DNA of 64,000 nucleotides from Actinacidiphila cocklensis (GTDB lineage Bacteria; Actinomycetota; Actinomycetes; Streptomycetales; Streptomycetaceae): contig NZ_CAJSLV010000048.1 of the NCBI RefSeq assembly GCF_907177275.1, positions 62,001 to 126,000 of the forward strand, read 5' to 3'. The notes beneath the pieces were generated by a model. The model saw only the letters and a program-made list of their open reading frames with translations, had not been told where the DNA came from and did no database searches. Of the stretch, positions 1 through 64,000 are shown in pieces; within the stretch, counting starts at the first letter, position 1; each line of letters opens with the position of its first letter. The position numbers were made by a program, and so were the translations under genes.

Positions 1-1277
1 AGGGCGCGATCCGCGGCGCCGTCACCGACCATGACTGCACCAGCGTGCCGGACGTGAAGAAGTGCACCAAGGCCGGTTCCAGTTGCGGCAGTTGCGTGAA
101 GGTGCTGGGCCAGCTGGTGACCGCGGAGCTGGAGGCAGGCGGCGTCGAGGTGGACAAGGGCCTGTGCCCGCACTTCGCGCAGACCCGCGCCGAGCTGTAC
201 GAGATCGTGCTCGCGCTGCGGATCTCCTCCTACCGCGAACTGCTGGACGCCCACGGCCGGGAGGGCGCGCGCGGCACCGACGGCTGCGAGGTCTGCAAGC
301 CGGCCGTCGCCTCGATCCTGGCCTCGCTGGCCGCCACTGTCGGCGCGAGCGTGCACGTCCTGGACGGCGAGCAGGCCGCGCTGCAGGACACCAACGACCA
401 CTTCCTGGCCAACATGCAGAAGAACGGCTCGTACTCGATCGTGCCGCGCATCCCCGGCGGTGAGATCACCCCCGAGCGGCTGATCGTGATCGGCGAGGTG
501 GCGCGCGACTTCGGCCTCTACACGAAGATCACCGGCGGCCAGCGCATCGACCTGTTCGGCGCCCGGGTGGAGCAGCTGCCGCTGATCTGGACACGGCTGG
601 TGGACGCCGGCTTCGAGTCGGGCCACGCGTACGGCAAGGCGCTGCGGACGGTGAAGTCCTGTGTGGGGCAGACCTGGTGCCGCTACGGCGTGCAGGACAG
701 CGTCAGGATGGCGATCGACCTGGAGCTGCGCTACCGGGGCCTGCGCTCGCCGCACAAGCTCAAGTCGGCTGTCTCCGGCTGCGCCCGCGAGTGCGCGGAG
801 GCGCAGAGCAAGGACTTCGGGGTGATCGCCACCGCCAACGGCTGGAACCTGTACGTCGGCGGCAACGGCGGCGCCACTCCGCGGCACGCCGACCTGCTGG
901 CGCAGGACCTCTCGGACGCCGAACTGGTGCGGCTCATCGACCGCTTCCTGATGTTCTACATCCGTACCGCCGAGCCGCTGGAGCGCACCAGCGTGTGGCT
1001 GCAGCGCATCGCGGGCGGCCTGGACCACGTGCGCGACGTCGTCGTCCACGACTCGCTGGGCATCTGCGACGAGCTGGAGGCCCTGATGGCCGCGCACGTC
1101 GCCGGCTACCGCGACGAGTGGGCGGACACCATCAACGACCCGGAGCGGCTGAGCCGTTTCGTGTCCTTCGTCAACGCGCCCGACACCCCCGACCCGACCG
1201 TCCGCTTCGTTCCGGAGCGCGGCCAGATCAAGCCCGAGCCGATCCTGCTGGCCCTGACAGAAACGGTGACCGCATGA
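1..1277 (+). CDS. nirB: Nitrite reductase [NAD(P)H] large subunit, 3' part only
   Basis: Cytoplasmic assimilatory nitrite reductase, which reduces nitrite to ammonium with six electrons from NAD(P)H through FAD, [2Fe-2S], [4Fe-4S] and siroheme. The frame is open from base 3, so the FAD/NAD half lies before the window. The visible part starts with the BFD-like [2Fe-2S] motif KCTKAGSSCGSC, and a second cysteine pair lies in GCEVCKPAVAS. The sulfite/nitrite reductase half follows, and its siroheme/4Fe-4S ligands are visible as CVGQTWC (CX5C) and CARECAEAQ (CX3C). It ends with an ATGA overlap into nirD, so the two subunits are translationally coupled. The family assignment is secure; regulation cannot be judged because the promoter is outside. 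Confidence 0.95.
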   Translation, partial: GAIRGAVTDHDCTSVPDVKKCTKAGSSCGSCVKVLGQLVTAELEAGGVEVDKGLCPHFAQTRAELYEIVLALRISSYRELLDAHGREGARGTDGCEVCKPAVASILASLAATVGASVHVLDGEQAALQDTNDHFLANMQKNGSYSIVPRIPGGEITPERLIVIGEVARDFGLYTKITGGQRIDLFGARVEQLPLIWTRLVDAGFESGHAYGKALRTVKSCVGQTWCRYGVQDSVRMAIDLELRYRGLRSPHKLKSAVSGCARECAEAQSKDFGVIATANGWNLYVGGNGGATPRHADLLAQDLSDAELVRLIDRFLMFYIRTAEPLERTSVWLQRIAGGLDHVRDVVVHDSLGICDELEALMAAHVAGYRDEWADTINDPERLSRFVSFVNAPDTPDPTVRFVPERGQIKPEPILLALTETVTA

Positions 1278-1654
1278 CCGCCACGACCGACCTCTCCTCC
1301 CCCGCCACCGCCCTGCGCGGCACGGTCGAACTGCGCACCGCGGACGGCTGGCTGGCGGTCTGCTCCGCCGAGGAGCTGCTGCCGGGCCGCGGGGTGGCCG
1401 CGCTGCTGCCCGACGGGCGGCAGGCCGCGCTCTTCCTCGACCGTTCGGGGCGGCTCTACGCGATCGGCAACGTGGACCCCTTCACCGGCGCGGGCGTGCT
1501 CAGCCACGGCCTGCTCGGCACGGTCCAGGACCGTACCTACGTCGCCTCGCCGCTGCTCAAGCAGCGCTTCGACCTCGCGGACGGGCGCTGCCTCGACGAC
1601 GACACGGTGGCGGTGGCCAGCTACCCGGTGCGGGTGGAGCCCGCGCGGGCCTGA
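1274..1654 (+). CDS. nirD: Nitrite reductase small subunit NirD
   Basis: 126-residue partner of NirB with the Rieske-like fold of NirD proteins. The C-terminal half (from ALFLDRSGRLYAIGNVDP) fits this fold. The cysteine/histidine ligands of a true Rieske cluster are missing, which is normal for NirD, so it is thought to be structural rather than electron-carrying. The ATG overlaps the nirB stop by four bases (ATGA) and is the only start that gives a normal family length. It is followed by a convergent xylanase gene. Confidence 0.93.
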   Translation: MTATTDLSSPATALRGTVELRTADGWLAVCSAEELLPGRGVAALLPDGRQAALFLDRSGRLYAIGNVDPFTGAGVLSHGLLGTVQDRTYVASPLLKQRFDLADGRCLDDDTVAVASYPVRVEPARA

Positions 1655-1667
1655 CCGCTCCCCGGGG

Positions 1668-2765
1668 TCAGCCGCGGCCGGCCAGGAGCGCCGCCGCGAT
1701 GGCGTCGTACGCGGGCTTGGGCCGGTAGTGCGCGTCGTAGGGGGTGGCGGCGCCCTGGCCGTGGAAGGCGCCGGGCACCCATGAGGTGGCGTCGCTGAAG
1801 CCCCAGACGGTGACGCCGCGGCAGCGGGCGACGGCCAGGCAGGCGCGCAGCACCGCGTCGTAGTCGTCGGCCTGCTGCCGCAGCGAGGCGGCGTCGGGCG
1901 GGGTCGGCATCCGTACGTCGAGCTCGGTGACGGCCACGTCCAGGCCGAGGCCGGCGAAGCGCTGCAGGTTCGCCCGGAAGTCGGCGGGCACGCGGCCGAG
2001 GGCGAAGTGCGCCTGGAAGCCGACCCCGTCGATCGGCACGCCCTGCTGCTTCAGCGACGTCGCCAGTGCGTACATCGCGTCGCTCTTCGGACCGATGCCC
2101 TCGATGCCGTAGTCGTTGAGGTACAGCTTCGCGGCCGGGTCGGCGGCGTGCGCGGCCCTGAAGGCGTCCGCGATGTAGGAGACCCCGAGCCGGCGGTACC
2201 AGAGCCCGGCGCGGTAGCCGCCGTCGTCCGTGAAGGGCTCGTTGACGACGTCCCAGGCGGCGATCCGCCCCTTGTAGTGGGTGACCTCGTCGGTGACGTG
2301 CTTGAGCATCACGGCCCGCAGCTCGTCGTCGCTGAAGTCGCCGGTGGTCAGCCACTCCGGCAGCTGGCTGTGCCACACCAGGTTGTGACCGCGTACCTGC
2401 ATGCCGTGCGCCTTCGCGAACGCGACGATCGCGTCGCCCGCCGCCCAGTCGTAGGTCCCGCGCTCGGGCTCGACGCTCTCCCACTTCATCTCGTTCTCCG
2501 GGGTGACCGCGTCGAACTGCCGGGCGGCGATCGACCCGGGGGTGCCGGTGAGCCGGGTCGCGGCCAGCGCGGTGCCCAGGTGGATGCCCCGGGCGGCCGC
2601 CAGGTCGCGCAGCGGGACGGTGGCGGCGGTGGGCCTTGCGCCCTGCGCCGCGGTGCCGGACGGGCCGCCGCCGGAGGACCGGTGGGCCACCAGCACGGCG
2701 GCCAGGGCGAGCAGCGCCACGGCCGACCCTCCCGCGACGACTCCCAGGGCTCGCTTCGACAGCAT
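1668..2765 (-). CDS. Endo-1,4-beta-xylanase, glycoside hydrolase family 10
   Basis: 365-residue secreted or membrane-anchored xylanase that cleaves internal beta-1,4 bonds of xylan. Residues 1-27 are a basic N-terminus followed by a hydrophobic stretch (signal peptide or anchor). The GH10 catalytic barrel fills about 50-362. Expected catalytic residues are visible: the acid/base Glu176 in WDVVNEPF and the nucleophile Glu281 in VTELDVRM, plus substrate-site motifs NEMKWE and GHNLVWH. No carbohydrate-binding module is attached. A LacI-type repressor gene lies 134 bp upstream on the same strand, and a perfect 15-bp palindrome sits about 90 bp before the start, so induction by a xylan-derived sugar is likely (inference). 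Confidence 0.93.
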   Translation of the reverse strand: MLSKRALGVVAGGSAVALLALAAVLVAHRSSGGGPSGTAAQGARPTAATVPLRDLAAARGIHLGTALAATRLTGTPGSIAARQFDAVTPENEMKWESVEPERGTYDWAAGDAIVAFAKAHGMQVRGHNLVWHSQLPEWLTTGDFSDDELRAVMLKHVTDEVTHYKGRIAAWDVVNEPFTDDGGYRAGLWYRRLGVSYIADAFRAAHAADPAAKLYLNDYGIEGIGPKSDAMYALATSLKQQGVPIDGVGFQAHFALGRVPADFRANLQRFAGLGLDVAVTELDVRMPTPPDAASLRQQADDYDAVLRACLAVARCRGVTVWGFSDATSWVPGAFHGQGAATPYDAHYRPKPAYDAIAAALLAGRG

Positions 2766-2852
2766 GGGCCGGCACCTCTCTGCACAGCGAAGGGATCAGG
2801 CGCCGCCCGTGCCTCCCGGGCGGGCGACGCCGGCCGCGCGGACCGGGAAACC

Positions 2853-2867
2853 GCCGAATGTTTCGGC
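2853..2867. promoter_or_regulatory. Palindromic operator upstream of the xylanase gene
   Basis: Perfect inverted repeat GCCGAA-TGT-TTCGGC, 88 bp before the xylanase start. Its core CGAA-N3-TTCG is repeated in front of the neighbouring lacI-type gene (4084-4094). LacI-family repressors bind such short palindromes. The assignment to this regulator is inferred from the shared core and adjacency. Confidence 0.65.
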
Positions 2868-2899
2868 CTTCTTCCCGATCTGCGCGGCCGGACCGTGCG

Positions 2900-3991
2900 T
2901 CACGCGTCCGCGGAGTCCCCGGCGGCGGCCTGGGCGGCGGCGGCCGGCGGCGCCGTGCTGCTGCGCTCCACCAGCCTGGTCGCCAGGTCCACCCGCAGCG
3001 TGCTGGGCTCCCGGCCGCGGCTCAGGTCGAGCACCAGCCGCGCGGCCGCCTCCGCCATCTCCGTCAGCGGCTGCCGCACGGTGGTCAGCGGCGGGCTGAT
3101 CCAGGTGGCGAGCGGCAGGTCGTCGAAGCCGACCACGCTCAGGTCGCGCGGGATCGACAGGCCCAGCTCGCGGGCCGCCTCGTAGAGGCCGAGCGCCTGG
3201 AGATCATCGCCGGTGAAGACGGCCGTGGGGCGGTCGGGCCTGCGCAGCAGCTCCAGCCCGGCCGTGTAGCCCGTCTCGTGGTTGAAGTCGCCCGCGACCA
3301 CCAGATCCGGGTCGAAGCGCACCCCCGCGGTCTCCAGGGCGGCCCGGTATCCGTCGATCCTGGCCCTGCTGCACATCATCCGCGCGGGGCCGCCGATGAC
3401 GGCGATCCTGGTGTGGCCGAGGTCCAGCAGGTGGCGGGTGGCGGCGAGGCCGCCCTGCCAGTTGGTCGCGCCGATCGCGGGCACGTCCTCGCCCGGGTCG
3501 CCGGCCGGGTCGAGCACCACGAACGGTATGTCGCGGCTGATCAGCTGCGCCCGCTGCGCCGGGTCGAGTCCGGACAGCACCAGGATGACGCCGGTCGGCC
3601 GGCGGGCGAGCACCCCGTCCACCCAGGTCTGGCCCGGGGTGAGGCGGCCCGCGGACTCCGACAGCACCACACTCAGACCCTCCTGCCCGGCCACCCGCTC
3701 GACGCCCCTGATCACCTCCATCGCCCAGGAGTTCTCCAGCTCGTGGAAGACCAGGTCGAGCAGCGGAGCGGGCTGCATACTCCCGCGGCGGCGCTGGTAG
3801 CCGTGCCGGCGCAGCAGGTCCTCGACCCGGCTGCGGGTGGCGGGGGCCACGTCACCGCGGCCGTTGAGCACTTTCGAAACAGTCGGAGCCGAGACCCCGG
3901 CGGCCCGGGCGATCTCGGCGAGCGTCGCCGTGCCCTCGCCGATGGTTCCCGACTGGTCATCGTGCGAAGGCTGGGGAATCGTGGCACTCAT
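2900..3991 (-). CDS. LacI-family transcriptional repressor (probable xylanase regulator)
   Basis: 363-residue regulator. The N-terminal HTH (about 20-65) contains TLAEIARAAGVSAPTVSKVL and the hinge-type residues of LacI proteins. A periplasmic-binding-protein-like sugar domain fills about 75-345 (GVILVLSGLD, YRAALETAGV, LSVVGFDDLPLATWISPPLT). A longer reading frame runs upstream to 4114, but the ATG at 3991 is preferred because it leaves the usual short tail before the HTH, and the extra 41 residues are of low complexity and overlap the operator. It sits just upstream of the GH10 xylanase on the same strand, and both share a CGAA-N3-TTCG palindrome, which points to local control plus autoregulation. 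Confidence 0.92.
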   Translation of the reverse strand: MSATIPQPSHDDQSGTIGEGTATLAEIARAAGVSAPTVSKVLNGRGDVAPATRSRVEDLLRRHGYQRRRGSMQPAPLLDLVFHELENSWAMEVIRGVERVAGQEGLSVVLSESAGRLTPGQTWVDGVLARRPTGVILVLSGLDPAQRAQLISRDIPFVVLDPAGDPGEDVPAIGATNWQGGLAATRHLLDLGHTRIAVIGGPARMMCSRARIDGYRAALETAGVRFDPDLVVAGDFNHETGYTAGLELLRRPDRPTAVFTGDDLQALGLYEAARELGLSIPRDLSVVGFDDLPLATWISPPLTTVRQPLTEMAEAAARLVLDLSRGREPSTLRVDLATRLVERSSTAPPAAAAQAAAGDSADA

Positions 3992-4083
3992 GGCAGCGAT
4001 CGTAGCCCGGCGAGGTGACGTCCGTCCGCGTCCCAGCGGTGTCGATTCTCTTCCTGGAGCATAAAAAGATTCGGTTACGCTAT

Positions 4084-4094
4084 CGAAATATTCG
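4084..4094. promoter_or_regulatory. Palindromic operator upstream of the lacI-type gene
   Basis: Inverted repeat CGAA-ATA-TTCG in an AT-rich stretch 93 bp before the LacI start. It matches the core of the xylanase operator at 2853-2867. The gap 3992-4320 holds this site and, at its far end, the ribosome binding site of the next gene; nothing else is evident there. Confidence 0.6.
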
Positions 4095-4320
4095 GAAACC
4101 AGATCGGCCGGCACCCGCCCGCGGGCCGCCCGGCACCCGCCCGCGCCCCAACGCCCGCTCCCCGCGGTCTGTTACGGATCCAAGACATTTTCGAGGACAA
4201 CTACTTGGCGGGCTCCCCTGTCTCTCCTTGCGACACGGACTTCGGCTGAAGAAGACCCGCTGTCACTTCGCCGGCCGGCCCGACAGGCCCGGCCGCATCA
4301 CGCATCCTTGGGGGGATCCG

Positions 4321-5514
4321 TTGAACCGCACCATGTACCGCCGCGCCCTGCGCGCATCGGCCGTCGCACTCGTCATGTCGGGCGCCGCCCTGGCCCTCGC
4401 GCCGTCGGCCCTGGCCATCGACGACACGCGGCAGATGACCTTGTCGGTGGACGCTCCGACGGAGATCGGCTTCGCCGGGGGGCCCGTCGAGTTCACCGAG
4501 ACGTTCGGCAACACCGGCACGACCTTCGTGCCCGAATACCTGCACTTCGCGGCGGAGACCGGCAGCGGGGTGTCCGCCGACAGCATGACCCTGGACTACC
4601 TCGCCGCCAACGGCAAGTGGGAGCCGCTCGACCTGACGTACAACGCCAACTACGGCGAGTTCTACGGCCGGACGACCGAGACCTTCTCCGTCGCGCCGGG
4701 CACCACGCAGACCGTCCACCTGCGGATCGGCATGCCGATGGGCACCCCGCACCACGGGGACACCAACGGCGGCACCGACCACATCACGCTGAACTCGTCG
4801 CTGATCCCCGAAGGGGAACTGATCGCGGACGTCGACGACACGCACACGATCAAGGTCACACCGCCGGCACATTCCTTCGTGGAGGTGCCGCTGTACGCGT
4901 CCCCGGGCGGCGCCCCGATCGAGTTCGGCGCGAAGCTCACCAACACCACCAAGTCGAAGTACACGAACCTCTCGTACGTGCTCTTCACCGACAAGTACAC
5001 GTCCGTGCAGGTGCTCAAGGGCGACAAGTGGACCACCGTCCCGGCGGTGACCAACCCGGACGCGGACTACTTCGCCCAGGGCTTCTACCTCGCCGGCCCG
5101 AACTCCACGGTCGCCCCGGACAGCTCGTCCACCACCCGGGTCCGTGTCGCCTGGCGTGCCGACGCGCCGGTGGCCCGCGCACGGCTGGAGGGCTGCGTCA
5201 TCGTCAACGAGCGGCCCGGCACGCCGGCCTTCGACGGCACCACGTTCTGCGACGACTCGACGTGGCTGAACGTCACGAACGCCCTGGACCCGACCCCGAC
5301 CCCCACGGCCACGGCGTCGGCTCCCGCCACGCCCACCGCGACCGCCACGACCACCCCCCCCGGCACCGGCCCCCGCCGCGCAGCTCGCCGAGACCGGCGC
5401 CGGCAGCTCGGCGACCACCGCCGGCCTCGCGGGCGGCGCGCTCCTGCTGGGCGGCGGCGCCACCCTGGCCTCGGCCCGGCTGCGTCGTCGCAGCAGCCAC
5501 TGACCCTTCCATGA
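4321..5514 (+). CDS. Secreted surface protein with LAETG sortase signal, frameshifted near the C-terminus
   Basis: Exported cell-wall protein of unknown ligand. A TTG start at 4321 follows a GGGGGG ribosome binding site (an ATG is at 4333). A clear signal peptide ending ALAPSALA comes next, then about 300 residues of beta-rich sequence, then a Thr/Pro-rich stalk (DPTPTPTATASAPATPT). As written, the frame then runs into arginine-rich sequence and stops at 5514. In the +1 frame downstream of a C8 tract (5354-5361) the expected ending is present: PAAQLAETG, a hydrophobic segment, RLRRRSSH and a stop at 5503. Removing one C restores a sortase-E type LAXTG anchor. It may be a sequencing or assembly error, a true null, or phase variation. 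Confidence 0.8.
   Translation: MNRTMYRRALRASAVALVMSGAALALAPSALAIDDTRQMTLSVDAPTEIGFAGGPVEFTETFGNTGTTFVPEYLHFAAETGSGVSADSMTLDYLAANGKWEPLDLTYNANYGEFYGRTTETFSVAPGTTQTVHLRIGMPMGTPHHGDTNGGTDHITLNSSLIPEGELIADVDDTHTIKVTPPAHSFVEVPLYASPGGAPIEFGAKLTNTTKSKYTNLSYVLFTDKYTSVQVLKGDKWTTVPAVTNPDADYFAQGFYLAGPNSTVAPDSSSTTRVRVAWRADAPVARARLEGCVIVNERPGTPAFDGTTFCDDSTWLNVTNALDPTPTPTATASAPATPTATATTTPPGTGPRRAARRDRRRQLGDHRRPRGRRAPAGRRRHPGLGPAASSQQPLTLP
5354..5361. other. C8 homopolymer at the frameshift point of the surface-protein gene
   Basis: Eight consecutive C in the Pro/Thr stalk coding region. Upstream codons are in frame 1 and the LAETG anchor is in frame 2, so seven (or ten) C would join them. Homopolymers of this length are both slippage-prone and error-prone. 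Confidence 0.75.
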
Positions 5515-5519
5515 AACAG

Positions 5520-5556
5520 CCGGGGGCGGCGCTTCCGCACGAAGCGCCGCCCCCGG
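5520..5556. terminator. Bidirectional intrinsic terminator hairpin
   Basis: Perfect 16-bp stem (5520-5535 with 5541-5556) with a five-base loop CGCAC, between the convergent surface-protein and ppdK genes. It has no strong U-tract, as is common for actinomycete terminators. Confidence 0.8.
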
Positions 5557-5651
5557 TGGGGAAGGCCGGTCGGGGTCCACCGGTCGGTGAGGGTTTCGGC
5601 CCCCAGGGCAAGGGGCCGCCGGCGGTGGACCGGGCCGGCCCGGTCAGGCGG

Positions 5652-8369
5652 TCAGGGGGAGGAGGTGCGGGCGGCGGCCCGGCCGGCCTCCAGGCGGGCG
5701 ACGGGGATGCGGAAGGGCGAGCACGAGACGTAGTCCAGGCCGACGTCGTGGAAGAAGTGGACGGACTCCGGGTCGCCGCCGTGCTCGCCGCAGATGCCGA
5801 GCTTGAGGTCGGGACGGGTGGCGCGGCCCGCGGCCGCGGCGCTGCGTACCAGCGCGCCGACGCCGTCCTTGTCGATGGTCTCGAAGGGCGACACCCCGAA
5901 GATGCCCTTCTCCAGGTAGGCGGTGAAGAAGGACGCCTCGACGTCGTCGCGGGAGAAGCCCCAGACGGTCTGGGTGAGGTCGTTGGTGCCGAAGGAGAAG
6001 AACTCGGCGGCCTCGGCGATCTGGCCCGCGGTCAGGGCGGCCCGCGGCAGCTCGATCATCGTGCCGATGGCCAGCCGCAGCCGGGTACCGGTGGCGGCCT
6101 CGACCTCGCTGATGACCCGGTCGGCCTCGTCGCGGACGATCTCCAGCTCCTGGACGGTGCCGACCAGCGGGATCATGATCTCGGCCCGCGGGTCGCACTT
6201 GGCGGCCTTGCGGTGGGCGGCGGCCTCGGCGATGGCCCGTACCTGCATCGCGAACAGGCCGGGGATGACCAGGCCCAGGCGCACCCCGCGCAGGCCCAGC
6301 ATCGGGTTCTGCTCGTGCAGCTTGTGGACCGCCTGGAGCAGCCGCAGGTCGTTCTCGTTGGCGTCCTCGCGGGACTCCGCGAGCGCGACCCGCACCGACA
6401 GCTCGGTGATGTCGGGCAGGAACTCGTGCAGCGGCGGGTCCAGCAGCCGTACGGTCACCGGCAGCCCGTCCATCGCCTCGAACAGCTCGATGAAGTCGGC
6501 CTTCTGCAGCGGCAGCAGCGCGCCCAGCGCCTCGTCCCGCTCGGCGTCGGTGTCGGCCAGGATCAGCCGCTCGACCATCTCGCGGCGCTCGCCGAGGAAC
6601 ATGTGCTCGGTACGGCACAGGCCGATGCCCTGCGCCCCGAAGCGGCGGGCGCGCGCGGCGTCCTCGGCGTTGTCCGCGTTGGCGCGTACCTGCAGCCTGC
6701 GGACCCGGTCGGCGTACGCCATCACCCGGTGCACGGCCTGCACCAGGCCGTCGGCCTCGTCGGCACCCGCGTGCATCCGGCCCTCGAAGTACTCGACCAC
6801 CGGCGACGGCACCACGGGCACCTCGCCCAGGTAGACCTTGCCGGTGGAGCCGTCGATCGAGATGAGGTCGCCCTCCTCTATCACCACGCCACCGGGCGCG
6901 GTCAGCCTGCGCCGCTTGGTGTCGACCTCCAGCTCCTCGGCCCCGCACACGCACGTCTTGCCCATGCCGCGGGCCACGACGGCCGCGTGCGAGGTCTTGC
7001 CGCCGCGCGAGGTGAGGATGCCCTCGGCGGCGATCATGCCGTTGAGGTCGTCGGGGTTGGTCTCCCGGCGGATCAGGATCACCTGCTCACCCGAGCGCGA
7101 CCACTTCACGGCGGTGTACGAGTCGAAGACCGCCTTGCCGACCGCGGCACCCGGCGAGGCGGCGATGCCCCAGCCGATCCGCCTGACCTCGCCGCTCTCG
7201 GCGACCGTGTCGTCGAACCGCGGGAACATCAGCTGGCTGAGCTGCGCCCCGTTGACCCGCTGCAGGGCCTCGGCCTCGGTGATCAGGCCCTGGTCGACCA
7301 GCTGGGTGGCGATCCGGAAGGCCGCCGCCGCGGTCCGCTTGCCGACCCGGGTCTGGAGCATCCACAGGTGCCCGCGCTCGATGGTGAACTCGATGTCGCA
7401 CAGGTCCCGGTAGTGCGTCTCCAGCGTCTCCATGATCGTCGTCAGCTGGTCGTACGACGTCTTGTCGATGCCTTCGAGGTCGGCGAGCGGCACGGTGTTG
7501 CGGATGCCGGCCACGACGTCCTCGCCCTGCGCGTTCTGCAGGTAGTCGCCGTACGTGCCCTGCGCGCCGCTGGCCGGGTCGCGTGTGAAGGCCACGCCCG
7601 TACCGGAGTCCGGGCCGAGGTTGCCGAAGACCATCGAGCACACGGTGACGGCGGTGCCCAGGTCACCGGGGATACGCTCCTGGCGGCGGTAGAGCTTGGC
7701 CCGGTCGGTGTTCCACGACTCGAACACCGCGCGCACCGCGAGGTCCATCTGCTCGCGCGGCTCCTGCGGGAACTCCCGGCCGGTCTGCTCGACGACGATC
7801 TGCTTGAAGTCCTCGACCAGTTGCTTCAGGTCGGCCGCGTCGAGGCCGAGGTCGCTCTCCGCGCCCTTGGCCTGCTTGGCGGCCTCCAGCGACTCCTCGA
7901 ACCGGTCGCCGTCGACGCCCATCACGGTCTTGCCGAACATCTGCACCAGGCGGCGGTAGGAGTCCCACGCGAACCGCTCGTTGTCCGCCTGGGCCGCGAG
8001 CCCGGCCACCGAGGCGTCGGACAGGCCGATGTTCAGGACGGTGTCCATCATCCCGGGCATCGAGAACTTCGCGCCCGACCGCACGGACACCAGCAGCGGG
8101 TCGTCGGCCTGGCCGAGCCGCTTGCCCATCCGCTGCTCCAGCGCGTCGAGGTGCGCACTCACCTCGTCGCGCAGCGCGGCGGGCTCCGCGCCGGATTCCA
8201 GGTACTCCTTGCAGGCCTCGGTGGTGATGGTGAATCCGGGAGGGACCGGAAGCCCGAGGTTGGTCATCTCGGCGAGGTTCGCACCCTTCCCGCCGAGCAG
8301 GTCCTTGAGGTCCTTGTTGCCCTCTGTGAAGTCGTAGACGAATTTCCGCTGCTGCTGCCGTGCCGACAC
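5652..8369 (-). CDS. ppdK: Pyruvate, phosphate dikinase
   Basis: 905-residue cytoplasmic enzyme interconverting pyruvate, ATP and Pi with phosphoenolpyruvate, AMP and PPi. The ATP-grasp domain is N-terminal (GGKGANLAEMTNLGLPVPPG). The swivelling phosphohistidine domain contains GGKTSHAAV with the phosphorylated His461. The C-terminal TIM barrel ends with GICGEHGGDP, where Cys860 is the catalytic acid. The frame extends upstream to 8711, but the GTG at 8369 is chosen because it begins VSARQQQRKFVYDF, the normal family N-terminus, and an AGGAG sequence lies ten bases before it. The upstream extension is low-complexity and overlaps repeat-rich DNA. No adjacent regulatory kinase gene is seen. Confidence 0.95.
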   Translation of the reverse strand: MSARQQQRKFVYDFTEGNKDLKDLLGGKGANLAEMTNLGLPVPPGFTITTEACKEYLESGAEPAALRDEVSAHLDALEQRMGKRLGQADDPLLVSVRSGAKFSMPGMMDTVLNIGLSDASVAGLAAQADNERFAWDSYRRLVQMFGKTVMGVDGDRFEESLEAAKQAKGAESDLGLDAADLKQLVEDFKQIVVEQTGREFPQEPREQMDLAVRAVFESWNTDRAKLYRRQERIPGDLGTAVTVCSMVFGNLGPDSGTGVAFTRDPASGAQGTYGDYLQNAQGEDVVAGIRNTVPLADLEGIDKTSYDQLTTIMETLETHYRDLCDIEFTIERGHLWMLQTRVGKRTAAAAFRIATQLVDQGLITEAEALQRVNGAQLSQLMFPRFDDTVAESGEVRRIGWGIAASPGAAVGKAVFDSYTAVKWSRSGEQVILIRRETNPDDLNGMIAAEGILTSRGGKTSHAAVVARGMGKTCVCGAEELEVDTKRRRLTAPGGVVIEEGDLISIDGSTGKVYLGEVPVVPSPVVEYFEGRMHAGADEADGLVQAVHRVMAYADRVRRLQVRANADNAEDAARARRFGAQGIGLCRTEHMFLGERREMVERLILADTDAERDEALGALLPLQKADFIELFEAMDGLPVTVRLLDPPLHEFLPDITELSVRVALAESREDANENDLRLLQAVHKLHEQNPMLGLRGVRLGLVIPGLFAMQVRAIAEAAAHRKAAKCDPRAEIMIPLVGTVQELEIVRDEADRVISEVEAATGTRLRLAIGTMIELPRAALTAGQIAEAAEFFSFGTNDLTQTVWGFSRDDVEASFFTAYLEKGIFGVSPFETIDKDGVGALVRSAAAAGRATRPDLKLGICGEHGGDPESVHFFHDVGLDYVSCSPFRIPVARLEAGRAAARTSSP

Positions 8370-8751
8370 TGGGCCTCGACTCCTCGCGACCGGGTTGCCC
8401 TGACGGCGGGGAGCGTACCCATCTCCAAGGCTCCGCACTGCATCCATCACCACGACACACGGTCTTAACCGCCCGTCTGCCGATGGATCGAATGCATTCG
8501 GCTCGCCGCCGTGGCTTTGCCGTGCGTTCACGGCTCGAACCCAAGGTCTCGCTCCGCGAGGCTTCGGGGCGTCCCCGTCCACGGAGAGTGAGCATTGGTG
8601 TGACCCTGTGCAGGGTGGACGGGTGGCACTGCGTGCCACGCATTCGAGAGGTGGAGCGCTCGAATGCGCGCTCATTTGAGCGCGTACTGCATCAGGCGTG
8701 GTACGAATCACGTCCGGGTCTCACCCCCCGGACGTGCCCCGACCCCACCCG

Positions 8752-9110
8752 CGTCGGGCACCCCCACCCGGGGGCGGGGGGCTTGCCCTCCCGGGCGCGC
8801 GAGCCCTTCGAGGACGGTGCTCTGCGCTCCCGGGCGCGCGAGTCTTTTCAGGGGCGCTGGGGGTACCCCCAGGCGAAGCTCTGGGGGCGGAACTGCGCGA
8901 CCAGCCACGACGCACCGCCGCGTGGCGGACAGACCGCCACCACCCCAGGGGCGCGGGGAACTGCGCGACCAGCCCACCACCGGCCCGCGGGTCGCCACCG
9001 GCCCAAAGGGGCTGTTCCTGTCGGAGACGGACCACCCGCCGGTGGCCGGTTGGGCGCGCAGTTCCCCGCGCCCCTGGTGGTTGCGCCCTTGCGCAAGGGG
9101 AACCCCAGGC
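8752..9110. repeat. Intergenic palindromic repeat cluster, copy A
   Basis: The 808-bp gap between ppdK and dusB contains no credible gene. At 8851-8908 is the repeat unit: GGGGCGC, the palindrome GGGGGTACCCCC, an AGGCGAAGCTCTGGGGG stem and GGAACTGCGCGACCAGCC. A second arm (8946-8985) is matched by an inverted copy at about 9039-9077, able to form a large hairpin. A 16-bp direct repeat CTCCCGGGCGCGCGAG occurs at 8788 and 8827. The same family recurs near 15.6 and 21.1 kb. Confidence 0.8.
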
Positions 9111-9177
9111 CACCGCGGCCCGCGGAAGGGCGCCCCCTGGCCGAGGGGAACCGCTCAGCCCCGCGGCCGGCGGGTGT

Positions 9178-10350
9178 TCAGCCGCCCGAGGTGTCGGATT
9201 CGGCGTCGGACGACGGGGTGGCGCAGTCGTAGGGGTCGCCCAGCCACCCGTCCGGCAGGACAACGCGCTTGCCCGCCGCCGTACGGCCGCGAGGCCCGTC
9301 CGCGTGGGCCGGCCAGGGCTGGGTCTGGTCCAGGCCGCCGAGGTGGGCGTCGAGTTCCGCCAGGGTCGAGGCCGTCGCGAGGGCGCGGCGGGTCTCGGAC
9401 CCGACGGCGAACCCCTTCGTGTACCAGGGCACGTGCTTGCGGAAGTCGACGACCCCGCGGGTCTCGTCGCCGAGCCAGAGCCCGAGCAGTTCGGCGTGCC
9501 GCCGCATGACCGCCGCGACCTGGCCGAAGTCGGGGGCGGCGGGGGCCGAACCGGGGGACTCGAAGGCGGCGACCAGGTCGCCGAAGAGCCAGGGCCGCCC
9601 CAGGCAGCCGCGGCCGACGACCACACCGTCGCACCCGGTGGCCCGCATCATCCGCAGCGCGTCCTCCGCGCACCAGATGTCGCCGTTGCCGAGGACCGGG
9701 ATCTCGGGGACGTGCTCCTTGAGCCGGGCGATGGCGTCCCAGTCGGCCGTGCCGCCGTAGTGCTGGGCGGCGGTGCGGCCGTGCAGGGCGACGGCGGTGA
9801 CGCCCTCCTCGACGGCGATCCGCCCGGCGTCGAGGTACGTCAGGTGGTCGTCGTCGATGCCCTTGCGCATCTTGATGGTGACCGGCAGGTCCCCGGCGTT
9901 GCCGACCGCCTCGCGCAGGATCGCCCGCAGCAGGTTGCGCTTGTACGGCAGCGCGGAGCCGCCGCCCTTGCGGGTGACCTTGGGCACCGGGCAGCCGAAG
10001 TTGAGGTCGATGTGGTCGGCGAGGTCCTCGTCCACGATCATCCGCACGGCCTTGCCGACGGTCACCGGGTCGACGCCGTAGAGCTGGATCGAACGCGGCG
10101 TCTCGCTGGCGTCGAAGTGGATGAGCTGCATGGTCTTCTCGTTGCGCTCGACCAGGGCGCGGGTGGTGATCATCTCGCTGACGAACAGGCCCTTGCCCCC
10201 GCTGAACTCCCGGCACAGCGTGCGGAAGGGCGCGTTGGTGATCCCGGCCATCGGCGCGAGGACGACCGGCGGCTGCACGGTGTGCGGGCCGATCCGCAGG
10301 AGCCCGGGCAGGGACGGGGCCAGGAGGGTGTCAGCGGTCATGCCGTCCAT
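9178..10350 (-). CDS. dusB: tRNA-dihydrouridine synthase (DusB-like)
   Basis: 390-residue FMN enzyme that reduces uridine to dihydrouridine in tRNA. The TIM-barrel N-terminus has APMAGITNAPFRTLCREF. The catalytic cysteine lies in NFGCPVPKVTRKGGGSAL. The FMN-phosphate region is in VLGNGDIW and DGVVVGRGCLGRPWLF. A C-terminal helical tRNA-binding domain follows. An in-frame second ATG lies three codons in (10341), and either start is possible. It is divergent from the MFS gene across 112 bp that carries that gene's operator-like repeats. Confidence 0.92.
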   Translation of the reverse strand: MDGMTADTLLAPSLPGLLRIGPHTVQPPVVLAPMAGITNAPFRTLCREFSGGKGLFVSEMITTRALVERNEKTMQLIHFDASETPRSIQLYGVDPVTVGKAVRMIVDEDLADHIDLNFGCPVPKVTRKGGGSALPYKRNLLRAILREAVGNAGDLPVTIKMRKGIDDDHLTYLDAGRIAVEEGVTAVALHGRTAAQHYGGTADWDAIARLKEHVPEIPVLGNGDIWCAEDALRMMRATGCDGVVVGRGCLGRPWLFGDLVAAFESPGSAPAAPDFGQVAAVMRRHAELLGLWLGDETRGVVDFRKHVPWYTKGFAVGSETRRALATASTLAELDAHLGGLDQTQPWPAHADGPRGRTAAGKRVVLPDGWLGDPYDCATPSSDAESDTSGG

Positions 10351-10408
10351 TGTCCCGTACCCGCGGCGGTGGCCAGAAGACGGTCACCCGCGGGGGGCCG
10401 GCTCGCAT

Positions 10409-10450
10409 AATCGTTGTACGATAATAATCGTTCTACTCGCACAATCATTG
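10409..10450. promoter_or_regulatory. Operator-like repeats upstream of the MFS-marR operon
   Basis: AATCGTT-type heptamers begin at 10409, 10426 and 10443 (the last is AATCATT), exactly 17 bp apart. The first is part of a perfect palindrome ATCGT-TGT-ACGAT (10410-10422). The stretch is AT-rich against a GC-rich background and ends 13 bp before the MFS start. It probably binds the MarR protein encoded at the end of this operon (inference). Confidence 0.6.
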
Positions 10451-10462
10451 GACACGCCATCC

Positions 10463-11881
10463 ATGTCGGAAACGACCGCACGGCGCCGCACCCTGATCCT
10501 GGCGATCTGCTGTATGAGCCTGCTGATCGTCAGCCTGGACAACACGATCCTGAACGTCGCACTGCCGTCGCTGCAGAAGGACTTCCACGCCTCGGTGTCC
10601 GGACTCCAGTGGACGATCGACGCGTATCTGCTGGTCATCGCGTCCCTGCTGCTGCTGTCCGGGTCGACGGCCGACCGCATCGGCCGTAAGAAGGTCTTCC
10701 AGACCGGGCTCGTGCTCTTCACCGCCGGGTCCCTGCTGTGCAGCCTGGCCCCGAGCCTGGGGTGGCTGATCGCGTTCCGCATGGTGCAGGCGGTCGGCGG
10801 GTCGATGCTCAACCCGGTGGCGATGTCGATCATCACCAACACCTTCTCCGAGCCGCGCGAGCGCGCCCGGGCGATCGGGGTGTGGGGCGGGGTCGTCGGC
10901 ATCAGCATGGCGGCCGGGCCGATCGTGGGCGGCGCCCTGGTGCAGTCGGTGGGCTGGCGGTCGATCTTCTGGATCAACCTGCCGATCGGGCTCGCCGCGC
11001 TGGCGCTGACCGCCCGCTTCGTCCCCGAGTCGCGCGCCCCGCGGGCCAGGCGGGTGGACCCGGTCGGCCAGCTGCTGGTCATCGCCCTGCTCGGCACCCT
11101 GACGTACGGCATCATCGAAGGCTCGGGCGCGGGCTGGACCTCGCCGGAGATCGTGGGCTGCTTCGTGGTGGCCGCGCTCGCCGCGGTGGGCCTGGCGACG
11201 TACGAGAAGCGGCGGACCGACCCGCTGATCGACACCCGGTTCTTCCGCAGCGTGCCCTTCAGCGGCGCCACCGTGATCGCGGTCTGCGGCTTCGCCGCGC
11301 TCGGCGGCTTCCTCTTCCTCAACACGCTCTACCTGCAGAACGAGCGCGGCCTGTCCGCCCTGGACGCCGGCCTGTACATGCTGCCCATGGCCGCGATGGC
11401 GCTGGTCTTCGCGCCGCTGTCCGGCCGCCTGGTCGGCACCCGCGGGCCGCGTATCCCGCTGGTGCTGGCGGGAGTCACGATGACGGCAAGCGGCGTGCTC
11501 CTCGCAGCGCTCGACGCCCAGTCGTCCAACGTGCTGCTCTTCACCTCCTACGTGCTCTTCGGCATCGGCTTCGGCCTGGTCAACGCCCCCATCACCAACA
11601 CCGCGGTGTCCGGCATGCCGCGTGCGCAGGCCGGCGTGGCGGCGGCGGTCGCCTCGACCAGCCGGCAGGTCGGCCAGTCGCTGGGCGTGGCGGTGCTGGG
11701 CGCGGCGCTGGCCGCCGGGCTGCACGACGGGGCCTGGTGGATCATCGCGGCCTGTGGTGCGGCGGTGCTCGTGCTGGGTACGCTCACCACCGGCCGGTGG
11801 GCCAAGGCCACGGCGGCACGTACCGCGGAACAGCTGTTCACCCCCGAGGCGGAGGGCAACCGGATGGCGGTGAAGGTGTGA
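10463..11881 (+). CDS. MFS drug-efflux transporter, DHA2 (14-helix) family
   Basis: 472-residue inner-membrane proton antiporter. The start at 10463 gives MSETTARRRTLILAICC. Motif D1 is seen as SLDNTILNVALPSLQ, motif A as STADRIGRKKVFQ, and motif C as GVVGISMAAGPIVGGALVQ. About 14 hydrophobic segments are visible, as in EmrB/QacA-type exporters. The substrate is unknown. It overlaps the downstream marR gene by GTGA and is preceded by 17-bp spaced operator-like repeats, so it is likely induced by a ligand of the MarR regulator. Confidence 0.9.
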   Translation: MSETTARRRTLILAICCMSLLIVSLDNTILNVALPSLQKDFHASVSGLQWTIDAYLLVIASLLLLSGSTADRIGRKKVFQTGLVLFTAGSLLCSLAPSLGWLIAFRMVQAVGGSMLNPVAMSIITNTFSEPRERARAIGVWGGVVGISMAAGPIVGGALVQSVGWRSIFWINLPIGLAALALTARFVPESRAPRARRVDPVGQLLVIALLGTLTYGIIEGSGAGWTSPEIVGCFVVAALAAVGLATYEKRRTDPLIDTRFFRSVPFSGATVIAVCGFAALGGFLFLNTLYLQNERGLSALDAGLYMLPMAAMALVFAPLSGRLVGTRGPRIPLVLAGVTMTASGVLLAALDAQSSNVLLFTSYVLFGIGFGLVNAPITNTAVSGMPRAQAGVAAAVASTSRQVGQSLGVAVLGAALAAGLHDGAWWIIAACGAAVLVLGTLTTGRWAKATAARTAEQLFTPEAEGNRMAVKV

Positions 11882-12408
11882 CGACGACGGCAGGGCAGGA
11901 GACGGCGGCGCCCGCGAACGGCGAGCAGGCACGTGGCCGGGAAGCGGTGGAGGCCCCGGGGGAATCCGGGGACGAGGTGGCCGAGGTGGCCGAGGAAGCC
12001 GCCGAGCGCGTGTGGCGCAACCTGCGCTCCCTCGTGCTGGAGCGCAACGAGCGCCGCAAGGAGGTCGCCGAGGCCCTCGGCATGAGCTTCTTCCGGGCCA
12101 AGGCGCTGCGCAGGATCGCCAAGCGGCCGTCCCAGATGGGCGAGCTGGCGGCGGAGCTGGCCTCGGACCGCCCCTACCTGACCCTGGTGGTGGACGACCT
12201 GGAGAAGCGCGGCCTGGTGGAGCGCAGGCAGCACCCCACCGACCGGCGCTGCAAGATCGTGTCTGCCACCGAGGCGGGCCTCGCCGCGGCCGCCCGTGCC
12301 AACGCGATCCTGCGCAACCCGCCGCCCGCCCTGCTGGCGCTGTCGGCGGCGGACCTGGCGGACCTGGACCGGATCACCTCGGCGCTGGCCGCGCACCCCC
12401 AGGACTGA
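11878..12408 (+). CDS. MarR-family transcriptional regulator
   Basis: 176 residues. An acidic/Ala-rich N-terminal tail of about 45 residues precedes a winged HTH: VAEALGMSFFRAKALRRI, then MGELAAELASDRPYLTLVVDDLEKRGLVERRQHPTDRRCKIVSAT in consecutive segments, the standard MarR wing. The GTG start overlaps the MFS stop (GTGA), so exporter and regulator are coupled. It probably represses the operon through the AT-rich repeats at 10409-10450. The convergent TetR gene downstream is separated by only 18 bp. Confidence 0.9.
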   Translation: MTTTAGQETAAPANGEQARGREAVEAPGESGDEVAEVAEEAAERVWRNLRSLVLERNERRKEVAEALGMSFFRAKALRRIAKRPSQMGELAAELASDRPYLTLVVDDLEKRGLVERRQHPTDRRCKIVSATEAGLAAAARANAILRNPPPALLALSAADLADLDRITSALAAHPQD

Positions 12409-12426
12409 ACCGCACCCCGCAGGACG

Positions 12427-13029
12427 TCACCCGCGCACCGCGGTGATCGCGACGTCCAGCACGTCGTCGAGGCTGCCCTTGCCGCCCGCCGCCAACCAGT
12501 GGGTGATCGACACGTCGAGGCAGCCGAGCAGCGCGGTGATGGTGGCCGCCGCCCGCAGTTCGCGGGTCTCCTCGGGGCCGTCGTGCAGCCTGGCCAGCAT
12601 CCCCGGCAGCAGCAACTCCCGCCACTGGGCGTGCTTCTGCTGCCTGGCCGCCCGCAGCGACGGGGTGCTCGCGAACATCCGCGCCCTGGCCAGCATGCCC
12701 TCCCGGTCCTCGGATATCCCGGCCAGCAGCACCGCGAGCGCACCGCGCAGCGCCTGCCACGGCTCCTCGTCCGCGGGCCGGTCGGCCAGCGCGCCGGCGA
12801 GCCTGGCGCCGGACTCCTGCATGCTTCCGACGACCATGTCCTCCTTGGTGTCGAAGTAGCGGAAGACGCTGCGCGCGGACATTCCGACCTCGCTGGCGAT
12901 CTGCTCGACCGTGGTCTCCTCGAAGCCCTGGGCGATGAACAGCTCGATCGCCCGCTCCGCGATCTGGGCGCGGACGGTTCTGCGGGTCAGCTCACGCAGG
13001 CCTGGACCCCTGGCGCGGGTGGATGTCAT
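12427..13029 (-). CDS. TetR-family transcriptional regulator
   Basis: 200-residue regulator with an N-terminal TetR HTH at about 12-60 (IAERAIELFIAQGFEETTVE, then SEVGMSARSVFRYFDTKEDM). The all-helical C-terminal half would bind ligand and mediate dimerisation. The ATG at 13029 gives the usual length. The gene lies 30 bp downstream of an MmyB-like regulator on the same strand and faces the marR gene. Its target is not evident in the window. Confidence 0.88.
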   Translation of the reverse strand: MTSTRARGPGLRELTRRTVRAQIAERAIELFIAQGFEETTVEQIASEVGMSARSVFRYFDTKEDMVVGSMQESGARLAGALADRPADEEPWQALRGALAVLLAGISEDREGMLARARMFASTPSLRAARQQKHAQWRELLLPGMLARLHDGPEETRELRAAATITALLGCLDVSITHWLAAGGKGSLDDVLDVAITAVRG

Positions 13030-13059
13030 GACCCCGATTTTAAGCCGTGGCCGCGGGCA

Positions 13060-13956
13060 TCAGACCGCGACCGGCTCCCGCTCGGCGCGCACGATGCGGT
13101 GCAGCCGTTCCAGCCGATCCCTGGTCAGCTCGTCCACCGGTGAATACGTCGTCATCCGCGGGCCGTCCTGCGGGCCGAGCCACAGATGCGTGAAGTCGAA
13201 GGCCAGCAGGCCCACTTCGGGATTCAGATAGCGCTTCACATGGCTGCCGGGCTGCAGCACCTCGTGCCGCTCCCAGGCCTCGCGGAACTCCGGCGAATTC
13301 TGCTGGAGCCGCCGCAGCAGCTCCTTCCAGGCGGGCTCCGCAAGGTGGTTGGCCATCGAGGCGCGGAACTTCGCCGCCATCACCCGGGTGTTCTCCTCGC
13401 GGTCGAGCATCCTCTCGCGCCACCGCGGGTCGGTGAAGGCCAGCCACATCACGTTGCGGTCCTCGGCCGGCAGCGTGTCCAGGTCGCAGACCAGCCGGCC
13501 GTAGGTGCGGTTGTACGCGATGATGTCGAAGCGGCCGTTGAAGACCGCGGCCGGCAGCGGCTCCAGCTGGTCCAGCATCCCGCGGACCGCCGGCGAGATG
13601 ACGGGGCAGTCCAGATGCGGATGCGGGTCCGCGGTGCCGGCCAGCGTGAACAGGTGCCGGCGCTCGTTGCGGTCCAGCATCAGCGCGCGGGCGATGGCGT
13701 CGGCGACCTGGCTCGACACCTGGATGTCCCGGGCCTGTTCGAGCCACGTGTACCAGGTCACGCCGACCGCGGCGAGCTGCGCGACCTCCTCGCGGCGCAG
13801 CCCCGGGGTGCGGCGCCTGCGGCCGGGCGGCAGCCCGACCTGCTCGGGCGCGATGCGCTCGCGGCGGCTGCGCAGGAACGACGCCAGCTCGTGCCGGCGG
13901 CTCGCGGCGGAGTCGGTGTCGAAGGCTTCGGTGGGTGAGGTGCCGGTCGCGCTCAT
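13060..13956 (-). CDS. XRE-type HTH regulator with MmyB-like ligand-binding domain
   Basis: 298 residues. The N-terminal HTH contains RRHELASFLRSRRERI, GRRRRTPGLRREEVAQLAAV and GVTWYTWLEQARDIQVS, the typical signature of MmyB-like regulators. The remainder is the PAS-like MmyB ligand-binding domain (FNGRFDIIAYNRTYGRLVCD, WLAFTDPRWRERMLDREENT), which in the family binds fatty-acid-like ligands. It is divergent from an MFS exporter gene across about 110 bp containing an inverted repeat, an arrangement typical of local control. Confidence 0.88.
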   Translation of the reverse strand: MSATGTSPTEAFDTDSAASRRHELASFLRSRRERIAPEQVGLPPGRRRRTPGLRREEVAQLAAVGVTWYTWLEQARDIQVSSQVADAIARALMLDRNERRHLFTLAGTADPHPHLDCPVISPAVRGMLDQLEPLPAAVFNGRFDIIAYNRTYGRLVCDLDTLPAEDRNVMWLAFTDPRWRERMLDREENTRVMAAKFRASMANHLAEPAWKELLRRLQQNSPEFREAWERHEVLQPGSHVKRYLNPEVGLLAFDFTHLWLGPQDGPRMTTYSPVDELTRDRLERLHRIVRAEREPVAV

Positions 13957-13988
13957 ATTCCCAGGATGCCGGACGCGTCAGCCGGTTG

Positions 13989-14009
13989 CCAGGTGCTCGG
14001 TATACCTGG
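13989..14009. promoter_or_regulatory. Inverted repeat between the MmyB-like regulator and MFS genes
   Basis: CCAGGT-N9-ACCTGG in the divergent intergenic region, 32 bp upstream of the regulator start and 61 bp upstream of the MFS ATG. It is a candidate binding site for the MmyB-like regulator; the pairing is inferred from position only. Confidence 0.45.
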
Positions 14010-14069
14010 ATAAACCCTCTCTGGTACCACCCTGGGCACAGGTCCAGTGTGGACCATGTGAACGACCGA

Positions 14070-15569
14070 ATGGATCAGACACTTCCCTCCCGGGCGCAGG
14101 TGCTGCCCCGCGTGACCCGTATCGCGGCGCCTTCCCCTTCCGCTCCCCCGAAGTCCCCGTCCCAGTCCCCGTCCTCCTCGCCCGCCGGCCCGGTGCTCAG
14201 CACGCTCGGCCTGCTGACCGTGCTGCTCGGTGCGGCCCTGCCGATGGTGGACTTCTTCATCGTCAACGTGGCCCTGCCCACCATCGACCGCGACCTCGAC
14301 GCGGGTCCCGCGGTGCTGGAGATGGTGGTCGCGGGCTACGGCGTCGCGTACGCCGTCCTCCTGGTGCTCGGCGGCCGGCTCGGCGACCTCTTCGGCCGCC
14401 GCAACCTCTTCCTGTGGGGCCTCGGGCTCTTCGCCGCGACCTCGCTTGCCTGCGGCCTCGCCCCGACCGCCTGGACCCTGGTGGCGGCCAGGGTCGCCCA
14501 GGGCGCGGCCTCCGCGCTGCTGCTGCCGCAGGCGCTGGCCACCATCCAGTCCGCGACCTCCGGCAGCAGCCGCGGCAAGGCGCTCAGCTACTACGGCGCC
14601 ACGGCCGGCATCGCCAGCGTCGTCGGCCAGGTGCTCGGCGGCGTCCTGGTCTCCGCGGACCTCGCGGGCAGCGGCTGGCGGGCGATCTTCCTGGTCAACG
14701 TGCCGGTCGCCGCGGTGGCGCTGGCGCTGGCCCTGAAGTCGGTACCGGAGACCCGCTCGGCGAACCCGGCGCGGATCGACCGGGCCGGCACGGTGCTGCT
14801 GGCACTGACCCTGATCACCCTGCTGCTGCCGCTCACCGAGGGCCGGGCGGCCGGCTGGCCGCTGTGGTCGTGGGTGCTGCTGGCGCTGTCCCCCTTCGCC
14901 GCGGCCGCCTTCGTCGTTGTCGAGCGGCACGGTGAGCGCACCGGCGGGAACCCGCTGCTGCCGCCGTCGCTGGTCCGCATCCACAGCGTGCGCAGCGGGC
15001 TGCTGCTCATCGTGCCGTTCTGCCTGGGCTTCGGCGGCTTCATGTTCGTGCTCGCGGTGGCGCTGCAGGACGGGCTGCACCTCGGTGCGCTCGCCGCGGG
15101 TGCGGCGCTCGCGCCGCTGTGCGCCGCGTTCTTCGCGGCCTCGCTGCTCGGCCCGCGCATGGTCGCCCGCCACGGGCGCCGCACCGTCACCGCCGGGACG
15201 CTGATCCAGGCGGTGGGCCTGGTGGCCCTGGCCGCGACCTTCTCCTGGGGCTGGCCCCACGTGGGCGTCCTCGCCCTCGCGCCGAGCATGGCGGTCATCG
15301 GCTTCGGGCAGGGCCTGGTGCTGCCGGTCGTCTTCCGCATCGTCCTCAGCGAGGTGCCTTCGGCGCAGGCGGGGGTCGGCAGCGGTGCGATGGCGACCAC
15401 GCAGCAGTCCAGCCTCGCGCTGGGCGTTGCGACGCTGGGCACGCTCTTCCTGACGCTGAGCACGTCGGTCGGCTTCCGTGACGCCCTCGTCTGGGCGCTC
15501 CTCGCCCAGGTCGCCGCCGGCGCCCTCACCACCACGCTCAGCCTGCGGCTCCCGAAGTCCGTGGTCTGA
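14070..15569 (+). CDS. MFS drug-efflux transporter, DHA2-like
   Basis: About 499-residue inner-membrane exporter. After a Ser/Pro-rich cytoplasmic tail of about 45 residues, the first helix carries MVDFFIVNVALPTIDRDL (motif D1). Motif A is GGRLGDLFGRRNLFLWG and motif C is ASVVGQVLGGVLVSADL. Around 14 hydrophobic segments follow. The ATG at 14070 is used; a GTG at 14058 is in frame and neither has a strong ribosome binding site. The divergent MmyB-like regulator is the probable controller. Substrate unknown. Confidence 0.87.
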   Translation: MDQTLPSRAQVLPRVTRIAAPSPSAPPKSPSQSPSSSPAGPVLSTLGLLTVLLGAALPMVDFFIVNVALPTIDRDLDAGPAVLEMVVAGYGVAYAVLLVLGGRLGDLFGRRNLFLWGLGLFAATSLACGLAPTAWTLVAARVAQGAASALLLPQALATIQSATSGSSRGKALSYYGATAGIASVVGQVLGGVLVSADLAGSGWRAIFLVNVPVAAVALALALKSVPETRSANPARIDRAGTVLLALTLITLLLPLTEGRAAGWPLWSWVLLALSPFAAAAFVVVERHGERTGGNPLLPPSLVRIHSVRSGLLLIVPFCLGFGGFMFVLAVALQDGLHLGALAAGAALAPLCAAFFAASLLGPRMVARHGRRTVTAGTLIQAVGLVALAATFSWGWPHVGVLALAPSMAVIGFGQGLVLPVVFRIVLSEVPSAQAGVGSGAMATTQQSSLALGVATLGTLFLTLSTSVGFRDALVWALLAQVAAGALTTTLSLRLPKSVV

Positions 15570-15589
15570 CCCGCCGTGCGCCTGCGGCG

Positions 15590-15900
15590 AGCTGGGGGCT
15601 GCGGTGACTGCCCCTTGCGGTGGCGTCGCTCCTTTCCCCCGGCCGTGGCTGGTCGCGCCCCCAGAGCTTCGCCCGGGGGTACCCCCAGCGCCCCTGATGG
15701 CTTGCCCTCCGCGCAGAGGGTGACCGTTTTTCAGGGGCGCGGGGCTGCGTCTGATCTGCGGCCGGCGCCGCGTGGGCGCGCGTAGCCGAGACGCACCGGA
15801 AGATGCCGGCCCATCGCAAGGGGCAACCCCTGAGGGGCGCTGGGAGCTGCGCGACCAGCCCACCGCCGGGGGGAGGTCACGGGGACGGCCGGAAAAGGCT
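15590..15900. repeat. Intergenic palindromic repeat cluster, copy B
   Basis: The 397-bp gap after the MFS gene contains the copy A unit in reverse orientation at 15647-15696 (GGCTGGTCGCGCCCCCAGAG, a GCTTCGCCC loop, then GGGGGTACCCCC and AGCGCCCCTGA). A second, forward partial unit lies at 15832-15867 (GAGGGGCGCTGGGAGCTGCG, then CGACCAGCCCACC). No convincing gene lies in this gap. Confidence 0.75.
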
Positions 15901-15966
15901 GGGGTCGGGGGACCCCGGAAGACCGGCGGAGCCAGGAGCGTTGAAGAGGCGGGAGGTGGTGGTGTG

Positions 15967-16392
15967 ATGTCCGTGGACGAGCTGCGGTCACTGAGGATCG
16001 GCTCAGCGCCGGAGGCGAAAGCAAGGTCGCGCCTCGCTTACGTACCGCTCGTGTGCGGCGCCCTGCTCATACCGTGGCTGGCCGTGGTGGCCGGCGCCGC
16101 GGCGCCCGGCTGGGTCGCCCTCGACTCGCTGGAGGCCGTGGGCCTGCTCACCACCGGCGTCCTGGCGCTGCGCGCGAAGGCAGCGCTGACCCCCGTCGCC
16201 ACCGCCACCGCGGCGGCGCTGCTGCTGGACGCCTCACTCGACCTTGCGACCTCCGACGGCACCTGCCTGCTCGCCGCCGTGGCCATGGCCCTGCTCGCCG
16301 AGCTGCCGCTGGCGGCCGCCTGCGCCGTACTGGCGCTGACGGCGGCCGCCGCGGTGGGAACTCAGCAGCCCAGCAGCCTGCTGCCCAGGTAG
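15967..16392 (+). CDS. Small integral membrane protein of unknown function
   Basis: 141 residues, Ala/Leu-rich. About four hydrophobic segments (around 25-45, 50-68, 75-92, 105-135) follow a short charged N-terminus [20 protein letters not shown]. No catalytic motif is recognised. Its 3' end overlaps the convergent glyS gene by 31 bp, so the last ten codons are antisense to the glyS C-terminus. Codon use fits real coding sequence, but function and exact start (a GTG lies one codon before) are uncertain. Confidence 0.6.
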
Positions 16393-17744
16393 CCCTCGAC
16401 CTGGTCGAGGGACACCCGCTCCTGCTTCATCGTGTCGCGCTCGCGCACGGTCACCGCGTTGTCGGTGAGCGTGTCGAAGTCGACCGTCACGCAGAACGGC
16501 GTGCCGATCTCGTCCTGGCGGCGGTAGCGCCGCCCGATGGCACCGGCGTCGTCGAACTCGATGTTCCAGTGCGCCCGCAGCGCCGTGGCCAGGCCCTTGG
16601 CCTTCGGCGACAGCTCGGGGTTGCGGGACAGCGGCAGCACCGCGACCTTGACCGGGGCGAGCCGCGGGTCGAGCCGCATGACGGTCCGCTTCTCCATGAC
16701 GCCCTTGGCGTTGGGCGCCTCGTCCTCGTTGTACGCGTCGAGCATGAACGCCAGCATGGCGCGGTTGACGCCCGCCGCCGGCTCGATCACGTACGGGAAC
16801 CAGCGCTCGCCGGCCTCCTGGTCGAAGTAGGACAGGTCCTGCCCCGAGGCCTTGGAGTGCGCGCCGAGGTCGAAGTCCGTGCGGTTGGCGACGCCCTCCA
16901 GCTCGCTGAACTCCTGGCCGCCGAAGTTGAAGCGGTACTCGATGTCAGTGGTGCGCTTCGAGTAGTGCGACAGCTTCTCCTTGGCGTGCTCGTACCAGCG
17001 CATGTTCTCCTCGCGCAGGCCGAGGCCCGTGTACCAGTTCCAGCGCTCCTGCATCCAGTACTCGTGCCACTTCTCGTCCTCGCCGGGCTTGACGAAGAAC
17101 TCCATCTCCATCTGCTCGAACTCGCGGGTGCGGAAGATGAAGTTGCCCGGCGTGATCTCGTTGCGGAACGACTTGCCCATCTGGGCGATGCCGAACGGCG
17201 GCTTCTTGCGCGAGGTGGTCTGCACCTGGCCGAAGTTCACGAAGATGCCCTGCGCGGTCTCGGGCCGCAGGTACGCCACGGAGCCGGCGTCCTGGGTCGG
17301 GCCGAGGTGGGTCTGCAGCATGCCGGAGAACTGCTTGGGCTCGGTGAAGGCGCCCTTGGTGCCGCAGTGCGGGCAGTTGATGTCGGCCAGCCCGTTGGCG
17401 GGCAGCCGGCCGTGCTTGGCCTCGTACGCCTCCTCCAGGTGGTCGGCGCGGAAGCGCTTGTGGCAGGAGGTGCACTCGGTGAGCGGGTCGGAGAACGTGG
17501 CGACGTGACCCGAGGCGACCCACACCTCGGGGGCGAGGATCACCGACGAGTCGAGGCCCACCACGTCCTCACGGGAGGTCACCATCGCACGCCACCACTG
17601 GCGCTTGATGTTCTCCTTCAGCTCGACGCCCAGCGGCCCGTAGTCCCAGGCGGCCTTGGAGCCGCCGTAGATCTCACTGCTCGGGAAAACGAAGCCACGG
17701 CGCTTGCTCAGGCTGACGATGGTGTCGATCTTGTCGGCGGCCAC
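16362..17744 (-). CDS. glyS: Glycyl-tRNA synthetase (eukaryote-like dimeric type)
   Basis: 460-residue class II synthetase charging tRNA-Gly. The N-terminus has [20 protein letters not shown] and [20 protein letters not shown], typical of the alpha2 single-chain form. Zinc-binding-like cysteines occur in CTSCHKRF and NCPHCGTKG. Class II motif 2 lies near [20 protein letters not shown] and motif 3 near [11 protein letters not shown]. An anticodon-binding domain is C-terminal ([10 protein letters not shown]). The GTG at 17744 starts the protein. It is divergent from the zinc uptake operon. Confidence 0.95.
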
Positions 17745-17869
17745 GGTGCTCTCTTCAGTACGACGAAGGGGTCAGTTGCCCCAGATTACCGGCGGGGGCG
17801 GGGCGCATATCAAATCCGTTCGGCCGGAGGCAAGGACGGGCGCGTCCCGGACGGGCCGCAGCGACGCAA

Positions 17870-17899
17870 TTGACAATCGTTTCCATCTTTGTTGAAAAT
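17870..17899 (+). promoter_or_regulatory. Probable znuA promoter (leaderless)
   Basis: A consensus -35 TTGACA (17870-17875) and a -10-like GAAAAT (17894-17899) are 18 bp apart. The predicted start point falls at or next to the ATG at 17907, so the transcript would have no leader. Both Zur-like boxes overlap these elements. Confidence 0.55.
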
Positions 17900-17907
17900 G
17901 ACTGTCA
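17871..17907. promoter_or_regulatory. Two tandem Zur-box-like operators
   Basis: TGACAATCGTTTCCA (17871-17885) and TGAAAATGACTGTCA (17893-17907) both fit the 15-bp TGA-N9-TCA-type Zur box known from Streptomyces; the second is the stronger match. They are 22 bp apart, cover the -35 and -10 regions, and the second ends on the A of the znuA ATG. Zinc-loaded Zur, encoded at the end of the operon, is the expected repressor. Confidence 0.75.
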
Positions 17908-18890
17908 TGAACAACAGTCGCCGGGCGATACCGGCCGTTGCCCTTGCCTTCGCTGCTCTCGCCCTCCCGGCGCTCGCCGCCTGCTCCGGCTCGGCCGGCG
18001 CCGCGGACGACGGCAAGGAGGGCGGGAAGCTGCGGGTCACCGCATCCTTCTATCCGCTGGAATTCCTCGCCGACCGGATCGGCGGCTCGTACGTGCAGGT
18101 CACCGACCTGACCAAGCCCGGCGTCGAGCCGCACGACCTGGAGCTGGCCCCGAAGCAGATCGCCGCGCTGAGCAAGGCCGACGTGGTCATCTCGCTGCAC
18201 GGGCTGCAGCCCGCCGTGGACGACGCCATCGGGCAGTCCGGCGTCAAGCACCGGGTGGACGCCGCCGCCCTGACCCGCCTGGAGGACCACGGCACCGAGG
18301 TGGACGGCCGCCACCACACCACCGCCGACAACGGCAGCGGCGGCGAGAGCGACGAGGACGCCGGCTCCGACCCGCACATCTGGCTCGACCCGGTCCGCTA
18401 CGCCGAGGTCGCCAAGGGCGTCGGCAAGGCCCTCGCCCAGGCCGACCCGGCGCACTCGGCCGCGTACGCCGCGAACACCGACACGCTGGTCGCCCAGCTC
18501 GGCGCGCTGGACACCGCGTTCCGCGACGGGCTGAAGAACCGCACCTCCGACACCTTCCTCACCACCCACGCCGCCTTCGGCTACCTCGCCGAGCGCTACG
18601 GCCTGGTCGAGGAGGCGATCAACGGCATCGACCCGGAGAGCGAGCCGAGCGCCACCCGGATGAAGGCGCTGCTCGACCTCGCCGGGCGCGAGCACGTCAC
18701 CACGGTCTTCTTCGAGACGCTGGTCAGCGACAAGACCGCGAAGACGGTGGCCGGCGACCTGCACCTGCGCACCGACGTGCTCGACCCGATCGAGGGCATC
18801 ACCCCGAAGTCGAAGGGCACCGACTACTTCGCCGTGCAGCGCAGCAACCTGGCGGCGCTGCAGACCGCGCTGGGGGTGCCGGGCCGATGA
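17907..18890 (+). CDS. znuA: Zinc ABC transporter substrate-binding lipoprotein
   Basis: 327-residue cluster A-I metal-binding lipoprotein that captures Zn2+ outside the membrane. The signal peptide ends in the lipobox LAAC. Mature motifs are typical of ZnuA: FYPLEFLADRIGG, GVEPHDLELAPKQ, a His/acidic loop (EVDGRHHTTADNGS) and GSDPHIWLDPVRYAE. The TTG at 17889 and ATG at 17898 are also in frame, but 17907 gives a clean signal peptide and coincides with the predicted transcript start. It overlaps znuC by ATGA. Repression by Zur is inferred from the boxes. Confidence 0.93.
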   Translation: MNNSRRAIPAVALAFAALALPALAACSGSAGAADDGKEGGKLRVTASFYPLEFLADRIGGSYVQVTDLTKPGVEPHDLELAPKQIAALSKADVVISLHGLQPAVDDAIGQSGVKHRVDAAALTRLEDHGTEVDGRHHTTADNGSGGESDEDAGSDPHIWLDPVRYAEVAKGVGKALAQADPAHSAAYAANTDTLVAQLGALDTAFRDGLKNRTSDTFLTTHAAFGYLAERYGLVEEAINGIDPESEPSATRMKALLDLAGREHVTTVFFETLVSDKTAKTVAGDLHLRTDVLDPIEGITPKSKGTDYFAVQRSNLAALQTALGVPGR

Positions 18891-19645
18891 CGGACACGGT
18901 GGCGGCCCTGCGCGGCGCGTCGGCCTCGCTGGGCGCCCGGCAGGTGCTGCACGGCGTCGACCTGGCGGTGGCCCGCGGCGAGGTGGTGGCGCTGCTCGGC
19001 GCGAACGGCTCGGGCAAGTCCACCGCCGTACGCGCGGTGGTCGGCCGGGTGCGGCTGTCGGCCGGGACCTGGGAGCTGTTCGGCACCCCCGGCGACCGCT
19101 TCCGGCAGTGGGCCAGGATCGGCTACGTACCGCAGCGCACCACCGCGGCCGGCGGGGTGCCCGCGACCGTACGGGAGGTGGTCGCCGCCGGGCGGCTGGC
19201 CAGGACCGGGCTGCGCCCGCCGCGCAGGGCCGACAAGGCTGCGGTGGCCCGCGCGATCGACCTGGTCGGGATGGCCGACCGGGCCTCCGACGCGGTCGAC
19301 GCGCTGTCCGGCGGCCAGCACCAGCGGGTGCTGATCGCCCGCGCGCTGGCCACCGAGCCGGACCTGCTGATCATGGACGAGCCGATGGCGGGCGTCGACC
19401 TGGCCGCCCAGCGGGTCCTCGCCGAGACCGTACGCGCCCAGGTCGCGGCCGGGGTGACCGTGCTGCTCGTACTGCACGAGCTGGGACCGCTGGCGCCGCT
19501 GATCGACCGGGCGGTGCTGCTGCGGGACGGCCGCGTCGCCCACGACGGGCCGCCGCCGGGCGGTCTGGAGCCCGACCACGTCCACCCGCACGCCGACCCG
19601 GCGGCCGTACCGGTGAAGGGACACCTCGACCGATGGACCTCCTGA
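18887..19645 (+). CDS. znuC: Zinc ABC transporter ATP-binding protein
   Basis: 252-residue cytoplasmic ATPase of the Znu importer. Walker A is GANGSGKST, the Q-loop is GYVPQRTT, the ABC signature is LSGGQHQR, Walker B is LLIMDEPMAGVD, and the switch His is in LVLHELG. The C-terminal tail is His/Asp-rich (DHVHPHADP), possibly metal-sensing. The ATG overlaps the znuA stop by four bases, and the gene overlaps znuB by 13 bases. Confidence 0.94.
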   Translation: MTDTVAALRGASASLGARQVLHGVDLAVARGEVVALLGANGSGKSTAVRAVVGRVRLSAGTWELFGTPGDRFRQWARIGYVPQRTTAAGGVPATVREVVAAGRLARTGLRPPRRADKAAVARAIDLVGMADRASDAVDALSGGQHQRVLIARALATEPDLLIMDEPMAGVDLAAQRVLAETVRAQVAAGVTVLLVLHELGPLAPLIDRAVLLRDGRVAHDGPPPGGLEPDHVHPHADPAAVPVKGHLDRWTS

Positions 19646-20481
19646 ACTACGCCTTCATGCAGCGCGCCCTGCTCGCCGCGCTGCTGGTGGGCGTCACCGC
19701 GCCCGCGGTCGGCACCTTCCTGGTCCAGCGCCGGCAGGCGATCATGGGCGACGGCATCGGCCACGTCGCGCTCACCGGCGTCGCGCTCGGCTTCCTGCTC
19801 CAGGTCAGCCCGGTCTGGACGGCGGTGGCGGTCTCGGTGGCCGGCGCCATCGGCATGGAGCTGATCCGCTCCTACGGCAAGGCCCGCGGCGACATCGCAC
19901 TGGCCATGCTCTTCTACGGCGGCATGTCCGGCGGGGTGATGATCATCTACCTGGCGCCGAACGGCTCCAACGCCAACCTCACGACGTATCTCTTCGGCTC
20001 CATCAGCACGGTCTCGCCGCAGGACATCCCGCCGATGATCGCGCTCGCCGCGTTCGTGCTGCTGGTGGTGCTCGGCCTGCGACGGCACCTCTTCGCCGTC
20101 TGCCAGGACGAGGAGTTCGCGCACGTCGGCGGGCTGCCGGTGCGGGCGCTCAACCTGCTGCTCGCGGTGACCGCGGCGGTCACCGTGACCGTCGCCATGC
20201 GGGCGGTCGGGCTGCTGCTGGTCAGCGCGCTGATGGTGATCCCGGTCGCCGCCGCCCAGCAGGTCACCCGCGGTTTCGCCTGGACGCTGGCGGTGGCGGT
20301 GGCCATCGGCGTGACCGTCGCCCTGTCCGGCACCGTCTTCTCCTACTACGTCGACGTGCCGCCCGGGTCCAGCATCGTGCTGGCCTCGATGGGAGTGTTC
20401 CTGATCTTCGCCGCGGCAGCCGGGCGGCTGCGGGCCGCGGGCTGGCACAATGGGGGCGTCAGAGCGCGCAGGCCGTCATGA
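19633..20481 (+). CDS. znuB: Zinc ABC transporter permease
   Basis: 282-residue membrane subunit of the ABC-3 family with about eight or nine hydrophobic segments. The family signature GDGIGHVALTGVALGF is near the N-terminus. GLPVRALNLLLAVTAAVTV is the region contacting the ATPase. Start ATG 19633 overlaps znuC by 13 bp. The stop is directly followed by the AGGAGG ribosome binding site of zur, so all four genes appear to form one unit. Confidence 0.94.
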   Translation: MDLLNYAFMQRALLAALLVGVTAPAVGTFLVQRRQAIMGDGIGHVALTGVALGFLLQVSPVWTAVAVSVAGAIGMELIRSYGKARGDIALAMLFYGGMSGGVMIIYLAPNGSNANLTTYLFGSISTVSPQDIPPMIALAAFVLLVVLGLRRHLFAVCQDEEFAHVGGLPVRALNLLLAVTAAVTVTVAMRAVGLLLVSALMVIPVAAAQQVTRGFAWTLAVAVAIGVTVALSGTVFSYYVDVPPGSSIVLASMGVFLIFAAAAGRLRAAGWHNGGVRARRPS

Positions 20482-20491
20482 GGAGGCACCG

Positions 20492-20935
20492 GTGACCACG
20501 ATGAAGCACTCCGTGCCGTCCGGGCCTTCCGGCCCCTCCGTCGCGGGCCGGGCGACCCGGCAGCGGGCCGCGGTGGCCGCGGCGCTCGAAGAGGTCGACG
20601 AATTCCGCAGCGCGCAGGACCTGCACGACATCCTCAAGCACCGCGGGGACTCGGTCGGCCTGACGACCGTCTACCGCACGCTCCAGTCGCTCGCCGACGC
20701 CGGCGAGATCGACGTGCTCCGCACCGGTGAGGGCGAGTCCGTCTACCGCCGCTGCTCGGGCGGCGGCCACCACCACCACCTGGTCTGCCGCGCCTGCGGC
20801 AAGGCCGTCGAGGTCGAAGGCCCCGCCGTCGAACGCTGGGCCGAGGCCGTCGCCTCCGACAACGGCTTCGTCGACGTGGCGCACACGTTGGAGATCTTCG
20901 GCACGTGCGCCGACTGCGCGGCGGCACAGCGCTGA
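20492..20935 (+). CDS. zur: Zinc uptake regulator, Fur family
   Basis: 147-residue Zn-dependent repressor. The winged HTH covers about 12-80 (RQRAAVAAALEEVDEFRSAQ, VGLTTVYRTLQSLADAGEID). The dimerisation half has the metal ligands HHHHLVCRACG and a second CXXC pair in CADCAAAQR, which form the structural zinc site. The GTG at 20492 is chosen because a perfect AGGAGG lies five bases upstream; an ATG at 20501 is the alternative. Located last in the znu operon, it very likely acts on the tandem boxes at 17871-17907, giving autoregulation. Confidence 0.94.
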   Translation: MTTMKHSVPSGPSGPSVAGRATRQRAAVAAALEEVDEFRSAQDLHDILKHRGDSVGLTTVYRTLQSLADAGEIDVLRTGEGESVYRRCSGGGHHHHLVCRACGKAVEVEGPAVERWAEAVASDNGFVDVAHTLEIFGTCADCAAAQR

Positions 20936-20984
20936 CCTCGCCGCTTCGGCCGGCGGCACTCCTCCGCCGGGCGCGGGGCCTGTG

Positions 20985-21340
20985 CGGTACCCCTTCCGCA
21001 GGGGTACGCCCCCAGGGGCGCGTGGGGGGTGCCCCAGACGGAGCTCTGGGCGCGGAACTGCACGCTCAGCCCCCACCCCGCCGTCGTGTGGCGACGGTCC
21101 GCCGCCGCATCCAGGCGGCGCTGGGGGTACCCCCAGGCGACGCTCTGGGGGCGGAACTGCGCGCTCAGCCACCGACCGCGCGCGGGTCGTCCCCGTCCCG
21201 AAGGGGCTGTTCGGTCCTCCCCCAGAGCTTCGCCTGGGGGTGCCCCCATCTCGCTTCGCTCCGGACCACCGGCCGGTGGTGGGCTGAGCGCGCAGTTCCC
21301 CGCGCCCCTGAAAAGCACCCCCTGCGCAAGGGAACCGCAC
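20985..21340. repeat. Intergenic palindromic repeat cluster, copy C
   Basis: The 483-bp gap between the convergent zur and uppS genes contains at least four units of the family seen near 8.9 and 15.65 kb. Two are forward (21013-21070 and 21117-21170, the latter with GGGGGTACCCCC). The others are inverted: CCCCCAGAGCTTCGCCTGGG at 21219-21238 and a GGGCTGAGCGCGCAGTTCCC arm at 21281-21311. No gene is visible in the gap. Confidence 0.78.
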
Positions 21341-21418
21341 TACCGCCGCGCCCGGCGGAATGGGCACCGCACCCATGGAAGGGAAGCTGAGGCACGGCGG
21401 TCCCGGGGCACCCGGGGG

Positions 21419-22234
21419 CTAGAGGGCGGCACCCTCGTTCGGGAGGGCGCCGCCGAAGCGGCGGTCGCGGCTGGCGAATTCGTGGCAGGCCCGCCAGAGG
21501 TCACGCCGGTCGAAGTCCGGCCACAGGACGTCCTGGAAGACCATCTCCGCGTAACTGCTCTGCCAGAGCAGGTAGTTGGACGTGCGCTGCTCCCCGCTCG
21601 GCCGCAGGAAGAGATCGACGTCCGGCATGTCCGGGTAGTAGAGGTACTTCGCGAAGGTCTTCTCGTTGACCTTCGACGGGTCCAGGCGCCCTTCGGCGAC
21701 GTCCCGCGCCATCGCCTGCGCGGCGTCCGCGATCTCCGCCCGGCCCCCGTAGTTCACGCAGAAATACAAGGTCATGGCGTCGTTGTCGACGGTCTGCTCC
21801 TGGGCCACCTGGAGCTCCTGGACCACCGACTTCCACATCTTCGGCATGCGCCCGACCCACCGGATGCGGATGCCCAGCTCGTCCATCTCGTCCCGGCGAC
21901 GGCGGATGACGTCCCGGTTGAAGTTCATCAGGAAGCGCACCTCTTCGGGCGAGCGCTTCCAGTTCTCGGTGGAGAAGGCGTACAGCGAGAGGTTCTTGAC
22001 GCCGATCTCCAGGCAACCCTTGAGGACGTCGAGGACGACGCCCTCGCCGACCTTGTGACCCTCGGTGCGCGGGAGCCCGCGCTCCTTGGCCCAGCGGCCG
22101 TTGCCGTCCATGATCACGGCGACGTGCTTGGGCACCAGCTCCGCGGGCAGCTTGGGCGGCCGGGCGCCGGAGGGATGCGGGTCGGGCGTGCGGTACGAGG
22201 TCCGGTTCCGGCCCAGAATCCCGCGACGTGCCAT
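21419..22234 (-). CDS. uppS: Isoprenyl transferase (undecaprenyl diphosphate synthase family)
   Basis: 271-residue cytosolic cis-prenyltransferase making the polyprenyl diphosphate carrier for cell-wall synthesis. The catalytic Asp43 lies in [19 protein letters not shown]. Other family motifs are [21 protein letters not shown] and [18 protein letters not shown]. The frame extends upstream, but ATG 22234 has an AGGAG sequence ten bases before it and gives the normal N-terminus [10 protein letters not shown]. It follows recO on the same strand with a 13-bp gap, a common actinomycete pair. Confidence 0.95.
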
Positions 22235-22247
22235 GGTCGTACTTCTC

Positions 22248-22994
22248 CTACTTCTCGACGAACCGCAGGGAGCGCAGGCCGCGCTCCAGGTGCCACTGGA
22301 GGTAGGCCGCCACCAGCCCGCTGCCCTCCCGGCTGTGCCGCGGCTCGCAGGCGTCGGCGGTCTCCCAGTCGCCGCCGAGCAGCGCCCCGAGGAGTTCCAG
22401 TGCCTCCCGTGAGGGTACGACGCTTCCCGGCACGCGGCACTCGCCGCATACGACTCCTCCCGCACCGACCGAGAAGAACCGGTTCGGCCCGGTCATCCCG
22501 CACTTCGCGCAGTCGTCGAAGCTGGGCGCGTAGCCGTTGACGGCCAGCGAGCGCAGCAGGAAGGCGTCCAGGACCAGCCGCGGGTCGTGGTCGCCCGCGG
22601 CCAGCGTCCGCAGGGCGCCGACCAGCAGCAGATACTGCTGCACCGAGGGCTCGCCCTCGTGGTCGGTGAAGCGCTCGGCGGTCTCCAGCATCGCGGTGCC
22701 CGCGGTGTAGCACTCGTAGTCGGCGACGATCGCGCTGCCGTAGGGCGCGATCGTCTCGCTCTGCGTGCACAGCGGCAGCCCGCGGCCGACCAGCTCGCCG
22801 CCGCGGACGAAGAACTGCACGTCGACATGGGTGAAGGGCTCCAGACGGGCGCCGAACTTCGACTTCGTCCGCCGCACCCCCCTGGCCACCGCGCGGACCC
22901 GGCCGTGCCGCCGGGTGAGCAGGGTGATGATCCGGTCCGCCTCACCCAGCTTCTGGGTGCGCAGCACGATGCCGTCGTCGCGGAACAGACTCAT
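22248..22994 (-). CDS. recO: DNA repair protein RecO
   Basis: 248-residue recombination mediator of the RecFOR pathway, which loads RecA on SSB-coated single-stranded DNA. The N-terminal OB fold starts [20 protein letters not shown] and has [21 protein letters not shown] helical domain follows, with zinc-binding-type cysteines CAKCG and CGEC. An ATG three codons earlier (23003) is in frame but has no room for a ribosome binding site, so 22994 is preferred. Confidence 0.93.
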
Positions 22995-23042
22995 ACGGCC
23001 CATTCTCGCCTACGCGGGAAGCCCCGCGGCCCCGGTCCTGCC

Positions 23043-23738
23043 TCACTGCTCGGTGCCGGGTGCCACCAGCCCCGACTCGTAGGCGGCGATGACCAGTTGG
23101 GCGCGGTCGCGGGCGCCGAGCTTGCCCATGATCCGGCTGACATGGGTCTTGGCGGTGAGCGGGCTCAGGCCGAGCGCCTCGCCGGCCTCGGTGTTGTTCA
23201 GCCCGCGGGCGACGAGTGTCAGCACCTCGCGTTCGCGCTCCGACAGGCAGCTGAGCCGGCCGGTGGCGGGGGCCGCGCTGACCGGCGGGCGGTCGGGCAG
23301 CCGCAGCACCCGGGCGATCAGCCGGGCGGTCGGCCCCGGCGACAGCAGCGAGTCGCCGGCCGCCACCGTACGGATCGCGTCGAGCAGCTCCGCGGGCCTG
23401 GTGTCCTTGACCAGGAAGCCGGACGCGCCCGCGCGCAGCGCCGCCACCACGTGCTCGTCGTCGTCATAGGTGGTCAGCACCAGGATGCGCACCCCGGCGA
23501 GGTCGTCGTCCGCGGCGATCCGCCGGGTGGCCTCGATGCCGTCCATCTCCGGCATGCGGATGTCCATCACGACGACGTCGGCCCGGGCGGCCCGGGCTCC
23601 CTCGACCGCCTCCAGGCCGTTGCCCGCCTGGCCGACCACCTCCATGTCGCGGGCGGACTCGACCAGCATCGCGAAGGCGGCGCGGACGAGCGTCTGGTCG
23701 TCGGCGAGCAGCACCCGGATCGGCTCGGGCGTGGTCAT
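23043..23738 (-). CDS. NarL/LuxR-type response regulator
   Basis: 231-residue two-component regulator. The receiver domain (about 7-125) has Asp13/Asp14, phosphoacceptor Asp59 in VVVMDIRMPEMDG, TTYDDDE and the conserved Lys in GFLVKDTRP. The LuxR HTH is at about 165-225 (LSEREREVLTLVARGLNNTE, LSPLTAKTHVSRIMGKLGAR). The start overlaps the histidine kinase stop by ATGA. It may control the MMPL exporter just upstream of the kinase gene; that link is by position only. Confidence 0.93.
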   Translation of the reverse strand: MTTPEPIRVLLADDQTLVRAAFAMLVESARDMEVVGQAGNGLEAVEGARAARADVVVMDIRMPEMDGIEATRRIAADDDLAGVRILVLTTYDDDEHVVAALRAGASGFLVKDTRPAELLDAIRTVAAGDSLLSPGPTARLIARVLRLPDRPPVSAAPATGRLSCLSEREREVLTLVARGLNNTEAGEALGLSPLTAKTHVSRIMGKLGARDRAQLVIAAYESGLVAPGTEQ

Positions 23739-25027
23739 GCGGGGTCTCCCTCGGGTTCGGCGCGGAGCGCGGGGTGCACGGGCAGGTGCACGGCGGTCGC
23801 GGGCTCGGTCGCGGGTTCCGTCCCCTCCGCGGCGAAGGGCAGGACGGCGGTCACCGCGAAACCCGCCGTGCCGTCGTCCCGGGGGCCGGCGGTGACCGTA
23901 CCGCCGACGCTCCTGGCCCGCTCCCGCATCCCGACGATCCCGAAGCCCTCGGGCTTGTCCGCGCCGGGCTGCCCGACCGGGTCGGGTCCCTCGTCCTCGA
24001 CGCACACGTGCAGGGAGGTCCCCTGGTGCGTGACCGCCACCTGCACCCGCGGGTCAGGGGCGCCCGCGTGCCGCACCGTGTTGGTCAGCGACTCCTGGAT
24101 GATGCGGTACGCCGCCGCCCCCACCGCGGGCGGCACCGGCTCGTCGCCCGGGTAGAGGAACAGCGTGACCCTGGCGCCCGCCGCCTCCGCCGCCTTGATC
24201 AGCGAGGGGATGCCCGCAAGGTCGGGCAGCGGCCCGTCGCTGTCGGCCCGCAGCACCCGCAGGGTGGTGCGCAGCTCGGAGCGCGCCTCCCGGCAGGTCT
24301 CCGCGATGTTGTCCAGCGCGCCGGCCACCGCGGTCCGGTCGAGCCGCTCGGGGTCGGCGAGCAGGATGTGCGCGGCCACCGAGGTCTGCACCCCGATCAG
24401 CGTGATGCTGTGCGCCAGCAGGTCGTGCAGGTCGCGGGCGATCCGCAGCCGCTCCTCCGCGACCCGCCGCGCCGCCTCCTCCTCCCGGGTCCGCTCGGCC
24501 CGCTCGGCGCGCTCCATGATCGCGGCGATGTAGTTGCGGTGCATCCGTACGAGCTCGCCGGCCACCGCGACCGCCACGACCCAGCCGGCGCCCTGGAGTA
24601 TCGGGGCGCCGGAGGTGGGCTTGCCGATGGCCGACATCACGGCGGCCATCGCGCCCACCAGGGTCGGCACCACCAGGAAGGTCCTGATCGGCGGCCCCGC
24701 GACGGCCACGGAGTACAGCGCGACCATGCTGGACGGCACCGGGGCGTCCTGGATGTTCTCCAGGTAGTGGTACGGCGCCACGACCGCGATCATCGCCAGC
24801 AGGCACCACATGGGGGCGCGACGGCGCCAGGTCAGCACGGCGGCGCTGGACGCCAGCCAGATCCATCCGACGGCGTCGGGTCGGTGGCTCCGTGCCGCCT
24901 CCGGCAGTGTCAGGGCCAGGGTGGCCTGGACCGCGAAGACCGCTGCGGCCAGGGCCACGTCCTTGTACGTGACCCGCGGGGTCTCGGTCTCGGCCGCTGC
25001 GCGGCCGGGCGGTGGTCGTCTGCGCAC
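23735..25027 (-). CDS. Sensor histidine kinase, HisKA_3 (NarL partner) type
   Basis: 430-residue membrane kinase. About four to five hydrophobic segments lie in residues 22-160, with no large extracellular domain, so sensing is probably in or near the membrane. A coiled-coil-like linker (ERAERAERTREEEAARRVAE) leads to the phosphoacceptor His201 in RIARDLHDLLAHSI. The ATPase domain has NTVRHAGAP (N box) and GFGIVGMRERA (G box). It forms an operon with the response regulator through a four-base overlap. The signal is unknown. Confidence 0.92.
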   Translation of the reverse strand: MRRRPPPGRAAAETETPRVTYKDVALAAAVFAVQATLALTLPEAARSHRPDAVGWIWLASSAAVLTWRRRAPMWCLLAMIAVVAPYHYLENIQDAPVPSSMVALYSVAVAGPPIRTFLVVPTLVGAMAAVMSAIGKPTSGAPILQGAGWVVAVAVAGELVRMHRNYIAAIMERAERAERTREEEAARRVAEERLRIARDLHDLLAHSITLIGVQTSVAAHILLADPERLDRTAVAGALDNIAETCREARSELRTTLRVLRADSDGPLPDLAGIPSLIKAAEAAGARVTLFLYPGDEPVPPAVGAAAYRIIQESLTNTVRHAGAPDPRVQVAVTHQGTSLHVCVEDEGPDPVGQPGADKPEGFGIVGMRERARSVGGTVTAGPRDDGTAGFAVTAVLPFAAEGTEPATEPATAVHLPVHPALRAEPEGDPA

Positions 25028-25112
25028 GGCTCCATCTTCCGGGACAGGGGTGCCTCCGCGTGAGGCGTTGCCTTACGCGGGCGCGCGGGGTCGCCCCCGC
25101 GCGCCCGCGCCG

Positions 25113-27230
25113 CTATGGGGCGCCCACCGGTGCGGGGGCGGGAGCGCCCTCGTGCGGAGTCGGGGCCGCAGGGCCGGGGCGGCCCGGGTACCAGACGCGG
25201 TCGCCCAGCAACGTCGTGGCCGCGGGGACGAGGAAGGTGCGGACGACGAAGGTGTCCAGGAGGACGCCCAGGGCGATGACGAGCCCCATCTCGACCATCA
25301 TCACCAGCGGCAGGGACGCCAGGACCGTGAAGGTCGCCGCCAGGACGATGCCGGCGGAGGCGATCACGCCGCCGGTGGACTCCAGGGCGACCATCGTCGA
25401 ACGCTTCGGGCCGGCGCCGCCGCGGGTCTCCTCCCGCATGCGGTGCATCAGGAAGATGCCGTAGTCGACGCCCAGGGCGACCAGGAAGACGAAGCTGAGC
25501 AGCGGCAGCCCGGGGTCGATGCCGTGGAAGCCCAGGATCGGCCCGAAGATGAGCCCTCCTATGCCGAGCGCGGCGGCCCAGACGAGGACCATCGCGGCGG
25601 TCAGCAGCAGGGGGGCGACCAGGCTGCGCAGCAGCGCGGCGAGCAGCAGGAAGACGGCGGCGAGCACCAGCGGGATGACCAGGCGGCTGTCCCGCGAGGA
25701 GGTGCTCGCGGTGTCGATCCGCTGGGCGCTGGCTCCGCCGACCAGGCCGTGGTCAGGGGTGGTGGTGACCCGCAGCCGCTCGATCGTGTCCTTCTCCCCC
25801 GTGGTGTCGGGCGCCGCGGCCGGGTAGGCGGAGATCTCGGTCCAGCCGCCACCGGACCGCCCGGTCTCGGCGCCGGCCACCCCCGCGGTGCCGCTGACCG
25901 CGGCCTTCGCCGCGGCCGCGCGGTCGGTGGGCACGACGACGGTGATCGCCTGGGTGCTGCGCTCGGGGAAGGCGCGGTGCAGGATGTGGTCGGCGGCGAC
26001 CGACTCGGGCGTACTGGTGAAGGTGTCGTCCTGGTGCAGGGCGCCGGGCAGGTTGCCGATCCCCAGGGCGAGCGCGCCGACGGCGACGGCGGAGGCGGCG
26101 AGCACCGCGACCGGCCGGCCCACCACGAACGTGCCGATCCTGCGGTAGACGCCGCGGCCCGCGCGGGACGGGCTGCCGTAGGCGGGCACCAGCGGCCAGA
26201 AGACCCGGCGGCCGAGCAGCACCAGCACGGCGGGCAGCAGCGTCGTCATGGCGGCGAGCGCGCAGACGATGCCGACGGCGCCGACCGGGCCGAGGCCCCG
26301 GCTGCTGTTGAGGTCCGCGGCCAGCAGGCAGAGCAGCCCGGCGACGACGGTGGCGGCGGAGGTGAGTACGGCGGGGCCGACGCCGCGCAGGGCGGCCCGC
26401 ATCGCCTCGTAGGGCTCGGGGACCCGGCGCAACTCGTCGCGGTAGCGGGAGATGAGCAGCAGCGCGTAGTCCGTGCCCGCGCCGAAGATCAGCACGGTCA
26501 TCACCGACGAGCTCATGTCGGAGACGGTGAGCCCGAAGGCCTGCACCATGCCGTAGACCAGGGCCATCGCGGTGCCCGCCGCGACGCCGACGACGGCGAG
26601 CGGCACCAGCCACAGGAAGGGGCTGCGGTAGGTGAGGATCAGCAGCAGGGCGACGATGCCCGCGGTGGACAGCAGCAGGGTGCCGTCGATGCTGGCGAAG
26701 ACCTCCTTGGCGTCGCCCTGTGCCGCGCCGGGGCCGCCGACGTCGATCGTCAGCCCGGCGGGGCGGTCGGTGGCGAGCCGGTCCCGGACGGCCTTGACGA
26801 CGTCCTCGGGCTTGCCCGCGCTCTCGGCGACGGAGACCGGCACGATCAGCGTGCGGCCGTCCTTGGAGGCGACCGCGGCGGGCCTGGCGCCGGCCAGCGG
26901 GTAGGCCTTCTCCAGCGCCGCGGTCTGCCGGTCGGCTGCGGCGCGGTCGGCGGCGGTCAGGCCGCCGGCCCGGTCGTAGACCAGCACCAGGTCGGTGGAG
27001 CTGCCGCCGGACATCTCCTTCTGGATCTTGGCGACCTGGGTGGACTGCGCGCTGGCCGGCAGGTAGTCGACGGCGTCGTCGTGCTTGGCGCCGTTGAGCT
27101 TGCCCGCGAAGACCGCGGACACGGCGAGCACCACGATCCACAGGCCGATCACCGCCCAGGGCAGCCTGCTCCGTACGGTGCGCGCGCCCGCGCTCGCACC
27201 TGTGCTCGTGGTGGTGCCGGTGGCCCTCAT
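25113..27230 (-). CDS. MMPL-family RND transporter
   Basis: 705-residue inner-membrane exporter of the MmpL/actinorhodin-ActII-3 type. Two homologous halves each have one N-terminal helix, a large extracytoplasmic loop and five helices. Helix motifs are visible as VLIFGAGTDYALLLISRYRDE in the first half (the conserved GTDY) and FLVALGVDYGIFLMHRMREE in the second. Likely substrates are lipids or secondary metabolites, not identifiable here. The adjacent two-component system on the same strand (85 bp away) could regulate it. Confidence 0.92.
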   Translation of the reverse strand: MRATGTTTSTGASAGARTVRSRLPWAVIGLWIVVLAVSAVFAGKLNGAKHDDAVDYLPASAQSTQVAKIQKEMSGGSSTDLVLVYDRAGGLTAADRAAADRQTAALEKAYPLAGARPAAVASKDGRTLIVPVSVAESAGKPEDVVKAVRDRLATDRPAGLTIDVGGPGAAQGDAKEVFASIDGTLLLSTAGIVALLLILTYRSPFLWLVPLAVVGVAAGTAMALVYGMVQAFGLTVSDMSSSVMTVLIFGAGTDYALLLISRYRDELRRVPEPYEAMRAALRGVGPAVLTSAATVVAGLLCLLAADLNSSRGLGPVGAVGIVCALAAMTTLLPAVLVLLGRRVFWPLVPAYGSPSRAGRGVYRRIGTFVVGRPVAVLAASAVAVGALALGIGNLPGALHQDDTFTSTPESVAADHILHRAFPERSTQAITVVVPTDRAAAAKAAVSGTAGVAGAETGRSGGGWTEISAYPAAAPDTTGEKDTIERLRVTTTPDHGLVGGASAQRIDTASTSSRDSRLVIPLVLAAVFLLLAALLRSLVAPLLLTAAMVLVWAAALGIGGLIFGPILGFHGIDPGLPLLSFVFLVALGVDYGIFLMHRMREETRGGAGPKRSTMVALESTGGVIASAGIVLAATFTVLASLPLVMMVEMGLVIALGVLLDTFVVRTFLVPAATTLLGDRVWYPGRPGPAAPTPHEGAPAPAPVGAP

Positions 27231-27399
27231 CGGGGTCTCCCCTCGGGGTTCGCTGATGTCACACCACCAGCGTCCCGGGGCGGGAAGCGCGAATCGTCGG
27301 GCTCACGGCCGAACCGTGCCCTACTCCGTGGGACTGCCGCGGCCCCCTGCTACTCCCCCCGGAGTATCCGTTCGGAGTGCCGGCGGCGCGGCCGCCAGG

Positions 27400-28107
27400 T
27401 CAGCTCGCGGCGGTCGCGGCGTCCGCGAGCAGCCGGTCGATGTCGTCGGTGTGCAGCGACAGGCAGCGGCCGACCGCTTCGAGGACCTCGCGCTCGGCGG
27501 GCAGGTAGGGGCCGTCGGCGAGCGCGATGTGGGCGCCCTGCAGCAGCACGCGCTCGCGGCCCTGCTGGGCGAGGTGGTCGGCGAGCGGTTCCAGCGCCTC
27601 GTGCAGCTCGATCGACAGCCAGCTGCCGCAGCCGTCCACGCAGTCCGCGAAGGAGTGGTGGCCCAGCTCCTGGGAGGCGGTGTAGCGGCCCTCGTCGGCG
27701 ACGATCGCGGCGAGCAGGCCGAGCAGCTGGTCCTCGGTGCAGTCGCTGAATCCGGCCGAGCGCACCGCGCCGACGGCCGCCTCGCGGGCGGGCCGCCCGG
27801 TGGAGCCGCCCGCGGTCAGCACGGCGAGCGCGATGGTGTGGACGGCGTCCCGCAGCATCGCGGAGAAGCGGGTGGTGGTGGGGCAGAGCAGCACCTGCGA
27901 GTCGTACTGGCCGTGGCAGGCGGCGCATTCGATGACCGAGCCCGCGGTGCCGCGGTTGAGCAGCGGGACGTTGAGCACGGTGAGTCTGCGGGTACCGGTT
28001 CTGCGGTGGTAGCTGCGGTCACCGCCGCAGTCGGGACAGAAGAACTCACCGTCGTCCTCGGTGTGCCAGGACGTCCGCACACCCCAGATCCTCAGCCCCA
28101 GCTTCAT
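27400..28107 (-). CDS. Zinc-ribbon protein with TerB-like domain
   Basis: 235-residue soluble protein. The N-terminal region has a zinc-ribbon pair, FFCPDCGGDRSYHRRTG and IECAACHGQYD. The all-helical C-terminal half resembles the TerB/tellurite-resistance fold (SAMLRDAVHTIALAVLTAGG, LLGLLAAIVADEGRYTASQE). The ATG at 28107 is chosen over the longer frame because GGAGGG lies nine bases before it. No ter genes are nearby. The family is common in actinomycetes and its function is unclear. Confidence 0.75.
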   Translation of the reverse strand: MKLGLRIWGVRTSWHTEDDGEFFCPDCGGDRSYHRRTGTRRLTVLNVPLLNRGTAGSVIECAACHGQYDSQVLLCPTTTRFSAMLRDAVHTIALAVLTAGGSTGRPAREAAVGAVRSAGFSDCTEDQLLGLLAAIVADEGRYTASQELGHHSFADCVDGCGSWLSIELHEALEPLADHLAQQGRERVLLQGAHIALADGPYLPAEREVLEAVGRCLSLHTDDIDRLLADAATAAS

Positions 28108-28298
28108 CACGCTGCACCCTCCGGCCGTCTTCGTCCCGGTACGTACCCGCATCGGCCCGTACGCGCGCGAAGACGCCCCGGCAACGGTGCCGTACGCCGT
28201 GATGTTAGCCACATCAGCGAGGCCCAGTCAGTACCGCGTACGGGGGCAATTCATCACCACCCCCGTACGCGTGGGGTACTTCGTACCGTTTTGACCGC

Positions 28299-30196
<1,898 letters not shown>

Positions 30197-30368
30197 GATG
30201 GCAACGACCATAACCGAGACCGGACGCAATCACGTAGCCGGTGCGTAGTTCCTCTCACCATGCAAGATGGTCGGTTCTGTCCACCAGAATCCTGGTTCTT
30301 CGCTCCTTCTCGTCAATTCCGACGTCTTGGCGGTGACAGAGCGTGCTCACCGTGCGACATTGCGTGGC

Positions 30369-31478
30369 ATGGACTCCTCTGCCACGACCCCCGTCTTCTG
30401 CACGATCGTGCCGCCGCACGTCCTGGACCGGCTGGCCAGGACCGACGACGCGGCCACGGCGGCCGCCGCCCGCCGCACCCTGGAACACGACGCGCGCGAG
30501 CGCACCCGGCGGCAGCTGAACACCGTCCTCGGCCCGGTCGCCGCGCACGGCGGCAGCCCCGCGGACCACCCGGTGCGCACGGTCTTCGACGCCGGCCACA
30601 AGGACGACCTGCCCGGCCGCAAGGTCCGCGCCGAGGGCGCGGGGCCGACCTCCGACGGCAGCGTCAACCGCGCCTACGACGCCCTCGGCGCGACCTTCGA
30701 GACGTATCTGAAGGCCTACGGCCGGCACTCGATCGACGGCGCGGGCCTGCCGCTGAAGGCCTCCGTGCACTACCTCAAGGGCTACAACAACGCCTTCTGG
30801 AACGGCGAGCAGATGGTCTTCGGGGACGGCGACGGCCGGATCTTCCTGGACTTCACCCTCCCGCTGGACGTCATCGGCCACGAGTTGACGCACGGCGTCA
30901 CCCAGTACAGCGCCAACCTCGACTACCAGGGCCAGTCCGGCGCCCTGAACGAGTCGGTCTCCGACGTCTTCGGCAGCCTGATCAAGCAGTACGCGCTCGG
31001 CCAGACCGCCGACCAGGCCGACTGGCTGATCGGCGCGGGCCTGCTCGCCCCCGGCGTCAACGGCGAGGCGCTGCGCTCGATGAAGGCCCCGGGCACCGCC
31101 TACGACGACCCGCAGCTCGGCAAGGACCCGCAGCCCGCCACGATGTCCGGCTACGTCACCACGGGCCAGGACAACGGCGGGGTCCACATCAACTCCGGCA
31201 TCCCCAACCGCGCCTTCTACCTGACCGCGGCCGCAATCGGCGGCCACGCCTGGGAGCAGGCGGGGCAGGTCTGGTACGACACCCTCACCGGGGGCACCCT
31301 GTCGGCGCAGGCGCAGTTCGCGGACTTCGCCGCGGCCACTGTCGCGGCGGCGGTGGCGCGCTACGGTGAAGACGCCCAGAGCCGGGCGGTGCGCGCCGCC
31401 TGGACCGAGGTCGGCGTCACCCCGGCGACCGTCACGGGACTCCCCCGCCAGCAGCCGGGCCAACCGCAGGAGGTGTGA
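30369..31478 (+). CDS. Protealysin-like M4 metalloprotease (thermolysin family)
   Basis: 369-residue zinc protease. The active site is HELTH (171-175) with the third ligand Glu195 in GALNESVSDVFG; M4 substrate-site motifs such as HYLKGYNNAFWNG and GGVHINSGIPNRAFY follow. There is no signal peptide. The short N-terminal segment has TIVPPHVLDRLA (12-23), matching the PPL-type propeptide motif of protealysin-like proteins, which are stored in the cytoplasm and act by an unusual route. The frame is open from 30267, but 30369 gives a family-like N-terminus. An emfourin-like inhibitor gene follows immediately. Confidence 0.88.
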   Translation: MDSSATTPVFCTIVPPHVLDRLARTDDAATAAAARRTLEHDARERTRRQLNTVLGPVAAHGGSPADHPVRTVFDAGHKDDLPGRKVRAEGAGPTSDGSVNRAYDALGATFETYLKAYGRHSIDGAGLPLKASVHYLKGYNNAFWNGEQMVFGDGDGRIFLDFTLPLDVIGHELTHGVTQYSANLDYQGQSGALNESVSDVFGSLIKQYALGQTADQADWLIGAGLLAPGVNGEALRSMKAPGTAYDDPQLGKDPQPATMSGYVTTGQDNGGVHINSGIPNRAFYLTAAAIGGHAWEQAGQVWYDTLTGGTLSAQAQFADFAAATVAAAVARYGEDAQSRAVRAAWTEVGVTPATVTGLPRQQPGQPQEV

Positions 31479-31486
31479 GCAGCCCG

Positions 31487-31750
31487 ATGCGTATCGAGGT
31501 GACCCGCTCCGGCGGCTTCGCAGGCCTCACCCGCCACGCCGCCCTGGACACCGCGGACCGTCCCGACGCGGGCCACCTCCACGCCCTGGCCGAGGCCGCC
31601 CTCTCCCCGTCCGGCACCAACCGCGCCCCCTACCCCGACGGCTACTCCTACACGATCACCACCGGCACCGGCACCATCCACTGCGTGGACGGCGACCTGA
31701 CCCCGGCCCAACGCGAACTGATCGCGGCGGTCCTGGGCGAAGGCGCGTAG
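31487..31750 (+). CDS. Emfourin-like inhibitor of protealysin-like protease
   Basis: 87-residue small protein starting MRIEVTRSGGFAGLTR, the N-terminus expected of emfourin, the slow tight-binding inhibitor of protealysin. It is encoded directly downstream of the M4 protease, with a GTG (31475) that overlaps the protease stop by GTGA; the ATG at 31487 is preferred because the AGGAGG lies too close to the GTG. The pair matches the known protease-inhibitor operon, so it likely keeps the protease inactive in the cell. Confidence 0.8.
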   Translation: MRIEVTRSGGFAGLTRHAALDTADRPDAGHLHALAEAALSPSGTNRAPYPDGYSYTITTGTGTIHCVDGDLTPAQRELIAAVLGEGA

Positions 31751-31854
31751 CCCTCACCCGCCGCTTCGCGTGGCGCAAATACGGCAGTGTGCCGTGGGGT
31801 GCACGCGGCTAGAGTGGCCAGCCAGAAACGGGATGTTCGCGGTGGGGGGACAGC

Positions 31855-32352
31855 ATGACTCATCCTGTCGATCCTCGGGCGGCCTATTCCACGACGTCGG
31901 GCTCGGGCTCGTCGGCTTCTCCGCCGGCCGCACCGGACCCGGGGCTGTCGCCCGCGCCACCGCAGGATCCTTCGTCGCAGGACCCGCCCGCGCACTTACC
32001 GTCTCCGGCGCCGGGGCCGAAGCCCGTCCCGCCGCCGCCCGTCTGGGGCGGCGATCCGGACGTGGGGGTGTCGTCGTCGTACCTGCGCCGGCTGGCCGAC
32101 GAGTGCGAGGGTGGCGCGGGCCGCATCAGGACCACGACAGCAGCGGCGGAGGAAGCCGGCTGGGAGATCGCGCGCCAGGACGACGGCTGGTCCTTCGTCA
32201 CCAGCGTGACGGACATGCACGCGCGCTGGGAGGCGCTGAACAAGGTGATCGTCGGGCGGCTCCACGAGGCGGCCGGCAACTTCCGCGACAGCGCCGACGC
32301 CTTCGACGGGACCGACGCGGCGACCGGGTTCGATCTCGACTTCCGGCACTGA
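31855..32352 (+). CDS. WXG100/ESX-like small protein with Pro-rich N-terminus
   Basis: 165 residues. A Ser/Pro-rich disordered region (1-70, PPAAPDPGLSPAPPQDP) precedes a helical segment of about 90 residues (SSSYLRRLADECEGGAGRIR, WEALNKVIVGRLHEAAGNFR) with the size and spacing of WXG100-type type VII secretion partners. No exact WXG is present at the turn. Its stop lies 19 bp before a WXG-containing protein gene, and a small membrane protein gene follows, forming a three-gene unit. Function is inferred from this arrangement. Confidence 0.65.
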   Translation: MTHPVDPRAAYSTTSGSGSSASPPAAPDPGLSPAPPQDPSSQDPPAHLPSPAPGPKPVPPPPVWGGDPDVGVSSSYLRRLADECEGGAGRIRTTTAAAEEAGWEIARQDDGWSFVTSVTDMHARWEALNKVIVGRLHEAAGNFRDSADAFDGTDAATGFDLDFRH

Positions 32353-32371
32353 CGTCTCCAGGGGGCGGACA

Positions 32372-33493
32372 ATGGTCACCTTCACGCAACTGCTGGCCCT
32401 GGACGTGCGCGGCCTGGACGCCTTCGTGACGAGCTGGGGCGACGTCCACGACCGGCTCAGGAACGCCCGCGAACACTTCCACGACGAGGTGGTCACCCCT
32501 CTGCACCAGGACCACTGGCGCGGGAAGGCCGGGCGGGCGGCCCAGTCGTTCTGCGACCGCATCCAACTGGACATCGACGCCCTCGACACCGAGGTGCAGG
32601 GCCTGCGGTCCTTCTTCACCGGCGAGGTCGACGGGGTGAAGGGCGCGGGCGGTTTCACCGGTCTCCGGGACCTGCAGAGCCAGGCGCAGGCGCTGAGGGA
32701 CGAAGGCGCCGAGGACGGTATGACGATCCACGACGACGGAAGCGTCTCGTTCGCGGACGTCTACGACCCGAACGACCCCGGGAGCGCCGCCGGGCACAAG
32801 ACGCGCCAGGGCACGGCGGACTCGCTCGAACAGCGCGTACGGACGGTGCTGGGCAAGGCCACACACGAGGACAAGTGGATCGCCCAGAACATCAAGGTGA
32901 TCTTCGGTACGCCGCACAACTTCGAGTCCGAGAACCGGCAGTTCGACATCCTCGATCCCGACGGCACCGACGGCAGGACGTGGAACAAGCTCAACAACGT
33001 CGGCGCGCTCGCCAACGCGCGCGGCTGGGTGAACACGGCGTGGCTGATCAAGCACTACCTGGGCGCCTCGGGTGATCCGGTCGAGATCGATCCGCTGGTC
33101 CTGCTCGACGGCGTCCCGCAGTTCCGGAAGGACGCGGACACCACCCTCGCCCAGGATGTCGCCAAACGGCCGGACGGCCCCTTCGAGACGCCGTGGCAGA
33201 CGACGGCACCCAATCTGTCCGACGGTGGGAACCCGGACTGGTACTACTCGTTGAACCACTTCCAGTACCGGATGGTCGGCGAGAAGCGGGGAGATCAGGT
33301 CGTGTACCGGATACAGATCAAGAAGCGGTACGACTGGGGTGTGCCCAGCGAGCACCGCGCGACGCAGTCCGAGGGGTTCGGACCGCTCGGCATCACCCTC
33401 GAACAGGCCGACATGGCACACCTGAACACCACGGGCAAAGCCCGCGACTTCGACGTCAGCGGGACGTCCGAGCCGATCGCGGCCACGCTGTGA
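32372..33493 (+). CDS. WXG-domain protein with toxin-like C-terminal domain
   Basis: 373 residues. The first about 95 residues form a helical hairpin with a W-R-G turn (QDHWRGKAGRAAQSF), as in type VII secretion substrates. The middle and C-terminal part is globular. It ends with YYSLNHFQYRMVGE and KKRYDWGVPSEHR, a pattern that partly resembles the DXYD-X5-HR signature of colicin-M-like lipid II hydrolases. The first Asp is Lys here and the spacing is six, so activity is uncertain. The next gene overlaps by GTGA and encodes a small membrane protein that could be an immunity factor. No T7SS core genes are in the window. Confidence 0.6.
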   Translation: MVTFTQLLALDVRGLDAFVTSWGDVHDRLRNAREHFHDEVVTPLHQDHWRGKAGRAAQSFCDRIQLDIDALDTEVQGLRSFFTGEVDGVKGAGGFTGLRDLQSQAQALRDEGAEDGMTIHDDGSVSFADVYDPNDPGSAAGHKTRQGTADSLEQRVRTVLGKATHEDKWIAQNIKVIFGTPHNFESENRQFDILDPDGTDGRTWNKLNNVGALANARGWVNTAWLIKHYLGASGDPVEIDPLVLLDGVPQFRKDADTTLAQDVAKRPDGPFETPWQTTAPNLSDGGNPDWYYSLNHFQYRMVGEKRGDQVVYRIQIKKRYDWGVPSEHRATQSEGFGPLGITLEQADMAHLNTTGKARDFDVSGTSEPIAATL

Positions 33494-33732
33494 GCCCGCG
33501 ATACGCGGGCCGTCACACCGGCCAGGCCGAGGCGCCGGACACCGGGCCCGCGCGTACCGGCCCGCCCCCCGCGCGGCCGTGGCGGAAGGTCGCCCTGTGG
33601 GTCGGCCTCGCCGCCTGCGCGGCCTTCACGCTGTACGTGCTCGCGAGCCTCTTCGGCCTCCTCCACGACCTCGACCATCCGGGCAACGACGGATGGCTGT
33701 GCTCGCCGGATTCGAGCACCTGCCGGCCCTGA
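33490..33732 (+). CDS. Small single-pass membrane protein, possible immunity protein
   Basis: 80 residues. A Pro-rich cytoplasmic N-terminus, one hydrophobic helix (about 34-56, KVALWVGLAACAAFTLYVLA) and a short tail with two cysteines (DGWLCSPDSSTC). The GTG start overlaps the preceding stop by four bases, so it is translated together with the toxin-like protein. Position and topology suit an immunity protein, but no family is recognised. Confidence 0.55.
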   Translation: MSPRYAGRHTGQAEAPDTGPARTGPPPARPWRKVALWVGLAACAAFTLYVLASLFGLLHDLDHPGNDGWLCSPDSSTCRP

Positions 33733-33753
33733 GCCGCGCGGGCGGGAACGCCG

Positions 33754-33789
33754 AAGGGCGGCGGGGCCTTTGCAGGCCGCGCCGCCCTT
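33754..33789. terminator. Terminator hairpin between convergent genes
   Basis: Stem AAGGGCGGCG (33754-33763) pairs with CGCCGCCCTT (33780-33789), with an inner GGCCT/AGGCC stem and TTGC loop. A short T-run follows on the plus strand. It separates the small membrane protein gene from the convergent transglycosylase gene. Confidence 0.75.
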
Positions 33790-33809
33790 TCACCCGTGGG
33801 TGGTGGCGA

Positions 33810-34637
33810 TCAGTACGCGGAGTTCACGTTGTCCATCGAACCGTAGCGGTCGGCCGCGTAGTTGCAGGCGGCGGTGATGTTGGCGACCGGGTCGTAGATG
33901 TTGTGGGACGTCCCGGAGACGTGGTAGCGGTCGAAGGTCGGGTTGATGACCTGGAGCAGACCCTTCGAGGGAATGCCGTTGCGGGCGTTGATGTCCCACA
34001 GGTTGATGGCCTTCGGGTTACCGCTGGACTCGCGGATGATGTTCCGGTGAATTCCCTCGTAGGTACCGGGAATCCCCTTCTTGTGCATGATGTCGAGCGA
34101 CTGCCTGATCCAGCCGTCCAGGTTGTTCGTGTACTTCTTGACGGTCGCCTTCTTCGGGGCGGCCGCCTTCTTCGCCTCGACAGCCTTCTTCGGCGTGACG
34201 GTGTGCGCCTTCTTGGGCGCGGCCACGGCCGCACGGTGGGTCGAGCGGTTGGCGGCGGCCTTCTCCTTCGCGCGCTCGGCGGCGGCGGAGGCGGCCTTCT
34301 TCTCGGCGGCCTTCTCGGCGGCCGCCTTCTTCGCGGCAGCGGCCAGGTCGGTCTTCTTCTGGGCCTTCTGCTGCGTGGACTCGTGGATCACGTGCTGCGA
34401 CGCCATACCGGTCTGCGCGCCGAGTTCCTTGGCGTGCGTACCGGTGGAGACGGAGAACCCGGTGGGGTCAGCCGCCGCGGTCGCCGAACCGGCTCCAGCG
34501 GTCGCTTCCAGCCCGGTGACCGTCAGCACGACCGCGGCAGCGGCGACAGCGCCGGCAGCGGTGATCTTGTGCTTCTTCGACATCTGGTTGAACTTCGCGA
34601 ACGTCGGGAGCTTCTTCGGGATCGTGGGGAGCTGCAT
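33810..34637 (-). CDS. Lytic transglycosylase (SLT domain), secreted
   Basis: 275-residue cell-wall hydrolase. A signal or anchor segment lies at about 26-45. An Ala/Lys-rich, coiled-coil-prone region (about 85-165, AAAKKAAAEKAAEKKAASAA) may bind the wall. The SLT domain is at about 170-275 with the catalytic Glu203 in HRNIIRESSGNPKAINLWD, followed by GLLQVINPTF. The 173-base region before the ATG carries inverted repeats, which suggests control through the mRNA leader. Similar Streptomyces wall hydrolases are controlled during sporulation and germination; that role is only inferred. Confidence 0.87.
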   Translation of the reverse strand: MQLPTIPKKLPTFAKFNQMSKKHKITAAGAVAAAAVVLTVTGLEATAGAGSATAAADPTGFSVSTGTHAKELGAQTGMASQHVIHESTQQKAQKKTDLAAAAKKAAAEKAAEKKAASAAAERAKEKAAANRSTHRAAVAAPKKAHTVTPKKAVEAKKAAAPKKATVKKYTNNLDGWIRQSLDIMHKKGIPGTYEGIHRNIIRESSGNPKAINLWDINARNGIPSKGLLQVINPTFDRYHVSGTSHNIYDPVANITAACNYAADRYGSMDNVNSAY

Positions 34638-34810
34638 TAGGGATTTACCTCTTCCGTAGCGGGACCCCTGAATTGTTAGAGGTGGCGGAACGCCGGGTCA
34701 AAGACCCCGTCTACGCAACGCATTCGTAGTGACCGAATGGAGGAGCGATCCTCCCCGCAATACCGGGCCGACTGTTCACTAAGCGGCTTAGTATGTGACC
34801 CACGCCCTAT
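34638..34810 (-). promoter_or_regulatory. Structured leader upstream of the transglycosylase gene
   Basis: No gene fits here. The minus-strand transcript would contain the palindrome at 34778-34792 (ACTAAGC-G-GCTTAGT), a GAGGATCGCTCCTC stem near 34740-34753, a GGGTC-TTT-GACCC stem near 34695-34707 and a distal CCTCT/AGAGG pairing ending near the ribosome binding site. Cell-wall hydrolase genes in Streptomyces often have c-di-AMP (ydaO) riboswitches, but I cannot match that consensus confidently. Confidence 0.4.
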
Positions 34811-34822
34811 CGAGGGGATCAC

Positions 34823-34867
34823 AAGGGGGCGCCCCCTCATTCACGGCGGGTGAACGAGGGGGCGCTT
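34823..34867. terminator. Long hairpin, probable terminator of the membrane-protein gene
   Basis: GCGCCCCCTCATTCAC and GTGAACGAGGGGGCGC form a near-perfect stem around a GGCGG loop. It lies about 90 bp past the stop of the minus-strand gene at 34957 and upstream of the transglycosylase leader. Confidence 0.65.
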
Positions 34868-34956
34868 TACGTGAGGAGAATATGTGACCCCGGTCACCGA
34901 AATCGGGGGTCCGAATCAGGACATAAACGCGGAAGATCCCCCGAAATGCCCCTGGG

Positions 34957-35535
34957 TCACTGCGCGGTGACGGCCGCGCCGTCGGCGCTGGTCAGGGCGA
35001 TGCCGGCGCCGTACCGGCGCACCGCGGCGACGATGTCCTCCTTGGTGGCGTCGAGAGCCACGGGGAAGAGCACCAGCGGGGTGCCGTAGCGCGCGGTCCT
35101 GCGGCGGGCGACGCCCTCCGCGCTGAAAAGGAGGACCCCCGGGGCGAAGGCCGGCAGCTCCGCCGAGCCCCTGGCGAAGAAGGCCAGGGCCGTGCCCTTG
35201 CTGACCTCGCGGACCTCGCCGATCTCGCTCCAGCCGACCGTCCGGCCGTCGAAGAGGGCGATCCCTGCGTCGTCGAGCCGCAGCAGCGCGCCCTGGGCGC
35301 GCAGCCGCAGCTGGCGCACGACCAGCAGCGCCACCATGGTGACGAGGAGGACCAGCAGCGCCAGGCCGACGAGGGCAGCGACGTGGCCCCGGTCGCGGGC
35401 CAGCCGCGTCAGGCCCAGCGCACTGCACCCGATGCTGAGCAGCTGCCACCCGATCCCGGTGGCCCGAATCTCCAGCGGCCCGGAAACCGGGCCGCTCCCC
35501 CCACGCCGCTTCATGCCCCACCCCTTCGACGGCAT
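34957..35535 (-). CDS. Membrane protein with PH-like domain, unknown function
   Basis: 192 residues. Two hydrophobic segments (about 28-45 and 52-75, VAALVGLALLVLLVTMVALL) precede a soluble beta-rich domain (ALLRLDDAGIALFDGRTVGW, SEIGEVREVSKGTALAFFA) resembling bacterial PH-like domains. No catalytic motif is present. It stands alone between a transglycosylase and an MFS gene. An ATG seven codons downstream (35514) is an alternative start. Confidence 0.6.
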   Translation of the reverse strand: MPSKGWGMKRRGGSGPVSGPLEIRATGIGWQLLSIGCSALGLTRLARDRGHVAALVGLALLVLLVTMVALLVVRQLRLRAQGALLRLDDAGIALFDGRTVGWSEIGEVREVSKGTALAFFARGSAELPAFAPGVLLFSAEGVARRRTARYGTPLVLFPVALDATKEDIVAAVRRYGAGIALTSADGAAVTAQ

Positions 35536-35596
35536 GAGTGTAGGGAGAGGGGCTCCCCCCTCTATATAGGGCCCCCTATAGATAGGGGGGAGCGAG

Positions 35597-37024
35597 TCAG
35601 CGGGCCGCGGGCTCCGCGGCGGGGGCGTCCACGGGAAGGGGGTCCGCGCCGCGGGACGGGCGGACGAGCGCGAAGACGGCGATCGCGCCCGCGAGGCCCG
35701 CGGCAGCCGCGTAGAGGGAGATGCGGTCCAGGCCCGAGGCGTACGCCGCGTGCGGGCTGCCGCCGTGCCCGGCGACGGTACGCAGCCGGGAGGTGAAGAC
35801 CGCGCCGAACAGCGCGATGCCGAGGGTCATCCCCAGCTGACGCGCCGTGTTGACCGCGCCGCCCGCCATGCCCGCGCGGTGCGGCGGCACCGCGTCCACC
35901 GCGGCGGAGACCAGGACGGGCGTGGTGAGGCCGACGCCGACGCCGATCACCGCGAGGCCCGCGAAGATCGCGGACTGGCCCGAGGAGGCGTCGACGGTCA
36001 GTGCCAGCAGGCCGCAGCCCAGGCCGATGACGAACAGGCCGCCGCCGATCGGCACCCGCGGGGGGAACCGGTGCATGTGCCGCCCGGCGACCGCGGCGAC
36101 GACGAAGGCGGTGCCGGCCATCGGCATCAGGGCCAGGCCGCCGCGGATCGGGCTGAGGCCGAGGACGTTCTGCAGCCACAGGGAGAAGTAGACGAGCCCG
36201 CTGAAGGCCGCGGCCTGGTAGAGCAGCGCCCCGCCCAGCAGGCCGCTGAAGCCCGGCCGGCGCAGCAGTGCCGGCTCGATCACCGGGTGGTCCGACCTGG
36301 CCTCGACCAGCATGAAGGCGACCGCCGCGACCGCGGTCACCGCGAAGGCGGTCAGCGCCAGCGCGTCGGTCCAGCCGGCGTCGCCGCCGCGGATCAGGGC
36401 GTACGTCAGGGCCGCGGCGGCCAGCGTGAAGGTGGCGGCGCCCGGCAGGTCGAGCCGGCCCGTGCCGCGCCTGGCCGCGGCCGGCAGGGCACGCAGCGCG
36501 ATCACGACGGCGACGGCGGCGATCGGCAGGTTGACCAGGAAGATGGCCTGCCAGCCCAGGCCCTGGGTGAGCAGCCCGCCCAGGATCGGCCCGGCCGCGG
36601 CGGCGGCACCGTTCACCGCGCCCCACACGCCGAAGGCGACCCCGCGGTCGCGGCCCTGGTAGGTCGCCGCGACCAGCGCGGCCGAGGTGGCGAACATCGC
36701 GGCACCGCCGACCCCCTGCACCGCACGCGCGGTGATCAGCACGGCGGCGTTCGGCGACAGGGCCGCGCCCAGCGAGGCCGCCGCGAAGACGACGAGGCCC
36801 GCGACGTACAGCCGCCGGTGGCCGAACAGGTCGCCGAGCGAGCCCGCGACCATCAGCAGCGCGGCGAGCGCGAGGGCGTACCCGTCGATCACCCACTGGA
36901 GGGCGGAGAAGGGGGCGTCCAGGTCGGACGCCATGCTCGGCAGGGCGACGTTCACGATGGTGACGTCGACCAGGAGGATGAACGCCCCCAGGCAGATCGT
37001 CACAAGGGGCAGCCATTTGCGCAT
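35597..37024 (-). CDS. MFS drug-efflux transporter, DHA2 family
   Basis: 475-residue 14-helix exporter. The ATG at 37024 gives MRKWLPLVTICLGAFILLVD and motif D1 (VTIVNVALPSMASDL), the usual DHA2 N-terminus; the longer frame is low-complexity. Motif A is GSLGDLFGHRRLYVAG and motif C is AAAAGPILGGLLTQGLGWQ. It is divergent from an Lrp-type regulator over 130 bp containing an inverted repeat. Substrate unknown. Confidence 0.9.
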   Translation of the reverse strand: MRKWLPLVTICLGAFILLVDVTIVNVALPSMASDLDAPFSALQWVIDGYALALAALLMVAGSLGDLFGHRRLYVAGLVVFAAASLGAALSPNAAVLITARAVQGVGGAAMFATSAALVAATYQGRDRGVAFGVWGAVNGAAAAAGPILGGLLTQGLGWQAIFLVNLPIAAVAVVIALRALPAAARRGTGRLDLPGAATFTLAAAALTYALIRGGDAGWTDALALTAFAVTAVAAVAFMLVEARSDHPVIEPALLRRPGFSGLLGGALLYQAAAFSGLVYFSLWLQNVLGLSPIRGGLALMPMAGTAFVVAAVAGRHMHRFPPRVPIGGGLFVIGLGCGLLALTVDASSGQSAIFAGLAVIGVGVGLTTPVLVSAAVDAVPPHRAGMAGGAVNTARQLGMTLGIALFGAVFTSRLRTVAGHGGSPHAAYASGLDRISLYAAAAGLAGAIAVFALVRPSRGADPLPVDAPAAEPAAR

Positions 37025-37130
37025 CGGGTGGACTCCGTTCGTGCGGCGCGGTCCTGTGGTGCCGCGGCGACCGTCCCAGACTCGGGGAGGACGCCTCGAT
37101 CCCACAGCCAATGGGGTCCCGGCGGCGGAA

Positions 37131-37154
37131 TCCGACACGCCCTACGCTGTCGGG
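37131..37154. promoter_or_regulatory. Operator-like inverted repeat at the Lrp-type gene start
   Basis: CCGACA (37132-37137) and TGTCGG (37148-37153) are separated by ten bases and end two bases before the ATG. A TACGCT -10-like box (37143-37148) lies inside, seven bases before the ATG, suggesting a leaderless transcript repressed by its own product. GGAATCCGACAC is repeated at 37128 and 37157. Confidence 0.5.
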
Positions 37155-38171
37155 ATGGAATCCGACACCCCGCAGATGCCGCTGGCCTCTTTCGACCTGC
37201 TGGACCAGCAGGTCGCCCAGGCGCTGCAGCTCGACGGGCGGGCGCCCTTCCGGCGGATCGGCGAGGTGCTCGGCGTCTCCGACCAGACCGTCGCCCGCCG
37301 CTACGCCCGGCTGCGGACCTCCGCGGGGCTGCGGGTGCTCGGGCTGAGCGACCCGCTGCGGATCGGGCTGACGCCGTGGTTCGTACGGGTGCGGTGCGCG
37401 CCCGACGCCGCCGCGTCGATCGGCGAGGCGCTGGCCCGGCGCACCGACACCCGCTGGGTGAGCCTGCTGTCCGGGGGGACGGAGATCAGCTGCCTCACCT
37501 ACGCCTCACGCCCCGGCACGGACGCCGACGCGCTGCTGCTGCAGAAGCTTCCGGCGACGCCGCGGGTGGTGCAGGTCACGGCGCACGCGCTGCTGCACGT
37601 CTTCTTCGGCCACGACCTCAGCCCGGTCAGCAGGACCGGGCCGCTGGCCCCCGACCAGATACGGGCGCTGCGCCCGCCGCCCGTCGCGGCGGACGGCGAG
37701 CCGGTCGTGCTGAACGCGGAGGACCGGCGGCTGTTCGGCGCGCTCACCCGCGACGGGCGGACCCCCGCGGCGGAACTCGCCGCGCTCACCGGCTGGTCCC
37801 AGACGACCGTACGGCGACGGATGGCGGAGCTGCGGGCGAGCGGCGCGCTCTACTACGACCTGGACTTCGGCCCCGGGGTCCTCGCGCCCGACATGCGGGC
37901 GGTGCTGCTGCTGGAGGTCGAGCCGGCCGAGCTCGCGGCGGCGGGGCGCGCGCTGGCCGCGCACGAGGAGGTGGCGTTCGCCGCCGCCACGACGGGGACG
38001 GCGAACGTGTACGCGGCGCTGCTGTGCCGCGACGCGAGGGCGCTCTACCGGTATCTCACCGGGCCGGTGGCGGCGATCGCCGGCGTCCGCCGGATGGAGA
38101 CCGCGCCGATCCATCGCACCTTGAAGGGGCCGAGCCCCTACCTCGACCCGGCGCGGGCCACCCGCTCCTGA
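37155..38171 (+). CDS. Lrp/AsnC-family regulator with duplicated HTH
   Basis: 338 residues, about twice a normal Lrp. Two HTH modules are visible: ALQLDGRAPFRRIGEVLGVS with DQTVARRYARL near the N-terminus, and ALTRDGRTPAAELAALTGWS with QTTVRRRMAEL near residue 200. Each is followed by a RAM-like alpha/beta segment. This double architecture is common in Streptomyces. It is divergent from the MFS exporter, which it probably controls. The leaderless start is supported by the -10-like box seven bases before the ATG. Confidence 0.88.
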   Translation: MESDTPQMPLASFDLLDQQVAQALQLDGRAPFRRIGEVLGVSDQTVARRYARLRTSAGLRVLGLSDPLRIGLTPWFVRVRCAPDAAASIGEALARRTDTRWVSLLSGGTEISCLTYASRPGTDADALLLQKLPATPRVVQVTAHALLHVFFGHDLSPVSRTGPLAPDQIRALRPPPVAADGEPVVLNAEDRRLFGALTRDGRTPAAELAALTGWSQTTVRRRMAELRASGALYYDLDFGPGVLAPDMRAVLLLEVEPAELAAAGRALAAHEEVAFAAATTGTANVYAALLCRDARALYRYLTGPVAAIAGVRRMETAPIHRTLKGPSPYLDPARATRS

Positions 38172-38172
38172 G

Positions 38173-39117
38173 CTAGAAGCCGAGCTTCCTGAGCTGCTTG
38201 GGGTCGCGCTGCCAGTCCTTGGCGACCTTCACGTGGAGGTCGAGGAAGACGGGGGTGCCCAGCAGCGCCTCGATCTGGTGGCGGGACTTGACGCCGACCT
38301 CCTTCAGGCGGGCGCCCTTGGGGCCGATGATGATGCCCTTCTGGGAGGGCCGCTCGATGTAGAGGTTCGCGTGGATGTCGAGCAGCGGGCGGTCGGCGGG
38401 GCGCCCCTCGCGGGGCAGCATCTCCTCGACGACCACCGCGATCGAGTGCGGCAGCTCGTCCCGTACCCCTTCGAGCGCCGCCTCGCGGATCAGCTCGGCC
38501 ACCATGATCTGCTCGGGCTCGTCGGTGAGGTCGCCCTCGGGGTAGAGGGCGGGTCCCTCGGGGAGCAGCGGGACGAGGAGGTCGGCGAGCAGGCCGACCT
38601 GCTCCCCAGCGACCGCGGAGACCGGCACGATCTCGGCCCATTCGAAGCCCAGGTCCCGGCCGAGCTTGTCGACCGCCAGCAGCTGCTGCGCGAGGGCCTT
38701 GGAGTCGACCAGGTCGGTCTTGGTGACGACCGCCACCTTCGGGGTCTTCCTGATCCCGGCCAGCTCGCGCGCGATGAACGTGTCGCCGGGGCCGAGCTTC
38801 TGGTCGGCGGGCAGGCAGAAGCCGATCACGTCGACCTCGGCCCAGGTGCTGCGCACCACGTCGTTGAGGCGTTCGCCGAGCAGGGTGCGGGGCTTGTGCA
38901 GCCCGGGGGTGTCGACCAGCACGAGCTGGGCCTCCGGGCGGTGGACGATGCCGCGCACGGTGTGCCGGGTCGTCTGCGGCCGGTTGGAGGTGATCGCCAC
39001 CTTCTGGCCGACCAGAGCGTTCGTGAGGGTGGACTTGCCCGCGTTGGGCCGGCCGACGAAGCAGGCGAAGCCGGATCTGTGCACGGGACCGGCTGCGGAG
39101 GGGGTACGAGCGCTCAT
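38173..39117 (-). CDS. era: GTPase Era
   Basis: 314-residue ribosome-assembly GTPase that binds 16S rRNA near its 3' end. G1 is GRPNAGKSTLTNAL, G3 is DTPGLHKPRTLL, G4 is TKTDLVDSK. The C-terminal KH domain has IERPSQKGIIIGPKGARLKE. The ATG at 39117 is preferred over 39126, because a GGGGAG sequence lies about ten bases upstream. Its 3' end is one base from the convergent Lrp-type gene. In many actinomycetes era lies close to phoH-ybeY-corC; here about 7 kb of other genes separate them. Confidence 0.94.
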   Translation of the reverse strand: MSARTPSAAGPVHRSGFACFVGRPNAGKSTLTNALVGQKVAITSNRPQTTRHTVRGIVHRPEAQLVLVDTPGLHKPRTLLGERLNDVVRSTWAEVDVIGFCLPADQKLGPGDTFIARELAGIRKTPKVAVVTKTDLVDSKALAQQLLAVDKLGRDLGFEWAEIVPVSAVAGEQVGLLADLLVPLLPEGPALYPEGDLTDEPEQIMVAELIREAALEGVRDELPHSIAVVVEEMLPREGRPADRPLLDIHANLYIERPSQKGIIIGPKGARLKEVGVKSRHQIEALLGTPVFLDLHVKVAKDWQRDPKQLRKLGF

Positions 39118-39198
39118 GTGCTTCATTCTCCCCGATCGCGGAGGTGTCCGTGGACGGCGGGCGGCGCGGCGCCGGCCGCGCCCTGCGGTGAGTATGCC

Positions 39199-39232
39199 GA
39201 AACGCCCACGCAACACGAAACACCGCGGAAAC
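39199..39232. promoter_or_regulatory. Two GlnR-box-like sites upstream of amtB
   Basis: GAAAC-N6-GCAAC (39199-39214) and GAAAC-N6-GAAAC (39217-39232). The Streptomyces GlnR box is gTnAC-N6-GaAAC; the second pentamer of the second site is perfect and the others each differ by one or two bases. The location before amtB-glnK, a classic GlnR target, supports the reading. Confidence 0.5.
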
Positions 39233-39253
39233 ACGCTTGCCCACGTACGGTAA

Positions 39254-40969
<1,716 letters not shown>

Positions 40970-40971
40970 GG

Positions 40972-41337
40972 TCAGCCGGCGGTGACGGTGCCGCGGACCG
41001 ACCCATCGGGTCCTGCCACGATCACCGGTACGGACGGCCCCCCGAGGTCGCGCACCGCGGCCCGGTCGGCGTCGGCGGCGGCCCCGGCGGCCGTGACCAC
41101 CACGGCCGCCTCCAGCGACTGCGCACCGCTGGCCACCGCCATCGCGACCGCGGTCTGCAGCGCGCTGAGCCGCAGCGACTCCAGCGCGACCGTGCCGGCC
41201 ACGTACGTCCTGCCGGTCTCGTCGCGTACGGCGGCGCCCTCGGGCACTCCGTTGCGCGCCCGGGCGGACCTGGCCAGGGTCACGAGCTTGCGGTCTTCCG
41301 GGTCCGGCAGGTCGGTGGCCGGCTGCTGATCGGTCAT
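40972..41337 (-). CDS. Degenerate cytidine deaminase-like protein
   Basis: 121 residues with the cytidine-deaminase fold signature LVTLARSARARNGVPEGAAV, RDETGRTYVAGTVALESLRL, SALQTAVAMAVASGA. The zinc-site motifs (C/H-A-E and P-C-X-X-C) are absent: SAL stands where CAE is expected and no cysteine is present at all. It is therefore unlikely to be an active deaminase. ATG 41337 gives MTDQQPATDLPDPEDRKLVT. The conserved remainder suggests a retained, non-catalytic role, unknown. Confidence 0.8.
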   Translation of the reverse strand: MTDQQPATDLPDPEDRKLVTLARSARARNGVPEGAAVRDETGRTYVAGTVALESLRLSALQTAVAMAVASGAQSLEAAVVVTAAGAAADADRAAVRDLGGPSVPVIVAGPDGSVRGTVTAG

Positions 41338-41448
41338 AGGCGCGATCATAGGGCTTACCGGCGGACGTAGCTCTCCGTGTCCGAACATGCGCATTCGGCG
41401 ACGGGCGCCTAGCCTGGCGGGGCAGTGTGTCCGTTAGAGGTGATCCGC

Positions 41449-41643
41449 ATGCTTCTGCACATGCCCTTCGTCATCGCGCTCGCGGCCGTCACGATCTTCC
41501 TGAAACGCACGAGCGCCCTCAAACCCAGCCACGCCTTCGCCTGCGGGGCCTTCGGCTTCTACCTGGCCGACACCAGCCTGGCCGGCTCGATCCACGCGGC
41601 GAGCGCCAACCTGCTCGGCATGCTCGGCACCCTCGGCGTCTGA
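41449..41643 (+). CDS. Small conserved membrane protein
   Basis: 64 residues: MLLHMPFVIALAAVTIFLKR, then a polar linker KPSHAFACGAFGFYLADTSL and a C-terminal hydrophobic segment ending LGMLGTLGV. Two membrane helices are likely. A GAGG ribosome binding site lies eight bases before the ATG; a GTG at 41425 is also in frame. Similar short proteins occur singly in Streptomyces. Function unknown. Confidence 0.65.
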   Translation: MLLHMPFVIALAAVTIFLKRTSALKPSHAFACGAFGFYLADTSLAGSIHAASANLLGMLGTLGV

Positions 41644-41682
41644 CCCCGGCCAGCCGCACCTCCGGGCACCACGCCCGGGCCC

Positions 41683-42612
41683 TCAACCGGTGGCGTCGCG
41701 CGGGACCGACTCCGCGAAGGCGACCATCAGGCGGTAGTACGTCGCACGGTCAGGGTTGGGAAACCGCACGTTGTGGCGGTGGTACCGGTGGAAGGCGATG
41801 ATGACCGCCGCGTGGACGATCTCGACCGGCAGTTCCGCCCTGTCCTCCGCCGTCAGCGGCCGCAGGCTGTTGTAGCCATGGAGGAGAAGTCGGAGCCGCT
41901 CGGTGGACAGGTGCCCCGCTGCGTCCTGGCAGAGCCCGACGGCCGCCATGCCCAAGTCGAGCAACGGGTCGTCGAGGGAGGCGGTCTCCCAGTCGATGAC
42001 GGACAGCCGCCGGTCGGGGCGCACGATGAGGTTGTCCGCGAAAAGGTCGCCGTGGATCGCGGTGTGCGGCCGCCGGTGTCCGGCTTCGTGGCGGCCGATC
42101 TCGGCCAACCGCCCATCCAGCCAGGCGGCGAAATCCCGGTCGGGGAAGTCCCCGGCCGCGGCACGGTGTTCCGCGGACAGGCGGCGCGTACCGACCGGCA
42201 GGTCAAGGCCTTCCGGGACCAGGCCGTGCAGCGTCGCGAGGAGCTCTCCGGCAGCCGGGAGCAGCGCGCTCGGCAGCGGGTCCTCGACCTCACCGGCGAT
42301 GTGGTCCTTCAGGAGAAACGGCCGGTCCCCGACGAGGGTGACGTCCTCGCCGTCCCTGTTGGCCACCACCTGCGCCGTGGGCAGGCCGAGGCGGGCGAAG
42401 CCCCTGGTGACCCCTGCCAGATGCCGGGCACTGGCCGCGTCGTGGTTGTCCAGGGCGCTGAGCACATAGGCACGGCCGTCATGCGGGGTGTCCAACCGGA
42501 AGCTGGAGTTCGCCGCTCCGCCTTTCATGGGCTGCGCGACAGGCTCCCGCAGCCCGTACCTGGCGGCAAGGGCGGGCAGGTCGAGATCGTCGAGGGCGGT
42601 GTAGGTGGCCAC
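41683..42612 (-). CDS. Phosphotransferase, homoserine kinase/choline kinase-like (APH fold)
   Basis: 309-residue kinase of the aminoglycoside-phosphotransferase fold. The glycine-rich start is PMKGGAANSSFRLDT. The catalytic loop is HTAIHGDLFADNLIV and the metal-binding motif is SVIDWETASLDDPLLDLGM. This pattern is closest to type II homoserine kinase (ThrB-like) and choline kinase-type proteins; the substrate is not identifiable. The GTG at 42612 (VATYTALDDLDLPALAARYG) is chosen; the longer frame is low-complexity. It lies downstream of the STAND NTPase on the same strand (49 bp). Confidence 0.8.
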   Translation of the reverse strand: MATYTALDDLDLPALAARYGLREPVAQPMKGGAANSSFRLDTPHDGRAYVLSALDNHDAASARHLAGVTRGFARLGLPTAQVVANRDGEDVTLVGDRPFLLKDHIAGEVEDPLPSALLPAAGELLATLHGLVPEGLDLPVGTRRLSAEHRAAAGDFPDRDFAAWLDGRLAEIGRHEAGHRRPHTAIHGDLFADNLIVRPDRRLSVIDWETASLDDPLLDLGMAAVGLCQDAAGHLSTERLRLLLHGYNSLRPLTAEDRAELPVEIVHAAVIIAFHRYHRHNVRFPNPDRATYYRLMVAFAESVPRDATG

Positions 42613-42661
42613 GGCTGCACCGTAGCGTCCGGCCGCGACGGCGGAGGGGCAACCGGCCTTT

Positions 42662-45298
42662 TCAGCGGCCTCCGAGGGCGGCTCGGCGGTCCGCGGCGAT
42701 GGCCGCCCAGCGTGCGGCCGTCGCCGGAGTGCCGTCGATCCAGCTGGCCCTGGGGAGATCGCGCGGGGGCTCGCTGCCGTCGAAGAAGTGGGAGATCTCC
42801 AGGAGGTAGGCGAATTCAGCGCCGTTGACGCAGTTGCGCAGCCGGACACGGGCGGCGTCGAGGGCCGGCTGGTCGGCGCGGACGGCGTGGTGGAAGCAGA
42901 CGGCGAGACGGGCGTAGGCGACCGACGAGGAGAGGCCGCTGGCCTGGGCGTCGGCTTCGACCTCGGCTGCCCGCGCGGGCAGGTCGGGAGCGGTCCCCGC
43001 GTCCCTGAGCAGAGCGGCGTTCCTGGTCTGGATCTCGGCCCAGCGGATGTGGGCGCTCTGCAGGAGGTGCTCCGCGAGCTGAATCTGCTGGTCGGCGCGT
43101 GACCTGTCCTGGAAGGCGGCGGCGAAGGCCAGGCAGGCCCTGCTCAACGCGGCCTCCCCATCGCTCGATTCGGCCTCCGCCTCGCGGCAGGCGTCGTCGT
43201 AGGCGGAGCAGGCCAGGGCGATGCTGCCCTGGGTCCACCACAGATCGCCGAGGGTGCGGTGGCGGCGGCTGTCGCTACCGAGCCGTTCGGTGGCGGACAG
43301 CACGGCGGGGAAGTCACCGAGGCGGCGGCCGAGGTGGACGAGCCCGCGGGCGGCGTCCGCCGCCAGGGGGCTGTCCCCTGCGGCAACCCGCTGCATGCCG
43401 GCCGTCGACTCCTGCGCGCGACCCAGATCACGCTGGCATTCGGCGAGGTAATAGCGGGCGAGGTCCTGCGCGGACGGCGGCAGGAGCCCGCTGTCGAGAA
43501 CCGCGGTGAGTTCGTCGACGACTTCCTGCCGGTGGACGCGCTGGCGGCGCGCGACCGCGCTGAGAGTGGCCGCGAGCGCGGACGCCGGGCCGGCCTGCGC
43601 GCCCGGCGGCAGTTCCACGGGCTCCCAGACGAAGTCGGCGACGTAGCGGTACGCCGCGTCCACCAGCCATCCGAGCTCCAACCCGTGGTCCCGGGCCAGC
43701 CGCAGCCCCTGGTTGAGGCACGCCAGCAGCCGGGGCCGGTCCTCGCCGGGGTGAGGTAGTTCCGCGCCCAGCGCGTCGAGTGCGCGCTGCGCCGCCCGAT
43801 GCCAGTCCGCCGGGGACCAGCGGTCGTCGGCGGTCGCGTCGGCGTCGTGGACTGCTTCACGGATCAGGTTGTGCAGGTGGTACGGCCAGGGCGCCGCAGG
43901 GTCGGAGTCGATGAACGGCCGCTCGACCAGTTGCAGTGCGGGTGCGTCCTGCGCCAGGCCGGAGGCGGCCGTCGCCAGGTCGACCGAGAACGAGTCGAAG
44001 AGGCTGACCGTACGGAGCACCTGGCGCTCGGCCGCGGACAGATCGCGGAAGGTACGGGCCACCAGTGCGGGGAAGTCGTAGTGGAATTCGCCCGCCTCGG
44101 GCTGATGTCCGGTGCGCTGGTAGAGGTCGAGATAGCGCATGACCGCCAGGTCGAGGTACAGCGGCAGTCCGTGGGAGCGCCGGACGATCTCGTGGCGGGT
44201 GTCCGCGGCCATCAGCGGCTGCCCGTCCCGGGTGAGGCGCCTGCACAGGTAGTGCTCGCAGTCCTGCGCGGAGAGGTAGCCGACCCGGTGCTGGCGGGGC
44301 TCCGCGGTGGCGCCGGGAGCGAGCTGCGGCCACGCGGACGGCCCGACCCAGTCGAGTTGGCCGTCGAGGCGTTCGTCGTCCCACTGGAGGCGGTTGCGGC
44401 CGGTGACGACGAAGAGCGCGTTGGGCATCAGCCAGGCGACGCGCTGGATCAGCCGCTCCAGCTCACGGTGGGTGCGGTCCCCCACATCCTCGAAGGTGTC
44501 GAGCAGCACCACCGGTGTGCCCGACCGGTCGGCGGGGAGTTGGGCGAGATCCCAGGCCAGCAGGTGGGCGTAGTACGAGAGCGCGTCCGGGTCGGCGTCG
44601 GCCTCCAGCAGATCCGCGAGGCGGGCGCAGCCGGCCAGTGCCCGTACGCTCTGCCGGTGCTCCCGCAGCGAGCCGACCACCGAGCGCAGGCTCTGGCCGA
44701 CGAGTGCGCCGAGCGTGCCCGGCAAGGCGACGGCCTGCGCGATGTCCCCCAGCACGGACTGGACCTGCTCAGGCAGGGACACCGCGGTGGCGAACCGGCG
44801 AAGGAAGCCGTGGCGGCGCAGATACGCCTCCAGCGGGTCGCCGGGGTGGTTCACGTCCCAGTAGCGCCGCAGTGCCAGGTCGAACGCGGGCATCGGGCGC
44901 CCCAGACGCCCGGCCGTCAGCCGCAGCGCCAGCAGGATGTCCTCGAAGCCCAGGCCGGACTGCCGGGAGAGGTCGATCCGCACCGGGAGTAAGCGGCCCA
45001 CCCCGTCAGGGACCGGCGTCCACTGTGCGGTGCTCGGCCCGTCCGCCGACAGGTGCTCTTCCAGGTGCCGGGAGAAGGTGGACTTGCCGATGCCGCCGAC
45101 GCCGTAGAAGACCAGCACGTTGCGGCGCGGGCTCTCGAAGTCCGCCACTTCGAAACCGGGTTGGCGGATCGCGGCAGCATGCGCGGCCAGGCTGCGCGCC
45201 ACCGCACCCCACTCGTCCCTGCGGTCCGCGAAGACGTCCTCGGCGGTCAGGTCCTGCTGGTTGGAGCGGAAGAGCGAGCGGAGATCCGACCGGGGCAA
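42662..45298 (-). CDS. STAND-type NTPase with C-terminal helical repeats
   Basis: 878 residues from a TTG at 45298 with an AAGGG sequence seven bases upstream. The P-loop NTPase core has Walker A GVGGIGKST (66-74) and Walker B VVLLDTFED (263-271), with NALFVVTGRNRLQW as the sensor strand. A winged-helix-like region follows, and then about 350 residues of TPR-like helical repeats (ALDALGAELPHPGEDRPRLL, STAGMQRVAAGDSPLAADAA). No effector enzyme domain is recognised, so it may signal through partners. It follows an Scr1-type HTH/DUF397 gene pair on the same strand. A regulatory or defence role is possible; neither is shown. Confidence 0.78.
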   Translation of the reverse strand: MPRSDLRSLFRSNQQDLTAEDVFADRRDEWGAVARSLAAHAAAIRQPGFEVADFESPRRNVLVFYGVGGIGKSTFSRHLEEHLSADGPSTAQWTPVPDGVGRLLPVRIDLSRQSGLGFEDILLALRLTAGRLGRPMPAFDLALRRYWDVNHPGDPLEAYLRRHGFLRRFATAVSLPEQVQSVLGDIAQAVALPGTLGALVGQSLRSVVGSLREHRQSVRALAGCARLADLLEADADPDALSYYAHLLAWDLAQLPADRSGTPVVLLDTFEDVGDRTHRELERLIQRVAWLMPNALFVVTGRNRLQWDDERLDGQLDWVGPSAWPQLAPGATAEPRQHRVGYLSAQDCEHYLCRRLTRDGQPLMAADTRHEIVRRSHGLPLYLDLAVMRYLDLYQRTGHQPEAGEFHYDFPALVARTFRDLSAAERQVLRTVSLFDSFSVDLATAASGLAQDAPALQLVERPFIDSDPAAPWPYHLHNLIREAVHDADATADDRWSPADWHRAAQRALDALGAELPHPGEDRPRLLACLNQGLRLARDHGLELGWLVDAAYRYVADFVWEPVELPPGAQAGPASALAATLSAVARRQRVHRQEVVDELTAVLDSGLLPPSAQDLARYYLAECQRDLGRAQESTAGMQRVAAGDSPLAADAARGLVHLGRRLGDFPAVLSATERLGSDSRRHRTLGDLWWTQGSIALACSAYDDACREAEAESSDGEAALSRACLAFAAAFQDRSRADQQIQLAEHLLQSAHIRWAEIQTRNAALLRDAGTAPDLPARAAEVEADAQASGLSSSVAYARLAVCFHHAVRADQPALDAARVRLRNCVNGAEFAYLLEISHFFDGSEPPRDLPRASWIDGTPATAARWAAIAADRRAALGGR

Positions 45299-45416
45299 CG
45301 GGCTTCCCTTCGAGGCGGCGGCTGACCGTGCACGGCTGCGCACTGTCAGTTTACGAGCCCGCTGCCTGCGGCATGGGCTCGTGCCGACCCGGCGTCCGGA
45401 TCTCGATGGTGCGGGT

Positions 45417-45665
45417 CTATGCGTGCTCCGCCGCGTAGGCGAGGAAGGACGCCCACTCGGCCGGGCCGAAGGCGAGGTGGGGGCCGTCCGGGTCCTTGGA
45501 GTCGCGGACGTGGACGGTGCCGGGGCAGGCGGCGACCTCGACGCAGTTGTCACCCTGGGAACCGCTGTAGCTGGACTTCCGCCAGGAGACGGCGACTTCG
45601 ACGCAGTCGCCTTCACTGCCGCTGCTGTGGCTGCTCTTGAACCAGACCAGGTCTGACGTGCTCAT
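45417..45665 (-). CDS. DUF397 protein with duplicated N-terminal motif
   Basis: 82 residues. The DUF397 signature occurs twice at the start: VWFKSSHSSGSEGDCVEVAV and SWRKSSYSGSQGDNCVEVAA. The usual second half follows once (VHVRDSKDPDGPHLAFGPAE, WASFLAYA). It overlaps the Scr1-type HTH gene by ATGA, a pairing repeated many times in Streptomyces genomes, where the DUF397 protein is thought to act as antagonist or partner of the HTH protein. Confidence 0.88.
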   Translation of the reverse strand: MSTSDLVWFKSSHSSGSEGDCVEVAVSWRKSSYSGSQGDNCVEVAACPGTVHVRDSKDPDGPHLAFGPAEWASFLAYAAEHA

Positions 45666-46516
45666 AGCGCTCCTCGCATTCGCTCCAGCAGCTTCCTGGA
45701 GTCCTCGGGGGTGAGAGCCTGCGAGCGCAGTTTTGCATACCGCCGTTGAAGGATGCTGATCGATTTCGGGTCGGAGATGAGGCGGCCGTTCTCCTGCCCC
45801 TCGGAGTAGCCGAACCACCGGTTCTCCGGGGTCTCCAGCAGTGCGATCGGCCCGTCCAGGCCGGCGTGCACGGGCTGGACCAGCGGCATGACCTGGACCT
45901 CGACATTCCAGTGCCGGTCGACCACCGCGAGCAGGCGGTCGAGCTGCTCCCGGGTGATCTCCGCACCGCCGGTGCGGCGTTCCAGCACGGCCTGCTCGAC
46001 GATGAAGCTGAAGGCGCAGGGCGGTTCGCGGTCCGTGGAGAGCAACTGCTGGCGCTCCAGGCGGGCGTTGACGCGCTGGTCCACGGCCGCCTCGACCGCG
46101 AGCGGCGGCACGCTCATGGACACCGCGCGGGCGTAGCTTTCCGTCTGCAACAGCCCCGGCACCACCCGGCACTCGTACGTGCACAGGCTGATCGCCAGCG
46201 CCTCCTGCCTGGCCCACTGCCGGAACCAGACCGCGAGTCCCGGCTGCCGCGCGACCTGCTTGATCGCCCTGCGGAGCACCCCGGTACCGCCGAGCACGGG
46301 TTCCGCGCGCTCGACGAAATCCTCGTCCGGCATCCTGCGGCCCAGTTCGATCGAGGCCACCGTGTGCTTGGAGAACCGCACCAGCTCGCCGAACTCCTCC
46401 CTGCTGAGCCCCTGGTGCTCGCGCAGCGCGTGCACCATCGCACCGAACGTCCGCAGGCTGTCCGACGCCTCGGGCTCCCCGCCCGTCCCGCCGCCACCGT
46501 TCGCCCCTTCGACCAT
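45662..46516 (-). CDS. Scr1-type HTH regulator (XRE HTH plus DUF5753)
   Basis: 284 residues. The HTH is at about 22-75 (MVHALREHQGLSREEFGELV, RFSKHTVASIELGRRMPDED). The DUF5753 domain follows (WFRQWARQEALAISLCTYEC, VVPGLLQTESYARAVSMSVP), ending LRSQALTPEDSRKLLERMRG. ATG 46516 has GGAGG eight bases before it. It is coupled to the DUF397 gene by a four-base overlap. Homologues such as Scr1/WhiJ act in developmental or stress regulation; the target here is unknown. Confidence 0.9.
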   Translation of the reverse strand: MVEGANGGGGTGGEPEASDSLRTFGAMVHALREHQGLSREEFGELVRFSKHTVASIELGRRMPDEDFVERAEPVLGGTGVLRRAIKQVARQPGLAVWFRQWARQEALAISLCTYECRVVPGLLQTESYARAVSMSVPPLAVEAAVDQRVNARLERQQLLSTDREPPCAFSFIVEQAVLERRTGGAEITREQLDRLLAVVDRHWNVEVQVMPLVQPVHAGLDGPIALLETPENRWFGYSEGQENGRLISDPKSISILQRRYAKLRSQALTPEDSRKLLERMRGAL

Positions 46517-46730
46517 CCCGGCCACCTCCCCAACGCAGAGTGATCCGTGCCACACGCACGAACGCCCAGCGTCACAGCCGGTGACGCGTACCGTCCACCC
46601 TTCGCGTACGTACGCTGACGCAGCGTACGTGGCCCCGCGCTACCTAAAGAAACGTGGAACAACCGGAGGGGGCCGTCGATCACGCGGAGCCATGCCATGG
46701 ACTGCTTCGGCTACGAACCGGAAGTGCCGC

Positions 46731-48041
46731 TCATACGTCGTCCTCGTCCGGCGCCGGCTCCGGTGCCCCCAGGGGTTCGACCAGCACCGTGCCGATCCGG
46801 TTGCGGCGGCCCGCCTGGGTCTCCGCGGTCAGCCGCAGCGCCACCGTGGCCCGTCCGCCCGAGCCGTCCTCGGGCAGCGGAACCACGGCCGTGGCGCCCG
46901 GGATGGGGACCCGGCCGAGGGATTTCGCGAGCAGCCCGCCGACCGTCTCGACGTCGTCGTCGTCCAGCAGCACCCCGTACAGCTCCCCGAGGTCGCCGAT
47001 GTCGAGCCGGGCGGTGACCCGGTGGCGGCCGCCGCCCAGCGCCTCCACCGGCGGCGTCTCCCGGTCGTACTCGTCGGTGATCTCGCCGACGATCTCCTCC
47101 AGGATGTCCTCGATCGTGACGATGCCGGCCGTGCCCCCGTACTCGTCGACGACGACCGCGACGTGGTTGCGGTCGCGCTGCATCTCCCGCAGCAGGTCGC
47201 CGGCGTTCTTGGTGTCGGGCACGAAGGCCGCGGGGCGGATCAGCGTGGAGACCAGGTCGCTCTCCGCCTCCCGGCTGATGTGGGTGCGCCGGGCCAGGTC
47301 CTTGAGGTAGACGAAGCCGACGACGTCGTCCTCGCTCTCGCCGGTGACCGGGATGCGCGAGAAGCCGCTGCGCAGCGCCAGCGTGGTGGCCTGACGGATC
47401 GTCTTGAAGCGCTCGATCATCACCAGTTCGGGCCGCGGCACCATCACCTCGCGCACGATGGTGTCGCCCAGCTCGAAGACGGAGTGCACCATGCGGCGCT
47501 CGTCGTCCTCGATCAGCGACTCGGACTCGGCGAGGTCCACCATCGCCCGCAGCTCCGCCTCGCTCGCGAACGGGCCGCGTTTGAAGCCCTTCCCGGGCGT
47601 CAGGGCGTTGCCGAGCAGGATCAGCAGCCCGGGCACGGGACCCATCACCCGGGCCAGCGGCAGCAGGACGTACGAGGCGACCGTCGCGGTGTTCATCGGG
47701 TGCTGGCGGCCGATGGTGCGCGGCGAGACGCCCACGGCCACGTACGACACCAGCACCATCACGCCGATCGCGACGGCCAGCACCTGCCAGGTGCGGTCGA
47801 AGTTGCGGTCGCAGACCACCGTGATCAGCACGGCGGCAGCGGTCTCGCAGCCGACCCTGACCAGCAGGGCGACGTTGAGATAGCGGGTCGGGTCGGACGC
47901 CACGGCGAGCAGGTTCGCGGCGCCCTTGCGGCCCGAGCGCAGCGCGTCCTCGGCTCGGAAGCGGGAGATCCTGGCGATGGCCGTCTCGGCGCACGCGGCG
48001 AGCCACGCGACGATGACGAGCAGGACTGCGGAGACGATCAT
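46731..48041 (-). CDS. CorC/HlyC-type CBS-domain membrane protein
   Basis: 436 residues. An N-terminal DUF21/CNNM membrane region (about 1-150, three or four helices) is followed by two CBS domains (about 190-310, with REVMVPRPELVMI, RIPVTGESEDDVVGFVYLKD and AVVVDEYGGTAGIVTIEDIL) and a CorC_HlyC domain (GGRHRVTARLDIGDLGELYG). The ATG at 48041 starts MIVSAVLLVIVAW. Likely roles are Mg2+/Co2+ homeostasis. It sits 16 bp downstream of ybeY in the conserved phoH-ybeY-corC order. Confidence 0.9.
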   Translation of the reverse strand: MIVSAVLLVIVAWLAACAETAIARISRFRAEDALRSGRKGAANLLAVASDPTRYLNVALLVRVGCETAAAVLITVVCDRNFDRTWQVLAVAIGVMVLVSYVAVGVSPRTIGRQHPMNTATVASYVLLPLARVMGPVPGLLILLGNALTPGKGFKRGPFASEAELRAMVDLAESESLIEDDERRMVHSVFELGDTIVREVMVPRPELVMIERFKTIRQATTLALRSGFSRIPVTGESEDDVVGFVYLKDLARRTHISREAESDLVSTLIRPAAFVPDTKNAGDLLREMQRDRNHVAVVVDEYGGTAGIVTIEDILEEIVGEITDEYDRETPPVEALGGGRHRVTARLDIGDLGELYGVLLDDDDVETVGGLLAKSLGRVPIPGATAVVPLPEDGSGGRATVALRLTAETQAGRRNRIGTVLVEPLGAPEPAPDEDDV

Positions 48042-48057
48042 GCGGTGCGCGCCGCCG

Positions 48058-48552
48058 TCAGTGGGTGGTGGGCGCCGGCGACGGCCCCTCGATGCCGCGG
48101 TCGGCCCGCCACCCGTCGAGGATGGCCTTCTGCAGGCCGAACATCTCGGCCTTCTCGTCCTGCTCCTCGTGGTCGTAGCCGAGCAGGTGGAGGACGCCGT
48201 GCACGGTGAGCAGCTGCAGCTCCTCGTCCATGGAGTGCCCGGTCGGCGCCTCCTCGCCCTGCCTCTTGGCGACCTCGGGGCACAGCACGATGTCGCCGAG
48301 GAGGCCCTGCGCGGGCTCCTCGTCCTCCTTGCCGGGCCGCAGCTCGTCCATCGGGAAGGACATGACATCGGTGGGGCCCGGCAGGTCCATCCACTGCACG
48401 TGCAGCTGCTCCATCGCGTCGGCGTCCACCACGATCACCGACAGTTCGGAGAGCGGGTGGATGCGCATGCGCTGGAGGGCGTAGCGGGCGGCGTCGAGGA
48501 CCGCCTGCTCGTCGATCTCCCAGCCGGACTCGTTGTTGACGTCGATCGCCAT
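48058..48552 (-). CDS. ybeY: Endoribonuclease YbeY
   Basis: 164-residue zinc-dependent endoribonuclease for 16S rRNA 3'-end maturation and ribosome quality control. The metal motif is [20 protein letters not shown] with three histidines. [20 protein letters not shown] is the other conserved segment. It follows phoH by 14 bp and precedes the CorC-like gene, forming the usual operon. Confidence 0.95.
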
Positions 48553-48566
48553 GGTGATGTGGTCGG

Positions 48567-50729
48567 TTACTTTCTCTTGGACCGTGCGCCGTTGCCGGCG
48601 CCGCGGCCGTTGCCGGCACCGCCGCCTTCTTGCTCGGCGACCGCGTTGTCGTACCGCTCGTAGGCGTCCACGATGCGTCCGACCAGCTTATGGCGCACCA
48701 CGTCGGTGCTGGTGAGCCGGGAGAAGTGGACGTCCTCGACGCCGTCGAGGATGTCCTGCACCTGGCGCAGCCCGCTCTTGGTCCCGTTCGGCAGGTCCAC
48801 CTGCGTGACGTCACCGGTGATGACGATCTTGGAGTCGAAGCCGAGCCTGGTCAGGAACATCTTCATCTGCTCGGCGCTGGTGTTCTGCGCCTCGTCCAGG
48901 ATGATGAAGGCGTCGTTGAGAGTGTTGTGCGTCAGCAGGTAGTCCTCGGTGACGTACAGCGAGTCGGCCGCAGCGACCTGAATGCACACCGCCTCCTCTC
49001 GCCCGGCGGGCTCGATGCTGTCGATGAAGCGCATCGGGCGGCCGCCGCCGCCGGCCGCTTGGTACATCTCCCGCTTGCGGGCCAGCCGGAAGGGCTCCAC
49101 GCCTTCGGGCAGCCGGATGTCGAGAACGTGCGCATCGTAGCGGTGGTGCACATCGCGCCCGTTCACCCGGCCGGGCTTGCGCCCTTCCGCAGCCCTGCGA
49201 CGGGTGTACGCAACGCCGCCCAGGGACTGGACGAGGGCCACCACGTCGTCGCGGAGGAGGCTCGACGTGGTCGTGTACTGCACGCGGCAGGTCCGGCCGG
49301 TCTGGACGACCGGGCCGCCGTCGGCATCCAGCAGGCCCTGGAGCACGGCCAGCCGGACCTCGGCGGAATTCTGCAGGTAGGCCTCGGGCACGAACTTCGC
49401 GTGCGACCCGTTGCCGAGCAGGTCCAGCGACCGGAGTGCGGCAGTGACCGGATTCTCCAGCGTGATGACGCCGCCAGGTGCGCGTACCCGGTTCAGGGTG
49501 TAGTCGACCCGGTCCTTCCAGTTCACCTCGACGCCGGGAAGCGCAGCTTGCAGAGCCGCGACCAGCTCGGTGTCCGCCGTGGCGAAGGAGGGCGTGGTCG
49601 ACCCGGTGAGACAGCCGTCGCCGAGCAGCAGCCCCAGGGCGTACGGGTCCATCGGAACGTCCTGGACCGGGAAGCACACCGGAGCGGTGAGCAGCGGCAA
49701 CTCGTAGCGCCGCGCGTGCGCGGCTCGGAGGTTGCCGATCATCTCCTTCGTCTCAAAGACGCGCCACGGCTTGTCGCGACGGCGGTCGGCAGCGGTGCGG
49801 ACCGTCCAGAGATGGTCCCCGCAGCACAGGGTGGAGGACCCGTCCTGGGCCGTGACGCGGTAGATGTCCTTCTCGCCCTGCGGATACACGCCGAGCACCG
49901 GGGTCGGCTCGCCGTTCGACCCGATGACCAGGTCACCGACCTGCAGGTCCCCGATGGGGCGGAAACCGGAGGGCGTCAGCACCTTGGTGAACACCGGCTG
50001 TGCACGGCCGCGCATGTACGCCAGCGGGGCGACCTCGATGGTGCCGGCCGCCATCAGGCGGGGGATCGAGTCCGGGTCGAGCATGTCGTGCAGGGCGTCG
50101 TAGAGCGGGCGCAGATACGGGTCGATCTTCTCGTAGAGGGTGCCGGGCAGGAAGCCCAGGCGCTCTCCGGCCTCGACCGCGGGGCGGGTCAGGATGATCC
50201 GGTTGACCTGCTTGGACTGCAGGGCCTGGACCGCCTTGGCCATCGCCAGGTACGTCTTGCCGGTACCGGCGGGGCCGATGCCGAACACGATCGTGTGGCG
50301 GTCGATCGCGTCGACGTACCGCTTCTGGTTGAGCGTCTTGGGGCGGATGGTGCGGCCGCGGTTGGACAGGATGTTCTGGGTGAGCACCTGGGCGGGCGTC
50401 TCGGCGTCCTGGTCGGCGGCGCTCCCGTTGGCCCGCAGCATGGCGATGGAGCGTTCCACGGCGTCCTCCGTCATGGGCTGGCCGGTGCGGAGCACCAGCA
50501 TCATCTCGTCGAAGAGCCGCTGGACGAGGGCCACCTCGTCGGCATCGCCGACCGCGCTGATCTCGTTGCCCCGGACGTGGATGTCGACGGCCGGGAAGGC
50601 CTGCTCGATCACGCGGAGGAGAGCATCGCCAGATCCCAGGACGGTCACCATGGGGTGCTTGGCCGGTACGACGAAGTGGGCGCGCGCCTGCGGCGGCTGC
50701 GGCTGCTGCTTTGTCGGTGTCTGAGTCAT
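48567..50729 (-). CDS. phoH: PhoH-like ATPase interrupted by an in-frame intein
   Basis: 720-codon frame. The exteins total 360 residues, a normal PhoH: residues 1-242 carry [20 protein letters not shown] (Walker A), [17 protein letters not shown] and [10 protein letters not shown]; residues 603-720 carry [20 protein letters not shown] (Walker B DEAQ) and [20 protein letters not shown]. Between them is a 360-residue intein (243-602), so ATPase function needs protein splicing. PhoH proteins are RNA-associated ATPases of incompletely known role; here it heads the ybeY operon. The C-terminal tail is Gly/Asn-rich. Confidence 0.95.
48924..50003 (-). mobile_element. Class 3-like intein with LAGLIDADG homing endonuclease, in PhoH
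   Basis: Intein of 360 residues at the junction YMRGR/TLNDAF, just before Walker B. Residue 1 is Ala, not Cys/Ser. Block B reads CCGDHLWTV, with His64 and, two residues on, Trp66. Block F has [14 protein letters not shown] with Cys340. Block G ends YLLTHN with Thr358, and the next extein residue is Thr. This Trp-Cys-Thr set is the mark of class 3 inteins, which start splicing from the block F cysteine. The endonuclease has both dodecapeptides: [13 protein letters not shown] and [12 protein letters not shown]. It is likely mobile into intein-less phoH alleles. Confidence 0.93.
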
Positions 50730-50900
50730 GGGCCGGCACTAGGGCCTGCTCATCCCGCTTTCTGCTGATCGAGGAGCCCGATCGGGCCTGGGATACCAAG
50801 CCTACGACGTGGGCCGTCGGCGGCCGAGGGGATTTGCGGTTGTGACCCCGCCACTGCGCGAGGACGGCGCTCCCCGCCAGGCTCGGCGGAACCCTGCGGG

Positions 50901-52019
50901 TCACGCACGGCGGAAGCCGATGGTCGGCACCGCCCGCGGCAGCGGCCAGCGGCGCGGCGCCGGCGGGATCAGGGCGTCGAGGAACGCGTACCGCCGCAGC
51001 GCCTCGGGCGGGGTGCCGGCGGCGGCCTTGGCCTGCGTCCACCACGCGGCGACCTCGATCCAGCCGGGGGCGGACAGCGAGCCGCCGAACTCCTGGACCG
51101 ACAGGGCCGCGCACAGCGAGCCGAAGGCCAGCCGGTCGGTGAGCGGCCAGCCGGCCAGGCTGCCGGTGACGAAGCCGGCGACGAAGACGTCCCCCGCCCC
51201 CGTGGGGTCGAGCGCGTCCACGATCAGTGCGGGCACCTCCGCGGTCTCGCCGCTGCCCGCGTCCACCGCGACCGCGCCCTCGGCACCGAGGGTGACCACG
51301 GCCAGCGGGACCAGCTCGGCGAGCGCCCGGGCGGCGGCGGCCGGGGTGTCGGTGCGGGTGTAGCGCATGGCCTCGTCCGCGTTGGGCAGGAAGGCGGCGC
51401 AGTGGTGCAGCCCTTCGAGGTCGGCCGGGTCCCAGCGGCCGGTGTCGTCCCAGCCGACGTCGGCGAAGACCTGGGTGCCGGACGCGGCCGCCTGCCCGAT
51501 CCACTCGCGGTCCGGGTCGGGCGCCGGCTCCTCGTCCGAGGCCCGCTCGCGCTGGCCGAGCGAGGCCACCGCGGCCCTGGCGGGCGGCGGGCAGGCCGGC
51601 ACGGCGTCCTCGGGCGGCGGCGCCCGGTGGCCGTGGCTGACCATGGTGCGCTCGCCCTCGTAGGCCATCGAGACCGTGACCGGGGAGTGCCAGCCGGGGA
51701 TGCGGCGGGACGGCCCCAGGTCGATGCCCTCGCCCGCCGAGAGGCTGTCCCAGCAGTAGTCGCCGTACATGTCGTCGCCGAAGGCCGCGGCGAGGGTGGT
51801 GTGCAGGCCCAGTCGGGCGAGGGCCGTCGCCATGTTGGCCACCCCGCCGGGGCTCGACCCCATGCCGCGCGCCCATGACTCGGTGCCGCGCACGGGCGCG
51901 CTGTCGAGGCCGGTGAAGATGATGTCGAGGAAGACGGTGCCGGTGAGGTAGACATCGGTCGCCGGGTCCCCCGCGGCGCGCAGCGCGCCGAGCGGGTCGA
52001 GAACGGGCTGGTCGTCCAT
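50901..52019 (-). CDS. PfkB-family carbohydrate/nucleoside kinase
   Basis: 372-residue ribokinase-fold enzyme. The N-terminal motif is LTGTVFLDIIFTGLDSAPVR and GSSPGGVANMATALARLGLH. The C-terminal PfkB signature is VDALDPTGAGDVFVAGFVTG, where the Asp of GAGD is the catalytic base. An insertion of about 45 residues (HRAPPPEDAVPACPPPARAA) lengthens it beyond the usual 300-330. The ATG at 52019 is the first methionine before the domain. It is divergent from a GH4 glycosidase over 114 bp, suggesting sugar use; the substrate is unknown. Confidence 0.85.
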   Translation of the reverse strand: MDDQPVLDPLGALRAAGDPATDVYLTGTVFLDIIFTGLDSAPVRGTESWARGMGSSPGGVANMATALARLGLHTTLAAAFGDDMYGDYCWDSLSAGEGIDLGPSRRIPGWHSPVTVSMAYEGERTMVSHGHRAPPPEDAVPACPPPARAAVASLGQRERASDEEPAPDPDREWIGQAAASGTQVFADVGWDDTGRWDPADLEGLHHCAAFLPNADEAMRYTRTDTPAAAARALAELVPLAVVTLGAEGAVAVDAGSGETAEVPALIVDALDPTGAGDVFVAGFVTGSLAGWPLTDRLAFGSLCAALSVQEFGGSLSAPGWIEVAAWWTQAKAAAGTPPEALRRYAFLDALIPPAPRRWPLPRAVPTIGFRRA

Positions 52020-52133
52020 GGGACACACTGTGCACGACGGCACTGACAGTGACGCGGACGCCGGGGCCGGACCGCCTGGCGGCGTCGCGGACCGTACGCC
52101 TGGGGGCGTACGGCACGCGGGGACGGAGTACGG

Positions 52134-53435
52134 GTGAAGCTCACGATTCTCGGCGGCGGCGGCTTCCGGGTGCCGCTGGTGCACCGGGCGCTGGCCGGCG
52201 ACCCGCTGATCACCGAGGTGGTGCTGTACGACGAGGACCCGCTGCGGCTGCGGGTGGTGGCCGCGGTGCTGGCAGGGTCCGGGGCGGCGGGGCCCGCGGT
52301 GCGGCTGGCGGACGGGCTGGACGACGCGGTGCGGGGCGCGGACTTCGTCTTCTCCGCGATCAGGGTCGGCGGCACGGCGGGCCGGGTGCGCGACGAGCGG
52401 CTGCCGCTGACCGAGGGGGTGCTCGGGCAGGAGACGGTCGGCGCGGGCGGGGTGCTGTACGGGCTGCGCACGCTGCCGGTCGCGGTGCAGATCGCCGAGC
52501 GTGTGCGCGCGCTGGCGCCGGACGCCTGGGTGATCAACTTCACCAATCCTGCGGGCATGGTCACCGAGGCGATGTCCCGGGTGCTGGGCGAGCGGGTGAT
52601 CGGCATCTGCGACTCGCCGGTGGGCCTGGTGCGGCGGGCCGCGCGGGCGGCGGGCGCGGACCCCGACGCACCGGACTTCGGCTACGACTACGTGGGCCTG
52701 AACCACCTGGGCTGGTTGCGCCGCCTCACGGCGGCGGGGCGCGACCTGCTGCCGGGCCTGCTCGCCGACCCGGTGGCGCTCGGCGGCTTCGAGGAGGGGC
52801 GGCTGTTCGGCGCGGAATGGCTCGCGGCGCTGGGCTCGCTGCCCAACGAGTACCTGCACTACTACTACTTCCGCCGCGAGACGCTGGCCGCGGTGCAGGC
52901 CGCGCGGTCCACCAGGGGGGAGTTCCTCGACCTCCAGCAGAGCGCCTTCTTCGCGGCGGCCGACCGAGACCCGTCCCGGGCGTACGAGCTGTGGCAGGGC
53001 GCGCGTCGGGAGCGCGAGGAGACCTACGGCGCCGACAGCCGTGCGGCGAGCGGCGGTTGGCAGCGCGACCCGCACGACCTGGACGGCGGCGGCTACGACC
53101 GGGTGGCGCTGGCGCTGATGCGGGCGATCGCCCGGGACGAGCGCACGGTGCTGATCCTCAACGTGCGGGCCGGCGGTGCGCTGCCCTTCCTGGACGCCGA
53201 CGCGGTGGTGGAGGTGCCCTGCGCGGTGGACGCGTCCGGGGCGCGGCCGGTGCCGGTGGCGGCGCCCGACGAGCACCAGGCGGGGCTGATGCTGGCGGTC
53301 AAGTCGGTGGAGCGGGCGGCGATCGAGGCGGCGGCGACGGGGTCGCGGCGGGCCGCGCTGCGGGCGCTGGCGCTGCACCCGCTGGTGGACTCCCCCGCGG
53401 CGGCCTCCCGCATCCTCGACGCGGCCGGCTGGTGA
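52134..53435 (+). CDS. 6-phospho-beta-glucosidase-like, glycoside hydrolase family 4
   Basis: 433-residue NAD+/Mn2+-dependent glycosidase that works by oxidation-elimination. The NAD-binding Rossmann start is MKLTILGGGGFRVPLVHRAL. Metal ligands expected of GH4 are the Cys in VIGICDSPVGLV and the His in YVGLNHLGWLRR; VINFTNPAGMVTEAM is the conserved substrate segment. The start is GTG. Phospho-sugar specificity is inferred from family, and a PfkB kinase is encoded divergently. Its stop codon lies inside the first unit of a tandem repeat. Confidence 0.9.
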   Translation: MKLTILGGGGFRVPLVHRALAGDPLITEVVLYDEDPLRLRVVAAVLAGSGAAGPAVRLADGLDDAVRGADFVFSAIRVGGTAGRVRDERLPLTEGVLGQETVGAGGVLYGLRTLPVAVQIAERVRALAPDAWVINFTNPAGMVTEAMSRVLGERVIGICDSPVGLVRRAARAAGADPDAPDFGYDYVGLNHLGWLRRLTAAGRDLLPGLLADPVALGGFEEGRLFGAEWLAALGSLPNEYLHYYYFRRETLAAVQAARSTRGEFLDLQQSAFFAAADRDPSRAYELWQGARREREETYGADSRAASGGWQRDPHDLDGGGYDRVALALMRAIARDERTVLILNVRAGGALPFLDADAVVEVPCAVDASGARPVPVAAPDEHQAGLMLAVKSVERAAIEAAATGSRRAALRALALHPLVDSPAAASRILDAAGW

Positions 53436-53553
53436 CGGCAGAGGCCCCGGCCGTCCGGTGAACGCGGCGCCCCAGCCGGCTCATGACCGCAGCCGCATCG
53501 GCCGTCCGGTGACCGCAGCCACCCCAGCCGTCCGGTGACCGCAGGCGCCCCTT
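53425..53553. repeat. Tandem repeat, about five units of 26 bp
   Basis: Units begin at 53425, 53451, 53476, 53502 and 53528, with consensus CCGTCCGGTGACCGCAGCC plus seven variable bases. The first unit covers the GH4 stop codon (CCGGCTGGTGACGGCAG), so each unit carries the same GGTGA. The rest of the 292-bp gap up to 53727 holds a probable promoter. Confidence 0.8.
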
Positions 53554-53663
53554 CCACCCGTCCCGCACCAGGCGGCCACCTGGTGACATTGCTCCGAACT
53601 CCCGTGAAACATCAGGGAAACAGCTTCTGACCTGCGATGTGACGATACGCGCGTAGACCTTGC

Positions 53664-53693
53664 TTGACCTGCCGCGATCGGGGGGTCTAACTT
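53664..53693 (+). promoter_or_regulatory. Probable promoter of the acid phosphatase gene
   Basis: TTGACC (-35, 53664-53669) and TAACTT (-10, 53688-53693) with 18-bp spacing, 35 bp before the ATG; this fits a vegetative HrdB-type promoter. No clear PHO box was seen. Confidence 0.45.
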
Positions 53694-53727
53694 TCGCCGC
53701 ACCAACCAGCGTTGAAGGAGCACCGTC

Positions 53728-54519
53728 ATGTCCCGTGCCCGTCTGTCCCGCCGTTCGCTGGCACTGGCCGCCGCCGCGGCCACCCTGGGCGCCACCTTCT
53801 ACGGCGTCGGCGCCGCCACCGCGGACAACTCGGTGCCGCGCAGCGACAAGGAGATCCCCAACCTCACCGACGTGGTGAACGAGATCAAGGCCTACTACGG
53901 CGACACCGTCGACGCCTCGGGCGAGCACTTCGCGTCGGCCGACAGCAGCTACGCCCACCAGCTGGCCGGTATCGAGGCCAAGGCCAAGTCCGACCTGGCG
54001 CGCGCGCTGCACAAGGGCGGCCACGGCGGCCAGGGGAAGCCCGCGATCGTGCTGGACGTCGACGACACCAGCGTGATCACGTACAACTACGAGCTGGAGG
54101 TGGGCTTCAACTACACGCCCGCCAGCAACCAGGCCTACCTGGACAGCAAGGACATGCCGGCGGTCTTCGGCATGGACACCCTCGCCAACTGGGCCGCGGA
54201 CCAGGGCGTCACGGTCTTCTGGATCACCGGCCGCCCGGAGTCCCAGCGCGCCGACACCGTACGCAACCTGACCGCGGTCGGCTACAAGCCGGCGCCCGAC
54301 ACCGCCCACCTCTACCTGAAGAACAAGGTGAACCCGCCGGCGTACCTGAGCTGCGGTGCGACCTGCACGACCGTCGAGTACAAGTCCGGCACCCGGGCGC
54401 ACATCGAGTCGCTCGGCTACGACATCATCGGCAACTTCGGCGACCAGTACAGCGACCTGTCGGGCGGTTACGCGGACAAGTCCTTCAAGCTGCCCAACCC
54501 GATGTACTTCCTGCCGTAG
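53728..54519 (+). CDS. Secreted HAD-superfamily acid phosphatase (class B-like)
   Basis: 263 residues. The signal peptide begins SRARLSRRSLALAAAAATLG and ends near AATAD, with a twin-arginine-like N-terminus. The HAD nucleophile motif is AIVLDVDDTSVITYNYE, motif II is VFWITGRPESQR, and the final acidic motif is IIGNFGDQYSDLSGGYA. It probably releases phosphate from organic esters outside the cell. It stands alone, convergent with rnz. Confidence 0.9.
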   Translation: MSRARLSRRSLALAAAAATLGATFYGVGAATADNSVPRSDKEIPNLTDVVNEIKAYYGDTVDASGEHFASADSSYAHQLAGIEAKAKSDLARALHKGGHGGQGKPAIVLDVDDTSVITYNYELEVGFNYTPASNQAYLDSKDMPAVFGMDTLANWAADQGVTVFWITGRPESQRADTVRNLTAVGYKPAPDTAHLYLKNKVNPPAYLSCGATCTTVEYKSGTRAHIESLGYDIIGNFGDQYSDLSGGYADKSFKLPNPMYFLP

Positions 54520-54550
54520 CCGTAGTCAGCACCTCGTACGGGTCCCGGGC

Positions 54551-55456
54551 TCAGCGGCGGCCGGGCACCGGGACCCGCGCCAGGTCCGCGGCAATGGTCA
54601 GGCCGCCGGTGAATCCCGCGGCCCTGGCCTGCTCCTCGAAGCCCGCGGGCTCGGGGTACCGCTGCGAGAAGTGCGTCAGCACCAGGTGGCGTACGCCCGC
54701 GTCGCGGGCCACCGCCGCTGCCTGGCCTGCGGTCAGATGGCCGTATTCCTCGGCAATTGCCGCGTCCTGGTCCTGGAAGGTCGACTCGATCACCAGCAGG
54801 TCGCAGCCGTCGGCCAGTTCGGGCACGGCCTCGCACATCCGGGTGTCCATGACGAAGGCGAAACGCTGGCCCCTGCGCAGCTCGCTGACCTCGGCAAGGG
54901 TGACGCCGCTCAGGACGCCCTCGCGCTGGAGGCGGCCGATGTCGGGTCCCGCGATGCCGTGCTCGGCGAGCCGGTCCGGCAGCATCCGGCGCCCGTCGGG
55001 CTCGGTGAGCCGGTAGCCGTACGACTCGACCGGGTGGGACAGCCGGCGCGCTTCGAGCGTGAAGTCCGCGGTCACCGCCAGCACTCCGTCGCCGGTGACC
55101 GGCTCCTCCTTCAGGGAGACGGTCTCGCGGTAGGCGGTCGCGTGCCGCAGCCGGTCGAAGTAGCCCTGCCCGCTCGCCGGGTAGTGCGCGGTGACCGGGT
55201 GCGGCACCCGGTCGAGGTTGATGCGCTGGATCACCCCGGCAAGGCCGAGGGAGTGGTCGCCGTGGAAATGGGTGACGCAGATCCGCGTCAGGTCGTGCGC
55301 GGACACCCCGGCGTGCAGCATCTGGCGCTGGCTGCCCTCGCCGGGGTCGAAGAGGATGCCCTCGCCGTCCCAGCGCAGCACGTAGCCGTTCTGGTTGCGC
55401 TGCCGGGTCGGGACCTGGCTGGCGGTGCCGAGGACGACGAGTTCGCGTGCGGGCAT
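54551..55456 (-). CDS. rnz: Ribonuclease Z (tRNA 3' endonuclease)
   Basis: 301-residue metallo-beta-lactamase-fold nuclease that trims tRNA 3' trailers. The zinc motif is [14 protein letters not shown] (His63, His65, Asp67, His68). Further ligand regions are [13 protein letters not shown] and [13 protein letters not shown]. The start at 55456 gives [20 protein letters not shown], the standard N-terminus. It follows a HIT protein gene on the same strand by 17 bp. Confidence 0.95.
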
Positions 55457-55473
55457 CGGTGCGGGCGCCGGCC

Positions 55474-55830
55474 TCAGACCAGCCGCTGGAGGTCGCGGCC
55501 GCCCAGTACGTGGGCGTGGGCGTGGAAGACGGTCTGGCCGGCGCCCGGGCCGGTGTTGAACACGATCCGGTAGCCCGTGCCGTCGACCTTCTCCCGCGCC
55601 GCCACCTCGCCGGCCTCGCGCAGCACGTCCACCACCGCGCCGGGGTCGCCCGCCGCCAGGGTCGCCGCGTCGGCGTAGTGCACCCGCGGGATGACCAGGA
55701 CATGTGTCGGCGCCTGCGGGTTGATGTCGCGGAAGGCAAGCGTGGTCGGCGTCTCGCGGACGATCGTCGCGGGGATCTCCCCCGCGGCGATCTTGCAGAA
55801 CAGGCAGTCGGCCTGCGGCTCTCCCGCCAT
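55474..55830 (-). CDS. HIT-family (histidine triad) nucleotide hydrolase
   Basis: 118 residues of the HINT type: [20 protein letters not shown] with a CXXC-like zinc pair, then [17 protein letters not shown] and the histidine triad [10 protein letters not shown] near the C-terminus. It would hydrolyse purine nucleoside phosphoramidates. The ATG at 55830 (MAGEPQADC) is chosen; the longer frame is low-complexity. Confidence 0.93.
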
Positions 55831-56018
55831 CGCGGGGCTCCCTTCTCGGGGCTTACGGGCTTCGCATGCTACCGGCCCGCGGCCCCTGCAAGATCCACCG
55901 TTGCGCGTTCGATCCATCACGCAGGGTGACCGATACATGCGGCGCGGGCCGTCCCCACGGGTGCGTACGGGGGCCGGCGCGACCCGGAGGCGACCCGGCC
56001 GCATACCGGGCATTCAGC

Positions 56019-56396
56019 TCAGATCGGTGCGTCTCGCGTGGCAGCCCGCGACATGGCCCGCGCGCGTGCCGCGGCGGCTATCGCGGCGACCCAGCGCTGC
56101 TCGCGGAAGGAGGACATCTGTTCCTCGGCGCGATCCTGCAGCGACCGCCAAAGATCCGCCCTGGTCCAGGCGGTGAAGCGGCGGTGTGCGGTGGCAGGTG
56201 CGACATCGAAGCGTGGCGGCAGCTGCCGCCACGGACACTCCGACATGAGCACGTAGACGACGGCGGTGAAAACCTTGCGCTCGTCCACCGGGGCGGTACC
56301 CCCGCCCTGGCGGCGGAAGCCGAGGGCCGGGAGCAGCGGCTCCACCAGTTGCCATAAGTCGTCCGTCACCAATCTCTGAGCCAGATCAAATCCCAT
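56019..56396 (-). pseudogene. IS5-type transposase remnant (N-terminal part only)
   Basis: 125-residue frame with the N-terminal domain of IS5/IS4-group transposases: LVTDDLWQLVEPLLPALGFR, VFTAVVYVLMSECPWRQLPP and TAHRRFTAWTRADLWRSLQD. The DDE catalytic core that should follow is missing; the frame ends in an Ala/Arg-rich tail. No terminal inverted repeats were seen. It borders the RiPP-like locus and is probably a scar of an insertion event. Confidence 0.8.
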
Positions 56397-56803
56397 GCGA
56401 CACCGTTAAAACATTGTTCCCATTGAACACAGCCACGTGAGACACCTTCCCCGTCGAAGACTCCCGTCCATTCCGGGACCACCGCCGACTATGGCACCGG
56501 GATCGCGCCGCCGTCCATCGGTCCTCCCTCATCACGGAACGCGAATAAGGCTTTCCCCAATACCTTTTGATCTTGACTGGATGCCCCCTGCCGCCTTCCC
56601 TGCGCCCCGTTGACACGCTTCTGTGTTCCATGCAAATCTGGCGGAGCCGGGGACAGGCGCAAGGCACTGTTTCCCGATAGGACAGGTGAGTGCACCATCA
56701 AGTGGCCGACGCATTCCCTTTTCTTTCCGAGTCCCCCGAGAAATCGGGCCGCCGCCGAATTATCGGACGGCGAAGTGCACCGCCCTGAGAGAAGGAGTCC
56801 GCC
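56397..56803. other. Lower-GC spacer before the RiPP-like genes
   Basis: 407 bp with no credible gene. Its base composition is visibly more AT-rich than the window average (for example TTAAAACATTGTTCCC and AATAAGGCTTTCCCC), which suggests foreign origin. It must contain the promoter of the peptide gene; I cannot place it with confidence. A GAAGGAG ribosome binding site ends the spacer. Confidence 0.5.
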
Positions 56804-56887
56804 ATGAAGAAGATCACCGTCCGCAAGGCCGGCACGGTCCGTCTGACCTCGGCCGCCGCCTCGGCCTACTGCTGCGGCGCCAGCTGA
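56804..56887 (+). CDS. Candidate RiPP precursor peptide, 27 residues
   Basis: Starts at ATG 56804 behind GAAGGAG with eight-base spacing. A basic leader-like half, MKKITVRKAGTVRLT, is followed by a small-residue stretch SAAASA and the C-terminus YCCGAS. Length, leader/core layout, paired cysteines and a downstream PqqD-like (RRE) protein fit a ribosomally made, post-translationally modified peptide. A hairpin starts right after the stop. I do not recognise the precursor family. Cysteine modification, AxA-type processing and the final structure are all unknown. Confidence 0.65.
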   Translation: MKKITVRKAGTVRLTSAAASAYCCGAS

Positions 56888-56924
56888 GCCGCCGGCCCGG
56901 GCCGCCTGCCTCACGGCCGGCGGC
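56888..56924. promoter_or_regulatory. Stem-loop directly after the peptide gene
   Basis: GCCGCCGGCC (56888-56897) pairs perfectly with GGCCGGCGGC (56915-56924), 17-base loop. It begins at the base after the stop codon. Such hairpins between a precursor gene and its processing genes often act as leaky terminators or stabilisers that keep precursor mRNA in excess. Confidence 0.65.
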
Positions 56925-57003
56925 CCGGGCCGCCCACGTCCCGACCCGCACAGCGCGACCGCAGACCCCGCAGCAGCCCGCGACCCGTAGCAGTGAGGCA
57001 GAC

Positions 57004-58233
57004 ATGGCAACGGTTTCCCCGGATCTCGACCAGCCGGTGCGGCTGCATCCGCTGACCTACCTGGAGGAGGGCGACGAGGTCACCGTGGGGCGCGCGGACA
57101 TCGACTCCTACGGGCTCTTCCCGGTCGACGGCGCCGCGCTGCTGCGCCGCCTTGAGGCCGGCGAGTCGCCCAACGCCGCCGCCCGCTGGTACACCGAGCA
57201 GTACGGCGAGCAGGTGGACGTCGCCGAGTTCCTGGAGGTCCTGGAGGAGCTGGAGCTGCTGGTCAAGGACGGCGAGCAGACGGCGCAGGCGACAGGCCCG
57301 GTGCGCTGGCAGCGCCTGGGGCGCGCGCTGTTCTCCCCCGTCGCGTGGGCCTTCTACGGCCTGCTGGTCGCCGCGGCGGCGGCCGCCGTGATCCGCACCC
57401 CCGAGCTGTTACCGCGCTACCAGCACCTGTTCTTCACCCACTCCTCGCTGGTGGTGCTCACCTTGGGCATCGTGCTCGGCCAGGTGCCCTGGATCCTCGC
57501 GCACGAGGCCTTCCACGCCCTCGCCGGCCGCCGGCTCGGCCTGCGCTCCACCCTCTCGATCGGCCGGCGCTTCTACTACGTCGTCTTCGTGACCGCGCTG
57601 GACGGGCTGGTGGCCGTGCCGCGCCGCAAGCGCTACCTGCCGATGCTGGCCGGCATGCTGCTCGACGTCCTGGTCGTCTGCGGCCTGACGCTGGGCGCGG
57701 CGGGGCTGCACGGCAGCACCGGCGCCGCAGGCGTCGTCCACCGGCTGCTGCTGTCCATGGCCTTCGCCGTCGTACTGCGGCTGGCCTGGCAGTTCTACTT
57801 CTTCCTGCGCACCGACCTGTACTACCTGGCGATCACCGTCCTGGGCTGCAACGACCTGCAGACCGTGGCCCGCCAGCAGCTGCGCAACCGCGTCGTACGG
57901 CTGCTGCGCAGGCCCGAGCGGGCGGTCGAGGAGTCCGGCTGGACCGACCGGGACCGCGAGGTCGCCCGCTGGTATTCGTGGCTGATGGCGGCCGGTTACG
58001 TGTTCCTGACCACGACCCTGCTGACCGCCGTCATTCCGACCGGCATCAAGGTGACGCGGATGGCCGTGCACAAACTCGACGCGAATCTCTCGCCGGCGAA
58101 TATCGCCGACGTGATCGTCTTCCTGATCCTCAACTTCGGCGAGCTGTTCCTGGCCGGCTATCTGGCCGCCAGGAGCTGGCGGCGCAGGAACAGGGCGACG
58201 GCCCCCGCCTCGCCCCCGCCGCAGACCGCCTGA
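57004..58233 (+). CDS. PqqD-like (RRE) domain fused to M50-type membrane metalloprotease
   Basis: 409 residues. Residues about 10-90 (VRLHPLTYLEEGDEVTVGRA, DGAALLRRLEAGESPNAAAR) form a PqqD-like winged-helix domain, the type that binds RiPP leaders. The rest has about six membrane helices. The zinc motif is HEAFH (167-171) in LGQVPWILAHEAFHALAGRR, and Asp271 in FFLRTDLYYLAI is the likely third ligand, as in YydH-like putative peptide zinc metalloproteases. It may bind, cleave and help export the 27-residue peptide encoded 116 bp upstream. The start ATG 57004 follows GAGG. Confidence 0.82.
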   Translation: MATVSPDLDQPVRLHPLTYLEEGDEVTVGRADIDSYGLFPVDGAALLRRLEAGESPNAAARWYTEQYGEQVDVAEFLEVLEELELLVKDGEQTAQATGPVRWQRLGRALFSPVAWAFYGLLVAAAAAAVIRTPELLPRYQHLFFTHSSLVVLTLGIVLGQVPWILAHEAFHALAGRRLGLRSTLSIGRRFYYVVFVTALDGLVAVPRRKRYLPMLAGMLLDVLVVCGLTLGAAGLHGSTGAAGVVHRLLLSMAFAVVLRLAWQFYFFLRTDLYYLAITVLGCNDLQTVARQQLRNRVVRLLRRPERAVEESGWTDRDREVARWYSWLMAAGYVFLTTTLLTAVIPTGIKVTRMAVHKLDANLSPANIADVIVFLILNFGELFLAGYLAARSWRRRNRATAPASPPPQTA

Positions 58234-58341
58234 CCCGCCCGGTCCGCAGGGCCGCCGCGCGCTCCCGCACCACGCAGATCACGACCGACGGACGGCACCG
58301 GCAGCGCGCTCGCGAGCCGGCCCGTGGAAGGAGAACGCCGC

Positions 58342-60435
58342 ATGGACCAGGCAGAGTTCCGCCACCACTGGGTGCACGGAGGCTCACGACGGAGCCGGGC
58401 CGACGCCGTACGCTCGCTTGCGGCTCCGCCCGCGCTCCTGCCGTCAGGACTGCCCGTCGACGCGCACCGCCGGCTGCGCGGCCCGTACACCGCGGCCAAC
58501 ACGGTGGTGCGGGCGCTGGTGCCCGAGGTACTGCGGCGCGACGCGGCCCCGGTGCGCCGCTACGACATCGAGGTGCTGTCCGTGGCGCCGGAGTTGGGCG
58601 ACCAGGTCCCCAACTCGCGCGAGACGCTGACCTCGATGGCGCTCCCCGCCGAGCGCACCCGCTACTACGCGCGGCTGCGGACCAAGCGGATCGCCAACGG
58701 GCTGGCCGAGTTCGTCCGTGACGCGCTGCCCTCCGACGGGCCGCGCACCCTGGTGGTGGAGAACGCCGAGCACGCCGAGGCCACCGACGTCGAGTTCATC
58801 GCCGCGCTGGTGCGGCGGGTGGACCCGGCCCGCCTCACCGTCGTGGTCTGCTGCGGCGGGGACGGAACGGCGCTGGACGAGCGGCTGCGGTCGGTCCTGG
58901 AGGCCCGCGCGCTGGAAACCGCCGTCGTGGCAGGGCCGTCCGCGCCGCCGGGCCAGGACGCCTGGTCGTACGTGAGCGGCGAGTGCCTGGCCGAGGAGCC
59001 CGCCACCCGCGCCGCCTACGAGGCGCTCACCCCTGCGGAAAGGGCCGCGCTGCACGACCGCAGGGCCGCGGAGGTCCTCGCGGTGGGCGACTTCTCGTAC
59101 GGCCTCGGCGCCGTCCCCTTCCACCTGGAACGCGGCAGCGACCCCGTCGGCGCCGCCCTTCCCGTGCTTCTCGCCGCTGCCGACCACTGCCTGGTGAACG
59201 GCTTCTACGACGCGGTCGTCGACTACGGCACCCGGGCTTTCGCGCTGCTCGACGGCACGGGGGACGACGCCCTGTGGTGGAAGTTCGCCGTCAAACAAGG
59301 ACTGGCGCTCTCGATATTGTCGCGGACCCGCGAAGCCGAGGAAATCTACGACCGGGCAAGACTTCTGTCCACCGACCCTGCCGTGCATTTGGCGTGCTCT
59401 TATTCCACGGCAATGCTCTACACCCGGCATAATGACCCGGCCGACCGCGACGAGAAGAAGGCGAAAGCCCTGCTGAACGGCGCGGTCGCGACTGCGTCGC
59501 TGCTGCCCGACCGGGTCGAGCGGGCCTTCCAGAGCGCCTTTTACAAAAACGGTCGCGCACTGGTCGAAGTCAATCTCGGCGACCCCGCGGAAGCGCTCAG
59601 GCTCGTGACCGAGTGCGTCGACGACCTCGACAGGCAACTGGAACCCGACGAGCACCGCCTGCACCGCTCGGTGCTCAAGAACAACCGCGCCCGCGTCTAC
59701 ACGGGACTGGGCCGCCTGGACGAGGCGCTGGCCGACTACGCCGTCGTCATCGAGCAGGACCCCAACCACGCCGAGCACTACCTCGAACGCGGCAACATCC
59801 TGCGGCGGCTGGGCCGCACCGAGGAGGCACTGGCCGACTACGCACGGGCGATGCGGCTGTCCCCGCCCTTCCCCGAGATCTGCTACAACCGCGGCGACCT
59901 GCGGCTGTCGGAGGGCGACACCGCCGGCGCGCTGGCCGACTTCGACTACGTCATCGACCTGGAGCCGGACTTCGTCGACGCCTACGTCAACCGGGCCGGG
60001 CTGCACCTGGACGAGGGCCGGCTCGACGCCGCCCGGCAGGACGCCGAGACCGGACTCCTGCTCGACGCCGACAACGCCTACCTGCACGTGGTCGTGGGCC
60101 AGGTGCACGCCGAGGGCGAGGACCTCGCCGCAGCCGAGGACGCGTACGACCGGGCCGTCGCGGCCGATCCGAGCCTGGTCACCGCGCTGTCCGGGCGGGC
60201 CGCGGTCCGCTTCGAGAGCGGCCGGACGGACGCCGCGCTGGAGGACATGCGCCGGGCGGTGGAGCTGTCCCCCGACGACGCGGCACTGCGCTACAACCGG
60301 GCGTTCCTCCACCAGGCCCGCGAGGAATGGGACAGCGCGCTGGCCGACCTGGAGGTCGCGGGCGCCCTCGCCCCCGACGACGAGGACATCGTCGCCGCCC
60401 TGAAGACCTGCCGCGTGAAGACAGGCCGGGCGTGA
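58342..60435 (+). CDS. TPR protein of the RiPP-like locus
   Basis: 697 residues from ATG 58342 with AAGGAG eight bases upstream (a GTG at 58324 is also in frame). The first about 270 residues include a segment like the Walker-B part of LuxR/AfsR-type ATPases (RTLVVENAEHAEATDVEFIA, LTVVVCCGGDG), but no P-loop is visible. About seven tetratricopeptide repeats fill 440-690 (ALADYAVVIEQDPNHAEHYL, RGNILRRLGRTEEALADYAR). Codons around 59290-59590 are unusually AT-rich. It overlaps the flavin reductase gene by GTGA. It is probably a scaffold or regulator of the locus; function unknown. Confidence 0.75.
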   Translation: MDQAEFRHHWVHGGSRRSRADAVRSLAAPPALLPSGLPVDAHRRLRGPYTAANTVVRALVPEVLRRDAAPVRRYDIEVLSVAPELGDQVPNSRETLTSMALPAERTRYYARLRTKRIANGLAEFVRDALPSDGPRTLVVENAEHAEATDVEFIAALVRRVDPARLTVVVCCGGDGTALDERLRSVLEARALETAVVAGPSAPPGQDAWSYVSGECLAEEPATRAAYEALTPAERAALHDRRAAEVLAVGDFSYGLGAVPFHLERGSDPVGAALPVLLAAADHCLVNGFYDAVVDYGTRAFALLDGTGDDALWWKFAVKQGLALSILSRTREAEEIYDRARLLSTDPAVHLACSYSTAMLYTRHNDPADRDEKKAKALLNGAVATASLLPDRVERAFQSAFYKNGRALVEVNLGDPAEALRLVTECVDDLDRQLEPDEHRLHRSVLKNNRARVYTGLGRLDEALADYAVVIEQDPNHAEHYLERGNILRRLGRTEEALADYARAMRLSPPFPEICYNRGDLRLSEGDTAGALADFDYVIDLEPDFVDAYVNRAGLHLDEGRLDAARQDAETGLLLDADNAYLHVVVGQVHAEGEDLAAAEDAYDRAVAADPSLVTALSGRAAVRFESGRTDAALEDMRRAVELSPDDAALRYNRAFLHQAREEWDSALADLEVAGALAPDDEDIVAALKTCRVKTGRA

Positions 60436-60962
60436 CCACCGCCGAGCCGGCCGTGCACGGGGCGGCCGGCCCGGCGGGGCACCCGCTGCACGGGCCGGCC
60501 GGGCAGCGTGCGCTGCGCGATGTGCTGGGCCGCTACGCCACCGGCGTCGCGGTGGTCACCACCTGGCACCAGGGGCGGCCGGCCGGCGTCACCGTCAACT
60601 CCTTCACCTCGGTGTCCCTGGACCCGCCGCTCGTCCTGTGGTGCCTGAACGCCTCCTCCGGCAGCCGGTCCGCCTTCACCCGCGCCGAGCACTTCGCGGT
60701 CAACGTGCTCGCCGCGGACCAGGGCGACCTGTGCACCCGCTTCACCCGCCCCGGCGACCGCTTCGCCGGCCTGCCGGTGCACACCGGCCCGCACGGCCTG
60801 CCGCTGCTGCCCGGCGCGGTCGCCGTCCTGCTGTGCCGCCGCGCCGGCCTCCTGCCGGCCGGCGACCACCTGCTGCTGCTCGGCGCCGTGACGGACCACA
60901 GCATGTCCCCGGGACCCGCGCTGCTGTTCGCCGACGGCGGCTACCACACCGGTCCCGGCTAG
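60432..60962 (+). CDS. Flavin reductase-like FMN-binding protein
   Basis: 176 residues of the split-barrel flavin reductase family (HpaC/ActVB-like). Signature segments are YATGVAVVTTWHQGRPAGVT, NSFTSVSLDPPLVLWCLNAS and FAVNVLAADQGDLCTRFT. It would supply reduced FMN/FAD to an oxygenase, or act on its own. The GTG overlaps the TPR stop, so it belongs to the same transcript as the RiPP-like genes. No partner monooxygenase is in the window. Its end overlaps the convergent Tricorn gene by four bases. Confidence 0.86.
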   Translation: MTTAEPAVHGAAGPAGHPLHGPAGQRALRDVLGRYATGVAVVTTWHQGRPAGVTVNSFTSVSLDPPLVLWCLNASSGSRSAFTRAEHFAVNVLAADQGDLCTRFTRPGDRFAGLPVHTGPHGLPLLPGAVAVLLCRRAGLLPAGDHLLLLGAVTDHSMSPGPALLFADGGYHTGPG

Positions 60963-63900
60963 GACGGGTCCAGCGGCGGCAACGGCGGCGGGGTCTTGGC
61001 CGGGGAGACCTCCAGGGCGGCCAGCGCGAGCGAGACGGCCTCGTCCAGCTGCGGATCGGAACCCGCCGCCCACTGCTGCGGGGTGCAGACCACCTCGATG
61101 TCCGGGTCGACGCCGTGGTTCTCCACCTCCCAGCCGTAACCCTCCAGCCAGAAGGCGTACTTGGGCTGGGTGACGGCCGTCCCGTCGACGAGCTGGTAGC
61201 GGCTGTCGACGCCGATCACGCCGCCCCAGGTGCGGGTGCCGACGACCGGGCCGATGCCCAGCGCACGGATCGCCGCGTTCACCACGTCGCCGTCGGAGCC
61301 GGAGAACTCGTCGGCCACCGCGACGACCGGGCCGCGCGGGGCGTCCTGCGGGTAACTGATCGGGTGGCCGCCGCGCGGCAGGTCCCAGCCGACGATCCTG
61401 CGGGCCAGCTTCTCGATCACCAGCTGCGAGGTGTGGCCGCCCCGGTTCTCCCGCAGGTCCACCACCAGGCCCTCGCGCGCCACCTCGACCCGCAGGTCGC
61501 GGTGCAGCTGGGCCCAGCCGCTGCCGACCATGTCCGGCACGTGCAGATAGCCGAGCCGGCCGCCCGACACCTCGTGCACGTGGGCCCGGCGCCCGGCGAC
61601 CCAGTCGTGGTAACGCAGCGCCTCCTCGTCGTCGAGCGGCACCGCCACCACGTGCCGGACAGGCCCGCCCGACTGAGCGGTCACCGACAGCTCGACCGGC
61701 TTGCCCGCGGTGCCGACCAGCAGCGGCCCGGGTCCCGCCACCGGGTCCACCGGGCGGCCGTCGACCGCGAGCAGCACGTCGCCCGCGCGTACGGCCACGC
61801 CCGGCGCCGACAGCGGCGAGCGCGCGTGCGGGTCGGAGGACTCCCCCGGCAGCACCCGGTCGACCCGCCAGCGCCCGTCCTCGGCGCGGGAGAGGTCCGC
61901 GCCGAGCAGCCCCTGCCGGTGCAGCGGGTCGCGGTAGCCGCCGGGCGGGATGACGTACGCGTGCGAGGTGCCCAGCTCGCCGTGCAGCTCCCACAGCAGG
62001 TCCACCAGGTCGTCGTGGGTGGCGACCCGGTCGAGCAGCGGGCGGTAGCGCTCGGCGACGCCGTCCCAGTCGAGGCCGCCCATGTCGGCGCGCCAGAAGT
62101 TGTCCCTGGCCAGCCGGTGGGTCTCGGCGAACATCTGCCGCCACTCCTCCTGCGGGTACACGGTCATCCGGATACGCGACAGGTCCACGGTGACCGAACC
62201 GCCGGACTCGTCGTCCGGGTCGGCCTTGCTGTCCGAGGGCACCACCCGCAGCCGGCTGCCGTCGGTCAGCAGCACCCGCGTACCGTCGCCGGTCACCGCG
62301 AAGTCGTCGGCGTCCTCGGCCAGTTCCTCCAGCCGCAACTGGACCAGGTCGTAGCGCTCCAGCAAGGTGCCGGGCGGCTGCGCCTCGGGCGTGGCAAGGG
62401 CCGCACCGAGGGTGCCGACCAGCGGGTGGCGCAGCCACAGCACACCGCCCTTGGCCGCGCGCAGCCCGGAGTAGCGGCCCGCCTCGACCGGGAAGGGCAC
62501 GATGCGGTCCGCCAGGCCCTCGGGGTCGACCCGGGTGGCCGGGGTGCGCGGGCCGTCGCTCTTGGCGTCGCCGTCGCCCTTCTCGCGGCTCTTGTCCTCG
62601 TCGCCCTTCGCGCCGCCGTCCTGCTCGTCGTCGTCCGGCTCGTACGGCCTGCCGTGCCGCTGCGGCCCGAACGGCGACGGGGTCGTCGCGGCCAGCGTGA
62701 TCAGGTACGGGCGGCCGGCGTTGGCGAAGGACAGGTCGAAGACGTGGGCGTCGTAGACCGGGTCGAAGGCCCGCTCCGACAGGAATGCCAGATGGCGGCC
62801 GTCGGCGGTGAAGGCCGGCGCGTAGTCGTTGAAACGCAGCGGCGTCGCGTCGGTCACCGCGAGGTCGGCGGTGGCGGCCAGCTTCAGCTGCCGCAGCGAG
62901 CCGGGTCCCGGCGCGGACCACGCCAGCCACGCGGAGTCCGGCGAGAAGGCGAGCCCGGTGGCGTCGCCCGCGTCGCTCGACGCGACCTCGCGGACCTCGC
63001 CGGTCTGCGTCTCCACCAGCAGCACCCGGCCGTCGTGCGAGGCGACCGCGATGCGGTGCCCGTCGGGCGACACCTCGACCTCCAGCACCCTGCCGAGCCG
63101 CCCGGCGGCCAGCCGCCGCGGCGCGGTGCCGGCCGGCAGGCCCACCGCGGGGGCCAGTTCGAGGGCGTCCTCGCCGCCGTCCGCGTCGGTCACCCACACC
63201 ACGTGCTGCTCGCCGTCCGCGCCGCCGGGCGCGAAGACCCGCGGGTGCCGGGTGCGCACCCCGGGCTGGGCCGCCAGCACGCGGGCCGGGCCGCCGCGGT
63301 GGGTGACCCAGTGGGTGGTGCCGCGGATCTCGACCGCGCTGCCGCGCCCGGTGTGGTCGGGGCGGGCGTCGCCCAGGTGGTGGGCGGCGCGCACGGGGTG
63401 CGGCTGGAGGTCGGTGCGCTGGCCGCCGAGGGCGATCTCCAGCGGGCGCGGCTCGGCGTCCACCAGGTCGTCCAGCAGGTACAGCCGGCCGCCCGAGGTC
63501 CAGGACACCCGGACGCCGTCCGTACCCGCCTGCCGGGCGTAGAAACCGTCCAGGGCGCTGTGCCGGCGCAGGTCCGTGCCGTCGGGAAGGCTGGAGTAGA
63601 GCGCGCCGACGCCCTCGTGGTCGGACAGGAAGGCGATCCGCTCCCCCACCCACATCGGGCACTCGATGTTGCCGTCGAGGCCGGTGTGCACCCGGCCGAA
63701 CTCGCCGCTGCCGTCCGGGTCCAGCCACAACTTGCCCGCGGTGCCGCCGCGGTAGCGCTTCCAGTACGCCGCCTCGCGGCCCATCAGCACCGACTGCAGC
63801 AGCACCGCACCCCCGGGGCCGTACGCCACGTCGCCGACCGGTCCGTAGGGCAGCCTGGTGTCCTGCCCGCCGTCCAGCGGGACCGTGCGCGCCCAGGCCC

Positions 63901-64000
63901 GGCGCGCGGACGGCAGACCGTACGCGCTGGTCACCACCAGCGCGCCGTCCGGCGCCCAGGTGCGCACCGCGGTCCGCGCGTCGCCCCAGTACGTCAGCCG
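60959..64000 (-). CDS. Tricorn protease, N-terminus beyond the window
   Basis: At least 1013 residues; the frame is open to base 64000 (reading RLTYWGDARTAVRTWAPDG there), so the start lies outside. Order: beta-propeller repeats with WD-like blades (ECPMWVGERIAFLSDHEGVG, GLAFSPDSAWLAWSAPGP), an acidic/Lys-rich spacer, the C1 domain, a PDZ domain (GVAVRAGDVLLAVDGRPVDP) and the S41 protease domain with the nucleophile Ser in DEFSGSDGDVVNAAIRALGI. It degrades peptides released by the proteasome or Lon. It is convergent with the flavin reductase gene. Confidence 0.93.
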   Translation of the reverse strand, partial: RLTYWGDARTAVRTWAPDGALVVTSAYGLPSARRAWARTVPLDGGQDTRLPYGPVGDVAYGPGGAVLLQSVLMGREAAYWKRYRGGTAGKLWLDPDGSGEFGRVHTGLDGNIECPMWVGERIAFLSDHEGVGALYSSLPDGTDLRRHSALDGFYARQAGTDGVRVSWTSGGRLYLLDDLVDAEPRPLEIALGGQRTDLQPHPVRAAHHLGDARPDHTGRGSAVEIRGTTHWVTHRGGPARVLAAQPGVRTRHPRVFAPGGADGEQHVVWVTDADGGEDALELAPAVGLPAGTAPRRLAAGRLGRVLEVEVSPDGHRIAVASHDGRVLLVETQTGEVREVASSDAGDATGLAFSPDSAWLAWSAPGPGSLRQLKLAATADLAVTDATPLRFNDYAPAFTADGRHLAFLSERAFDPVYDAHVFDLSFANAGRPYLITLAATTPSPFGPQRHGRPYEPDDDEQDGGAKGDEDKSREKGDGDAKSDGPRTPATRVDPEGLADRIVPFPVEAGRYSGLRAAKGGVLWLRHPLVGTLGAALATPEAQPPGTLLERYDLVQLRLEELAEDADDFAVTGDGTRVLLTDGSRLRVVPSDSKADPDDESGGSVTVDLSRIRMTVYPQEEWRQMFAETHRLARDNFWRADMGGLDWDGVAERYRPLLDRVATHDDLVDLLWELHGELGTSHAYVIPPGGYRDPLHRQGLLGADLSRAEDGRWRVDRVLPGESSDPHARSPLSAPGVAVRAGDVLLAVDGRPVDPVAGPGPLLVGTAGKPVELSVTAQSGGPVRHVVAVPLDDEEALRYHDWVAGRRAHVHEVSGGRLGYLHVPDMVGSGWAQLHRDLRVEVAREGLVVDLRENRGGHTSQLVIEKLARRIVGWDLPRGGHPISYPQDAPRGPVVAVADEFSGSDGDVVNAAIRALGIGPVVGTRTWGGVIGVDSRYQLVDGTAVTQPKYAFWLEGYGWEVENHGVDPDIEVVCTPQQWAAGSDPQLDEAVSLALAALEVSPAKTPPPLPPLDPS

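Follow-up and report, generated by a model that had tools for sequence, protein, structure and literature searches.

A conserved leader peptide encoded with an RRE-site-2 protease and a TPR protein in Actinacidiphila cocklensis and related actinomycetes: a candidate new RiPP class or peptide-signalling cassette

Introduction

RiPP precursors can usually be recognised by a fixed leader followed by a variable core. Short peptides are also released by site-2 proteases in firmicutes, where S2P/TPR pheromone systems combine the Eep protease with RRNPP receptors. In the daptides, the precursor MpaA is accompanied by MpaP, an RRE-site-2 protease assigned to leader removal, and the family signature consists of an ELExMEAP leader motif and a C-terminal Thr (PMC10036551). 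The present study concerns a cassette of Actinacidiphila cocklensis in which a short peptide gene precedes genes for an RRE-site-2 protease, a TPR protein and a flavin reductase. This cassette is a candidate for a new RiPP class or for an S2P/TPR peptide-signalling cassette.

Results and Discussion

Organisation of the cassette in the window

Analysis of the window, i.e. the whole stretch of 64,000 nucleotides examined in this study, confirmed in the sequence all four genes described in an earlier note on this DNA, each on the + strand. The features are as follows.

56791..56797, + strand: ribosome binding site GAAGGAG, read directly, ending 6 bases before the ATG
56804..56887, + strand: gene for a 27-aa RiPP-like precursor, leader MKKITVRKAGTVRLT(S) and core about (S)AAASAYCCGAS, with the leader kept in 77 distinct precursors and silent-only variation among four species
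56893..56932, + strand: GC-rich hairpin between the precursor and protease genes, -43.2 kcal/mol
57004..58233, + strand: gene for a 409-aa protein, an RRE (residues 10-89) joined to a site-2 (M50-type) intramembrane metalloprotease, assigned from its model, fold matches and invariant residues
58342..60435, + strand: gene for a 697-aa protein with a degenerate AAA_16/STAND-like domain and a long TPR superhelix, downstream of 91/92 leader-motif sites
60432..60962, + strand: gene for an HpaC/FerA-like flavin reductase, PF01613 (E 3e-38), accessory, directly downstream in 32/96 loci with the M50 and TPR genes

The ribosome binding site of the tiny gene had been described as strong, and the GAAGGAG reading agrees with this; AGGAG-type sites at similar spacing stand ahead of nearly all related precursors. 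The hairpin, earlier called perfect, is present and is near-perfect, since it is built of 14 bp, one mismatch, 3 bp and a 4-nt loop. A strong hairpin follows the 3' end of the precursor gene at 80% of related loci (z < -2; median z -3.5). Lying between the precursor and protease genes, it is a probable leaky terminator or mRNA stabiliser, by which the output of precursor would exceed that of protease. The flavin reductase gene starts with GTG and shares a GTGA overlap with the TPR gene, to which it is translationally coupled.

Genes flanking the cassette encode PhoH, PfkB, GH4, acid phosphatase, metallo-beta-lactamase fold, HIT, DUF4096 and tricorn-type protease proteins. The metallo-beta-lactamase fold protein, the HIT protein and the DUF4096 transposase-type fragment form the upstream flank, and the tricorn-type protease, on the opposite strand, the downstream flank. 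As these flanks are ordinary, the cassette is taken to consist of four genes only. The DUF4096 (IS4/5-type) transposase fragment (56019-56396, - strand) is also found at loci L033, L048, L053 and L009; its position and orientation are kept across the five orthologous loci, which is unusual for a decaying insertion. The PhoH-like ATPase gene (48567-50729, - strand) is interrupted by an in-frame intein-like insert; its two PhoH halves are separated by Hint-type and LAGLIDADG_3 matches.

A conserved leader and a hypervariable core

The window precursor, MKKITVRKAGTVRLTSAAASAYCCGAS, has 27 residues and recurs without any residue change in three other species of the genus. A check of the frame for stops and frameshifts in related strains, proposed in the earlier note, returned silent changes only in these three close relatives. 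A total of 99 precursor sequences, 77 of them distinct, were collected. Codon variation in this set was greatest at third positions. Comparison of the 77 distinct precursors revealed the leader consensus M-K-K-I-x-(V/I)-R-K-x-G-x-(V/I)-R-L-T, in which R-8, G-5, L-1 and T0 are invariant. Past T0 the sequence becomes a hypervariable core of 9-24 residues, with an entropy of about 2-3.5 bits at most positions. YCCGAS, CYCPS, LYGGPPCDVA, ALYLPWDCMVQV, TMYGCNCAAV, YYCCSAL, CSIYKNPN and CTNYGYGNCCCI are examples among many others. Neither YCCGAS nor a conserved CC is supported as the defining feature of the family, as the cores are hypervariable and CC is not conserved. The short peptide itself holds up as a RiPP-like precursor: a short sequence with a conserved leader and a variable core, in 77 distinct members, is what RiPP precursors in general present.

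Tyr and Cys were both found in 76 of the 77 main-set precursors. Their presence was considered as an obligatory property of the core and is only a near-rule, broken by L109/L110 (core GTASVIHKG) and L143 (SAPFSHQPAIVPV), whose divergent cores contain neither Tyr nor Cys. Two to four tandem precursors, mostly with different cores, occur at L035, L057, L079 and L082. The L143 copy (NZ_CP109482.1) is plasmid-borne, with several transposases around a precursor-like gene that ends in SAPFSHQPAIVPV. Near precursors of the ALYLPWDC type (L064, L066, L070, L073, L075, L077, L078 and others) a recurrent trio was observed, consisting of an HTH_31 protein, a protein with the HExxH motif LLHEVGHL and a DUF6545 protein.

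An RRE fused to a site-2 protease

The protein encoded at 57004-58233 had been read as a PqqD-like domain joined to a membrane part with HEAFH. Our analysis identified it as an RRE fused to a site-2 protease and as an almost constant neighbour of the precursor. Its AlphaFold2 model has a pLDDT of 94. Residues 10-89 adopt the RRE topology of three beta strands followed by three helices (E18-22/E25-30/E35-40/H41-51/H56-67/H73-82), i.e. the fold found in RRE-dependent RiPP systems. The best fold matches are the leader-bound lasso RREs TbiB1 and TfuB1 (Z 9.3, 2.3-2.4 angstrom, 22-23% identity); the same two proteins are the only PDB sequence hits of the protease-family profile, at weak E-values (TfuB1 0.07, TbiB1 0.11). 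For the membrane part the best membrane-protein matches are SpoIVFB (Z 9.1) and RseP (Z 8.9), and the next unrelated membrane proteins score Z < 5. HEAFH occupies residues 167-171. Among 69 homologues H167, E168, H171 and D271 are invariant, and D271 would be the third metal ligand. The protein thus combines an HExxH motif in a membrane helix with a putative third-ligand Asp, as expected of site-2 (M50) proteases.

There is good support for a RiPP-type precursor served by an RRE-dependent leader peptidase, in which the RRE would bind the leader and the protease domain cleave it. A search of NCBIfam gave no hit for the window protease, and in a RefSeq plasmid record the protease is annotated as 'hypothetical protein'. 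Distant RRE-M50 homologues (L124, L125, L126 and L144) adjoin ThiF-type adenylyltransferases. These neighbours point to another peptide-modification system using the same protease family, which would then serve more than one peptide system.

Co-occurrence in actinomycete genomes

Two routes were used to find related loci. Homologues of the protease were sought and the regions upstream inspected, and every homologue first inspected had a short upstream gene whose first half was the same as in the window. Independently of the protease, actinomycete genomes were searched with a DNA pattern for the leader only. This pattern matched in the family (61 of 298 genomes) and in the class (11 of 394), compared with 5 + 4 = 9 hits for the reversed pattern in the same two genome sets. 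Within the window's genus 19 of 35 genomes carry the motif, and within another genus of the family 28 of 70 do. At the 92 leader-pattern sites a TPR gene lies downstream on the same strand in 91 and an RRE-M50 gene in 89, with both partners at 89/92; the median spacing from the precursor to the M50 gene is 112 bp. The peptide gene and its partners are real, far beyond chance. That such proteases are never found next to short genes of this type, the outcome that would have told against the earlier proposal, is not the case: the 89 same-strand sites place a putative maturation protease with an RRE fold next door to the precursor, as in RiPP systems generally. The co-occurrence proposed for the partner genes holds for the TPR gene (91/92); the flavin reductase is directly downstream in 32/96 loci.

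Some sites deserve separate mention. L107 was rejected as a member of the cassette; it is a chance match of the DNA pattern inside a long frame, with neither TPR nor protease gene. Leader-type precursors with the core GTASVIHKG lie at L109:8621-8695 and L110:8739-8813, with the TPR gene directly after, followed by a gene from a cluster containing a major-facilitator-like protein; the RRE-M50 protease was not found anywhere in these two genomes. The distant member L140 comes from a fragmented assembly, on a contig of 4.2 kb, and 38 other genomes of its class are without the protease, so this contig may be misplaced.

The TPR protein and a possible signalling role

Of all partners of the precursor, the TPR protein, under-rated in the earlier note, is the most constant (91/92 sites); it is present even where the protease is missing, at L109/L110. 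Its model has a pLDDT of 96. The N-terminal domain gives a partial AAA_16 match (E 0.0012) in which the Walker A part is missing; a Walker A was not seen in the protein. The TPR part forms a long superhelix closest to OGT and consensus TPRs.

This constancy favours a reading of the locus as a peptide-signalling cassette, in which the site-2 protease would free a short pheromone, as Eep does in firmicutes, the TPR protein would be its cytosolic receptor, an analogue of the RRNPP sensors, and any tailoring would be secondary. The degenerate STAND-like domain with TPRs resembles actinomycete STAND regulators. Distances between cores track those between TPR proteins beyond the share of the protease (partial r 0.19 vs 0.12), and leader distances track the protease more (0.20 vs 0.10); these partial correlations are weak and their permutation test ignores phylogeny. 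They hint weakly at a TPR protein that follows the core and a protease that follows the leader. Regulators recur nearby, such as BTAD/SARP (26 loci) and HTH_31 (14) proteins and others, but regulators are common neighbours in these genomes. Furthermore, the TPR protein showed no DNA-binding domain, the precursor is without a signal peptide, and the RRE suggests leader-directed maturation. We regard a signalling cassette as possible, with tentative confidence. It overlaps the reading of the locus as a compact RiPP-type system; the two differ in what the peptide is for and in what the TPR protein does.

Flavoenzymes and LanD-type neighbours

A total of 96 loci carry both the protease and the TPR gene. 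A same-strand gene follows the TPR gene within 400 bp (<=400 bp) in 52 of them, and this gene is flavin-linked in 40 of the 52: 32 encode a PF01613 flavin reductase, five a PF00724 OYE-type protein and three a PF03358 FMN reductase. No tailoring enzyme is universal across the loci, and hence the product of the window cassette need not be modified. Consistent with the earlier note, no radical SAM, YcaO or lanthionine synthetase gene was seen among the annotated recurrent neighbours.

The earlier note had named a flavin-dependent change at CC among the possible chemistries. In this reading the flavin reductase, or an enzyme fed by it, would oxidise or cross-link the CC thiols of YCCGAS as the class-defining step. 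Its translational coupling in the window and in many relatives, the OYE-type or FMN reductase that takes the same place elsewhere, and the Cys and Tyr of nearly all precursors would fit such chemistry. However, about two thirds of the loci have no flavin reductase directly downstream, most cores have no CC, and no flavin-dependent monooxygenase partner is encoded beside the cassette. The core CYCGGTPVLA is accompanied by a flavin reductase, whereas the near-identical CYCGGGPVLA (Streptacidiphilus loci L087, L089, L091 and L093) is not. The flavin reductase is therefore not supported as a core part of the system, and flavin chemistry at CC as its defining step is unlikely.

The clearest link between a neighbour and a core was found for another flavoprotein, a homologue of the LanD/MrsD-type cysteine decarboxylases (PF02441; best PDB match MrsD, E 8e-20). 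Its gene lies divergently upstream at six of the eight loci with a C-terminal-Cys core, and none was found at loci without a C-terminal Cys. The six cores are LYCTDCC (twice), LYCGSCC, LYSPDGC, SYILTVC and SYVLVVC. The sixth locus, L132, was predicted before inspection and is a close relative of L083; all six form one clade, and the correlation does not represent six independent events. C-terminal Cys as an absolute predictor of LanD was rejected, since L122 and L128 are without it. LanD enzymes decarboxylate C-terminal Cys, and tailoring of the core is therefore likely in this clade. A LanD-type decarboxylase together with a C-terminal-Cys precursor, the combination that marks lanthipeptide/AviCys pathways, is present at these six relatives and not at the window, where the core ends in Ser, no LanD homologue is encoded and the flavin reductase is the sole flavoenzyme.

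Proposed mechanism and remaining alternatives

Overall, our analysis suggests that the cassette is a compact RiPP-type system in which the RRE binds the leader, the protease cuts, the TPR protein binds the peptide and flavoenzymes tailor it in some lineages; we consider this probable. Conservation, co-occurrence, folds and catalytic residues were computed; that the RRE binds the leader, that the protease cleaves, what the TPR protein does and whether the core is modified are inferences. The ribosome would produce a precursor of 25-40 residues whose leader is fixed (MKKIx(V/I)RKxGx(V/I)RLT-S) and whose core is hypervariable. The N-terminal RRE of the protease would capture the leader, which probably joins it as an extra beta-strand in the manner of lasso-peptide RREs. 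Cleavage by the site-2 protease near the leader/core border would free the core at the membrane. Core or precursor may then be bound by the TPR protein, which would act as a chaperone, a tailoring scaffold or a receptor. Tailoring would depend on lineage: in one clade a LanD-type enzyme would decarboxylate the C-terminal Cys, and in others the flavin reductase, OYE-type protein or FMN reductase would act. The LanD-type and flavoenzyme neighbours lend indirect support to modification of the core. For the window, the predicted product is a short YCCG-containing peptide with at most flavin-linked redox chemistry or a disulfide.

The system is very probably a peptide natural product or a peptide signal, with about a hundred related clusters. 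A bolder version, which we offer as speculation, takes the RRE-guided intramembrane protease and the STAND-derived TPR protein as the sole invariant machinery of an undescribed ribosomal-peptide class. The hypervariable, mostly Tyr/Cys core would be a private intercellular signal (or a redox or metal ligand) read by its own TPR protein, and flavoenzymes would decorate it by lineage.

Two further explanations were weighed against the RiPP-type reading. A divergent daptide pathway would account for the shared RRE-S2P fusion, and three of the 69 protease homologues match the NCBIfam family daptide_HExxH (best E 2.7e-5). Membership of the window peptide in the daptides was rejected, as its leader lacks ELExMEAP and its end is not Thr; no oxidative decarboxylase, aminotransferase or methyltransferase is encoded beside the window cassette, and no MpaB-, MpaC-, MpaD- or MpaM-type enzyme was found in its flanks. 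A daptide origin is very improbable. That the frame, with only 27 codons and no library family, is a chance ORF next to an unrelated protease gene can be dismissed, given the silent-only variation, the leader kept in 77 distinct peptides and the near-total co-occurrence.

Novelty and significance

A Pfam and NCBIfam search of 38 precursors identified no family. In the full-text literature, no searchable paper was found with the leader or the gene set; supplementary tables, e.g. the decRiPPter candidate precursors, lie outside such a search, and an earlier listing there is possible. The logic of RRE and site-2 protease is known already, and the leader family with its obligatory TPR partner is undescribed in the searchable literature, which makes this plausibly a new RiPP class. 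RiPP mining tools mostly seek known chemistry, and a cassette without any is easily missed. About a hundred precursor/partner pairs are now on offer for the study of cut-site choice by RRE-site-2 proteases and of the handling of a short peptide by a TPR protein. If the TPR protein is a receptor, actinomycetes would possess a peptide-signalling system built differently from that of firmicutes.

Comparison with known systems

The lasso-peptide RREs TbiB1 and TfuB1 provide the closest solved fold for the N-terminal domain of the protease. Unlike lasso-peptide systems, the cassette has its RRE fused to a protease, and no lasso cyclase or C39-like peptidase was seen. The LanD/MrsD/EpiD cysteine decarboxylases are represented by the homologue adjoining six relatives with a Cys-ending core, in contrast to the window, with its Ser-ending core and no such enzyme; a lanthionine synthetase was not seen. 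The firmicute Eep/RRNPP systems share the set of short peptide, site-2 protease and TPR protein, a functional likeness only, whereas the cassette has a precursor without signal peptide, an RRE, and a TPR protein without DNA-binding domain.

In the epipeptides (YydF/EpeX; YydH/EpeP) an M50 membrane protease likewise matures a small peptide, and 2/69 homologues match NF058609 weakly. The precursor is different, however, and no radical SAM epimerase was found beside the window cassette or among the annotated recurrent neighbours. YydH-like proteases had been cited in the earlier note; the architecture of the daptide protease MpaP is closer. The cassette differs from the daptides in its leader motif, in its peptide end, which is not Thr, and in the TPR protein as constant partner, and it shares with them an actinobacterial origin, a short precursor with a conserved leader and an intramembrane site-2 protease that carries an RRE at its N-terminus.
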